The translations under genes and the position numbers were made by a program. The notes beneath the pieces were generated by a model that ran no database searches, was not told where the DNA came from, and worked only from the letters and a program-made list of their open reading frames with translations. Below are positions 1 to 49,653 of a DNA stretch of 49,653 bases, one piece after another (the stretch's first letter is position 1; every line of letters begins with the position of its first letter). The DNA lies in NCBI GenBank assembly GCA_027577595.1, contig JANBRJ010000113.1:1-49653 (forward strand). The letters run 5' to 3'. The stretch is from Coemansia sp. RSA 487. Lineage: Eukaryota; Kickxellomycota; Kickxellomycetes; Kickxellales; Kickxellaceae.

Positions 1-378
1 TCATCACAGATAGATAGACTTTTCTCCTCTGGGTTCGGTCTTCAGTTTTTATAATATACTTTTATTCATATTAAAATATATCATATATCTTGTTATTGTA
101 TACAAAGCTGGCATGGCAATTTGCCTTACCGAATCTGCCTCATTACATTAAATCAGCTTCTGGTAATTGAAGAGCACTGGAAGTTGTAATACATTTGCAC
201 AATCAAATCATAGAGCATGACATTTGTACCAATCTTTATCTCCCTCTGGTCACTGAAGATTTGCTTTCAGCAAGTATCACCGAAAGCTGGGGCAGATGCC
301 AAAGAGGGTTTCAGTGAATTGTCAAACGTCCCTCTATTTTAATAGATTTTGCAAAGATTCTGGGTTAAAACTAATCTC
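1..378. other. AT-rich flank, no gene seen
   Basis: AT-rich sequence beyond the 3' end of the first gene. I see no coding region and no recognisable RNA gene. It probably holds the 3' untranslated region of the minus-strand membrane protein and whatever lies to the left of the window. Confidence 0.4.
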
Positions 379-1125
379 CTAAGAAAATGCATTTACAGTG
401 AAAAACAACACTACAAACTTAAAGATAAAGTGGGTATAAAAGTCTGCCCCAGCCCTCAAGTTATGGATTTTCCTGTACTTTTTCAATACCATGTCCAAGG
501 TGTTGCAGAGTAGATAAACAACTATTACTGCTAATACTATATACTTTGGATATTTGTTAATACTTGCAAATGTTATAACAAAATAAATCAAGAGAAGTAT
601 GCCATAAGTAGAAGAGTTTATAGATTCATAAAGCTCTCTATGGTCCATGTCATACACATATAGTGCAAATATATACCCAATCTGAAGTAACAAGAAAAAC
701 AGGACACCCCAAAACAATCCGTATGTGTCATCCATTGTAATAAATAAACCTATCTGAGGCCCTTGTGTTATTCCAAAGACAACTAGTGCCCACTTTGGCA
801 CATCATCCACTTCATCATTACCGGTATTAAGTGCTTTTGGTATGATACACCCAAGTATAACACTATTTATCATAAAAAACCACAGAAAATCTGTGATTTT
901 ATAAGCTGCAGAGCTCTTAAATGCCATGCAAATTTCTGCAACTACCACTGCTGTTATTGTACAGCTGATGGAAATCTGCAATAGCTTCATAATATATGAC
1001 TTTTGTGTTACCTGTGCCCCAAAGTGATTGGGCTGAAACTCAAGCACCACATGTGGAGTTCCCATTGTATAACTGTCCATATTGTAGAGAAGGCTAACTA
1101 AATAAAGCAATAAATAAAATAGCAA
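379..1125 (-). CDS. Orphan multi-pass membrane protein
   Basis: A 248-residue frame with about seven strongly hydrophobic segments, near residues 1-18, 45-68, 78-98, 112-130, 137-157, 172-212 and 230-247, joined by short charged loops. It is therefore very likely an integral membrane protein. I do not recognise the family and assign no function. The gene is clearly AT-richer than the genes that follow, with many A/T third positions and many Ile, Phe, Tyr, Leu and Lys residues, which fits either fast evolution or a different origin. The start is uncertain: Met1 begins a hydrophobic stretch that could be a signal anchor, and Met16 is an alternative. An upstream exon cannot be excluded. Confidence 0.5.
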   Translation of the reverse strand: MLFYLLLYLVSLLYNMDSYTMGTPHVVLEFQPNHFGAQVTQKSYIMKLLQISISCTITAVVVAEICMAFKSSAAYKITDFLWFFMINSVILGCIIPKALNTGNDEVDDVPKWALVVFGITQGPQIGLFITMDDTYGLFWGVLFFLLLQIGYIFALYVYDMDHRELYESINSSTYGILLLIYFVITFASINKYPKYIVLAVIVVYLLCNTLDMVLKKYRKIHNLRAGADFYTHFIFKFVVLFFTVNAFS

Positions 1126-1979
1126 ATTCTGTGGAAATAAAGAATAAAAGCGTGAGATTTCAGAATCCTTGTTTCTTTTTGTAGGTTAAAGTAAAATGAG
1201 CTTCCTTTTTATTGTACATGTTCTTTGTAAAGTTTCCACTTCTTTATTTGATATTAGTAACACCATCTAAAGTCTTCATCTTTCTATAACATGCTACCCT
1301 AATCTTGAACAATGTGGCCCTATTTTTAGTTGTCTGCAGAGTAGAGACTTTTAGCTTTATTGAAAATCTGCAGCAACTTGAAGCTAATCTGGCTATACAA
1401 AAGGTGATAATATAGAAAGCATTAAAAGTAGAAGAGAGATGGGTATACAAACAATTAATGTTGACATTTCCTAATTATTCTATTTCAAAATGAAAGGAAA
1501 GGGCATTTAGGTGCTCTGCTAAGAATGTTGTTTTATTATTCTGCAATTTACATGGGCGTGTGTGTGCCTTGCTTGATGACTCGAAGGTAAAATGGTGCAA
1601 TGACTTTGTCCTCCAAATCAGCAAGCTTTAGAATTTCTTTCAAGTACCAAAACATTTATCTTCCAAGATGATGTCAGATTCTATAGAGATATATTAAACC
1701 TATATATGCATGCTATGGTCTTTAGAGTATTGGAGCCAAGCAACTGAATGCTGCTGGGTTGTTTGTGCCAGAACGCAGCATATACGTTATCATGTGATGT
1801 TTAAAAGTACCCATATATAGAGCAATGTGGTTTCAATTTTTTGCAAGTATTTAGTTTGTCGCAAAAATTTGCGATTTGTAGTTACCAAAGTAAACAACAA
1901 TTCAAACACTTTCTTTCTGCACTCTTGAAGAAATACCACCGTATTATATACTATAGCATTCTCAACGAAAAATATCTAC
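1126..1979. other. Divergent intergenic region
   Basis: About 850 AT-rich bases between the divergently transcribed membrane-protein gene and SNRNP40, so it must hold both promoters. A TATATA stretch at 1814-1819 lies about 165 bases before the SNRNP40 start and could act as a TATA element. Short frames here have no recognisable content. Confidence 0.4.
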
Positions 1980-3095
1980 ATGGTAGAATACAAACGCAAA
2001 GGCCTGCTAGCCGGCTCAGCAGTTGAATCAAAAGAGTCGCAGGCAAACAAAAACATTCCGGCTGCCAGAACAGCGGTTGCATTAGTTAAACGAGCAAAAG
2101 AGAATAGCGAAGAAGTAGCGGAAAGTAAAGGCGAAATTGTACGCGCCGGACCAAAGCGCACATCAGGACTCCAAGCCCCAATAATGCATCTGACCGGACA
2201 TTCGCGGGAGGTAACAACATGTCGGTTCTCGCCAAATGGCGAACATGTAGCGTCGGGATCGGCAGATTCGAAGGTATTTCTATGGAACACATATGGCGAG
2301 TGCACAAACTATGGCGTGCTACAAGGACATAAGAGTGGTGTTTTAGAGGTGCAATGGATGCCAGGCGGCGAGCGGCTTGTGACAGCCAGTGCCGATAACG
2401 CTGTGGCCATTTGGGATGCACGAACGGGTGAGCGGCTGAGGCGTGGGAGAAAGCACACGGCAGCCGTGAACTCGTGCTGTCCACTGAGCTGGGGAACTGG
2501 CGATGATAATCTCTTTGCAAGCGCATCGGATGATGGAATGGTGTATCTGTGGGATGCACGCGAACGCCATCCGGTAGCAGAAATCGACAACAGCAGCCTG
2601 CCACTGACATCGATTGTAGCAGCGCCCTCGGGAAACACGGTGTACACAGGCGCCTTGGATAACAACGTCACCGCTTGGGATGTCCGGACGCTCGCGCCCG
2701 TGCACGTACTGCGTGGACATTCAGATACCGTCATGGGATTGGCGATCTCACCCAAGACCGGGAACTACCTGCTGTCTACATCGCTGGACAGCAGTGTGCG
2801 GCTGTGGGATCTTCGCCCGTACTGTCGCAATCCCAATCGCTGCGAACGCGTGTTTGCTGGTACACCACATGGATTTGAAAAGAACCTGATACGGCCTGCT
2901 TTTGACCGCGATGAGTCCATGGCTGCTTCAGGTAGCGTGGACAGGACACTGACAATATGGAATATGCGGACCGGCGAAATCAAATACAAGCTGCCTGGGC
3001 ACAAGGGATGCGTGACCCAAGTCGACTTCCATCCTCAGGAACCGATAGTGCTCTCAGGGAGCATTGACAAGACCATATTCCTTGGAGAGCTATAG
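1980..3095 (+). CDS. SNRNP40: U5 snRNP 40 kDa WD40 protein (SNRNP40/Spf38 type)
   Basis: A 371-residue seven-bladed WD40 protein. The N terminus (MVEYKRKG...) and the segment LQAPIMHLTGH before the first blade match the U5 snRNP 40 kDa protein, which begins with a similar KRKG and carries LQAPIM-LSGH at the same place. WD repeats run from about residue 68 to the end; blade closings visible include FLWNTYGEC, AIWDARTGER, YLWDARERH and RLWDLRPY. The late motif HGFEKNLIRPAF matches the family's HNFEKNLLR, and the protein ends in a FLGEL close to the family's YMGEI. In other organisms this protein binds Prp8 in the U5 snRNP and acts in pre-mRNA splicing in the nucleus. The length is normal and the gene is intronless. 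It converges on the kinase gene, 111 bases away. Confidence 0.93.
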   Translation: MVEYKRKGLLAGSAVESKESQANKNIPAARTAVALVKRAKENSEEVAESKGEIVRAGPKRTSGLQAPIMHLTGHSREVTTCRFSPNGEHVASGSADSKVFLWNTYGECTNYGVLQGHKSGVLEVQWMPGGERLVTASADNAVAIWDARTGERLRRGRKHTAAVNSCCPLSWGTGDDNLFASASDDGMVYLWDARERHPVAEIDNSSLPLTSIVAAPSGNTVYTGALDNNVTAWDVRTLAPVHVLRGHSDTVMGLAISPKTGNYLLSTSLDSSVRLWDLRPYCRNPNRCERVFAGTPHGFEKNLIRPAFDRDESMAASGSVDRTLTIWNMRTGEIKYKLPGHKGCVTQVDFHPQEPIVLSGSIDKTIFLGEL

Positions 3096-3206
3096 CAACG
3101 CAGCTCTCCTTTTTCATCTCTCCTTTACGCCTTCCTTTCGTCTGTGTTTGTGCCAAACGGCAGTGATTTTTGTGGTTTGTGAAGTAATGTTAGGCAAAAT
3201 TCAAAC

Positions 3207-4775
3207 TTATTCCCGCTGCTGCGCTTCTTCAGGGATGCTACCAGGCTGCGTTCTTTGAGAAATCGCATTGGCGCGCTGTTCAGCTTCGCGCCTTTCGCGT
3301 ATCCTCCTGCGAATCACCCGAAGCTTCGCAACGGCATTAATAACGGGCATGATGTCAAAGATGGGCTTCAGGACATTATCCACATCCTCCTGGGTAATCG
3401 TGCTAACAACATGCTTGCAATTGTCCTCCTTACTAGGCAGTTCAATGGTGCCGCCCTGTGTGACCCAGGGATGCTCGCGGATGTCTGGAATCGTGATGCG
3501 TGCTTCAGGGTTGCGCTCTAGCATGTGTGACAGCAAATCCTGCAGCTGTTCGTCGTGCGGGCCAGGGAAACTTATGCTGCCCGATGAAATGGAATCCATA
3601 ATCTCAACAGCGCTGGACCCCTTGAACGGAAGAGTGCCGAATATAAACCCGTACAAGCACACGCCTAATGACCAGATGTCTGCTGCCTCTCCGGATATCT
3701 CATCAATTCCTTGGCATTGCTCGGGCGCCATGAATGCGGGCGTACCAGACGCTCCCTTGACTTTGTCTCCGCCGTCGCTAGGCATGACAGACTCGCCAAA
3801 ATCTGCGACTTTCAAAACGTCGTCGTCTGTCAGCAGCATATTGTCTGGTTTGATATCCCTATGGATAATGCCATGCTCGTGAAGATACTCAAGCGCAAGG
3901 AGCGCATGCGTAAAGTACTTGTGCGCTTGCTCTGGTGAAAGCGGTGTTGTCTTTTCGCCAGAAGAGTCAAGGCATTGCACAGGACCCTTTTTGCATATAT
4001 CAATGACTACAAATGTTCGTATAAGCAGAAAGAAAAATGTATGTAACGTTAACAAAGGCTCTTTTGGCGTATTATTTGGGACAAGCCTACACACAAGCCA
4101 AGCGTGTGTGGATACTGCGCTTTTCTTTTTCTTTGTTGCTGCTTGTTAGAGCTGGGGGGAGAACAGCTGTTAGATGGAAAGCACTGTGTAGAAATCGCGA
4201 AGCAGGGAAAAATCACATGCTTGCATCTTTTCTTTTGAAAGTGCAGCACTTGCTATTGAGGCTTTTTTTGAAAGTGCTACCCTTAAATGAAGGCCACTTG
4301 TGCAAAATACACTCTTACCTAGATACAAAACATCGTGCTCAGTGTCGTTCAGCGCCTCATGGAGCCTGACAAGATGCGGGTGCTTGAGCTTCTTCGATAT
4401 TGCCAGCTCGGCCTTTATAAGATAAAATGGGTCCGTTTCTTCTTCGCTGCTTTGCTTCTGAAGCAGCATGCGTCTGGCTGCGAATAATCCTCCATGACCT
4501 GGATGCATGGGAGGCATTCCTCTGCGACCGCCTCCCATCATACTCCCTCTCATCATATTCGCCTGCTGCTGCTTGCGCAGGTTGGCTTTGCTGTATTCCT
4601 TCATTGCAAACGCCTCTCCAGTCACCTTGTTCTTGACAAGGTGCACAGTACCAAAGGAGCCATGGCCAAGCTCCTCGATAACCTCGTAGTCGCCGACAAC
4701 CGTGACACCGTCGCCACTTTCGCTTACTTCTGCCGCAACAGTGTACTTTACGCTGGTATCCGTCACTTTGTACAT
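3207..4775 (-). CDS. CaMKK-type Ser/Thr protein kinase, two exons
   Basis: Exon 1 is 4775-4319 and exon 2 is 4006-3207; the 312-base intron starts GTAAGA and ends TTTGTAG. The joined frame is 418 residues and restores the kinase core as HDVLYL|VIDICKKGPV. Visible motifs are the glycine loop GHGSFG (37-42), the ATP lysine AMK (K59), HRDIKPDN (201-208), DFG (221-223), GTPAFMAPE with a probable activation Thr (T241) and a full C lobe. Between K59 and helix C there is a long Arg/Gly/Met/Pro-rich insert (about 65-105), the hallmark of Ca2+/calmodulin-dependent kinase kinases and their fungal relatives (Ssp1, Sak1/Tos3/Elm1). The family phosphorylates activation loops of AMPK/Snf1-type kinases; that role here is inferred by family. 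A basic C-terminal tail follows the kinase domain. Confidence 0.85.
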
Positions 4776-5164
4776 TTTTGTTAAAGAAAAAGTAGCAGTC
4801 GACCCGTGCTACAGAATAATAACCAGCGATAGCAGTGGCAAAAAGAGGAAAAATAATAAAAAGAGATCTGGACAGAACAGAAATAGAAAAGGAGTTTATT
4901 TGTTCAAGCAAAATGGAAAAATGATAAAAATAACAGAAAGCGATGATAGAAAGTTAAAGAAGGAAAGGCTGTTGTTTTCTGGTCGCCATTGAAAGGCCGA
5001 AACTCAGGGAAATGGAAAGATTTGCACATATTTATCCTGTTGAAGCTTGCTGTCAGCGCTCACGAGGCACCAGATAGAAATAAGCGCAACCAACAGCTGA
5101 ACACATGCTTGGCAAGGAGAGATCGTGTGTATGTTGCACAAGGCGTTATGTTCTGCAATAGCTT
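4776..5164. other. Intergenic region, kinase upstream / DUF1748 downstream
   Basis: About 390 AT-rich bases between the start of the CaMKK-type kinase and the 3' end of the DUF1748 gene, both on the minus strand. It presumably holds the kinase promoter and leader. No gene or strong repeat seen. Confidence 0.35.
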
Positions 5165-5510
5165 TTATCCACGCTTAAAGTACTTGCTGCTTGCAAGTAG
5201 CGGCTGTGCAAAGTCCATGGCGCGCTCTCCGATCTCCAGGTAGCTCTTGGCTGTGCGATAAACGGCGCTGTTTGGGTCATTTGTGGCAATACTACAGCAG
5301 CAAAGATAATAGTGACAATACAGTGGCTTCCAAAAAAAACAGATTGTGCTAGGTTTGCTATGAGCTATGGTCTCCAAAATTGCTGCTGAATAACCGAGAA
5401 CCAAATGTACACACTTACGTTAGCCCTGTTGACCGCCGTATGCCCGCCAGCGCTGTCGAAATAAGCACAAGATCCAAGCTGATATGAATAGCTTTCCCGA
5501 TGACACTCAT
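5165..5510 (-). CDS. DUF1748-family microprotein, two exons
   Basis: A small spliced gene. Exon 1 is 5510-5419 (92 bases, starting MSVIGKAIHISLDLVLIS), followed by a 127-base intron (GTAAGT...TGTAG), and exon 2 is 5291-5165. The splice joins STGL-T-IATNDPNS in frame and yields 72 residues. The pattern SLDLVLISTALAGIRRSTGL at 11-30, then a loop with N-P, Y-L--GE, and a C-terminal S-YF-RG matches the fungal DUF1748 family (yeast YIL156W-B is of similar length). One N-terminal hydrophobic helix suggests a small membrane or mitochondrial protein; the molecular function of the family is not established as far as I know. Canonical splice sites, matching phase and full family length make the model solid, although each exon alone looks like noise. 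Confidence 0.83.
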
Positions 5511-5750
5511 TGTGTTCAGACTGGGTAGAGAGGCAGCGACAAAAGGTACAAGGGTGAATACAGGCGTAGAAGCTCGAATAAAACAAAGCGCTGAAGATGT
5601 TTCGTCTATAGTGTAAAAATAAACCGAAAAGCAAACTAAAGTAAAGAAAGAAGCTGAACTTTTCCATGCGACATTGTCACTTTCTCATTTTTATTTGTGA
5701 CGTTTCCCCTATTCCACGAAAAAGGCACGAAAATCATGTGGCATCTAATT

Positions 5751-6836
5751 TCACGCTATAGCTGTGTTGACATCCCACAGCGAGATTCGTGTGTCTCTGC
5801 TTGCAACAGCCAGCCATTGCGGGCGCAAGCTCCAGCGCTGTCGGGCTGCCGGTTCTTTGATGTGTGGCGGACAATCCTTTCCTGGGGTACTCAAGTCAAT
5901 AGATGTCAGCGCTGCCCGATGGAATGCCACGTCGCTTATATGGCTGAGCTCTTTGCTGTAGAGATGTGCTACGTAGTCCCAGCCAGCGACAGCCACAAGA
6001 CCTGGCGATGAAAAGCACCGGATTTCTGCAGCACCGCTATTCCTGAGCGTAGCATGCTGTGTTTTGTTGTCAGCATCTTCGCCACCTACAGGAACACAAC
6101 AGATCGTGTTGTCAGCAGCGCATGTGTAAAGCACCCGGCTTCCGCGGTCGTAATCTATGCTCATTATCGGCTCCTTGTGCGATGTCGCTAAAGATCGTGC
6201 GTGTTTTGCAACGCATGCATCTGCCGACACGCACAGCTCAAAACATTGAAGCAGTGTGCTTTCGTAGCCCACATACAACGCCAGACACTCCATGTTATTG
6301 TCACAAGCTTCTTTTTCCTTGGCTGAAGACGGCAAGCTCCCGAGAGACATGCACATTGGTGGATCTTGGCGAGGGCCAGATGGCGAGCTTGTCTTGTGGC
6401 CGATGTTAAAAGAAAACCGCTTCCCGCCACTGACCTCGTAAGCAAATGCATCGCCCGACCCTGCGTCGCTCAGTGCAACAAGCCAGGTTTTGCTACCTAT
6501 TGAGAAAGCTGTGAACTTACAAAAGCTCATCGCATCGACGTCCACAGACTTTGCCAGCACCAGCTCCCCTTTGAACTCGCCTGCTTCAAGCCTCCATACA
6601 CATAGCTTGTTGTCTCTTCCCTGGCTAATGACCGTGTCAACGCCCACGCCACGAACAGCAAGAATTGGACCCTTATGTGCCCTAGGAGCACTTGCCAGCT
6701 GCCGTTTAAGAAGCATGTTCCACACAATCAATTGTCCATCCTGGTCGCCAGACACTAGGAAGCGATCGTCTGCAAAAAAGCGCACGCTGTTGACCGCCGC
6801 CTGGTGTCCTCGAAACACAAAATCTGGCTGTGCCAT
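5751..6836 (-). CDS. ASA1: ASTRA-associated protein 1 (ASA1), WD40
   Basis: A 361-residue WD40 protein. It opens with PDFVFRGHQAAVNSVRF and SGDQDGQLIVWN, then a basic segment with RAHKGPILAV, and near the C terminus GWDYVAHLYS and ASRDTRISLWD. This signature matches Asa1 and its animal relative GNB1L: the first blade reads P-F-LRGH, followed by SGD-DG---W and AHK--IL-V. Asa1 works with Tel2-Tti1-Tti2 (TTT/ASTRA) in maturation of PIKK kinases such as Tor, ATM and ATR; this role is taken from the family. Intronless, normal length. It is divergently arranged with NUP192 across a 686-base shared promoter region. Confidence 0.82.
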   Translation of the reverse strand: MAQPDFVFRGHQAAVNSVRFFADDRFLVSGDQDGQLIVWNMLLKRQLASAPRAHKGPILAVRGVGVDTVISQGRDNKLCVWRLEAGEFKGELVLAKSVDVDAMSFCKFTAFSIGSKTWLVALSDAGSGDAFAYEVSGGKRFSFNIGHKTSSPSGPRQDPPMCMSLGSLPSSAKEKEACDNNMECLALYVGYESTLLQCFELCVSADACVAKHARSLATSHKEPIMSIDYDRGSRVLYTCAADNTICCVPVGGEDADNKTQHATLRNSGAAEIRCFSSPGLVAVAGWDYVAHLYSKELSHISDVAFHRAALTSIDLSTPGKDCPPHIKEPAARQRWSLRPQWLAVASRDTRISLWDVNTAIA

Positions 6837-7522
6837 TCTTTACGCACACAGGAAATATAATACAAAAGTCAGTTCGATAGAAAGAACAAGGCAATGGTGG
6901 TGGTGAGTAAAATAGCCGTTTTTGGTAGCATTTTGCCTCGCCTTGTGTGTATTTCTCAGTAGCTGTGCTTCAACATCACTCTGCCTGAACATCGGCCTGA
7001 TTATGGAGTGATCAACAATGATTGGATCACCAACAAACGCGTAAATGTTTTTTCTCTGTAATGATCAACAAACGGAACTTTTACCCTGTTGTTTTGTGCT
7101 TCTCTTTTGCACTTTCACAAATCCATTCTTGTCATTCTTCTTGTTTGCTTAATATTACATCTACACGCGTGCACACCGTATCTGTATAACCGTCAAAACA
7201 AAGTGCGAACGTGTGCGTGTGCGTGTTGTCCTTGGACCGCTGGTCGCTATTTTCTTACCTTTGAACATCAAATTCCAAAATCGTGCTCTTTTTTTTTTTA
7301 GAAACTATTGATTCTAAAATTCCCTCTTTTCATTCCGCTACTTGATAGTATCTACAGTGGTTAAAGGCATTAAAGGTAAGCGCAGAGCCACAATTCGCTG
7401 ATTTAACACGTCCTACACACTGGGCAGATTGCTGCTTCAAGCCTATTTGTAAAAAAGGTGTAAATATTAAAACGTATGTTCTTTGTTTTTGATATCATAT
7501 TGCTGTTGCATGCTGCTATAGA
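6837..7522. promoter_or_regulatory. Divergent promoter of ASA1 and NUP192, two ACGCGT boxes
   Basis: This 686-base AT-rich region separates two divergently transcribed genes. It holds two exact ACGCGT hexamers, at 7037-7042 and 7165-7170, which is the MluI cell-cycle box bound by MBF in yeasts. It also has repeats of the short phrase GATCAACAA near 7010 and 7065. The hexamer matches are seen directly; MBF control is inference and a hexamer can occur by chance. Confidence 0.35.
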
Positions 7523-10500
7523 ATGGCAAATACTACTTGGGAGCCAGAAAGGTTTGCACAGCTTAACAAGCTGCTCGAGGAGAGCCTGGAGCTGACAGAC
7601 GAGTCTCCAGCATTCGACCAGCTCAAGAAGCAGCTTGAGAAGTTTAAGCCCGATATGGCAGGGCTGTTTGAATATCCGGGAAAAAACTCACAGCACCGGA
7701 CCGAACTCGAAAAGGGCACACCAACAATCAACGGTGAAAAGTTCAAGGTCAGCAGCGAGTTTATCACCGAGGCAAAGAAGCTCTCTGATTTTCTTGAGAT
7801 TGACGAAGACATTGCATCGGCGTTGGTGTACAAGGCAACTCCTTATGAAAAGCGCTACGAGCTGCCTGCCGCCGAGACATCGGTGCTACTCTTCTTTTCC
7901 GAGCGCGAAGCAAAGCTGATGTGTCTTAACACTCTGTTTGCGGGCGGTGCCAGTGCTTCTGTTGACGAACCTGTCAGAGCCGTCTTAGAAAAGTATACTA
8001 GCGAGATCCTCTCCACTGCCCTAAAGGCCTCTGACAAGATGTTCCCGGAACGGCTTCTCAGCACAATGGGCGAGCTAAAGGCAAAGCAAGACAAAATAAC
8101 AGCCTACTTGAACGGCCCAACCGCGGATATTCCATACCAACGCGATGTGGTGGAGTTTGTGAACACAAAGCTCAGCGACGAGCGCAAGCAGCTTGCGATA
8201 CTTCTGTTTGGCATTGTGCGCGACTACCAGCTCAATTCCAACGAACTTATTGCTGTTGTTGCGTGGCTCCGCACAAGCAGCGTTGATGATCCTGCTACAC
8301 TGCGCATGGTCATCGCTTTACTTGTTGCTCTGGGCACTGCTGCCGAGGGCACCAACCAGGAACTGTCCGAGGTTGCGGCCTTGGACAAGATCAGCTATCT
8401 AGTCCGTGACAGCGACTTCCTTGTCAAGCTCAACGCAGAAATTGTCGATAAACAGTGGAATGACGATGGAATGAAGGGCTTTGTATGGCTGCAATGGGCG
8501 CTTCTGGCGCTGTTCGGAATGAAGCGCTCTCCAGGATTCGATCGGCTTATCGGCTACCGCGAAGATCGGGTGGAAAACATTGCAGAGCAAGCGATTCAGA
8601 TGGGCGCTTATCGCTTTGCTGTTGACTATCTACTTGGCTTCCGCATCACAGACGATCTTGAATATGACCTGTCCGCAGAGTTTGAGGTTCTTCAGCGGCA
8701 GCACGTAAAGGCACCTGTGGCAATAGCGCCTGATGGCTCGTCAGAAAACGCAGAAAAGCCAGTGTCCCCACGCTATCCTCGCTTTACTGATATCCCTGCC
8801 GACTTCCAGTGGCAGATTGAGCGCACTTTGGAGGACACGCTGGCCACGTTTATCGAGCGGATGTCCAGCCTCGTCCGGCGTATGCGCTACAGCGAAGAGG
8901 ATGCCATCTACCAAGCCCAACAGGCTGAGCAGCAGCGCATATTCCAGGAAGAACAGCGCCAGCAGCAACAGCAACAACAGCTTATGCTTCAAGGTGGATA
9001 TCGCTATAGCCGCCCTATTGCAGGCAACACCAGCTCCTCTGCCTCAAATACCGCATCGGCAGCTGAGCCGCGTCGCGACACCGAGTGTCTATTTTTGTGG
9101 ATCACTGTTCTGTACTCCGACAAGCCCGACACGGGGCTTCGTTTCTGGGGCCAAGGCAGCAGCAATAGCCATGTCGAGCTTGGTGATCGCCTGTCAGTGT
9201 TTCTGCGTTGGGGGTCCGACTGCCGCGAACAGGGCATGATCCGTGGCTACTTTAACATGCTCTCAGCTCTGGCATGTGGTCCCCAGGCAAGCGTCTGCGC
9301 GCACGAGTTTATGAGCGCCTCTAGTGGGAGTCTGATGAGCCCCAGCCGCAACCAAGTGGCCTCCAACCAAGCCCCGCTTTGCTCGTGGTCTGCACTGTTT
9401 GGTGCACTTGACTTCTATGCCAGTAGCCTGAGACAAAACGAGCCTGACCCCTTGGCAGAGACCCCCGAGATTCCAGATGCCGAGATCTCGTTGCTGCGCT
9501 CATTCCTGAGACTTTGTCGCTCTGTTGTTCGCTACTCGATTGTTGCACGGACTATGCTGTACGAGAGCCCCGAGTACAATGCGATCATGACAATATTCAA
9601 CTTGCTTGGGTGCGTGGTTCCTGTCCCGTTGAAGGCTAGCCTCATCAACACGATTGCTGCGTTTGGCGAGCTCAATCCGGAAATTCCGTATGGCGACGAC
9701 GCACATGCCGACAGTATCTACCAGGCGATCAACGAGATGGCACGTCGCAGCTGGATCCTGCTTGAGCAGAGCCAGACGCTTTCGACAACAAACAACCTCG
9801 ACGCCCTGCGCGACGCTCGCCCCGCAGACGTGCAGCAAGTCCCAATGCCAGGCAAAACCCCCTCTCGGAGGGTAAATATTGGGCGCGGAAGCTCTGGCAG
9901 GCCGGCGCAGAACCGCGGCGGTATTGTTTATGAGCTGGAGGAGGTCGAGACAGCCGTAGAAACCTACCCAGAGATGCGTGCGTTTGTGCGGCTTATTTCT
10001 TGCCTTATCCACTCTTCGAGCGGCGCCCCTGTGCTGTCCAATATGGAGCGCGACCCAATCCTCTATTCCGTGCCATCGCCATCGATTCCAACGGATTTGG
10101 GCGAATCGTACCGCATTCCTGGCGTTAGCCCGTATATTGGATTTGTGCTCGACAGCGTTCTGCTGAAGGCCGAGCAGCGCGCTTATCGCTATCCATCAGA
10201 AAAGTGGAGTGTGTATGCGCTTTCGCTTGATGTGGTCGAGCGCTGCCTTGGAACCTTGGACCTGAGCGCATTTATTACAGATACCGGCAACCAGGGTGCT
10301 ACGCGCTCTAGCAGTAGCGTTTTCCAACAAAACGGCGGCTCAGCGTCTGCTCTTCAGGCAATCGTCACACATCCTGGCTTTGAGATTGCGATTCGCATTC
10401 TCTGTGGCTCAAAGCTGCTGGACACCCTACTTCATGTCCTGGCTGTTGGTGTTGACACCCTCAACACTTCCACCGGCGATCTTGGCAAGTCCATTGAGCT

Positions 10501-13500
10501 GGCCGTAGTGCGCACCTTGCGTATTCTGCTCCGTGTTTTGCGTATCCAGAACGTTCTTTTGCGTCACACCGTTCCTGTTTTGCTCGAGTCAAGCGATGTG
10601 CTTGGGTTCCCCATTAATCTTCCGCGCTCGCTGACGACCTTGGAGCAGCTTCTATTGACCCGCAAGGAGTCAGTGATTCGGATCATCACCTACATAAACT
10701 GCGTTTCTTCGCCAGATATATGTCTTGCCACAATCAAGATTCTGCATATCCTGTCGGACTCGTCGGTCTTTAACGGTGTCGACGACGGCATGACGCGTGG
10801 CTCTGGCTCGCTGACGCTAAACCGACTGGTTGGCATGATTGACCAGAGCGATGAGAGTGTGCGTATCCTCCACGGCTTTATCAACTGTCTTGAGCTTGAG
10901 GACGACAACTCGGCCGAATCTCAGTCAGGCGCGTTGATTAGCGAAGCATCCAAGGGCTTTACCAGCGGTTTGGAAGACCAGCAGCCGCTGGCTTCTTCAC
11001 AGTCTATCCCAATGGCCATCATCGACCTGCTGCTGGCTAATCTATCTCCATCCAAGCCTGCACCCACAATTGCCCACTATCTGCTTGGATTTAGCCTTAG
11101 CAAGCCTGCAACTGACGACCTTCCAGACCCATCCCAGCGTGCTACGTGTCTTCACACTATCCTTGATCTGCTGCGCAAAGACCGCCTAGCCTCTGGCGAT
11201 GCTGCCTCCCTTGCTGCCGCTGACTACAGCGTGCGCTCATTGGGACTTCTTGCAAACCGTCCACGCCTTGCAGAGCGCTGCTACCACTTGATCTATCACC
11301 TTTGCTCAGACCCAGTGACCAGCGATGTCACCCTTCGGTTCCTCCGTGCACGCGAAAACTTTTTCTCTACGCAGATCAGCACTACAGCTGCTAGCATTGT
11401 TCCGGATCTTCAGCAAACCGACGCCGAAGAGTATGGTGCAAACAGCTCGGATCTCGACTCTATTGGTTATTTTGCTGGGCTTTACGGACCGATCCGCGTT
11501 TACGCCCAGATGCACGCGCGCGCATGGCTTTGGCGCAGCACTGCTCTTGAGCTGCACAGCCTTGTTCTTCAGGACTCCCGTTCGCGTGCAAAGCTTATAG
11601 TCGAATGGCTTGTAGGCGATGCCAACCAGGCTTCGGGCACTGACGCGGATGAGAACGACGTATTCAGCGTGCTTCCAGGAAACGGCGCACAAAACTTTTT
11701 GGATTCGCGCATGCGTGTGCTAGCGCTGTTTGACTGTCTGCGTCAAGCCTACCGCGACTCCTCCTTTGTGCTGCGCCGCCAGCAGCGCGAGACAGAGAAC
11801 GAATATCTTTCTGGCAGAAACTCGCTTGGTAACGACGACGATTCCGAGATCATGGAAGAGGGCAATGGTGTTGCTTCGTTCAGCTCGCCGTCGAACCAAG
11901 CAGCTGCGCTAGACACTGACATCCTTAATGTTGATGTAAGTTCGTGTGTTGTGTCGAACGAGCGTGGCTGTGCGGTTTACGATCTCCATGCTTTGGTTGC
12001 GCTGCTAAGACAGGCGGAGCAGTCGCTGGAGGCAAGCGGTGCGCTAAACTCGTCTGCTACTCGTCAGCGCGTGCATAGGGCTATTTGCAGGATAGTGATC
12101 CGCAGCTACTTTGCCAACCAGGAACGTGAGCTCTTCTTTGCGTACTCGAGCGCCCTGCGTGGGTGGAAGGAGATTGCCGAAATTGTTGTATCTTCAGCAT
12201 GGGACAAGATCGAGTCTGGCGGCCGTGCAGGACGCGAGCGCACTGCCTTCCAAATGCTTCGTAGGCTTGTGCAGGTCTTGTCGGAGAACGATCCTGTCTA
12301 CAATCCTGGGAAAATCATCTCAGCATCAAGTGCATCTGGCTGGTGGATCGAGCCTCCATCTGCTGAACAAGAACTCCGCCACTCAGAGCTACTGACGGCA
12401 CTCGCACCGACGTTATCGCTTGTGACTGAGAGGCTTGCGTTGGAATGGACGCGCTCAGGCGTTCTTTCGCGCGCTTCCCTTGCAATGAACAAGCCTGGTG
12501 TTTCGGGACAGTCACGCCAACTCCCTCCGGCCATCGATAGCAGGCTTCCTGTTGAACCGCTGCTGGATGCGTGGAAGCTTCTTGTCGGCGCAGCGCTTAC
12601 TCCGGCTGCCCAGTCTTCGCTCCATCTGCGAGGTAACATCTATGCGTCGATGCTTCACTTCCTTGGCGGAATCCGCAAGCTTGCAACGGCAGAAGCTGAA
12701 GACACACCTGGATTGAGCATGAACAAGCAGCTCTCCAGCTCAGTCACCAAGCACCGTTCAAAGAGCAGGCTTGTTTCTGGTGCTTTGGACGTGCTTGCAG
12801 ACTCGACGCTTGGCGATAGGCTTCTGGAGTCTGTGAGCACAGACGCTGCCGATGCCTCGGATGCCTGGAAGACTGTTGCGTTCAGTCTTTTGGATGGACT
12901 GGCTACGCTTTTCAGCTTTGAGCCGTCGTCAAACCGCGCTGTCGTGTTCTTAGCCCGCAAGAACTTCTTCTCCTCGTACATTGGCTCTATTATTCGCCGC
13001 GAAGATCAAGCTATCCAGGCAACGCTTCAGTTGGATCCATCGTCGCTCAACTCGCTTTATATCTACGAGGCAAAGATGGCGTTCTTCCTTCGCATAGCCC
13101 AGCGTCAGGACGGCGCAGAAAAGCTTTTGGAAAACGGCATTCTCGACGTTCTTGCAGACTGCACCTTTTTGAATCTCAAGCCGAGTGTGAGCAGCGACGT
13201 TGGAATGGCAAGCTATGCAGATGCCTTTATTCCTGCCCGTGCTGAGCGCTACCACCAGCTGCTTATGCCTGCGCTTGACCTGATGCTTGTTCTGGTCACA
13301 CGGATCGGCCGCGACAACGTGACGCTGTGGATGAAGGCATCTCGTTTTGTTTCGCAGCACTACGGTGTACTTGAGGCAATTCTCAAAGAGGCTTCTCTTC
13401 CCTCGCAGCCCCTTTCAATTGCGTTGCTCACCGAAGCCAAGGCGATCACGGCGCTTGTGTTTTACATCTCGCGCCAGCGCTCTGTTCTCGATCGCGAGGC

Positions 13501-14503
13501 AGCGCTTGCCGGATCCGGCCATGTGGGTATCAGCTCACTCAATCTTCCCATGCTTGCTTTGCTGTCCAAGCTATGCGCCAGCAGCACCTGGACAAAACGG
13601 CTGGTTGCGACTAACGATGTTGAGCGTGCGCAGTTGCAGGTCCCAGCCTCGCCTTTCGACGACGACGTGAAGGACTCTACTGCCAGTGCTCTTGGCGAGC
13701 GTCCGATCAACGACATCCAGCACACTGTGTTTGGCCAGCAAGCAAGCGAACTCGTGGACTCAATTGTGCACAACGTAATCTCGTACGCCCAGGCAATCAC
13801 AGAGCAGCCTGTCAAGTCTCCAACGCCCGACGAGACACGCACGTTCCGGCCGGCCTTCTCGTGGAGCATCGAGCACAGCCGTGAATCCGATTACACGCCT
13901 TCCTTGGCTACGCTTGTTGCCTTTGTCCGTCGCTCGTTGTCGCAGATTGAGCGTGGACGCAGAGCACGCAACGAGAAACTGCGTCTTTCAAAGAACTCTT
14001 CCGAGATGACAGCAGCCGATCTGCGCAAGCTGATTGATGCATCGCCATACGTAGAGCTTTCCGACGACTTGAATACTTCGCAGATGCGTGCACTGGCCTC
14101 GGTTCTTTTGGCTCAGCAGGGCCAGCGCATCGGTCGCAGCATCACTATGCTTGTTGCTGCTGTCGAACAGGCGCTCGTTCTTCTGTGGAGACACCTGTCG
14201 TACTTTATCACCGCTAATGCGGATAACAGCGACTCTAGCAATGTCTATGGGCTAGGTAGCGCGTATGGCAGCAGCTCCACCATGAACCGTTTGCCATCGA
14301 CTATGTCGCTGCCGTCACCCCAGGAGCGTGACATGCTAAAATCTGATGCGTCCATCACTCTGCCGCCGATATTTGCCACCCTTTCAGAGATCAAGCTCAC
14401 GACTGACGAATTTGCCAACGCATCGACGCACACCAGTTTCATTCAGATGCTTGTTCGTCGGATCAAAGATCTTGTGCTGCGTGATATCTCGGTTACTTCG
14501 TAA
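7523..14503 (+). CDS. NUP192: Giant inner-ring nucleoporin NUP192/NUP205
   Basis: A single 2326-residue frame without introns. The N terminus shows the Nup192/205 signature: a helical segment, then KPDMAGLFEYPGKNSQHR (about 42-60), the ING-EKFKVSSEFI stretch and LSDFLEIDEDIASALVY, followed by thousands of residues of alpha-helical solenoid. Family length is about 1700-2000 in yeasts and moulds, so this copy is long. Two low-complexity loops account for part of the excess: a Gln-rich run around residues 465-485 and a basic Gly/Arg/Pro loop around 770-810. Nup192 sits in the inner ring of the nuclear pore and binds Nic96 and Nup53; that is family knowledge. The frame starts at the first Met after an AT-rich leader. 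Confidence 0.88.
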   Translation: MANTTWEPERFAQLNKLLEESLELTDESPAFDQLKKQLEKFKPDMAGLFEYPGKNSQHRTELEKGTPTINGEKFKVSSEFITEAKKLSDFLEIDEDIASALVYKATPYEKRYELPAAETSVLLFFSEREAKLMCLNTLFAGGASASVDEPVRAVLEKYTSEILSTALKASDKMFPERLLSTMGELKAKQDKITAYLNGPTADIPYQRDVVEFVNTKLSDERKQLAILLFGIVRDYQLNSNELIAVVAWLRTSSVDDPATLRMVIALLVALGTAAEGTNQELSEVAALDKISYLVRDSDFLVKLNAEIVDKQWNDDGMKGFVWLQWALLALFGMKRSPGFDRLIGYREDRVENIAEQAIQMGAYRFAVDYLLGFRITDDLEYDLSAEFEVLQRQHVKAPVAIAPDGSSENAEKPVSPRYPRFTDIPADFQWQIERTLEDTLATFIERMSSLVRRMRYSEEDAIYQAQQAEQQRIFQEEQRQQQQQQQLMLQGGYRYSRPIAGNTSSSASNTASAAEPRRDTECLFLWITVLYSDKPDTGLRFWGQGSSNSHVELGDRLSVFLRWGSDCREQGMIRGYFNMLSALACGPQASVCAHEFMSASSGSLMSPSRNQVASNQAPLCSWSALFGALDFYASSLRQNEPDPLAETPEIPDAEISLLRSFLRLCRSVVRYSIVARTMLYESPEYNAIMTIFNLLGCVVPVPLKASLINTIAAFGELNPEIPYGDDAHADSIYQAINEMARRSWILLEQSQTLSTTNNLDALRDARPADVQQVPMPGKTPSRRVNIGRGSSGRPAQNRGGIVYELEEVETAVETYPEMRAFVRLISCLIHSSSGAPVLSNMERDPILYSVPSPSIPTDLGESYRIPGVSPYIGFVLDSVLLKAEQRAYRYPSEKWSVYALSLDVVERCLGTLDLSAFITDTGNQGATRSSSSVFQQNGGSASALQAIVTHPGFEIAIRILCGSKLLDTLLHVLAVGVDTLNTSTGDLGKSIELAVVRTLRILLRVLRIQNVLLRHTVPVLLESSDVLGFPINLPRSLTTLEQLLLTRKESVIRIITYINCVSSPDICLATIKILHILSDSSVFNGVDDGMTRGSGSLTLNRLVGMIDQSDESVRILHGFINCLELEDDNSAESQSGALISEASKGFTSGLEDQQPLASSQSIPMAIIDLLLANLSPSKPAPTIAHYLLGFSLSKPATDDLPDPSQRATCLHTILDLLRKDRLASGDAASLAAADYSVRSLGLLANRPRLAERCYHLIYHLCSDPVTSDVTLRFLRARENFFSTQISTTAASIVPDLQQTDAEEYGANSSDLDSIGYFAGLYGPIRVYAQMHARAWLWRSTALELHSLVLQDSRSRAKLIVEWLVGDANQASGTDADENDVFSVLPGNGAQNFLDSRMRVLALFDCLRQAYRDSSFVLRRQQRETENEYLSGRNSLGNDDDSEIMEEGNGVASFSSPSNQAAALDTDILNVDVSSCVVSNERGCAVYDLHALVALLRQAEQSLEASGALNSSATRQRVHRAICRIVIRSYFANQERELFFAYSSALRGWKEIAEIVVSSAWDKIESGGRAGRERTAFQMLRRLVQVLSENDPVYNPGKIISASSASGWWIEPPSAEQELRHSELLTALAPTLSLVTERLALEWTRSGVLSRASLAMNKPGVSGQSRQLPPAIDSRLPVEPLLDAWKLLVGAALTPAAQSSLHLRGNIYASMLHFLGGIRKLATAEAEDTPGLSMNKQLSSSVTKHRSKSRLVSGALDVLADSTLGDRLLESVSTDAADASDAWKTVAFSLLDGLATLFSFEPSSNRAVVFLARKNFFSSYIGSIIRREDQAIQATLQLDPSSLNSLYIYEAKMAFFLRIAQRQDGAEKLLENGILDVLADCTFLNLKPSVSSDVGMASYADAFIPARAERYHQLLMPALDLMLVLVTRIGRDNVTLWMKASRFVSQHYGVLEAILKEASLPSQPLSIALLTEAKAITALVFYISRQRSVLDREAALAGSGHVGISSLNLPMLALLSKLCASSTWTKRLVATNDVERAQLQVPASPFDDDVKDSTASALGERPINDIQHTVFGQQASELVDSIVHNVISYAQAITEQPVKSPTPDETRTFRPAFSWSIEHSRESDYTPSLATLVAFVRRSLSQIERGRRARNEKLRLSKNSSEMTAADLRKLIDASPYVELSDDLNTSQMRALASVLLAQQGQRIGRSITMLVAAVEQALVLLWRHLSYFITANADNSDSSNVYGLGSAYGSSSTMNRLPSTMSLPSPQERDMLKSDASITLPPIFATLSEIKLTTDEFANASTHTSFIQMLVRRIKDLVLRDISVTS

Positions 14504-15214
14504 CTTTCTTTTCACATCACATTTTGTTTACTTTTATTTTCTACTTGGCATTAACAATTTTGTCATTTTTCTACAGATATATGTTACAGCGTGGGATTCA
14601 CAAACTATCTTGTCTACATTTTCACTTTTGGTAGCAAAAATAAAAAAGAAGCAGTTAATTGACACATCTGAAATCCTGCATGTCTGGTTTCTTCAGACCC
14701 TCGAGATACTAAAATTTACGAGTAGTAGAGTATTTGATTGGAAAAGAAAGTCCTGTCGGCGCAGCTAATCTTGCCATCTGGATACCTGCTAATATTGGTA
14801 GCCTTGACATTATAAGGCTCTTCTGCTATCTTTGCAAGATAGTCGGAACCAGAAAGCCCTGTAATTGCCTCCAAATGAAAGGTACCGCTAAAGCCAGAGT
14901 TTTGCACAGGCTTGAGTGATAAAAATGCCAGTCATTATCTTAACTAATTGCTTGTTTGGTGTGGTTTGTTTTATGAGTGGTTAGGTAGCAATAGCGCTTT
15001 CTTTTATATCCCTACGAAATAATTGTAAAAGCTGTAGTTTCCATATTTCCTGTGGCAGATATTTTGCATTCTCAAAACTGCTAATGTAGTTTCACAAACT
15101 TTGAACATATCCGGATATCCCCATTTTTCAATATAAACACACTATTTACAATCGATGTACTTTTTTATGTTCCAAATAAACACGTACTATGTTCAGATTT
15201 TACCACATGCCATT

Positions 15215-15297
15215 TAGTGAGTGGAAAAGGTCGCCTTTTCTTGTTTCCCAAATATGTATTTGGTTCTGGAAAAGATGGAGACGTTTTCCACTTACTA
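15215..15297. repeat. 83-base imperfect palindrome (long hairpin)
   Basis: The left arm begins TAGTGAGTGGAAAAGGTC and the right arm ends GACGTTTTCCACTTACTA. Toward the centre the arms meet at CCAAATA-TG-TATTTGG, a perfect 7-base stem with a two-base loop. Between those anchors the arms pair over most of their length with a few mismatches and small gaps, so either strand could fold into one stem of nearly 40 pairs. The sequence is AT-rich at the tip and carries no coding potential. A miniature inverted-repeat element, a cruciform-forming site or a small-RNA precursor are all possible. Confidence 0.7.
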
Positions 15298-15460
15298 CAC
15301 AAGTTGACCAGATGCACTGATACATTCATTGCATATTAGTGTATTCTGATTCCAGATACAAATGCTTCCGATATTTTCTATATCAGTTTAAAAATAAATG
15401 GCCATATACACCAAAGGTATTCTAAAAACATGCTGTGGTATGGCTATATTCAGTAGACGC

Positions 15461-15480
15461 AAAATGCCTTTTCGCATTTT
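15461..15480. repeat. Short hairpin AAAATGC-CTTTTC-GCATTTT
   Basis: A perfect 7-base inverted repeat with a 6-base loop, lying about 160 bases after the 83-base hairpin. It is too short to be convincing alone; it is recorded because it shares the A/T-run and CTTTTC wording of its larger neighbour. Confidence 0.35.
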
Positions 15481-17317
15481 CTCCGAACCAGAAATGTGCT
15501 TGGAAAACATGAAAATAAAACTCTCCACCAGGGGTGAAAACTTATTTGTATAAGCGGGATAGAAAACTCAACCTCCCATCTTTCGCTACCTCAACCTACG
15601 TTCAATGGCAAACATGTGTGGATTTTCTGGCTATTTGCTATATAGAAGTGGGTAAAATATACATTCTGCTGTACAGATATTATGTATAAAGAAGTCAAGC
15701 AATTGTTTAACGTGTTGCAAGAATGTTTTGAAATGTCAAATCCTAATATAATATAAATATAGAAGACTAAGCTGCTAATCCTGTAAATAGAAAAGGTAGA
15801 GAAAAAGAAACAATTATTTGTAGGGTTGTCACTTTTTTGTTGGCACCTATGCAGATATGTCAGTCCAAGCCGATCAACACATAGAAGAAGAGACCTTACG
15901 TTTCAGAGCGTAATCTGACCATAACATGTTTAGCTTTCGACAAATATGTATCGTGTGGGTGCACGCCATTCCATCTTTAGCACGCAACAAGGAGTGCCTT
16001 TTTTTACAAGTATCCATGCTTAATCACGCGTTAGCTTCCAATACTTTAGCAATTCTCGCGTTTGCCACAGGTCAGTTGGGATTTGTGTGGAAAGAGAACC
16101 AGAATTTGGGCTTGCAAGGGGAAATGTAAGAGAAACAGCATCAGTATAAAACGCTTTCTTGCTCCAAATCTTAAGCTTTTTTCTAGGTAAGAAAGGAGCT
16201 TTTATGCAAGAGTTTTTAATTGAGCTGACCCATATCTTGGAAATATCGTGGGCCTTTAAGGGGGATTTAGCAGTCCTTGTCCAAACGGTCCAGCGACACG
16301 TAATGTGCTTTTTTCATTGAAGGCTAACACCATTTTTTTTGCATAAAGGTATTCAATTGTCTCTTGCTCTTTCAGGCTGTATCAAGACACTCTCCCATCA
16401 GAATGGCTTTTTGACACGCACACTTCATATATGAAATGAACGAGGTAGATTTAATCGATTGTATTCCACAATAAGGTATCAGCATTTTGACAGATTATAT
16501 ATCCCATTCACAGCTTCCAGCACTATGTCATGCAGTGACTGTCCACTAAATATATTCACTTGCTGGAAATGCTCTCAGAATCTACCAAGCCTCTTGGACG
16601 CGAGCACACTTTGTTTGCTACAACTATGCAATCTATTTTGCAATTAGCTACTAGTAGTTAAATTAGTTTGAGTTGGTAGCTGTTGTTATCTGGGCAAGGT
16701 TTAAAGGACAATAGGTAGCTGGTGCTTTGACAGCTTTTTATGCACATTCACCATCGTCGTAACAATTGGTTAATGCATACAAATATCAGAATGGCAAAAA
16801 TGTTTGAAAAACTGTGCATCTGTCGTTGACATTGTCATAGTCAGAATAAGGACGTTGAGGCTGCAAAGCCTCAAGACTCCTATCAGATTCTGTGACCTTA
16901 ATAGTCCTTGAATGCCCCTTTTGGCTTTTAATAGATTGTCGCTGGTTGACGCGATTTTGAGCATGTGTATTTGCAGAGGCTTTGGGGAGGTATACTTGTC
17001 CAAGTAATGTATTAAAAGGACCTTGTACATTTGAGCCATATCTGTACGTTCTTGCTCCTGGTGATCAATCCAGTGGTGTCAGACTCGGGGCTGGGTTTTG
17101 CACGTTTGAAATCGGAGATATATATGGAGACCAAATGATGATGCTTCATAATCTTGATCTGATTTTGATCGATGCTATCAGACTTTTTTTTATATTTATT
17201 AGATGATGGAAAGGTATAAAAGCCAGAATAGCTTTTGCTTCCTTCGTTATTAATTTAATTCAAACCATTCTCATTTCGCGTTTAGCCAGAATTGCACGTA
17301 TATAACACTATTAGAAT

Positions 17318-18355
17318 ATGAGTACTAGACCAAAGGCAAAGGACTGGACATACCCGCTTTCTTCTAACGAAGCCGATAGCCAGGCCAGCTCAGACGAACA
17401 GAGCTCATACGAGGAGGAGACAAGCCGGAGCAAAGCGATCCAGGCTTGTCACACACATGAGGAAGATAGTAGCAGTGATTCGGAAGATGGCGAAGGTAGC
17501 GAAACTGGGAACAACAGCTCCTCTGACAAAGTCAACAAAGACAGCGATATTGAAGACTATTTCGTTGGTGACAACTATGAGGAGGATAGTGCTTCAGAAG
17601 ACGACGGCAGTGCGAGCAATGCAAAGGAAGCTGCAGCGACTCTGACAAAGAAAAAGAATGCAAAGCCATTGAGCGAGAAAGAGATCCTCAAGTCGCGGAA
17701 CAAAGAGGCAAAGTCCGGCGTCGTGTACATGTCCCGGATTCCACCGTTTATGAAGGCAGTCAAGGTGCGACACATGCTGAAAAAGTACGCGGAGATCGGA
17801 CGTATTTACTTTATTCAGGAGGATGATCAGAAGCGCAAAAGACGGGTTAAGAATGGGGGCAACCGTCGCAAACTCTTTGTCGAGGGTTGGATAGAGTTTG
17901 CCAACAAAAAGTACGCTAAGGCGGTTGCACAAATGCTCAACAACACGCCGATGGGAGGCAAAAAGCACGGTTTCTACCATGACGACTTGTGGAACCTAAA
18001 GTATCTACCAAAGTTCAAGTGGCGCCATCTAGTGGATCAGCTTGCCAGCGAGCAGGCGGCCAAACAACAACGTCTGCAGAGCGAGATTAGCCAGTCCCGT
18101 CGTGAGCTTGACTCTTACTTGAAGAACGTCGACCGTGCAAAGAAAATGGCTAGCATAAAAACTAAACGGGATGCAAAGATCAAGAAGGGCGAGAACGTCA
18201 GGCAGTTTGAGGACAAAACGCGTAGTGTGTGGCAGAGAGATGTCGTTGTGCATGACACAGGTAACACAGCGGCAGAGGAGACATCGTCTGCAAACAAGCG
18301 TCGCCGAACCCAGCAAAGCACCAGCATTGCAAGTGTGTTGGACCACATTTTCTAA
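17318..18355 (+). CDS. ESF2: Pre-rRNA processing factor ESF2 (ABT1 family)
   Basis: A 345-residue protein with a long acidic, Ser/Glu-rich N terminus (about 15-105) followed by the ESF2/ABT1 RNA-recognition domain from about residue 133. Family blocks are easy to read: GVVYMSRIPPFMKAVKVR, then YAEIGRIYFIQED, EGWIEFANKKYAKAVAQMLN, MGGKKHGFYHDDLWNLKYL and FKWRHL. A basic coiled region and a C-terminal basic patch (KRRRT) follow. Esf2 acts in the nucleolus in early cleavage of the 18S precursor and stimulates the helicase Dbp8 in yeast. UTP10, another factor of the same process, begins 239 bases downstream on the same strand. Confidence 0.92.
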   Translation: MSTRPKAKDWTYPLSSNEADSQASSDEQSSYEEETSRSKAIQACHTHEEDSSSDSEDGEGSETGNNSSSDKVNKDSDIEDYFVGDNYEEDSASEDDGSASNAKEAAATLTKKKNAKPLSEKEILKSRNKEAKSGVVYMSRIPPFMKAVKVRHMLKKYAEIGRIYFIQEDDQKRKRRVKNGGNRRKLFVEGWIEFANKKYAKAVAQMLNNTPMGGKKHGFYHDDLWNLKYLPKFKWRHLVDQLASEQAAKQQRLQSEISQSRRELDSYLKNVDRAKKMASIKTKRDAKIKKGENVRQFEDKTRSVWQRDVVVHDTGNTAAEETSSANKRRRTQQSTSIASVLDHIF

Positions 18356-18594
18356 AGGCAACTGTAAACTTTATTTTTTTTTGGCTGAGGTCTTGATTTC
18401 AAGGTAATCCATCAAATCAGCGACTGAATTGTTAAAATATTTTTTTCTGTTCTTTGATCTTAAAAATCTTGCCCAAAACTCTGTTCTTTGGCTGCTATTG
18501 TCTATCCTCTATTGAATTCTCGTTTCATTTTATTGCTTCTATTCCTTTCGAGTGCATATTCTCTTACAAAAAACAGGAGCAAGAGATTGTGAAA

Positions 18595-21500
18595 ATGACG
18601 TCCTCTCTGGCTAGTCAACTATACCAGATGCGGAACGTCGACCGCATCATCAGCACAGAGCGCGCTCAGAAGATTAAGGCGTCGTTCTTGTTTGATGGTC
18701 GACAGGCAGCAGATATGGACAACCAGACGATCTTTGACATTGGAAGAGACGGTTTGGAAGAGCTGCGCAAGATTAACCACAAGTTTGACGTCTATGCAGA
18801 CACGCTTTTCTCCGAGGCGGTTAAAGATCTCGATCGTGTGCTCCAGACAAAGGAAGAGAACAAGAGGCTGGACGAAAGCATTCGCTCGTTTTTGTTCCAG
18901 CTAGCACCCCATTTCCTGACCAAGCCTGCCGGAAAGGCTATTGAGTGGCTGGTTCGCCGGTTCAGGATCCAAGAGTTCAACGCAAGAGACATTCTGGCAG
19001 CAATCTTCCCGTACCATGAGACAAAGGCATTCCTGACGCTACTCACGATTATTACGTTCGACACGCAGGACATGGGCATATTCGGGTTTCTGGTTACCCA
19101 GCGCAAGGCGCGTCGTCTGTTGGACCGCGCAACGCTGATGGCACAGTGTGTGCGCGACCGCTCTCTTATGGCGTTTATGTGCAACTCTGTGTTCAAGGCA
19201 ATTGCTTCCGGTTTTGGATACCCCGGACTGCACTCGTTCTATGTGATGGTCATGACCCAGTACATTGGCCAGTTGCAGATCATCGATGATAGTACCATCC
19301 AGTTTGTGTTGCCCTATGTTCTGGATGGACTCAACTATGAGTCCAAGGATGCCCAGATCGCTGCATACATGGTCATTGGGTCGCTAGCCACGCGTGTCAC
19401 CTTTACTCAAGATGCGCTCGAAAAGACCCTGTGCGCTGTCGCGAAGCACCCCATCGACATCCAAACCATGTCCATGTGTCTGATCCAGCTGCTGCAGTCG
19501 CAGATGTCGACCGCCGATCTTTCTGTGTCTTCCCGGTGTTTCAAGCTTCTTGCAAAGCATGAGCTGTTCCCCCGTGCATTGTGCGACATCGCCAAGTCAT
19601 TTGATATTGAGCTTGTGATGCGTGTGTTCCTCAGCGCTCTTGTTCGCAGTGCAAACTCTGAAGAGAAGCTATTGGATTTTCTTTCGACGTTTGTGCCCAT
19701 CATCCCGGCTTCCAGCACCACTGTCCTTTGCGATTGTGTTATCCGTGAGAGTATATCCGCTACATTGAACTCTGAGAGTATGGATCCTCTTTTGCAGGTC
19801 CTTGATCTCATCCGTCTGCGCTATAGCCAACAGCTGGAAGACGTGATAGGTGCTGCTGCTAGCAGCATTGGCGAGCGCTCAGAATTGGACAAAGCGCAAA
19901 AGGAGGCTGTGCATAAGATGCTCTACCACGTCAAGCTGCGCGGATCGGCCCATGGAGCGAGCGGTCTTTTGCCGCTGAAGGAAACCTCAACGACCTTGTA
20001 TCTCAGCATCAACCATGCCGATTCTGGCATCCGCCTTGTCGCAGCCAAAGCGTTAAGGGATATTGTCACCGGAAAGAACACTGAATTTTCCCTTACTGCA
20101 GAGGATATTTCTAGCCTTGTTTTTGAGAGGCTGCAGTACGAGGACGATGAGCGCGTTCTCGATGTCGTACTGTCTCTTCCAATTGCAGACTACGTTTCGC
20201 CTGAAAGTTTGGTTCCGGCTCTTGTTGATATTATCGAGAGCCAGCGCGTATCTATTGCCCGCCTCTGCGACAAGATCATTGACAACCTGCTTGCTGTTGA
20301 TTGCTCGGACAAGAAGGTGTATGATCAAGTAGCTTCTGCCATTCTCCCCTACATGATCTTTTTCAGTGCAACAGACGCAGTTTCGGCATCGGTATTTTCG
20401 CGTCTTGGCTCTAGCAACTTTGGAAAGCAGAGTAGTGGTTGGCTAGCGTGCATTGCTTCGCTGGGCGCTTCGTCCGAATCTGTTACCGGCCGCAATTTAA
20501 ACAAGCTTGTTCCAGCTCGCCTTGCAAAGGAGCTTGTAGAAAACTGGGATGATTCAGCGAACTCTGGCACTGCAATCTGGAATTCCCAGCTTTTACCATC
20601 GGCCTCAATGCAATCACGGATTGTTGCGCTTTCTATCGGTGCGCATGTAGTTTCACTCCTTGCTCAGTCAAAGCACACTAGTCGTTATGTGGATGCTCTC
20701 TCTGCTATCATTTCAACGGCTTTGCATATTCTTTCTTTGTGCTCAATCACGTCGGGCTCCTCCTTTGCCGATAGCGCATCAATCGATACGATCAGCGATG
20801 CCAAATGGGAAAAGCTGCTTGTCGGGCTATCAGAGCCTCAGGATCTTGACTCTGCCGCCGCTAGGATAGCTGTCGGTACCTTTTCTTCGGCTGTTGCGGT
20901 ACTACCATCTACATTGAAGCTTGATGCGAACATGTGGTTTGGATCGGCCGTTGCCACCAAGGATTCCAAATCGCGCTACCACGAGCTGGTGCGCACCACG
21001 TTTGTGTCGATAATATCCCGTTCCAGCGGGCTGCGCAGCATCGAGGGTATTATTATTGGGCGCTTGCTTGGGGTATGTGCGGGCAGTGAGTGGGCCGCGT
21101 TCCTTGCATCCATATGGCTTTCCGACACCAGCTCACTTGTGCGCTCGCGCTGTCTTCTTACATTCAAGGCGCTTGTCCACCACAAGGCTAGTAGCAACGA
21201 AGCCGCTACGAACATCGATTATCAGACCGTGCTTCCGTCGATTATTGCCATGATGTCCGATGTGGATCCACGTGTGCGTAGTGCGGCTGCTGGCTGCGTC
21301 AAATCGCTAAAGTCTCTTCACCCTGTGTTCTTTGACAAAAAGCAGAAACATCACATCAGCAAGCACAAGGCTAGCACACAGCAGGATATCTACCAGTACG
21401 ACGAGTTCTATGGCCAGACATCGAACAAACTCCAGTACCTTCCCTTGGACACTGAATCGCGCTTTGTCCACTTGCTTTCCACGTGTGCTGACGAGATATC

Positions 21501-24500
21501 GAGCGATTCGCTGGCGATCCAGGCAGAGCTTGGGTTTATCCTCAACAAGGGCATAACGAGCAGCAGGATCGAAAGCGACAGCAAGGATGGTGGTACATAC
21601 CTTAAGCTGAACAGCCAGGGACGGGAGAGCATTGTTGTCTATCTGCTTTCGCATGTTGCTGCTACCGATGGCGTTGTACCAGCACTCCAAACCCGCTTGC
21701 TTGGTGTACTGGAATCGGTGGTTTCAGCATGCTTCATCGAGCAGCTGCCATCCCTTATTTCTGGACACATAAAACAGCTGGAGTCTGCGGCTGCTCTGCC
21801 TCAGCGCGACGATGTTGAAGATATGCTTATTCGCAAGCTGTTTGCACTTTGCTACTCGCCCTCAACTGCCGTGCACCTTGTCGCTGAAAACGGCAGCAAA
21901 TACTGGAACGAGTTCCTAGGCTTCGCTGCTGGCGTTACCCAACATCTTGGCAGCCGGACCAGCGATTGGTCTCGCAGGGAGTTCACCCAGGCGTACATCC
22001 AGCAAATAGCCTTTGAGCGCCTCGCTTCAAAGCTTGCCTCTGCTTTGAGCGCACAGACCATCTCCTCGCTTACTGCGTGCTTGTTTGGTGTTGCCAGCCG
22101 TGGCAACTCGTACTTTGTGCCCGAGTTAAGCAGCGTTTCTCTTCGACAGCTCTTCAGCGCGATTCCGCTTGATCCCAACGTAGCTGCCGACGAGATCAAC
22201 GCAATTGCCGAGAAGCTGGCTGTTGATGACAGCGACAGTGCACGCTTAGCCAAGAGACACCGTAGCGCTCGTGCGCCGGACACCTCCTCGCTGGTGCTGC
22301 CAGAGCTTGCGACTCTGCTTGAATATGTTCAGTGCTCGCCGCAGCTTTCGACAGAACCTCTCCTTGTACCATCCCTGTTTGCGCTTCTGTCCGTGTTTGT
22401 TTCGGATCTGTCGCCTTCATCATCGGCTGGTGCACCGCGTCTTTCTTCGGCGGACTTGGCGTCTTCCAAGCAAGTATCTCTCGAGTACATCATGCAGCTG
22501 GTGCTAACGATGCTCACTCGTATTGTCGATGAAGCAAACCGTGCTGGAACAAGCATAGCAGAGAGTGTTATCCGCGTCGATGTTATTATCCAGGCGATCC
22601 GCACATCCACAAGCCCGCAGACGCACAACCAGACGCTTCTGCTGCTTGCCGGCGTGGCCACCCAGCACCCGGATATTGTGCTGCATCATGTTATGGCGAT
22701 ATTCACTTTCATGGGCGCCAACGTCATGCGCCAGGACGACGAATACAGCTTCCACGTTATCCAACAGACTTTGGAAAAGGTCATCCCGCCACTAGTGAGA
22801 TCCGATCCTGCCAATATCCAAACAGCAGCTGCTCGTGTTGCACAGGCTGGGCCTGTTCTGCGCGTGTTCGTCGATACCCTGTCTCACATTCCGCGCCACC
22901 GTCGCATGGCGCTGTTTACCACGCTGGTACGCACCATGGGCGCCGATGCGTATGCACCGGCTGTTCTTTCGCTGCTTCTCGAGCGGAATGTCGCTCGGAT
23001 CCTCAAGAGTAGCGGAAACAAGGCAGAGGGACCCACCAAGGAGACCGAGGACATTGTGGCATTTGCGCTGTCGCTGACCCACAGCCTCTCTGCGCTGCAG
23101 CAAATTGGAAGCGTAGAGACGCTTGTGCAGCACATCAACATTATGCCCGCTGAGTGCGCAGTGCAAGGGGAGGACGCGGCAAAGGACGGCAACGCTGTGG
23201 CGATCGAGACCGCTGCTTCCGAGCTCTATATCGACGTTGCCAACATGAATAATAAGCAACTGCGTACCTACCGTCTGGTTGCGCTTGACTTTGTGCATAG
23301 GCTTCTTACAAGCCGGCAGTTTGTGGACAAGCTCAACGGCGTCCAGGATGCGCCAGAGACCAACGCAAAACTGTCGTCTTCGACTGAGGAGCTGCTCAAG
23401 GTTATTGCCACGCTCGGTGGCCAATACGAAAGGCTATCCGCGCTGGGTCACCTTGAGACGTCGGTTGCCGAGCGCGCATGGAAGCAATCGATCCAGATCG
23501 CATACAACGCCCTTGACGATGTCAATAGCATTATGGGCCAGAGCATGTTCGTCAAGACCGTTACCCAGCTGCTGAGCCACCGCGATCTGAAGGTCCGTCG
23601 CAAGGTCATGGCACTTGCCAACACTAAGCTCCGGGAATTCGACATTAAGCGCACGGGCAAGGATTCCCCAGTTATTGACTCTGTTCTCGAGATGATTATG
23701 CCAATTGCCTCGATTGGCGAGCAAAAGGCCGGTTTGGATCTAAGCACAAATGACACCCGCGAGTTCCTTGCGTGCAAACAGACAGCTCTGCTCTGCATCG
23801 CTACAGCATCAAAGAAGTTTGCTGCGGCGCGTCCAAACATCTTTGTTTCGATCGTGAAGATGATCTCGTGTGAAGATAGTCTTGGGTCGTCCAACCCAGC
23901 CATTGCCTCAGCGGCGCTGGTTGCGTTGTCTGTGCTGTGCAGCGAGCTCGGGTCGCGTCTTATCCCAAGCTTGCCGCAGTACCTTCCATTGGCGCTCAAG
24001 CACCTTCATGCCGTTGTCAGCAAGTACCGGAGCGCCGACGCAGACGATCTTGCGTTGATGATCAGTGCGCTGTCGGCAATGCAGGCGATTGTGGAGAACA
24101 TGTCTGCATTCCTGGCACCGTCTCTTCCGCCGCTGTTTGCGTGTCTTTTCAGCCCGTCGCTCCGCGTGCCTGCCAATAATGACGACGACAAAGATATGGA
24201 GGACGATAGCAATAGCAGCAGCGATGACGCTGGAAACTCCAGCGACTCTAGCAGCACCGATGCGCCATCCGCGGTCAAGGGCTCGGGTAAGAGCGGAGCT
24301 GGCAATGGCAGCCTCATTCAGCTGCGTGAACAGGCCGACAAGCTTGTCGACGATGTTTTGCTGGCGCTGGCAAAGAACATACCCGCACGCCAGCTCATAC
24401 CAGCACAGTTTTCGTTCTACCAGAAGGAGGCAAGCAAGATGGGCACGGCAATCATCGTCCCATTTGTCGACTTTGTTGGCAAAACGGGCGGGCTTCTGCG

Positions 24501-25512
24501 GAGCAACTATCTGATGCAGTTCTACAAGCCGCTGTTCAAGTTCTTCCTTTCGGTCTTTGATCTTGCACGCAGCCCAGCAATCCCACTTGGCGATGTGGAG
24601 CTGATTGAGGAAGCCACGCTCGATGCGTTCATGCGCTTTGTGGTCAAACTCAACGAGAACCTGTTCAAACCTCTGTTTTTGTCCTTTGTCGACTGGGCGA
24701 CCACCGAGCCCAGCGCGCTCCCTCCGCCACAGCACCACGGAGGCTGGATCTCGGCATCATCATCGCCGGTGGCTAAATCCAGATACGGCAAAAAGGACGA
24801 CAAGCGCGCACGCCAGCAGAGCGCCTCGGAGGCGCGTCTGCGCGTCTTCTATCGTGTGCTCAATGTGCTTTTCGACAAGCTCAAATCCATCCTTACGCCG
24901 TACTACAGCTCGGTCATCGATACGACTGTTGCGCTGTTGGACCGGTTTGGGATTGTGCACGACACGATCGAGGCCCAGGAAGAGGAGGACCGCATGGAGA
25001 AACCTGTGCCCAGCGCGCTGTGGTGCGCAGTTGTCGAGTCCATCCACCAGAGTGCGCTGCACGATACCAATGGGTTCTGGGGCGACGCGATGTTCAAGAA
25101 GGTGCTCCGCCCGCTGGCAAACCAGCTGCCCAACACCAAGGCGCCCCAGGGCGCCATTTCAGGCGAGCAAGAATACGATCAGTACATTACGAGGGTACGC
25201 AGGTACCTGGCGCCTGCAGCGAGCCAGCTGTCGGCGGCAGTGGGCGATGATGCAATGTGGAAGCAACTCAATCAGGCGGTGATGCTTAGATCGCGCTCGG
25301 ACGAGCCGGCCGTGCGTGTTGGATCGCTTCTCATTCTGCAGTCGCTGTACGAGCGGCTGGGTGAGGAGTATCTCATCCTGCTTCCCGAAACGATCCCCTA
25401 CCTAGCTGAACTTCTGGAAGACGACGACCCGCGTGTTGAAAGGGCCACCCAGGAGACGATCAAGGTCATCGAGTCCTACCTGGGCGAGTCGCTGCAATCT
25501 TACTTGCGCTAA
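18595..25512 (+). CDS. UTP10: U3 snoRNP/SSU processome protein UTP10 (HEATR1)
   Basis: A 2305-residue HEAT-repeat protein. I place the start at the Met of MTSSLASQLYQMR, which matches the family start MTSLA-QL; the frame is open for 47 more residues upstream from 18454, but that extension is hydrophobic and unlike the family. N-terminal blocks are clear: the SLLF-like SFLFDGRQAADMD, FSEAVKDLDR, and KAIEWLVRRFRIQEFN with FPYHETKAFL. HEAT solenoid fills the body. An acidic Asp/Ser linker lies near residues 1861-1898, followed by the BP28CT-type domain (about 1935-2085) and C-terminal HEAT repeats ending near EDDDPRVERATQETIKVIES. Utp10 belongs to the t-UTP module needed for rDNA transcription and 18S processing. 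Intronless and of normal length. Confidence 0.93.
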   Translation: MTSSLASQLYQMRNVDRIISTERAQKIKASFLFDGRQAADMDNQTIFDIGRDGLEELRKINHKFDVYADTLFSEAVKDLDRVLQTKEENKRLDESIRSFLFQLAPHFLTKPAGKAIEWLVRRFRIQEFNARDILAAIFPYHETKAFLTLLTIITFDTQDMGIFGFLVTQRKARRLLDRATLMAQCVRDRSLMAFMCNSVFKAIASGFGYPGLHSFYVMVMTQYIGQLQIIDDSTIQFVLPYVLDGLNYESKDAQIAAYMVIGSLATRVTFTQDALEKTLCAVAKHPIDIQTMSMCLIQLLQSQMSTADLSVSSRCFKLLAKHELFPRALCDIAKSFDIELVMRVFLSALVRSANSEEKLLDFLSTFVPIIPASSTTVLCDCVIRESISATLNSESMDPLLQVLDLIRLRYSQQLEDVIGAAASSIGERSELDKAQKEAVHKMLYHVKLRGSAHGASGLLPLKETSTTLYLSINHADSGIRLVAAKALRDIVTGKNTEFSLTAEDISSLVFERLQYEDDERVLDVVLSLPIADYVSPESLVPALVDIIESQRVSIARLCDKIIDNLLAVDCSDKKVYDQVASAILPYMIFFSATDAVSASVFSRLGSSNFGKQSSGWLACIASLGASSESVTGRNLNKLVPARLAKELVENWDDSANSGTAIWNSQLLPSASMQSRIVALSIGAHVVSLLAQSKHTSRYVDALSAIISTALHILSLCSITSGSSFADSASIDTISDAKWEKLLVGLSEPQDLDSAAARIAVGTFSSAVAVLPSTLKLDANMWFGSAVATKDSKSRYHELVRTTFVSIISRSSGLRSIEGIIIGRLLGVCAGSEWAAFLASIWLSDTSSLVRSRCLLTFKALVHHKASSNEAATNIDYQTVLPSIIAMMSDVDPRVRSAAAGCVKSLKSLHPVFFDKKQKHHISKHKASTQQDIYQYDEFYGQTSNKLQYLPLDTESRFVHLLSTCADEISSDSLAIQAELGFILNKGITSSRIESDSKDGGTYLKLNSQGRESIVVYLLSHVAATDGVVPALQTRLLGVLESVVSACFIEQLPSLISGHIKQLESAAALPQRDDVEDMLIRKLFALCYSPSTAVHLVAENGSKYWNEFLGFAAGVTQHLGSRTSDWSRREFTQAYIQQIAFERLASKLASALSAQTISSLTACLFGVASRGNSYFVPELSSVSLRQLFSAIPLDPNVAADEINAIAEKLAVDDSDSARLAKRHRSARAPDTSSLVLPELATLLEYVQCSPQLSTEPLLVPSLFALLSVFVSDLSPSSSAGAPRLSSADLASSKQVSLEYIMQLVLTMLTRIVDEANRAGTSIAESVIRVDVIIQAIRTSTSPQTHNQTLLLLAGVATQHPDIVLHHVMAIFTFMGANVMRQDDEYSFHVIQQTLEKVIPPLVRSDPANIQTAAARVAQAGPVLRVFVDTLSHIPRHRRMALFTTLVRTMGADAYAPAVLSLLLERNVARILKSSGNKAEGPTKETEDIVAFALSLTHSLSALQQIGSVETLVQHINIMPAECAVQGEDAAKDGNAVAIETAASELYIDVANMNNKQLRTYRLVALDFVHRLLTSRQFVDKLNGVQDAPETNAKLSSSTEELLKVIATLGGQYERLSALGHLETSVAERAWKQSIQIAYNALDDVNSIMGQSMFVKTVTQLLSHRDLKVRRKVMALANTKLREFDIKRTGKDSPVIDSVLEMIMPIASIGEQKAGLDLSTNDTREFLACKQTALLCIATASKKFAAARPNIFVSIVKMISCEDSLGSSNPAIASAALVALSVLCSELGSRLIPSLPQYLPLALKHLHAVVSKYRSADADDLALMISALSAMQAIVENMSAFLAPSLPPLFACLFSPSLRVPANNDDDKDMEDDSNSSSDDAGNSSDSSSTDAPSAVKGSGKSGAGNGSLIQLREQADKLVDDVLLALAKNIPARQLIPAQFSFYQKEASKMGTAIIVPFVDFVGKTGGLLRSNYLMQFYKPLFKFFLSVFDLARSPAIPLGDVELIEEATLDAFMRFVVKLNENLFKPLFLSFVDWATTEPSALPPPQHHGGWISASSSPVAKSRYGKKDDKRARQQSASEARLRVFYRVLNVLFDKLKSILTPYYSSVIDTTVALLDRFGIVHDTIEAQEEEDRMEKPVPSALWCAVVESIHQSALHDTNGFWGDAMFKKVLRPLANQLPNTKAPQGAISGEQEYDQYITRVRRYLAPAASQLSAAVGDDAMWKQLNQAVMLRSRSDEPAVRVGSLLILQSLYERLGEEYLILLPETIPYLAELLEDDDPRVERATQETIKVIESYLGESLQSYLR

Positions 25513-25668
25513 AGAATCTACTGCTCAAATTAAGCTGGACACTTGTTTTTTTTTGCACACATTTATAGCAGCTTGTTTTTCTATAAGAAACCAAACACTT
25601 TATCTCTTGTCACTTTCATTTGGATTTATTTTTGTTATTGGCAATCGAAGCAAAGCTAGTACAACAAA

Positions 25669-26034
25669 ATGGGCGCGAAACCGCAAGAGACCACCACTAC
25701 CACCACACAAAAACTAACGGTATGGCAAAAGGCATTATCGCGCGATGAGGATTGGAAAAAGGACGAGCTCCGCGAAGTGGTGTTCTGGCTGGTTGAGGCG
25801 TTCTCGGCGGCACTTGGACTGTCTTTTGGTATACTGGGGCTCCATGGTCTGCCATGCTTTATAATTTTCTTTGCAAGCGTTGTTGCAGTGCCGTCCGTTT
25901 ATTGTTCGAGCTTTCTAGGCATCGATGAGCAGGACTATGGCGGCAAGATGGAGATCCTTGGCGATAGTGTTGGAGCTGGCGCGGCGACTTTTGTTCTGGC
26001 ATGGGTGGGCTTGTACACTGTGTTGTACGGATAA
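25669..26034 (+). CDS. RAB5IF/OPTI family small membrane protein
   Basis: A 121-residue protein with a Thr-rich cytosolic N terminus, the block WQKALSRDEDWKKDELREV, three predicted membrane helices (about 36-57, 59-80 and 101-119) and the loop SSFLGIDEQDYGGKMEIL between the second and third. These blocks match the Rab5-interacting protein family (RAB5IF, also known as C20orf24/RCAF1), whose members have W-KALS-D-DW-KDE, an LG--L-G core and FLGID--D-GG. Animal members act at the ER multipass translocon and in respirasome assembly, and EMC6 is a distant relative; the role in fungi is inferred. It follows UTP10 by 156 bases. Confidence 0.8.
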   Translation: MGAKPQETTTTTTQKLTVWQKALSRDEDWKKDELREVVFWLVEAFSAALGLSFGILGLHGLPCFIIFFASVVAVPSVYCSSFLGIDEQDYGGKMEILGDSVGAGAATFVLAWVGLYTVLYG

Positions 26035-26493
26035 GCGCACTCCTTTGAATTGCCTGTGCTGGCGTCAACGCTTTGTAGCAAGGCTATCTCGCTTATGAAG
26101 CAAGAGAAGCCCTCTCCGTCGGCTAGCAAGACCAACAGGACAACCCTGAATGAATTGGCATTGAAGCAAAATGCAGTGGGCTTCCACTCCCTTCCTCTGG
26201 CTCGTTTAGGCAATCGGACGTCTGGAAGTTTTGGAACAAGTTTTCGGCTTTCGCCCTGGGCTTTTGGTTGTTTCTTGGCATATGGGGAAGAGTATAAAAA
26301 GGGATGGTTATGTGAAGCTGTTTCCCTCGAATTTCCCACACCTCTCTCTTCCAGTTCTGCTACTTTTTCTTTATTCGGTGTGAATACGACTATTGCTTTA
26401 GAACGGCTTGGAACATTTATTTGTATTATTGACATTTGTGTAGCTCTCCTGTACTGTACTTACAGCAACCATCCTCCTTTCTAACCTTCAGAT
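26035..26493. other. Intergenic region before orphan protein
   Basis: About 460 bases between the RAB5IF-like gene and the next plus-strand gene. A GTATAAAAAGG phrase near 26293 looks like a TATA element about 200 bases before the next start. Long frames on both strands here lack homology and look like chance. Confidence 0.35.
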
Positions 26494-26976
26494 ATGAGCA
26501 ACGCCAACATCAGCAGCGATGATTTGCTGCACATCACGCTTGTCAAGTACGAGTCCGGGCTCGGTGTACCTGGCATCATGCCGCCCAAACTGAGCAGCAC
26601 CGTGGAGATTACAAAGCAGCCAGAACAGAACGCAAAGGTTGTCAAAACCGAATTCACAGACAACAAGCCCAGCAACACGCACCAGGGCGAGATTGCCGCC
26701 AGTGGATTCAGCACGGTTCTAGCCATGGTTGATCAGCTCAAGACTCTTCCGGTGAGGCAGACACCCGGTGGCCCGGACGTGTTTGGTGCAAACACTGTTG
26801 TGCAAGTGCGCCAGGGACGCAATGTCGTCTGGGGCTACAACCCGGGCGCTGGTTGTGCCGTCGTCGAGGACGAGCCAAGCGACGAGCTCCATGCCAGCAT
26901 TACTGACGAGCACAAAGCCAGTTTTGTCGATATTGTGGGCAAGATTGTCGCGACCAGCAACGACGCCCTCATCTAA
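26494..26976 (+). CDS. Hypothetical small soluble protein
   Basis: A 160-residue intronless frame with host-like codon use and GC content, a plausible start (MSNANISSDD after an AT-rich leader) and a compact position 60 bases from the convergent CMC4 gene. I do not recognise the family. The sequence has no membrane segment or signal peptide. It contains a Thr/Glu/Lys-rich middle, and a C-terminal half VVQVRQGRNVVWGYNPGAG...that could be a small alpha/beta fold. A distant resemblance to small proteasome-assembly chaperones crossed my mind but is not supported by any clear motif, so no function is assigned. Confidence 0.6.
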   Translation: MSNANISSDDLLHITLVKYESGLGVPGIMPPKLSSTVEITKQPEQNAKVVKTEFTDNKPSNTHQGEIAASGFSTVLAMVDQLKTLPVRQTPGGPDVFGANTVVQVRQGRNVVWGYNPGAGCAVVEDEPSDELHASITDEHKASFVDIVGKIVATSNDALI

Positions 26977-27036
26977 CGTAAGCCAGTGTTTTTTTCTCTG
27001 TTCATGTTCTCTGCTCTCAATACATCATAGTGTTTA

Positions 27037-27240
27037 CTATCGTCTGACAGAGGGCTCTTCGTCGGGTGGTGCTTTGCTGGGACAGCATCGCGAAGACCCG
27101 CCATTGTCCAAAAGCTCTTTGCAGCACTTTTTCAGATCGTTGAGAGCGCTCTGGCAGCGTGCTTCTTGAAAGTCGTTTCTCCAAAGACAGTCCTGCAAGC
27201 GACACGCTTCTGTCTGACATGGGGGCGGCTTTTCGGGCAT
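27037..27240 (-). CDS. CMC4: Mitochondrial twin CX9C protein CMC4
   Basis: A 67-residue protein with a perfect twin CX9C motif: C8-x9-C18 and C29-x9-C39, plus C13, C40 and C52-C53. The wording PCQTEACRLQDCL...CQSALNDLKKCC matches Cmc4 of yeast (73 residues) and human CMC4 (68 residues). Such proteins are imported into the mitochondrial intermembrane space by Mia40, which oxidises the CX9C pairs; the precise role of Cmc4 is not settled. Seven cysteines outside the classical four are in family positions. Intronless. Confidence 0.85.
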   Translation of the reverse strand: MPEKPPPCQTEACRLQDCLWRNDFQEARCQSALNDLKKCCKELLDNGGSSRCCPSKAPPDEEPSVRR

Positions 27241-28080
27241 TGCTTTTGTAAAGGGTAAAGATAGTGGAAAGACTCAAGATAGTGTTTAAAAAAAGGGTGC
27301 TAGAGCACAAGGATACAGAGAAAGAAAAGAGTCTGCTAAAGTGTGGTTTCACTTTCTGTGCCAAACGCATGCGTTGTGCTACAGGCTTGAACGAGATGGC
27401 TCTGCTTTTGTCATCTCCACAAGAGAAAAAAAACACATTGAAAAGAAAGCAAAGTGGGTTCGAGCAACAGTAACAGCAGCCCGCTTTGTCCAGTGGACAA
27501 ATCCAAAGTACCCAAAGCAAAAATTGAGGATGTGTCAGCCACAGGCAGTTCATCTTCCATCTTGTGTATTAAAAGAGCCAGTCATCTTTCGGTCACTTGC
27601 GCAGTTTCGTATCCCTTCCAAAAAGATCTCAACTGGTGTGCTTAAGCTTGCTTGTCCTTTCTTTCTCTCTCTTTTTAACGCTTATTTTTCTCACTATTTG
27701 TTAACCGCATCAAAAAAAGCCCTCTACTGTTTGACCTTTTCTTTTCTCGACCATTTTTCAATCAGCAGCAGGCCGTAGCAACCCCTGGTTTCGATTATCG
27801 GCGACAATAGCAGCTATCGAGTAGAAGCGCCTAAAGCACTTTGTCTATTTGTTGGTGCGCGTTTTGCTTTATATCTTTTTCTATTCCGCATTTCTCCAAC
27901 GCATTTGGCTTCTAATTATTTATTCTTGTATCTCCAGAAATTGCAATCGGCGCGTAAAAACACCACCACTTGACAAGGAACGAACTGGATAAGAAAAGCA
28001 ATTATATCAACGGAAAAGACATACGAATCGCAGTTTCTTATACTTGGACCAACATAGCAAAACGAGCTTCGCTTGCCCGA
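27241..28080. other. Divergent region between CMC4 and SET2
   Basis: About 840 AT-rich bases between the CMC4 start (minus strand) and the SET2 first exon (plus strand). It must hold both promoters. Pyrimidine-rich runs near 27655-27770 resemble those before other genes here. Several frames cross it but none has family content. Confidence 0.35.
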
Positions 28081-31000
28081 ATGGAGCTTGTTCACAATGC
28101 AAGTGAAGGCACCAAGCTTTTGGCGTAAGTATATCTACCTGCTGTAAATTCTGCTTTCCCGTACACTTTGTTTGTTGCAAATTCAACTGTCCCTAATAGC
28201 CAAAAGCTGTCTGCTTTATCGTCTATTTGGTATTCTTTGACTATGTAGTGCGACTCCTGCCCACAAAAACAACGCGTCAGACTTGCCGAACAGTGAGCAG
28301 CGTACGCCTTCACCAGAGCGCGTCCCACCCCCGCCTGCTTATAGTCACCACAGCTCTTCGGATGTGAAAGAAGAGCCGCCGTTCCGGGACGGCCAGGAAG
28401 ACAAGGCCGACGATGACTGCAGCGATATCGAAGGTGTAGACGTAACGGAGCGCGCACTCAGCGGCTTTGAAAGCCTCGATAAGAACATATTTGTCAGCGC
28501 TACAAATGAAGGCAGAAAGCACGAGGAGGTAATTCCCTGTCACTGCCACTACAACCCCGAAAGAGATTCGCGCGATCAAGCGTGTGGTGAGACGTCTGAC
28601 TGCTTCAACCGCCTTATACAAATGGAGTGCAATCCTCTGACATGCCCTTGCGGGAGCTACTGCCTCAACCGGCGGTTCCAGAAGCACCAGTACGCAAAGG
28701 TGCGGATCATCGATGCTGGGCGCAAGGGAAACGGAATGCAGGCGCTGGAGGACCTGGATACTGGCAGCTTCATTATGGAGTACATGGGCGAGATGGTGAC
28801 TGCTGCAGAGTTCCGCAAGCGCACACGCGTGTACCAGTCGGAAGGGATCCAGCACCACTATTTTATGGGCATTGGTAACGGAAATATCATCGATGCCACG
28901 CGCAAGGGCTGTATTGCCCGGTTTATCAACCACAGCTGCAGTCCAAACTGTGTGCTCCAAAAGTGGATGGTTGGCGGGGCTATTCGACTGGGCATCTTTG
29001 TCGAGCGGCCAATTAAGCGCGGCGAGGAGATCACTTTTGACTACAAGTTTGAGCGGATCGCTGGATCCGAGCCTCAGCCGTGCTATTGTGGTGCACCCGA
29101 GTGCAAAGGGATAATTGGAGTTGCCAAAGAGCGCTCTAAGAAGGGTGCTCATGACATCAATAGCGGCGACGATGCCGATGAAGATGTAGCCGGCTTTATT
29201 AACGAGGAGATCGAAGATAGCACCGTCACACGCCATCAGCGCGACAATATCCGGCGGCGACATGCTGCCATGGACGATGACGACGAGTACGACGGAAGTA
29301 GTGATGAGGACGAGTATTCGGGCTCTGACGACGATGGGCGTAGCTCTGGCAATGAAGCTGCTGGCTTTAAGCACATTCGCCAGCGGGCGCGCCAGAAGAA
29401 GATGAAGAAGAAGAAAGGGCTCACATCTCCAGAGCAGGTGCTCAAATTCGTCCAGATTATGCACCGCTCAGCGCGCCAGACCCGTATCATCGAGATTCTT
29501 ATAGACAAGCTGATGGAGACGGTCGACAAACGTCTTTTGAAGTCGCTCATTGGGCTTCAAGGAGCAGGAATACTGTGTTCGTGGCTGCAGGACTACGAGG
29601 GCGACGATGTAATGATGATCAAGATTCTGCAGTGTATATCACAAATGCCGATTTCCACCAGAAATACAATCGAAGAGACACGTCTGGAGGATACCATCAA
29701 GCCCTTGTGTAGCTACAGCGACGAAAATGTTGCAAACTTGGCTTCGGAGCTGATTGACCGCTGGTCGTCGCTGCGGCATGTATTCAAAATTCCCAAAAAG
29801 GCCCGCAAGCGCTCTACATCGACTACACCGGCCCCTGGAACTCCAGCAGCGTCGTCTAAGCTGAGCCCGAACCGCAAAAATACTGACACCCCGCCCGTCC
29901 CCGTCCACCACAACCAAAATGCCGGCGGTTCATTTGTTCTCGCGAAAGAAGGAGGCGGAAGAGGCTTTGGCGCTGCAACTCCGGACATTGATCCCTCTGT
30001 GCCACCGCGCTGGCGCCACAACAGCTATCGGCCAGCAACAAACTACCTGCCTTCGCGCATGCGGTCTGCATCGCCGTCGCCCAGCCTGGATGCTGGCATG
30101 CCACAGGGGACACAGGGATACGCGGCATATGGCTCGAATGGCGAAGGAGAAAGAAGAGGTCTGGATCGTAGTAGTACTGGGTACCACCGCTACGGACATT
30201 CGCCAAGTGATCCGCTCCGCATGAGTCGACCACCAGTGAGAGAGTCACTATATTCGGGCCACAGGTCACGCTACGAGCAGCCAGTGTCGCGGTCGCGCTC
30301 ACGGTCCCGTTCGCCTAATGGGCTGCGTCGCACAGCATCGTCATACTCGCGGTTCTCGCGCTTTTCGGGTAACGACGATGCACAGGGTTCTGGTCGCGTG
30401 TATGGGCAGTACGATTCATACAGCAACAGCCCGTCACACAGGGAATCGCGAAGAGACTACAGTGGCCTGCGGTCCGAGATGTCACCCTCGTCGTCCTTCC
30501 AGCGAGGCAAGTACTCGAGCTGGGCCGGCCACTTTTCATACCGCCAAGGTGCTGATGAAAGGGCATATTCCATGGACACTGATCGTGACAATAGAGGAAG
30601 TAGCTCCTATGAACGAAGTAGCGCATCAAGAATTCGTTCAAGCAGCGGGAGCGATGCCATTGGAAAAGCATACCCACCAAACGCAGCGCAGACGACTGAC
30701 ATGAAGCTGGCTCCTGGGTGGAAAACAGCGCAGTCAGACGATGGGAGGGTGTACTATTACCATGAGGTAACCAAAAAGCCCCAATGGGAGCCGCCGCTTG
30801 CAGACCCAGAACCGTACGCACCCTCAGCTGCTAGTACGCAAACTAACGGCGCGCCTTACGACCAGCGCAGCAGTCTTGGGATTGCGGAACACCAAAGGCA
30901 GTACAATCGACAGCAGCATGGCCGAACTGGCGAACCCAATGGCCACGCTTTGCCAAGCATGCAATCGCCATCGTCTATGGAGGGCGATAAGGCCAACGGA

Positions 31001-31618
31001 TTTTCCAGGACAAAGGTTGATGAGATCATTGAGCGCGCGCTGCGCATGGGCATGATTTCCTCGTCGTCGGCTCAAGGAACACCGAGTGCTTCTGCTTCTT
31101 CGACAACGCCAAACACGCAGCTAGTCACGCCAGAAACTGACGGTGAGCCCACTGCAATGGGAGGAGGAGGCGTGCGGGCGAATGTGCAAATGTCAACGTA
31201 TGCCCCTGGTGGCAGTGGGAAGACCGGTAGCTCGCGCAAGGTATCAGCGTCGTCGGTGTCGTCATCGGCAGGGGCTGTGCCACCGGCAAAGCGCGAAAAG
31301 CTGGAGAAGAAGGCCACATCAGAGCTGGCAGCGTTTGTTGTGCGCGCCATGAGCAAGTACAAGGGTCAGTTGGGCCACGAGGAGTTCAAGCACGAGGCAC
31401 GCAAGATTACAAAGGTTCTTATGGAGAAAGAGCGCAAGGCTGCTGGGTTCGACCCACACAAGCTGATAGAGCTGAGCCAACACAAAAAGACAAAGATCAG
31501 GCAGTTCATTGCCGACTACGTAAACAGGCTTATCGACAGACAGCAGTCACCGTCGTTGTCGGCAGCACTCGAGGGCTCAGCGGGAGGAACGAGTGACAAA
31601 CCTTCAGATCACGTCTAA
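28081..31618 (+). CDS. SET2: Histone H3K36 methyltransferase SET2, two exons
   Basis: Exon 1 is only 44 bases (28081-28124, MELVHNASEGTKLL), the intron is 28125-28248 (GTAAGT...TATGTAG), and exon 2 is 28249-31618, giving 1137 residues. Without the short exon the frame would lack an ATG start, since the main frame opens through TTG. Domains in order: AWS zinc-binding block (about 105-155, CHCHYN...CNPLTCPCGSYC), SET (about 158-275) with RFINHSC and GEEITFDY, post-SET with CYCGAPECKG, a TFIIS-N-like helical segment after an acidic linker, a long RS/SP-rich disordered stretch, a WW domain (about 835-865, GWKTAQ...YYYHEVTKKPQWEPP) and a C-terminal SRI domain that binds phosphorylated Pol II CTD. 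This is the full Set2 architecture. It marks H3K36 in transcribed genes. Confidence 0.93.
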
Positions 31619-31713
31619 CATCCATCTCTAGCACTTTCCGTTTATGGTTTCCGTTGCGATACTTTGCGTTATTTTATATATATTTGAAATAAGCATGGCT
31701 TTACTGTATTTGC

Positions 31714-32571
31714 TCAAGAGTGAATCGTGTCTGCAATCCACCGCTCGATATGCTCGAGACCACCAGCATCGTGTCCCACCAACATTGAGGATTCGTTGAA
31801 TTGCACTGGGTTGGGCAAATCTTCAAAGGAGAACTTTTTGCCATCGTAGCCCAAAAAGTCCGCTGCCTTATCGTCTGCGGCAGCATCGTCATCGTTGTGG
31901 CCAAGGGACCTTGTTGAAGCCTGGCGAGACGCACGCAGGTTGTTGATTTCGTCCTCAAGCATGGCCTTGATGCGGACATTGGACAGCGACGAGGGCTCGT
32001 CCTGCTTGTTGCACAATAGAAGAACAGGACACTCTTTTTCCTGAACATGTTTGTTTGCAAGAACTTCGTAGAGGACTTCAGCTGTTGCTCGAAGCGACTG
32101 CGATATGGTCGAGCTGTCAACAACGAAGAGCACGCCCTTTGCTAGAGCCAAATGCGAGTCTCTATCGAATTTGAATTTCGGGTGTCCAGGTATATCGATC
32201 AGCAGGGCGTTGGCTTCGTGGATATCGGATTCCGCTGTATTGATAGCCATGGACGCCAAAGTTTCCGGTAACGAGGGTTTGGAGCTGACAAGCTTTGTAG
32301 TTTTGTCGCCATCGTTCTCGTTGCTCTGGCGGTTACGCGATGTTGGGAACCGCAAGTAGTACCAGAGCGACGTTTTTCCTGACTGCGTTGGTCCAGTTAT
32401 TAAAATGGCATTGTTGGTGGTTCCACGTCGTTTGGAAAGGAGCGAGGCGGCAGGTGCGCCTGCTGCCAGTGCAATTCCCTGGCTGCTGATTTTTGCCGAT
32501 TGCTTGTTCAGCAAGTACCATGTTGTCAGGACAAGAAGGACAAGAGAACCGAGCACGATTAAGAGAAGCAT
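31714..32571 (-). CDS. SRP102: Signal recognition particle receptor beta subunit
   Basis: A 285-residue single-anchor GTPase. An N-terminal membrane helix (about 1-22) is followed by G1 GPTQSGKTS (60-68), G3 DIPGHPKF (126-133) and G4 NKQD (188-191). The layout, with an N-terminal anchor and an Arf/Sar-like G domain whose G3 is D-PGH, matches SRP receptor beta (SRPRB; yeast Srp102). It anchors the alpha subunit to the ER membrane for co-translational targeting. An acidic Asp/Ala insert (about 222-235) precedes a C-terminal FSFEDLPNPVQF segment of the family. It converges on SET2 with only 95 bases between stop codons. Confidence 0.88.
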   Translation of the reverse strand: MLLLIVLGSLVLLVLTTWYLLNKQSAKISSQGIALAAGAPAASLLSKRRGTTNNAILITGPTQSGKTSLWYYLRFPTSRNRQSNENDGDKTTKLVSSKPSLPETLASMAINTAESDIHEANALLIDIPGHPKFKFDRDSHLALAKGVLFVVDSSTISQSLRATAEVLYEVLANKHVQEKECPVLLLCNKQDEPSSLSNVRIKAMLEDEINNLRASRQASTRSLGHNDDDAAADDKAADFLGYDGKKFSFEDLPNPVQFNESSMLVGHDAGGLEHIERWIADTIHS

Positions 32572-34146
32572 CTTTACCCTTGTTTATAATTACAAAATAT
32601 GAAAGATGAGCTGCTAGAAAAGGAGAAAAAAGAAAAGGAAAGTGAAAAAACGACTGTGTTTGCCTGAAAGCGGGTTGAGCTACAAGCTTGATTTAGCGAA
32701 CATACGTGTGATCATAATTGTGATCAGGCATCTACTATATTTTATTTCAAAATGCAATAGACAATAGAATCGCGAAAAGAGTAAAAGGCCAGCGCATTCA
32801 TGATGTGTACAGTGAACATGCTAGCAGACGCCCCTAGAACATGTGCAACTATCAAACAAAAGCATGCAATAGAAAGGCGAAAGCTAGGATTAAGCTTTAC
32901 TTTTTAGCAATAGAAATGCTCTTTGACAATAGGACAAAGAAGACAGATATTGCAACATTTGCGCTATTTTGCAAAAGAATACTCATTGTTCGGTTATTTA
33001 CTTGTGCGGCTCTTAAGGAAAAGAACGTGTAAAGAGCGCAAAAAATTACATTTAGTATACATGGGGAACATCTAATGTGCATTTCTGCTGCTGGGTTTTT
33101 TCTGTGGCAAGTGTCTTTCTTCAAAACAAGAGGTGTTTCAAAGAGTAAATAGCAGATAAAGCGTCTTTTATTCCTTTTGAGTGACGAATTTGCGTTTTCT
33201 TATTCGACATCGTCATGCAAGGATAAAGAAAGACATTTAGCTTCCCACTTCGAGCCAAAAAGAAAGTATGTTTCTTTGCGAATAATGGTGTGACACGCTC
33301 AAATCTGACAATGTGAGTATGCATATATAAATATGCAAATGCGTTGTTGCTCAATCCGTTATCTAGTGTGTGTGTGGCTAAATTGGCTTGAAACAGAGAA
33401 AGAGAGAGACAGAGATAAATGCTAGCTGTAAATCACCAGGGCATATTATCCGCTATTGGAAGAATTTAGGTGGTACTTTTTTGTTGAATGGAGCATGCAA
33501 AATGCAATGGAGCAACAAAAGCTACAAGAAACAGGACCGAAATAGCGTGAATTACATAAACAAGGTTAGCAATAATAAGATATTCACATTTTGGCCCACG
33601 CATATATGGACCAAATGCAGAAAGAAGTTTCTTTAAGACTTTGCGAACTCTCATACCTGAACCAGAAAAAAGTGGCCAATGCCAAAAAAGAAAAAGAGAT
33701 CCTTTTGGGATTTGTATTTGATAATATGCGTCCTTTCATGTTTGTGCGTTGAAAAGGGAAAAAGAATGGATGGATGATGTGCGAATTGTTTATCGATTAT
33801 GTGGCTAGTGTCTTTGGCATCCAGTTGTTGCTTTTGACTCATACACACAGCATATCCAAAGTGATATGAAAATCCGCGCCAAAAATACTTAAACGGTGTC
33901 ACCTCCTTTCTCTCAGTTGCAAGATATGTTTTTTTGGTGTTGCTGATTTATCGTCTTTCGGCTTTCTTTTGCTCTTTAATTTTCTGTTTTGTTTTAGGAC
34001 CCATTTTGCTTTATCAGCAAACATATTACAGCATACTATTCTCTTGTTTCATACTCTGGTTGCAAAGTTGTGGATTTTTATAAAAAAAATCCTCTCGTTA
34101 TATTCAAATACTCTTTGTACATCAAATAAAACCTTTCTCTACGACA
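32572..34146. other. 1.6-kb AT-rich intergenic region
   Basis: The region between the start of the SRP receptor gene (minus) and the SANT-like gene (plus), so divergent promoters. It is AT-rich throughout. Frames on both strands are short and unlike any family. A GA-rich run lies near 33398-33417. No RNA gene or repeat with a second copy in the window was found. Confidence 0.4.
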
Positions 34147-34905
34147 ATGACTAGACGCGATATTCTGCTGGATTTCAGTGATAAGGTGGCCTTTGTCGCC
34201 CGGAAGCACTTTGATACCACCTACCGAGGACGGGCCGACTGGGAAGCAGTATCATCAGAGATGCAGATCCCGCTAATCCACTGTCTACAAAACCTGGACA
34301 GCAGATACCCGCCATTTGTTGCGCGACACATCCCTGAGACAGTCGAATGGTCGGTGGAGGATATTTCGGCACTAAAGTCGTTCACCGAGACGTATTTCCA
34401 GGAATATATGACTGTAGATGACTGGACCCTGGCCGGAAAGTACATGAACATTTGCTACTCAGACTGCATTGCCAAAATGTGGGCGCTAAGCACATTCCAA
34501 ATGACACCGTTACTGTTTTCGCAAATATCAGAGTATCGACAAGCAGGGCTGCTGTGGCCTACGATATGCTGTAAAATAGCAGCCACCGCACTACCGGCAG
34601 ATACACCTCCGTGTTCGTCTGATATTGTTAGATATATGTATTCGACGACAAACAGGGACCAGCTGAAGCCGACGAAGCGTCCAAAAGCGCAGTTTCGTAT
34701 TAGCAAGCATCAGACTTGGACGGCAGATGAAGATAAGAAACTACTTGACTTGCTTAACCGGTTCGACGATGGCCATGACATTGACTGGAATTTTATCAGC
34801 AAGTCTATTGGACATAGCAAGAACGCGTGTAGGTACCGCCGTATTCTCCTTACCAGGTCCACAAACTCCAAATCCAGCAGGTCTTCCAGCGCCGACTCAC
34901 AGTAA
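34147..34905 (+). CDS. SANT/Myb-like domain protein
   Basis: A 252-residue protein with a recognisable SANT/Myb repeat near the C terminus (about 186-232): a W-T--ED--LL pattern (TWTADEDKKLLDLL), then DWNFISKSIGHSKNAC and YRR. Two weaker, degenerate helical segments with spaced tryptophans (around 25-50, DWEAVSSEM, and 66-110, VEWSVEDISALK...DDWTLAGKYM) look like further diverged Myb repeats. The tail is Ser/Arg-rich. This suggests a DNA- or chromatin-binding protein in the nucleus. I do not recognise an ortholog; Myb-like single-copy families of this sort are common and fast evolving in fungi. The start Met follows an AT-rich leader. Confidence 0.65.
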   Translation: MTRRDILLDFSDKVAFVARKHFDTTYRGRADWEAVSSEMQIPLIHCLQNLDSRYPPFVARHIPETVEWSVEDISALKSFTETYFQEYMTVDDWTLAGKYMNICYSDCIAKMWALSTFQMTPLLFSQISEYRQAGLLWPTICCKIAATALPADTPPCSSDIVRYMYSTTNRDQLKPTKRPKAQFRISKHQTWTADEDKKLLDLLNRFDDGHDIDWNFISKSIGHSKNACRYRRILLTRSTNSKSSRSSSADSQ

Positions 34906-35816
34906 GATACCATTCTCTCCTTTCTCTAGCACATAGACAGACTTGCATTTTTCTTATTATTATTTTCTGTATACTACACATGTTCTTATTCTGCAATAAT
35001 AGCCTCTACATGTTTCAACAGAATTAGCATATATTCACACAATAGATGTAAGGAAGGAAAACGTACAATAAGGTAAACAAAAGAAGGAAGCGGAGCTGAA
35101 TGAAATCCCGTCAAGGATCCAGAACTTTATTCTTTTTGAAAGTTGTGTTGTGCTACAGTGGTAAGACGATGTTTTTGATCGTGGTTCAGCAAAGAGGCAG
35201 CAAGCAGCGTGGTTGCAAATGATGGAAAACAGCGCAGGCATTATTGCACAAAGCCAAATACCAAGAAACATCATAGAAGGTCCAAAGAAAACGATCTGGC
35301 AGTGTTTACACAGGACAACCATACAAACGCTACAACTGTATTTGTTAAAAGGCACGAGATAACGATAAAGAAAGCAACATCTGCAGAGCATAGCTACTGA
35401 GCTAGCATCTGCTGGTGGATGGCGTGCCGGGTAGAAAACAAGTGGGCCTTCCATATGAGCGATAGTACAGTGGGTAGCCAATGTTTTTTCTGCTCAACCT
35501 TTAAATACTAGTCCATTCTCTCTAGCTTCTTTTATTTTATAAAACAATTCATACTTGCCGTTTCTGCAAACGTTGGATGTTTATCATATCGTGGTGTCAT
35601 GTCATGGGTAAAAGAAGCAATAAATGCACTGAAAGTAAATAAAAACATTGGCTCACCACTTTAACTTTTCTTACTTTGACCAGGAATATCTTTCTCTTTT
35701 CAGTTTATGCTCTGATGTGTAGACCAACATTGTTCTAGTGATCTGCCTTTCTTCAAAAAAAGTATTAACGACATATAATTGAAAGTGGAAGAAAGTTGTT
35801 TAAAGGCTACTACTCG
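34906..35816. other. Intergenic region carrying repeat copy A
   Basis: Between the convergent SANT-like and Clr4-like genes. Its middle is filled by a 364-base repeat (35297-35660) that recurs inverted at 39.3-39.7 kb. The part from 34906 to 35296 holds no recognisable gene. Confidence 0.5.
35297..35660 (-). repeat. Dispersed repeat, copy A
   Basis: This stretch, read on the minus strand, matches 39317-39687 on the plus strand over its whole length. The half toward 35300 is the better conserved, roughly nine in ten bases by eye. Differences include single-base and two-base indels that break any shared frame, so the repeat is not conserved as coding sequence. Inside, the phrase CAGTGGGTAGCCAATG (35468-35483) faces AACATTGGCTCACCACT (35644-35660) as an inverted repeat. 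That gives a MITE-like subunit of about 195 bases. I cannot name the family. Confidence 0.8.
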
Positions 35817-36932
35817 CTAGGCGAATATATAGCCGCGACAGAGAGGCGATCCACACTGGCACCTAAATGTAGAGACATCAGGGATTGTGGTCTCTGTGTT
35901 GGATTCCAAGGGCATAGACGGGTTGTAGTCAAAGTTGAGCTCCTCACCAACCGCAATATCTCGCAATGCAAAGAACGCCAGCTCATGGAGCCTGGGGTCC
36001 AGATGGTTGATGTAGACGCTCCAGATGCCCATATTGGGCTCGCACGAGTGGTTGAAGAAGTGGGACACGTTGCCGTACTGCCTGGCGTCAATAGTGAAAC
36101 ACGAGTTCTTTCCATACGCGACCTCCTTATCCAGATCAAACAGATATGAGGTGTTCGTCTTCTCCAGGTTCTCGGACTCCTCAAACGACATCAGCTTGCC
36201 TGTGTAGCGGCAGATGTACTCGCCCTTGCGGATCTTCTTGCGCGTAACGACGCCCCAGCCCTTGGATGACGTGCGGTAGATGTCCATTTCAATCGGATTG
36301 CCACGCTGGACGACGCGGTTCGGGCAGTCGATGGAGCACGCGCACGCGTCGCTGCACTCGATGATGCACTGCAGATGCTCCGTACACAGGAGCCCGTCCT
36401 CGTCGTAGTATGGCACTTGCATGCACTCGCACTCGGAGCCGCATTGGCCACCCATGCATGAGCACGGGAACATGACGGTGGACGGGTGCGGCACCGCTTG
36501 CGTGCACACGTACCCATCGACGTACGTAAAGTTGCGTGGCACCTTTACATTATCCACTGTATTGATCAGTCGGATCTTGTGGTGCGCTGGACAGTCCCAC
36601 AGCTTGGTTACGTCGATCCCTGAGGTGTAGGTCTGCCGCTCCTTGACTCTTGCATTGCTAGCCTTCCGCTGTTTGTAAAGGGCCACTATATCGGGGCAGT
36701 CCAGGTTCTCTTCGGGCTCCCATGTGTTGTCCTCGGACCCGTAGCCTTTCCATTTCAGAAAGTAGTACTGCTTCCCGTGGATACGCTGCTCATCGACGAT
36801 CTCCTCAACCTCGTATTCTTCTTCTTCTTGGTATTCTTCGTCTTCTTCTTCGTCTTCTTCTTCCTCCTCCTCGTCCTCTTCGTCGTGGTAGTCATATTTG
36901 GCTACATTGTCGGCTAGTTCTTGGGCTTTCAT
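35817..36932 (-). CDS. H3K9 methyltransferase, Clr4/SUV39 type
   Basis: I choose the Met of [10 protein letters not shown] at 36932, giving 371 residues; the frame is open to a Met at 36986, which would add 18 basic residues. Domains in order: an acidic Glu/Asp tract (about 17-40), a chromodomain (about 40-87, [10 protein letters not shown]...FLKWKGY...TWEPEENL), a pre-SET zinc-binding region rich in Cys ([14 protein letters not shown] to [10 protein letters not shown]), SET with [18 protein letters not shown] and ELNFDY, and post-[13 protein letters not shown] at the extreme C terminus. Chromodomain plus pre-SET/SET/post-SET is the Clr4/SUV39H architecture: it writes and reads H3K9 methylation to build heterochromatin. 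Length is normal and no intron is seen. Confidence 0.92.
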
Positions 36933-37927
36933 TGTCCTTCTCGATTCTCTCATTCTTGGGCAAGGCTTCAAAGATACTTGAGGCAATTCTTACCCTTCCG
37001 CGTACGTATGTGTATGCGTTTGTGTGGCTTGTTCAACAGTTCAATGGCTTGTTCGGATATTGCGTTGGGAGTGAGGAAATTAACGAGGTGCAGAGACCAT
37101 GGTCTCAAAAAAGTACAAAATAATATGATGATTGTGATCCAAAAGAAGCAAGATGGATGCTATTGAGCTGGCAAAGTGCGGTTTTTTTTTGCGATACAAA
37201 AGCACAGGGGAAATTAGTAAGCAGTTTATGGAAACCTGTCAGTGGATGCAAAAAAGTTACTGACTCCCTCCTCCTTCTCAGGATCCGAATTCTGGTTCCT
37301 GGAATCAACAAAAAATAAATAAATAAACCCTGGCCGTGAACTTTTTTCCACACTCATTTTTGTTTTTTGCCTTTTCAGTTCTGCAAGCCAGAAATCGCTC
37401 CCTGAAATACTTTCCACAACACTGCTGGCGATCGCTTTCATATGTCTCCAAAAGTGGAAAAAGGAAACCCTGACACCTTTTTTCTCTTGCCACACAAAAG
37501 TGTAACACGTCAATTTGCACACCCCTGCAAAGTTCCTAAAGCAGCCCAAAGACTTCATGGTCTCGTTTTCTTTCTCTCTTTCTCCTTTTCACAACTGTAC
37601 CTTTTGCAATCCTCCTTTTCTCACTCACACACACACTCTCTCTCCCTCTCGCATCTCTGTCATCCTGCTCCGCACATCTATTCTGTACTGTTACATCTCC
37701 ACTTTTCCGTCCGTAAAAGGTTGCCCATTTCTACCTGGGAGCCATCGCTTTTTCTCTATTGTACCTTTTATATTGTCATAAAGAAAACAAAAGCTTAAAA
37801 GAGGGGCTGGCCATTATTGTATTTTAATAGATATTGTATAAACGCTGCTGCTTTTTTTTACTCCACTACACCTTTCTCCTCTTTTCCTTTCTTTACCAAT
37901 TTCTTTGTACAGTTTGTAATTTGGTTA
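36933..37927. promoter_or_regulatory. Divergent promoter of Clr4-like gene and ERF4, pyrimidine-rich
   Basis: About 1 kb between two divergent starts. Before ERF4 the plus strand is strongly pyrimidine-rich with CT and CA runs (for example 37560-37660) and a tail of T runs to 37915. Such CT-blocks precede several starts in this window and are common in fungal core promoters. No gene is seen inside. Confidence 0.4.
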
Positions 37928-39310
37928 ATGTCGGGTGATAGTTCGTCAGAGCATTGGTCCTTTGAGAACCTTACTCACAGCATAGATTCCTCGGGACGCC
38001 CACTCGCAGCAACAGCAGCCGCCGACCTGCCGCCCAAACACCAGCAGCAAAACCCACCACTCTCGCTTGTTCTCCGCAATCCCTATAGCACTAGCAGCAA
38101 CAGCAGCAACACACCGATAGGACGCAACAGCTCCACGACAATTCGGTCGCCCAGTGCTGGCAGTATCCACGCAACCCGTCTACACCGGCAGCAGCGCAAG
38201 TACATTTCGCAGCAGCGCCCCGATTCGTTCTCGTCCGAGACCTTTTCACTCAATTACAGCGAACACAATTCAAAACAGCATTTGTTGTACTCGCAGGCGT
38301 CGCAGAACAGCATGTACGCTACAGAAAACACAAGCGGGCCCCAGATGCCTGCGTCGCCAACGTCGTCTGGCAGCCCGGGCATGCATCCAGCGCAGGCGTC
38401 GATGCACAGCGACCGCGCGGTGTTTGTGCCCAGCCGCCAACCGGAAATCAGCCCATCGTTTTCGGGTGGCGCAGCAGGTGTGCATAATCTGCGCATGTAC
38501 AGCAGCGCCAGCCCACCGCCTCCGCAACTGCCCCCGCCGGCGGCCGCCCACATGCGGCTATCGGACGACACCAACGACAGCAGGCGACGACAACCAAACA
38601 GCATTGTGCCGCTGTCTGGCCCGCGAGGCCAGAGCGCACAGGGCCGCCCACGCAGCAGCAGCATATACCCGAACCGCAAAAACAGCAGCGCTCGTGCTGC
38701 CGCAGTGCCTGTGGGGCAGCGAGGCAGTGCCGCCGGCGCACCTGACAGCATGACCAACGTGTTCTTTCCGCGCGCTGCTGCCTCTACCACCAGCAGACCC
38801 ACGTCTCACGAGCAGGGCAGCGACAACGATCCGCTGGCACGCAAGCGATACGATATCCCAGCCACAGGAGATGACGGACCGCCGCCTATCCATGTCTCGA
38901 GTATCCCGCGACAATGGCAGCGTGTGCGTATAGAGCGCGACTACTCGCACGGCGTGGCGCGGCAGTTCTCGCTGACAGTGCCAACACAGCTGGGCGTGCG
39001 TGTCGACGAGCACCGGTTCAAGCGGTTTGTGCGCCGGATAAACCTCATGCTCAAGGAGGCTGAGGAATCGACGCTGCGCAATGTCGCCGAGGGCTGTCTG
39101 GCGTTTGCGACGCTCTATCTGTCGACCCTGGTCATCAAGCCGCATTTTAACAAAACCTTGGACCGGATATCAAAATTCGTCGAAGCGGAAAACAAGACTG
39201 TCTTCCGTCCTGCTGGTCTGATGGTCATTGATCCCAGGCAGACTGCGTTCATGTTTATAGAGGTCCTGTTGTTGGACCACAGTGGTGACCCAATGCTTTT
39301 TCGCTTTTAA
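37928..39310 (+). CDS. ERF4: Ras palmitoyltransferase subunit ERF4 (GOLGA7 domain)
   Basis: I start at the Met of MSGDSSSEHW (460 residues); the open frame upstream to 37817 encodes a hydrophobic leader with no family match. The first ~320 residues are disordered, rich in Ser, Gln, Pro and Ala. The C-terminal part (about 325-450) is the ERF4/GOLGA7 domain: VRIERDYSHGVARQFSL, then PTQLGVRVDEHRFKRFV, INLMLKEAEESTLRNVAEGCLAF, and NKTVFRPAGLMVIDPR. Erf4 forms the ER-bound palmitoyltransferase with the DHHC protein Erf2 and acts on Ras in yeast. The final ten residues (HSGDPMLFRF) and the stop fall inside a partial copy of the dispersed repeat, so the native C terminus may have been replaced. Confidence 0.85.
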   Translation: MSGDSSSEHWSFENLTHSIDSSGRPLAATAAADLPPKHQQQNPPLSLVLRNPYSTSSNSSNTPIGRNSSTTIRSPSAGSIHATRLHRQQRKYISQQRPDSFSSETFSLNYSEHNSKQHLLYSQASQNSMYATENTSGPQMPASPTSSGSPGMHPAQASMHSDRAVFVPSRQPEISPSFSGGAAGVHNLRMYSSASPPPPQLPPPAAAHMRLSDDTNDSRRRQPNSIVPLSGPRGQSAQGRPRSSSIYPNRKNSSARAAAVPVGQRGSAAGAPDSMTNVFFPRAAASTTSRPTSHEQGSDNDPLARKRYDIPATGDDGPPPIHVSSIPRQWQRVRIERDYSHGVARQFSLTVPTQLGVRVDEHRFKRFVRRINLMLKEAEESTLRNVAEGCLAFATLYLSTLVIKPHFNKTLDRISKFVEAENKTVFRPAGLMVIDPRQTAFMFIEVLLLDHSGDPMLFRF

Positions 39311-39315
39311 TACAG
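39281..39315 (+). repeat. Partial tandem copy of the repeat end
   Basis: AGTGGTGACCCAATGC and the T-run after it repeat, with changes, as CAGTGAGCCAATGC with its T-run directly downstream (39316-39349). The first unit encodes the last residues and stop of ERF4; the second is the start of repeat copy B. Confidence 0.65.
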
Positions 39316-39316
39316 C

Positions 39317-39687
39317 AGTGAGCCAATGCTTTTTTACTTTCAATACATTTACTGTTTCCTTTACTCGTGGAATGGCACCAAGGCGTGCTAAACTTGTAGC
39401 GTTTGTAGAAACAACAAGTATGCGTTGTTGTCTTTTGTTGTTTTATAGAATAAAAAAACTAGAGAGAATGGACTAGTATTTAAAGTCTGAGCAGAAAAAA
39501 CATTGGCTACCCACTGTACTATCGCTCATATGGAAGGCCCACTTGTTTTCTATCCAGCACACCCATCCACCGGCAGGTGCTAGCTCAGTAGCTGTGTTCT
39601 GTAGATGTTGCTTTCTTTATCGTCATCGTGCCTTTTAACAAATACAGTTGTAGCATTTGTATGGTTGTCCTGTGTAGATGCTGCCAG
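39317..39687 (+). repeat. Dispersed repeat, copy B
   Basis: The inverted partner of 35297-35660. It begins AGTGAGCCAATGC, includes the inward-facing phrase CATTGGCTACCCACTG at 39501-39516, and ends near CTGCCAG. It contains TAGCTCAGTAG at 39581-39591, which fits the Pol III A-box pattern, but I find no B box at the right distance, so a SINE label is not justified. Copy B lies immediately after ERF4 and about 600 bases before the Fanzor start. Confidence 0.8.
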
Positions 39688-40285
39688 TGTAACTTATTCT
39701 TGGTTGAAGTGTGGCGTAGATTAGATTTATTAGCTTGCAAAACAAACGACATGGAAAGATCAAAGAAAACTGACAAAAAACAAGAATGCATAAAATATGA
39801 TGACAAAAGAGAGAGCAAGCAAACATCAGTTAACAGAAATAGAAGGGAGCACTAGTGTCTGAAGAGAGAATAGGAGATGATTACAACAGACAGAAAACGA
39901 AGTGTTGATAACAGTTAAAAACGAGAAAGAAAAAGAAGCATTGAAAAGGAAAGCGTGTTTGTTGAGGGCATTTGTACTTCTGCCGTATTGCATCTGCTTC
40001 TCCCTCGATGTGTGCTGCGAAAAATAAATACAATCTGATAAAAGAATACAATCTGATAAAAAGAAAATGAAATATATCTACGAAAAATAATCGAGAAACA
40101 AAAAAACGGATGGGAGAGAAGAGCTTACCTTCCTATCGCAAGAATAAAAAGCTATATTCCCCTAGTAAGTAGCTACAAAGAATAGAAAATACTTTTCCTT
40201 GTATTGCAGCTACATTTTCTTATTATTTATTAAACCTACAAAATCTCATAACCTCATTTTTTCCTTTTGTTTCAACACATTTCCG
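39688..40285. other. AT-rich leader of the Fanzor gene
   Basis: About 600 AT-rich bases between repeat copy B and the Fanzor start. It holds an 18-base tandem duplication (AATACAATCTGATAAAAG at 40027-40044, repeated at 40045-40063). It should contain the Fanzor promoter and perhaps the element's left end, but I cannot see an end signal. Confidence 0.4.
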
Positions 40286-42514
40286 ATGACACGCAACGAC
40301 GAGGTGTGTGTTGTCAAGGTTCCTTTGCAGGCTGTCAGCTGGCGCCGCAAATACCGACCGCCCCTTCGAAAGTTTGTCAAAACAACAAACCACAACACTC
40401 GCCATTCTTATAACTTTTCTCGCTGGATATTTATATACGAGCTTCGTGAGGACATTGATTTCAAGCTTGGCCGCTATGTCTGTGTTCCCTTTTTCAGGGA
40501 GGTCATCTTGAAAGTCAATGGTGGAAAAACTGTAGCTGTTGGCAGTGCGCGGAAAAAGACAAAGAAACCTAAAGCAGAAGCAGAAGATGACCAGCCAGAT
40601 ACTACTGAGTTTCGAGCCCTCATAGCAAAACACTGGGATACATATGCACAGGCGTCGCATATCAAGCAACAAAAGCAGCCATACACGGCTCAAGTCGCTG
40701 CATACAAAGCCCAAAAGATACATACTGCGTTCGTTGTCTCTGTTAAAAACAGTCTCGGAAATCGCCTACGTGGAGCTGTCAACATGCTCTGTAGATCTAA
40801 AGCTGAAGCACTTGCCAAGCGGATCGAACTCAAGGCTGCTGGCGCATCAGCTGATACTATCCGAGATACCCTAAGAGCTGAGGTGTGGGGCCCAACAGAC
40901 AAGGCCAAAAAATGTGTTGAGCATGGCAAGATTGTTGAAGCTGAGCTAGATGCACACATTTACGAACGGATCAAGGAACTTCAATCAGTACTCTACATCT
41001 ACGAAAATGATGCGCCTAGCGAAAAGGGTCTCTACTATGACATCAAGTGTGACCCTGTCAAGCACGTCAAAACCTTCTTTCTTCTGGCTCGGTTCTTCCA
41101 GCAAAACAAGTCCCGCAGTTTCCAGTGCATGCCACTTCGCACACAGTGGATCCCATGCCATGTCCACATTGATAAGACTATCCTTTGTCAATGGTTCCTT
41201 GGTGGCACCAAGAAGGGACAGAAGCTTACAAATGACCTTTGGGGTGAGGTTTTTGACATAAACTGCTGGGCAGTCAAGAGCAAGCAGGGTGGCAAGGTTT
41301 TTGAAGGCTCAGTTCAGACAGATGGTGTGTCAATCTCTATTCTCAAGAAGTGCAAGGCCAAGAAGAAAACCAGCAACAGCACAGACCAGACCAGCGGCAT
41401 CAAGACATCTGACACTGCCAATACTGCCAGTACTGCTAAGACCAAGACACCAAAGACCAAGAAGGGCAAGAGCAAAGATGAATTCGAGTTTGAGTACATT
41501 GAGTCAATCGACCAAGACAGGCTATGTGTAATGGAAGGCAGCTGTGTGCTGATTGACCCAGGCAGGAGGGATCTCCTGTTCTGCATGCATGAGTACAGCT
41601 CCATTGGGAACCCATGGCTATTCCGGTTTACGCGCAATCACAAGGCCAAGCTGACTCGCTCTACCAAGTTCCGCAAGATCCTCGAAGCTGCCAAGAAGAT
41701 GTACCCTGACAATGCCATCATCAAGGCAGAGCAGCGTCTGGCTGAGGTTTCATGCATCACTGTTAATCCTGATCGGTTCAAGAGGTTCATTGAGGTCCAG
41801 GCTGAGGTGTGGCCCCTTCTGAGCAAGTTCTATTCCTGCACGCAGACAAACAGCACAACGAATAAGAAACCGCTTCATCGGCAGCTGCGTCTGGCAGCCT
41901 ATCTTAACAGCCAAAGGGCAGATCATACCCTTGCCAACCTTATCCGTGAACAGTTTGGCCCTGATCCTGTTCTGGTTCTTGGAAACTGGTCTGCTGCCAT
42001 GTGCAAGTACCATGAGCCCATCCGGGGTGTAGGCATGCGTAGGATGTTGCGAAAGCATGGGTTCGAAGTGTACCTGTTGGAAGAATTCCATACCTCGACT
42101 TTCTGCCCTGGTTGTTGCGAAGACAGGCTTGTGCATCCTGAAGAGCTGGTTCCAAACCCAAGGCCCTATCCGAAAGAGAATAGGCGTGAGTATGTTATTT
42201 GCCATGGACTCCTAATGTGTCAAAACAAAAAATGTGTGGAGCATGTGGCAGATAGCATGAAGCCTGCTAACCATCTTGGGAAAGAGCCTGTTGCTCGGTT
42301 TTGGAACAGAGATCTTGCTGCTGTATTGAATTTCAGGCATATCCTCCATAGTCTGCGCCAAACACATGAGAGGCCTGAGCGTTTTAGGCGTGGTACCGCT
42401 CTTCCACCAGCAACGAACACCAAGAAACCCGCGAGAGGCACCAAGAGGTCTGCCGGTGGCTCTGCACAGCCCAGAAAGAAGTCCCGTTCAGCGACATCGC
42501 AGCAGCAGCCTTAA
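40286..42514 (+). CDS. Fanzor, TnpB-like RNA-guided nuclease (copy 1)
   Basis: I start at the Met of MTRNDEVCVV (742 residues); an open 29-residue extension upstream looks like translated leader. The C-terminal half is a split RuvC nuclease: RuvC-I IDPGRRDLL (D424), the RuvC-II strand VLVLGNWSAAM where N567 stands near the canonical Glu position, LLEEFHTSTFCPGC with E599/E600 just before the zinc ribbon (C607, C610 with C645, C650), and RuvC-III FWNRDLAAVLNF (D676). This order is that of TnpB and its eukaryotic descendants, the Fanzors, and Glu relocation next to the zinc ribbon is known for Fanzors. A Lys/Arg-rich tail holds a bipartite nuclear signal (KRSAGGSAQPRKKSR, 720-734). The frame is uninterrupted and intronless, so it looks intact. 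A low-complexity Lys/Thr/Ser insert (about 355-395) precedes RuvC-I. Family members cut DNA under guidance of a 3'-encoded RNA. Confidence 0.9.
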   Translation: MTRNDEVCVVKVPLQAVSWRRKYRPPLRKFVKTTNHNTRHSYNFSRWIFIYELREDIDFKLGRYVCVPFFREVILKVNGGKTVAVGSARKKTKKPKAEAEDDQPDTTEFRALIAKHWDTYAQASHIKQQKQPYTAQVAAYKAQKIHTAFVVSVKNSLGNRLRGAVNMLCRSKAEALAKRIELKAAGASADTIRDTLRAEVWGPTDKAKKCVEHGKIVEAELDAHIYERIKELQSVLYIYENDAPSEKGLYYDIKCDPVKHVKTFFLLARFFQQNKSRSFQCMPLRTQWIPCHVHIDKTILCQWFLGGTKKGQKLTNDLWGEVFDINCWAVKSKQGGKVFEGSVQTDGVSISILKKCKAKKKTSNSTDQTSGIKTSDTANTASTAKTKTPKTKKGKSKDEFEFEYIESIDQDRLCVMEGSCVLIDPGRRDLLFCMHEYSSIGNPWLFRFTRNHKAKLTRSTKFRKILEAAKKMYPDNAIIKAEQRLAEVSCITVNPDRFKRFIEVQAEVWPLLSKFYSCTQTNSTTNKKPLHRQLRLAAYLNSQRADHTLANLIREQFGPDPVLVLGNWSAAMCKYHEPIRGVGMRRMLRKHGFEVYLLEEFHTSTFCPGCCEDRLVHPEELVPNPRPYPKENRREYVICHGLLMCQNKKCVEHVADSMKPANHLGKEPVARFWNRDLAAVLNFRHILHSLRQTHERPERFRRGTALPPATNTKKPARGTKRSAGGSAQPRKKSRSATSQQQP

Positions 42515-42576
42515 CATCAACCATATTTTTCCCTGGGTGCTATAGCACTCCAACTGCCCAGAGCCGTTCTGGGCAG
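42515..42576 (+). ncRNA. Candidate Fanzor guide-RNA scaffold / right-end structure
   Basis: After the Fanzor stop come 26 bases, then TATAGC (42541-42546) at the heart of the palindrome GTGCTATAGCAC (42537-42548), then 7 bases later a perfect 9-base hairpin CTGCCCAGA-GCCGT-TCTGGGCAG (42554-42576). The second Fanzor in the window has TATAGC at exactly the same 26-base spacing and its own hairpin after it. In TnpB and Fanzor systems the guide RNA scaffold comes from the region overlapping or following the 3' end of the gene. Calling this the scaffold is inference; the structures and spacing are seen directly. Confidence 0.45.
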
Positions 42577-42875
42577 AAATTAATGCCAGATACAAGGCTT
42601 CGGTTGCCATATGTTAGTACTAATCGGAAGTCCTTGGCAGGTAAATTTTTCATGTTTTGCGATGTGTGTATGTGTTTTTTTGCCTGTATTTGCCTTTGCG
42701 TTGCTTGTTTGACCTTTTTACTAACCGCTTGTGTTTTCTCTTTTTTCTTTGGGCCTCCTATCGTTTTTCGTGGTCTTTGGGCTTTATCCAATAACGCTTA
42801 AAAAGACTTGGTAGATATTCGAACAAAATTTTTTCTTTTTTTTATCCAATTAGTTTTTTTTGCTGTACTGGAAAA
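42577..42875. other. Spacer between Fanzor and PAK-like gene
   Basis: About 300 bases, T-rich toward the right. The Fanzor element's right boundary should lie here or at the hairpin. No gene seen. Confidence 0.4.
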
Positions 42876-44984
42876 CTACATCTCATCGAGGTCGGATTCC
42901 TCGTCATCGCATTCAAGGGACTCAACCTGGTGAACAAAGTCGAGCATCAGCTGCGCGCACTGAGCCGAATCTGGAGACATCACAGACTCGTGCTTGCGCA
43001 GACGGGAGGCGGGTGGACGATCTGCAGGGGCGATGGATGTGCACAGCAGCATCAGCTCGACCAGCTTGGGGTCGCAGGCATCGGGGTTGCTGAGCTCTGG
43101 CATCCCGTTGGCGCTGGCCAGCTCCAGCACCTTGATATCCGGGTACTCGATGTACGGCGGCTGGCCCTCGAGCATCTCGTAAATAAGCGCACCGGCCGCC
43201 CACACGTCGGTTGTCGATGAGTACCCAGAGCCCTTGGCCAACTCGGGCGCCATCCAGTAGATTGCGCCGAGCGACGTTTTCTGCACAGACGTCTGGTCCA
43301 AATCCAAGTACACTGCACTGCTAAAGTCCGCCAGCTTGACCTGGCCCTTTTCGTCGATCAGCACGTTGTCGCTGCGCACGTCGCAGTGGATAATGTGCCG
43401 CTCGTGCAGATACGCCAGCGCAGTCAGCACCTCGTGCATGGCGTACGAGATGGCCACGTCGGGCATGCGGATTTCTGGGTACCCGACCAGCAGATCGGTG
43501 ATCGACCCGCGACTCATGAACTCGTACACGATCCACACCGAGTCGTCGATCGAAAAGTACTCGTAGAACCGCACAATGTGCTGCGACCGGATGCGACGCA
43601 AGATCTTCAGCTCCGTGCGCAGCTTGCGGTACCGCGCCTTGGCCGCCTTGGGCACGATCTTGATTGCTGCGTACTCGCCCTTCGGGTGCTTGCTGGTTGC
43701 CGTTCTGCGCATTGCAATGTAGACGTTGCCATACTCGCCCTCGGCGTACTCCTCGAGCTCGCCGTAGTTCTCCCGCCGCTTCTTCGACGATTTGCCCGAT
43801 GACCCCCCTGCTGCAGCATCACCATGTCTGCTGGTGGGCTTGTCCAAATCGCGCTCGCTGCCCAGCATGCGGAACGAGTTTGTCTGGCTCTCAGGCGTGC
43901 TCGTCAGCGAGAGAAGCGTATCGTTGTTGGCTGCTGCCTTCTTGGCCGCCTTGTTTGCCAGCGCCATCATCTCGGCCTTGCTGGGCATCAGGTTGTTCTC
44001 GGGCATGTCCTCGGGCTTCATTGAATGCAGCGTAACAGGTGTCTTGGAAAACCGCTTGGCTGTCATTGCAAACCCAATGGTCGACACGACGCGCGACTTG
44101 CGCTTGATCCACTTGCGCTCGTTCTCCCCTCCACCCTGCGCTGCTGTCTTGGTGCTGGCTCTATTGCTGCGGATATTCATGCGGCTGGGCTTGTCGTCCT
44201 GGGCTTCACCAGCGTCCTGAGCAGCATTTGCAGCAGCCCTTGCGTTAGCCCGTGAAGCGGCGTCCTCATCCTCGTTGTTCCATCCGTTGGCGGAGCCGTG
44301 GTCCGAGCCACCATGGCTCACAATGCGCGCAGACGCCGACTGCGGCGTATCGGGCATATTGAGCTCAGTGCCTGCGGTACCCAACGGCGTGGTGTCTCCT
44401 TCCTGGTCGCTAGTAATGGGAACTGACGTCCGCTTTGACACCATCGAGGGCATCATCACCTCTGCTGAGGCATGTGACAGGCGCACGCCACGGCTGCCAA
44501 CGAGCACTCCGGACGAATGGCCCGACGCGGTCCGCTGCTTCCGGAACATCGCTTGCATGTTCCCCTCGGATGGGCTGGCAACAGACACAATGTGCGGCAA
44601 CCAGCCCGGCGAATCGGGGTAGCTGCCGCCTGGCCCGCCCCTTGCGAGGCTGGCGCGCGCCATGTGCGCAGTGAGCTTCATGTCCTCGACATCGGCGCTG
44701 TGCGGGCGGTTGGACGTCATTTGCTCGTAGATGGGCGTCGATGGGCTGCTTCCAGGGTCGTCGTGCGTGTCCGACGACCGGTGCTCGGACATTGGCGAGC
44801 GTGCCGGGCTGATATATGGTTTCCATGTGTCGGGCACCTGATGCATTATGTCGTCCAGGTCCTCGACGCTGATATGCACATCGTGTTGGACGTTGAAGGG
44901 CGAGCTTATCTGCCGTACTTTGGAGATACCAGCCTTGGCTAGTAGTCCGTGCAGCAGTGGAACGCCGGCCGTGTTGACCATCAT
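42876..44984 (-). CDS. PAK-like kinase with N-terminal CRIB and altered catalytic motifs
   Basis: A 702-residue frame. A CRIB/p21-binding motif lies near the N terminus (about 26-55, ISSPFNVQHDVHISVEDL...PDTWKPY), then a disordered Ser/Pro/Ala region, then a kinase domain (about 408-680). The late C lobe reads GQPPYIEYPDIKVLELAS and NGMPELSNP, which is PAK/STE20 wording. The ATP lysine is present (AAIKIV). Three motifs differ from active PAKs: the glycine loop is AEGEYGNVY, lacking the first Gly; the catalytic loop is HCDVRSDN (about 532) instead of HRDLKxxN, so the HRD Arg is Cys and the Lys is Arg; and DFG is DFS (about 552). The Asp residues remain. It could be a weak kinase or a Cdc42/Rac-regulated pseudokinase. 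It has its own CT-rich upstream region. Confidence 0.8.
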   Translation of the reverse strand: MMVNTAGVPLLHGLLAKAGISKVRQISSPFNVQHDVHISVEDLDDIMHQVPDTWKPYISPARSPMSEHRSSDTHDDPGSSPSTPIYEQMTSNRPHSADVEDMKLTAHMARASLARGGPGGSYPDSPGWLPHIVSVASPSEGNMQAMFRKQRTASGHSSGVLVGSRGVRLSHASAEVMMPSMVSKRTSVPITSDQEGDTTPLGTAGTELNMPDTPQSASARIVSHGGSDHGSANGWNNEDEDAASRANARAAANAAQDAGEAQDDKPSRMNIRSNRASTKTAAQGGGENERKWIKRKSRVVSTIGFAMTAKRFSKTPVTLHSMKPEDMPENNLMPSKAEMMALANKAAKKAAANNDTLLSLTSTPESQTNSFRMLGSERDLDKPTSRHGDAAAGGSSGKSSKKRRENYGELEEYAEGEYGNVYIAMRRTATSKHPKGEYAAIKIVPKAAKARYRKLRTELKILRRIRSQHIVRFYEYFSIDDSVWIVYEFMSRGSITDLLVGYPEIRMPDVAISYAMHEVLTALAYLHERHIIHCDVRSDNVLIDEKGQVKLADFSSAVYLDLDQTSVQKTSLGAIYWMAPELAKGSGYSSTTDVWAAGALIYEMLEGQPPYIEYPDIKVLELASANGMPELSNPDACDPKLVELMLLCTSIAPADRPPASRLRKHESVMSPDSAQCAQLMLDFVHQVESLECDDEESDLDEM

Positions 44985-46406
44985 ATACGTGAGATTAGAT
45001 AATGCAAGGTGTAGGTGTATATGTATTAGTACAGTGCAAGTAATGGTGATGAGTTGATGCTAACAGGGATATGTGTATGGATGATGGGGGAGGCAGGGCT
45101 CATAAAGTAAATAGGGGGACTTAAAATAACGAGGGAAAAAAACTGCGTATAAGGGGTGAGTAAGGATATGGAGGAGGAGGCCACACAAGTGGATATTTAA
45201 GCAGACGCAAAGAGGAAGCGGTTTACAGATAAAAAAAAAAGTTAGAGAAGACAGACCAAGGCTAGAAACAGAAAAGAAGGAGAAAAGGAAGCAAGCAGGC
45301 GGAGATTGAGCAAGAGAAGAAAAGGCAAGCAGACAAACAGGCTTTGAGTCGTTAGCCATTTCTTTATTCATGCATCATGTTACAGAAATACAGGTGCAGA
45401 GCCTTCCCCCAAGCCGTCTTGCGTTCTGCTTGTGTTGCACGCCTCTCCTCCGAAGAGGGGGCTGTGCTGTGGCCCTTCCCTTTGGCGGCTCCGCCGCTCG
45501 CTGGCGAACACGGGCCCAGCTGGAGGAAAACTTTCAGTATTGTTTGCACAAGTGCAAAGAGATGGAGAGGAACCAAAGGATTGCTCTTTTGGGGGGAAGA
45601 AAAATGGCTACACTCTTTTCACACCAAGTGCCGGATCTGCATTGCGCCAGGGGTCCTCAGTCCTCACTCAGTGTACTCCTCGCAAAATGCAGGAAAGATG
45701 GATGATGAGCAAAGGAAAGGGTCCTCCCCTCGCTTTCATTTTTTCGCTTTGTGTTAAGAAACGTCTTCGCAATAAGTGGACACTCCATATATCCACTTAT
45801 TGAGCTAAAATAAAACGTTTGTGAGCACAAAGAACCCGTTGTACTAGGAAAGCAGATATTGCATGGTCATATGAGACGTTCTGAATTTTCTGCTCTTGCG
45901 TAATATCGGATACGCCAGAGCTCCTTTGCGTAATATCGATCGCTTTGTTCAATATTGCGCAAAATAATCAAAGAGCAGCCCCTTTCAAAGGAGCCTGCTC
46001 CAGTGTATCCGATATAAACGCAAAACGAGCCCAGTTAGTCTTGCAGCTTTCGACAATAGCTGTCAATAAGCGCCCGATGCCGAGAGAGAGAAAAAAAAAC
46101 CCAGCCGCAATGACAATGGGAAAAGAAAAAAGGTCACATATACCGCGCAATATTACAAAGGCCATTGTTGTTTCTGAGGATTGCTCCATGGATGATGCAT
46201 CTTGGGATAATAGGCGATAATAGGTGCTATTTGCCTGGCTTTTCTTGGCACATGAGCGCGCGGACATGTCTTCTCAGCAGAGCAGCCCTCATACTACCCA
46301 ATACGCATACAAGCACGTATCCACGCCACTCCAATGCCTTCAAATAAGGAACATAATATCGGCCAGGCATTGGACAGATGCAACCGCCCCAGGTGTAGAA
46401 AGAAGG
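44985..46406. other. 1.4-kb region between the CRIB genes
   Basis: Between the two minus-strand signalling genes. The part near 45060-45340 is purine-rich on the plus strand, hence pyrimidine-rich on the coding strand, as in the ERF4 promoter, and probably is the promoter of the PAK-like gene. The middle holds a palindromic cluster (45892-46030). The right part may hold a last exon of the three-CRIB gene, since that gene ends at a canonical donor (46507), but I cannot place an acceptor with confidence. Confidence 0.4.
45892..46030. repeat. Nested palindrome cluster
   Basis: The outer arms are 45892-45927 (GCTCTTGCGTAATATCGGAT...) and 45987-46030, whose reverse complement starts GCTCGTTTTGCG and shares TATCGGATAC followed by a CTCCTTT stretch. 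Inside, TTGCGTAATAT (45926-45936) faces AATATTGCGCAA (45951-45962), pairing 10 of 11. The motif GCGCAATATT appears again near 46145. The unit is about 140 bases, without coding content. It resembles a miniature inverted-repeat element, but I see no second full copy in the window and no clear target-site duplication. Confidence 0.55.
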
Positions 46407-48170
46407 TCATATATGCGAAAGCACAGACACGCGCGCTAGGGCATATTTGTGACAATCCAGAAAAATGTTTCCACTTTTGGCAATGCATTTTTTGACAATA
46501 AACTTACCTTTACCATTGGAGCCTGACGCGTTGACAGAAAGAATCTGCGCGTTGGCCACTGCGTCCTCGGCCGCTTCATCCAGGGCCAATTCGTTTGTTG
46601 GCCTGCGCACTCCACCGACGTTCAGCGTGTTGCTGAGGTTTGCCGCCATTGCAGTTTCCGGGTTTTGCGACGTGTGCTGTAGCGCCATGAGTCGCGGGCG
46701 AGCCTGCTGCGGGCTCAGTTGTTCGTGTAAGCTATTGTCAACACTGCTTGCCCGGCGATGACCGGCGCTCTCCGCGGGAATATTGACATCGTCGTCTGAT
46801 AAAGGGCCCAGATCTTCGTCCGAGAGCCGCGGCGCGACTGCCGATACGCCGGTTGCTAGCGAGTGCGTCTCTACCAGCTCCTTGGTTTCCATGTGTGCTT
46901 TGTACTCGCGCGGCGAAACGTGCTCGACATGCTCAAATGTCAGCGGCCTGCTTAGCGGAAGCCCCCTGAACATGATCTTCTCGGGCTTGGCGTCCAGTCC
47001 GCGGGTATTGGACCGCGTCTTACTGGCTCCTGTTGGCGACTGTGCAATCATCGTTAGGATCTCCTGCTGCTGTTGTCTGTGGTTGAGCAGGTGGAACTGC
47101 TGCGTGCTGTGTTCTTCTGGAGACAGATGCTCGACGTGCTGGAAGTTGGATGGCCCGCTGATTGGCTTGCCCCGGATGCTCGGCGTGCTTGACACATTCT
47201 GCTTGCTCGCACCGATGGAACCACCGACGATTCCGATTCCAGGAAGGCTGAGTTTTGATGCCTTTGTGATTAGCGCCGCTGGCTTGAGGTTTCTAAAGTT
47301 CAGGCGTCTCTCGGTTTGCGGCTGCGGAGACTCCGCGTGTAGCTGGTAAACAGGCTGCTGCTGCTCTTGCTGTTGCTGTGGTTGCTGTGGTTGTTGTGGC
47401 TGTTGTGGCTGTTGTGGCAGAGACTGTGGCGGCTGATGTTGGTTATGCGAGCCACCATTGCTGTTGCTACCATCGCTGCCCAGACTCCTGCTGCTGCTGT
47501 TGCTGAGCTTTGGTCTCCCGGACGCCTGCCTCGATGGAGGATCCATGTTGTTGATCAGAGCCATCTTGGGTGCAACCTGCGTTGGCGACAGGTGCTCGAC
47601 ATGTTGGAACGACATCGGGTGGCCAACAGGCATTCCACGGACCGTAGGCACCGAGGACGCGCCCTCGCCATCCTCTGCGGCTTTGGACTGCGACATAAGG
47701 GACTCCAGCTGGTGCTGCTGCCGCTTGGAATTGACGGACACAGACAGTCGGAAGTCCTTGATCTTCTTGCCATTGAACTTGTTGGCCAGCGCCGCTCGCA
47801 GTCCGCTCCCCTTGTTGCTGTGGATTGTGTCGTTTCCTTCGCTGGTCTTTACAGACATCGATGCCGCATGCCGAAGTTCCATAGGCTGCCCGTTGCTTGC
47901 CGACGGAATGTCGTAAGGGTACTCGCTCTCCTTTGCCTGATCCCCGCTGTGTAACAGCGACGGGATTCCTCCTGCTGTTTTGGAGCTGGCCGTTGAACTT
48001 GAGCTGAGCTTGGGCACGGCCACATTGTCCACGCTAACCGTGGCTGAGTGCATCATTGCCTGGATTTGCACAGGCCGCGAACCGACTCCCTCGAGCCTCG
48101 CTGCAGATCCTGTGTCTGTGCTACCACGCCCGTACGAGCCGAGCATTTCACCGTATGCAGTGCTACTCAT
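46407..48170 (-). CDS. Disordered protein with three CRIB-like repeats
   Basis: A frame of up to 587 residues, mostly Ser, Gln, Pro and Asn. Three repeats stand out: GMPVGHPMSFQHVEHLSP (179-196), GKPISGPSNFQHVEHLSP (334-351) and GLPLSRPLTFEHVEHVSP (403-420). Each fits the CRIB core I-S-x-P-x2-F-x-H-x2-H-V, the Cdc42/Rac-binding motif. Each is preceded by Arg. A Gln/Pro run (about 250-272) lies between the first two. At codon 555 there is a perfect splice donor (G|GTAAGT, intron from 46507), so the true C terminus may be in another exon and the last ~32 residues here may be intron read-through. No catalytic domain is visible. Its neighbour is the CRIB-bearing PAK-like gene on the same strand, which suggests a shared Cdc42/Rac pathway. 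Confidence 0.75.
   Translation of the reverse strand: MSSTAYGEMLGSYGRGSTDTGSAARLEGVGSRPVQIQAMMHSATVSVDNVAVPKLSSSSTASSKTAGGIPSLLHSGDQAKESEYPYDIPSASNGQPMELRHAASMSVKTSEGNDTIHSNKGSGLRAALANKFNGKKIKDFRLSVSVNSKRQQHQLESLMSQSKAAEDGEGASSVPTVRGMPVGHPMSFQHVEHLSPTQVAPKMALINNMDPPSRQASGRPKLSNSSSRSLGSDGSNSNGGSHNQHQPPQSLPQQPQQPQQPQQPQQQQEQQQPVYQLHAESPQPQTERRLNFRNLKPAALITKASKLSLPGIGIVGGSIGASKQNVSSTPSIRGKPISGPSNFQHVEHLSPEEHSTQQFHLLNHRQQQQEILTMIAQSPTGASKTRSNTRGLDAKPEKIMFRGLPLSRPLTFEHVEHVSPREYKAHMETKELVETHSLATGVSAVAPRLSDEDLGPLSDDDVNIPAESAGHRRASSVDNSLHEQLSPQQARPRLMALQHTSQNPETAMAANLSNTLNVGGVRRPTNELALDEAAEDAVANAQILSVNASGSNGKGKFIVKKCIAKSGNIFLDCHKYALARVSVLSHI
47354..47429 (-). repeat. In-frame CAA/CCA-type Gln/Pro tract
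   Basis: An imperfect trinucleotide array inside the three-CRIB gene encoding Gln-Gln-Pro units followed by Gln runs. Likely to vary in length between strains. Confidence 0.7.
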
Positions 48171-48244
48171 ACTTTAAAAAGACTTTGAGAACAAGTAGGG
48201 AATACAGACACGCAGGACTACCTAGCTTTTGTAAACAAACAAGC

Positions 48245-48285
<41 letters not shown>

Positions 48286-49352
48286 TGTGTGTGTGTGTGT
48301 GTGTGTGAATTAAAATGGGAAAATAACGCAGTAAGGAGATATGGACCCTGGTGGAGTGGAAGGGAAGTTAGGGAACTCTGGAGAATAAGAAAAAGGAATG
48401 GAAAGAAAAACAGTGAAAGGGACGGTGAGTCGAAATCAGCCCGTGGGTCGCGGATAAACAAAACAATCAAAGCAAGTTCCTTTTTCAGAAGCAGACCGTG
48501 GGCTTTAAAGCTGGTAAAAAAAACCTAAAAAAGACGTTTCTATGAATAGCGTATGATCCCTATTCTCACAGGCGGGCGTTTACACAGTATGCAGCGGCTG
48601 ACAATGATGGCGGGAAATGCACTGTATGGTACTGAGCGATGGTAAGAAGCAGCGTAACTCGACCCGTTGATAGACTAGTACAAAACAAAAATAAACAGAA
48701 CAATAATAAGCCTTTGAAGACGCGTTCAGCTAAAGAAAGAAGAAATAATTGACTTTGACAATGGTTTCAAAACGATAAAAACAGTGCACTGAAGGAAGAA
48801 AAGAGCAGGTTAAAAGTGCATTGATGCCATCACGCAGAAAGAGGGAGAAATGCAGACAAGCTGCACAGATTGCGGAACAAACATCTCCCTTTGGCCCTGC
48901 GAGAAATGAGGTAACGCTGCACTCAAAATTGTTTACAAAGAAAATCCTTGCTTGTTTATATAGAACGAAAATCGCTTTCCGAGCTGCAGCTCAGAACCCA
49001 AGACGCCGATCACGTGTGGGCGATGTGCCTGATTTCCATGTGTGGGCTTCATCGAATGGAGACGCTCCCTTTGCTGTATACAGTGTTTTGCAAAAATAGT
49101 TGCGTTGACTAAGGAGAATGTATACGCGTCGAGTGGTGGAAGGTTTGCGGTGGTGATAATGCATCTTGCGTTCTAAGGAAAGTCGTTTGCGTCAGTTGGT
49201 GTGGCATATGCGTCAGTCCAAAACAGGAAAACGCACAAGAGAAAACACAAATGATTAGTACCATCGCCAAAAAGCAGCCACAGATGTTCATCTCCTCAGC
49301 TCTCGCTTGAGCACCTACCTGCAAAAGGGACAGCATCCTATCCTAGAACTAG
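48171..49352. other. 1.2-kb upstream region of the three-CRIB gene
   Basis: Between the start of the three-CRIB gene and the 3' flank of the second Fanzor. Near the gene it carries a GA/GT microsatellite. The rest is AT-rich with short frames of no recognisable content. It should hold the promoter of the CRIB gene and, toward the right, the end of the second Fanzor element. Confidence 0.4.
48255..48307. repeat. (GA)14 followed by (GT)12 compound microsatellite
   Basis: A clean GA dinucleotide run switches directly into a GT run, about 85 bases upstream of the start codon of the three-CRIB gene. On the coding strand it reads CA then CT and may lie in the leader or core promoter. Confidence 0.9.
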
Positions 49353-49410
49353 GGTTCCTAGAACCAGGATTTGCCGCGGCTATAACCTTGGCTGAATTTT
49401 GTGGTGGTTG
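49353..49410 (-). ncRNA. Candidate guide-RNA scaffold / end of second Fanzor
   Basis: On the minus strand, 26 bases after the stop codon comes TATAGC (49384-49379) inside GGTTATAGCC, and 13 bases later the hairpin GGTTC-TAG-GAACC (49365-49353), which continues into a second small palindrome CCTAG-TT-CTAGG (49353-49342). The spacing to TATAGC equals that of copy 1 exactly. Assignment as guide RNA or element end is inference. Confidence 0.4.
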
Positions 49411-49653
49411 TTATTTGTTTGTCCTTGTTGTCTTTGGCGCAATTGTCTTCCTTTTCTTCTTGGGCTGCTGTTCATCGGTGGTAGCAACAGCTGCAGGTCG
49501 ACTGCGACGGAAGCGCTCTGGAGTCTCACCATGATCGCGAAGGCCATGGAAAATATGTCTGAAATTGAGAACGGCGGCGAGATCTCGGTTGTACATGCGT
49601 GAACGAGGAGTCAAAACACCATCCACTTCCACGGGCCCCATACATAGTTCGTT
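49411..49653 (-). CDS. Second Fanzor, C-terminal end only (cut by window edge)
   Basis: The visible 80 residues include the RuvC-III block MYNRDLAAVLNFRHIFHGL with its catalytic Asp, then PERFRR as in copy 1, and a basic tail with a monopartite nuclear signal PKKKRK. The frame is open through the edge of the window, so the gene continues to the right; the Met at 49641 is internal, not the start. Compared with copy 1 the RuvC-III block is nearly identical, but the tail differs in sequence and length, and the residues before RuvC-III align poorly. So it is a related, older or separately acquired copy rather than a recent duplicate. It lies in convergent orientation, about 6.9 kb from copy 1. 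Confidence 0.8.
   Translation of the reverse strand, partial: NELCMGPVEVDGVLTPRSRMYNRDLAAVLNFRHIFHGLRDHGETPERFRRSRPAAVATTDEQQPKKKRKTIAPKTTRTNK

Follow-up and report, generated by a model that had tools for sequence, protein, structure and literature searches.

Fanzors are a known kind of eukaryotic RNA-guided DNA-cutting enzyme, and several of the elements that carry them have been characterized. SPu-1 of Spizellomyces punctatus is a single-ORF Fanzor1 element with terminal inverted repeats (TIRs), putative TA duplications, and ghosts (PMC10432273, PMC3627910), ghost elements being the name given to its gene-less copies (PMC10432273). Metal coordination in its protein SpuFz1 (PDB 8gkh) involves E541, D383, N385, and D606 (PMC10432273). 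The Tc/mariner Fanzor1 elements of the PUl-4 type contain Fanzor as their only gene and display mariner TIRs together with TA duplications, the latter being described as a hallmark of mariner elements (PMC3627910). Fanzor1 from Parasitella parasitica (PpFz1), whose structure has been solved (PDB 9cf0-9cf3; PMC11423790), carries within RuvC a cyclophilin-binding insertion, the FRI domain, which its authors report from Parasitella and Rhizopus only (PMC11423790). Two Fanzor fingerprints, a DPG motif and a glutamate six residues ahead of the zinc finger, have also been put forward, and TIR and TSD sequence is predicted to form part of the guide RNAs of Fanzor1 (PMC10711439).

We examine here a 49,653-nucleotide stretch of DNA (the window) from Coemansia sp. 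RSA 487 (GCA_027577595.1, contig JANBRJ010000113.1). The window harbors a genuine, apparently intact Fanzor1, an additional member of the already known Fanzor class. The locus is, with good probability, a non-autonomous Tc/mariner-like Fanzor1 element from a multicopy family, with its nuclease gene intact and its right end decayed.

Identity and Active Site of the Fanzor1 Protein

The Fanzor1 gene occupies 40286-42514 on the forward strand and encodes 742 amino acids without a stop codon, with 13-53 stops in each of the five other frames. The uninterrupted 742-residue gene claimed in an earlier, sequence-only reading of this DNA is thereby confirmed by translation. The mechanical ORF opens at TTG 40199 and its first ATG is at 40286; because similarity to PpFz1 sets in at residue 5, ATG 40286 is the likely start. 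A phmmer search retrieved PpFz1 as the best PDB match (E 9.7e-101, stretches 5-526 and 531-702), well beyond chance, and SpuFz1 as a further match (E 3e-39). The sole remaining PDB row, a Mu-like prophage chain with an E-value of 0.8, was set aside as a chance hit. A profile built from three sequences recovered Guillardia theta Fanzor1 (GtFz1) at 8.8e-09. By homology to these characterized proteins, the product of 40286-42514 is a Fanzor1, in agreement with the identity first proposed for it. Scanning with Pfam left the protein unrecognized, yielding just one subthreshold tudor row (E 0.08), and scanning with NCBIfam returned 0 families.

Sequence identity is 37% over the PpFz1 fragments compared and 31% over the SpuFz1 fragment compared. 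The protein resembles PpFz1 in displaying the same order of RuvC and zinc-ribbon parts, the DPG motif, the alternative glutamate, and RD, and alignment to PpFz1 places the REC and WED portions upstream of the RuvC/zinc parts. It differs in lacking the ~100-residue FRI insertion: the alignment passes from 526 to 531 in the query and from 991 to 1096 in the PpFz1 chain, skipping chain residues 992-1095. It differs also in its lysine-rich stretch at ~355-395, which is longer than that of PpFz1.

The complete split-RuvC and zinc-ribbon order with intact RuvC residues, as originally described, is borne out residue by residue: D424-P425-G426, E599, E600, T603-S604, C607, C610, C645, C650, R675, and D676 are all present. 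When the published pattern is rendered as D-X(125,275)-[TS][TS]-X-X-C4-X(5,50)-RD, it yields a match ending at D676; the script starts it at D346, the first fitting Asp, and D424, 178 residues before T603, fits too. In a three-row alignment with PpFz1 and SpuFz1, D424 (RuvC I), E600 (RuvC II), and D676 (RuvC III) form invariant columns. E600 is the aligned catalytic glutamate because it is invariant, whereas the E599 column is Asp in both relatives; from the pair E599/E600 previously named as catalytic, only the second residue is thus retained. The triad aligns with D383/E541/D606 of SpuFz1 (counted back from D606 in the phmmer alignment), and SpuFz1 N385 has no like residue here, the query presenting G426 and PpFz1 also Gly. 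Both fingerprints are found, DPG as D424-P425-G426 in RuvC I and the alternative glutamate as E600, six residues up to C607. The C4 zinc ribbon (C607, C610, C645, and C650) is followed by R675-D676 in RuvC III. A single-sequence AlphaFold model of the protein was discarded, given its mean pLDDT of 34.9, and the catalytic geometry therefore rests on alignment to the solved relatives, from which D424, E600, and D676 are predicted to cluster. The basic C-terminal cluster RKK at 730 could be a nuclear localization signal, as a motif guess.

Element Ends and a Gene-Less Copy

Comparison of the whole window with itself revealed that both flanks of the gene match one place on the opposite strand. Positions 39318-39687 align with 35656-35296 (83.7% over 375 columns, E 1.3e-110), and 42743-42797 align with 35291-35238 (80% over 55 columns, E 2.7e-5). 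The right-flank match was absent from the filtered list when 39200-42900 was used as the query and reappeared at E 2.0e-6 once the low-complexity filter was turned off; none of 500 shuffles reached its score. At the second site the two flank targets are only 4 bases apart and keep their order, with 3,055 bp between them in the gene copy, and 35156-35661 is therefore the same element without its inside. This ghost element spans 506 bp on the reverse strand, with a left-end region at 35661-35296 and a right-end region at 35291-35238, and contains neither the Fanzor gene nor the candidate omega-RNA described below. Copies of TA flank it at 35154-35155 and 35662-35663.

The left end of the gene-bearing copy (39311-39344, forward strand) consists of TA at 39311-39312 followed by the left terminal inverted repeat (CAGCAGTGAGCCAATGCTTTTT). 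Immediately outside lies a tandem 33-bp duplicate of this repeat (CAGTGGTGACCCAATGCTTTTT; 39279-39312, forward strand). The left-end region common to the ghost covers 39311-39687 on the forward strand, with 45 mismatches in 363 aligned columns and five gaps, and its full alignment opens exactly at TA, 39311-39312 against 35663-35662. Its right-end counterpart, 42743-42797 on the same strand, has 10 mismatches in 54 aligned columns and one gap. An inverted version of the left terminal sequence, (C/A)AGTGGTGAGCCAATGTTTTT, closes the ghost at its far end (35156), where the right terminal repeat occupies 35156-35176 with TA outside. The two ghost TIRs agree at 19 of 23 letters including the TA, a figure equalled by one of 500 shuffles. 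Allowing up to three mismatches, the terminal motif occurs seven times in the window against 0.81 expected; six of these matches fall in the gene copy and the ghost, and the seventh (11528) is unrelated. A CAGTG start is typical of mariner elements. On the strength of ends shared with a TA-flanked, TIR-bounded ghost, the Fanzor1 gene is judged to belong to a transposable element.

An inner inverted copy of the terminal repeat is found ~200 bp inside the left end of both copies, at 39501-39516 in the gene copy (reverse strand, followed by TA to 39518) and at 35468-35483 in the ghost. The outer left end (39313-39516, 204 bp; 35468-35661, 194 bp) constitutes a separate TA-flanked TIR unit in the gene copy as well as in the ghost, as though a small mariner-type MITE had been nested at, or fused to, the left end of the Fanzor element. 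Literature combining Fanzor with miniature inverted-repeat elements was searched for and none was found. Across 39491-39550 the gene copy equals the ghost at 60 of 60 positions, compared with 49/55 and 51/59 in the adjoining blocks and 38/52 further out; gene conversion or constraint is a possible cause.

No right terminal repeat was recognizable in the gene copy between 42797 and the kinase ORF (stop codon 42876-42878). The tail of the gene copy matched the ghost tail no better than chance (173 of 500 shuffles as high), and the same was true against the inverse of its own left repeat (119/500) and of the ghost's left repeat (299/500). A TA and a TIR are seen at both ends of the ghost, but at the left end alone of the gene copy. 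The gene copy looks truncated or eroded at its right end, though it might instead represent a family branch with different right ends. A separate scan of the ORF flanks had proposed an A-rich 24-nt TIR pair at 39761 and 42751 (score 14, best of 20 shuffles 12.5), which was rejected as low-complexity, without target duplication, and off the ghost ends.

The resemblance to SPu-1 extends to ~500-bp gene-less ghosts, a TA target, TIRs, and a single ORF, but in the Coemansia locus the gene copy lacks a recognizable right TIR. Likewise, the Fanzor-only content, mariner TIRs, and TA duplications correspond to elements of the PUl-4 type, whereas no transposase-bearing partner element is found among the 26 ORFs scanned in this window.

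A Second Fanzor Gene

A tblastn comparison of Fanzor1 with the window detected a match at 49608-49504 on the reverse strand, identical at 25 of 35 residues in the vicinity of RuvC III (E 8.9e-11); the remaining rows, self-match aside, had E-values above 1. The match belongs to the 3′ end of a second Fanzor gene (49411-49653, reverse strand), comprising its last 80 codons and cut at the window end. The frame is open from the window end to the TAA stop codon at 49413-49411 and encodes a lysine-rich tail, as in the first gene. Judged from its sequence, this is a different, diverged gene extending beyond the window. It lies ~7 kb from the first, and at least two Fanzor genes and one ghost thus fall within 50 kb. 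The presence of the second gene means that the genome holds a Fanzor family.

The two Fanzor genes have a 3′ noncoding block in common, located at 42702-42756 on the forward strand around ACTAAYC...TTGTGTTTTCTCTT, with its partner at 49276-49215. Its score of 44 was reached by 0 of 300 shuffles, the best of which scored 34, and the block (55-62 nt) overlaps the region common to the ghost. Neither the ghost right end nor a TIR was detected on the 3′ side of the second gene (215, 190, 266, and 236 of 300 shuffles as high). TACTAAT and TACTAAC occur in the 3′ region of the first gene (42613-42640; 42717-42724), the second of them inside the shared block; both resemble intron branch points.

A Candidate Guide RNA

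Directly downstream of the Fanzor1 stop codon, positions 42533-42641 on the forward strand comprise a candidate omega-RNA scaffold, in which two stem-loops (42535-42551; 42554-42576) are followed by a third, imperfect one reaching ~42640. In sliding folds, nine 110-nt windows with starts between 42470 and 42550 gave z-scores of -2.2 to -4.4, the strongest being 42510-42619 (-4.38), and no window starting beyond 42550 fell below -1.3. For control, 150 random windows gave a minimum z-score of -2.78, with 1.3% below -2.5. With another tool, a 121-nt fold had a z-score of -2.72 (2 of 200 shuffles as good), and a wider 201-nt fold was unremarkable (-1.40; 19 of 200). The 9-bp stem-loop at 42554-42576, 40 nt past the stop codon, is the only perfect stem of at least 9 bp with a loop of 3-8 nt in the window, a feature not rare in itself because 10 random sequences of like composition had 0-5 each. 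The right end of the ghost is unstructured (z-scores of -0.42 and 0.23). The second Fanzor gene displays a weaker fold signal directly after its stop codon, the best of 31 windows having a z-score of -2.55.

A noncoding RNA region following the stop codon, here a candidate, is a further likeness to SPu-1, and the omega-RNAs of SpuFz1 and PpFz1 occupy a similar position and possess two compact stem-loops as described in PMC10432273 and PMC11423790. The SPu-1 ghosts retain a related structured region, whereas the ghost found here is without one. In the layout predicted for Fanzor1, the omega-RNA takes in the TIR and TSD, with the guide lying past them, whereas here the structured stretch ends ~100 nt short of the right-end region shared with the ghost and the gene copy shows no right TIR. 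Given its position and fold, the stretch is a candidate for the guide-RNA scaffold of this Fanzor1. Rfam returned no matches, either across the entire window or, at E-values up to 1, within 42450-42880, and no tRNA genes were found. A search of the window for guide targets gave seven exact or one-mismatch 15-mer matches to 42600-42884, none of them convincing; one (42728 against 49237) sits in the block common to both Fanzor genes. A weak direct similarity also connects 39682-39713, at the ghost breakpoint, with 42635-42668, where the structured RNA stretch finishes, but 56 of 300 shuffles scored as high and the similarity is not significant.

Genomic Neighborhood

No transposase was identified among 26 window ORFs scanned with Pfam, including all 21 of at least 200 amino acids; the scan covers unspliced, complete ORFs. 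The proposal that no transposase gene adjoins the Fanzor gene stands within that set, and a non-autonomous Tc/mariner-like element need not encode a DDE transposase itself. The left neighbor is an Erf4-domain ORF (37817-39310) that ends inside the duplicated terminal repeat, and 39279-39310 of this transposon sequence encodes the last residues and stop codon of the ORF. On the right, a convergent ORF encodes a protein kinase and weakly matches PBD. The ghost is ~155 bp behind a chromo/Pre-SET/SET ORF (35820-36986, Clr4/SUV39-like), and a Set2-like histone methyltransferase ORF (28283-31615) shares this 50 kb with the transposon copies. With PpFz1 as the closest relative of the Fanzor, these Erf4, chromo/Pre-SET/SET, and Set2-like neighbors fit the fungal locus that had been suggested. 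For the host Nup192 and Utp10 proteins, chains named Nup205 and HEATR1 are better matches than the Nup192 and Utp10 chains. We take the chains named Nup205 and HEATR1 to be vertebrate, and such matches might be expected of an early-diverging fungus, though they are no proof of it.

Relatives were also sought in sequence collections. In viral contigs, the protein query gave three pattern stretches and the alignment query 49, with 0 confirmed in either case; in genome contigs, the corresponding counts were 12 and 120, again with 0 confirmed; and tblastn of Fanzor1 against phage records gave no match. A 25-base TIR pattern had 0 exact matches in viral contigs. As the viral, genome, and phage collections are without fungal genomes, these negatives say little about fungi.

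Proposed Mechanism and Alternative Histories

The gene is not stand-alone, being enclosed by the ends of a TIR element that has a deleted copy 4 kb away. The sequence-only reading had offered a stand-alone element or a domesticated gene; in view of the TA-flanked ghost and the second Fanzor gene, that choice is not supported. Under the Tc/mariner-like reading, the Fanzor1 gene would be borne by a TA-target, short-TIR, non-autonomous DNA transposon and would be one of at least two Fanzors in the genome. Its protein is expected to bind an omega-RNA made directly downstream of its own stop codon, and the RuvC site (D424, E600, and D676) would then cut matching double-stranded DNA beside a short adjacent motif. 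In the usual model, cleavage of the emptied donor site may aid persistence of the element. To move, the element would need a transposase encoded at another site, and the 506-bp ghost would be an internal-deletion derivative within the same family. With its left end kept but its right terminal repeat eroded or gone, the gene copy has probably ceased to be mobile. Several results weigh against this reading: the 26 ORFs scanned contain no transposase, the gene copy has no recognizable right TIR, the structured stretch stops before the right-end region, the right end of the ghost is unstructured, the wider 201-nt fold is unremarkable, and the 3′ side of the second gene is mildly structured at best and carries neither the ghost right end nor a TIR.

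The strongest competing history, which we nevertheless regard as unlikely, is that of a recently dead, nonfunctional remnant with a frame open by chance, no omega-RNA, and no expression. The unrecognizable right end is what such a remnant would be expected to show, but the catalytic, zinc, and fingerprint residues are all intact and a structured RNA candidate is present.

Insertion of a Fanzor segment (~39688-42742) into a pre-existing ghost-like TIR element, with the ghost as the empty site, is a doubtful alternative that would explain why the ghost regions are 4 bases apart where the gene copy holds 3,055 bp. The ends of the segment, however, display no significant inverted or direct repeat (92 and 56 of 300 shuffles as high, respectively), the ghost junction has 4 additional bases resembling deletion filler, and the block common to the second Fanzor gene (42702-42756) crosses position 42742.

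Retention by the host is an improbable history, in which the right end and mobility were lost, selection keeps the gene as a domesticated Fanzor, and the guide is fixed in its own 3′ region rather than derived from the site of insertion. It draws on the intact 742-codon frame beside an undetectable right terminal repeat and on the location of both the structured stretch and the block common to the second gene within the element ends. Between the gene copy and the ghost, the shared flanks show 55 differences over 417 aligned positions and six gaps. Under unselected drift at 7%, half of this divergence, a frame still open would hardly be expected (P 0.005 for no stop and 4e-8 for no frameshift); at 2%, the values are 0.287 and 0.008. 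At 1%, however, they are 0.485 and 0.088, making the intact frame unremarkable, and the divergence between the two copies may predate both insertions. These figures do not separate recent decay from host retention, since the outcome depends on how long ago this copy was stranded. Moreover, a mobile family is favored by the second Fanzor gene, 7 kb distant, which together with the ghost, all within 50 kb, lowers the odds of a uniquely retained host gene.

Implications

The locus adds an intact Fanzor1 that is close to the structurally solved PpFz1, is without the cyclophilin-binding insertion, and sits in an element whose ends are mapped in part; beside it are a sister copy devoid of the gene and, 7 kb off, a second Fanzor gene. 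The presence of an intact gene where the element seems to be missing one end raises the question of whether a Fanzor may still work with a fixed guide once its transposon has died. The boldest proposition, that this Fanzor1 has outlived its transposon, with its right end gone, the gene under selection, and the guide fixed in its own 3′ region rather than taken from the site of insertion, is a long shot. If true, the locus would encode an RNA-guided nuclease kept by its eukaryotic host and aimed at a constant target.
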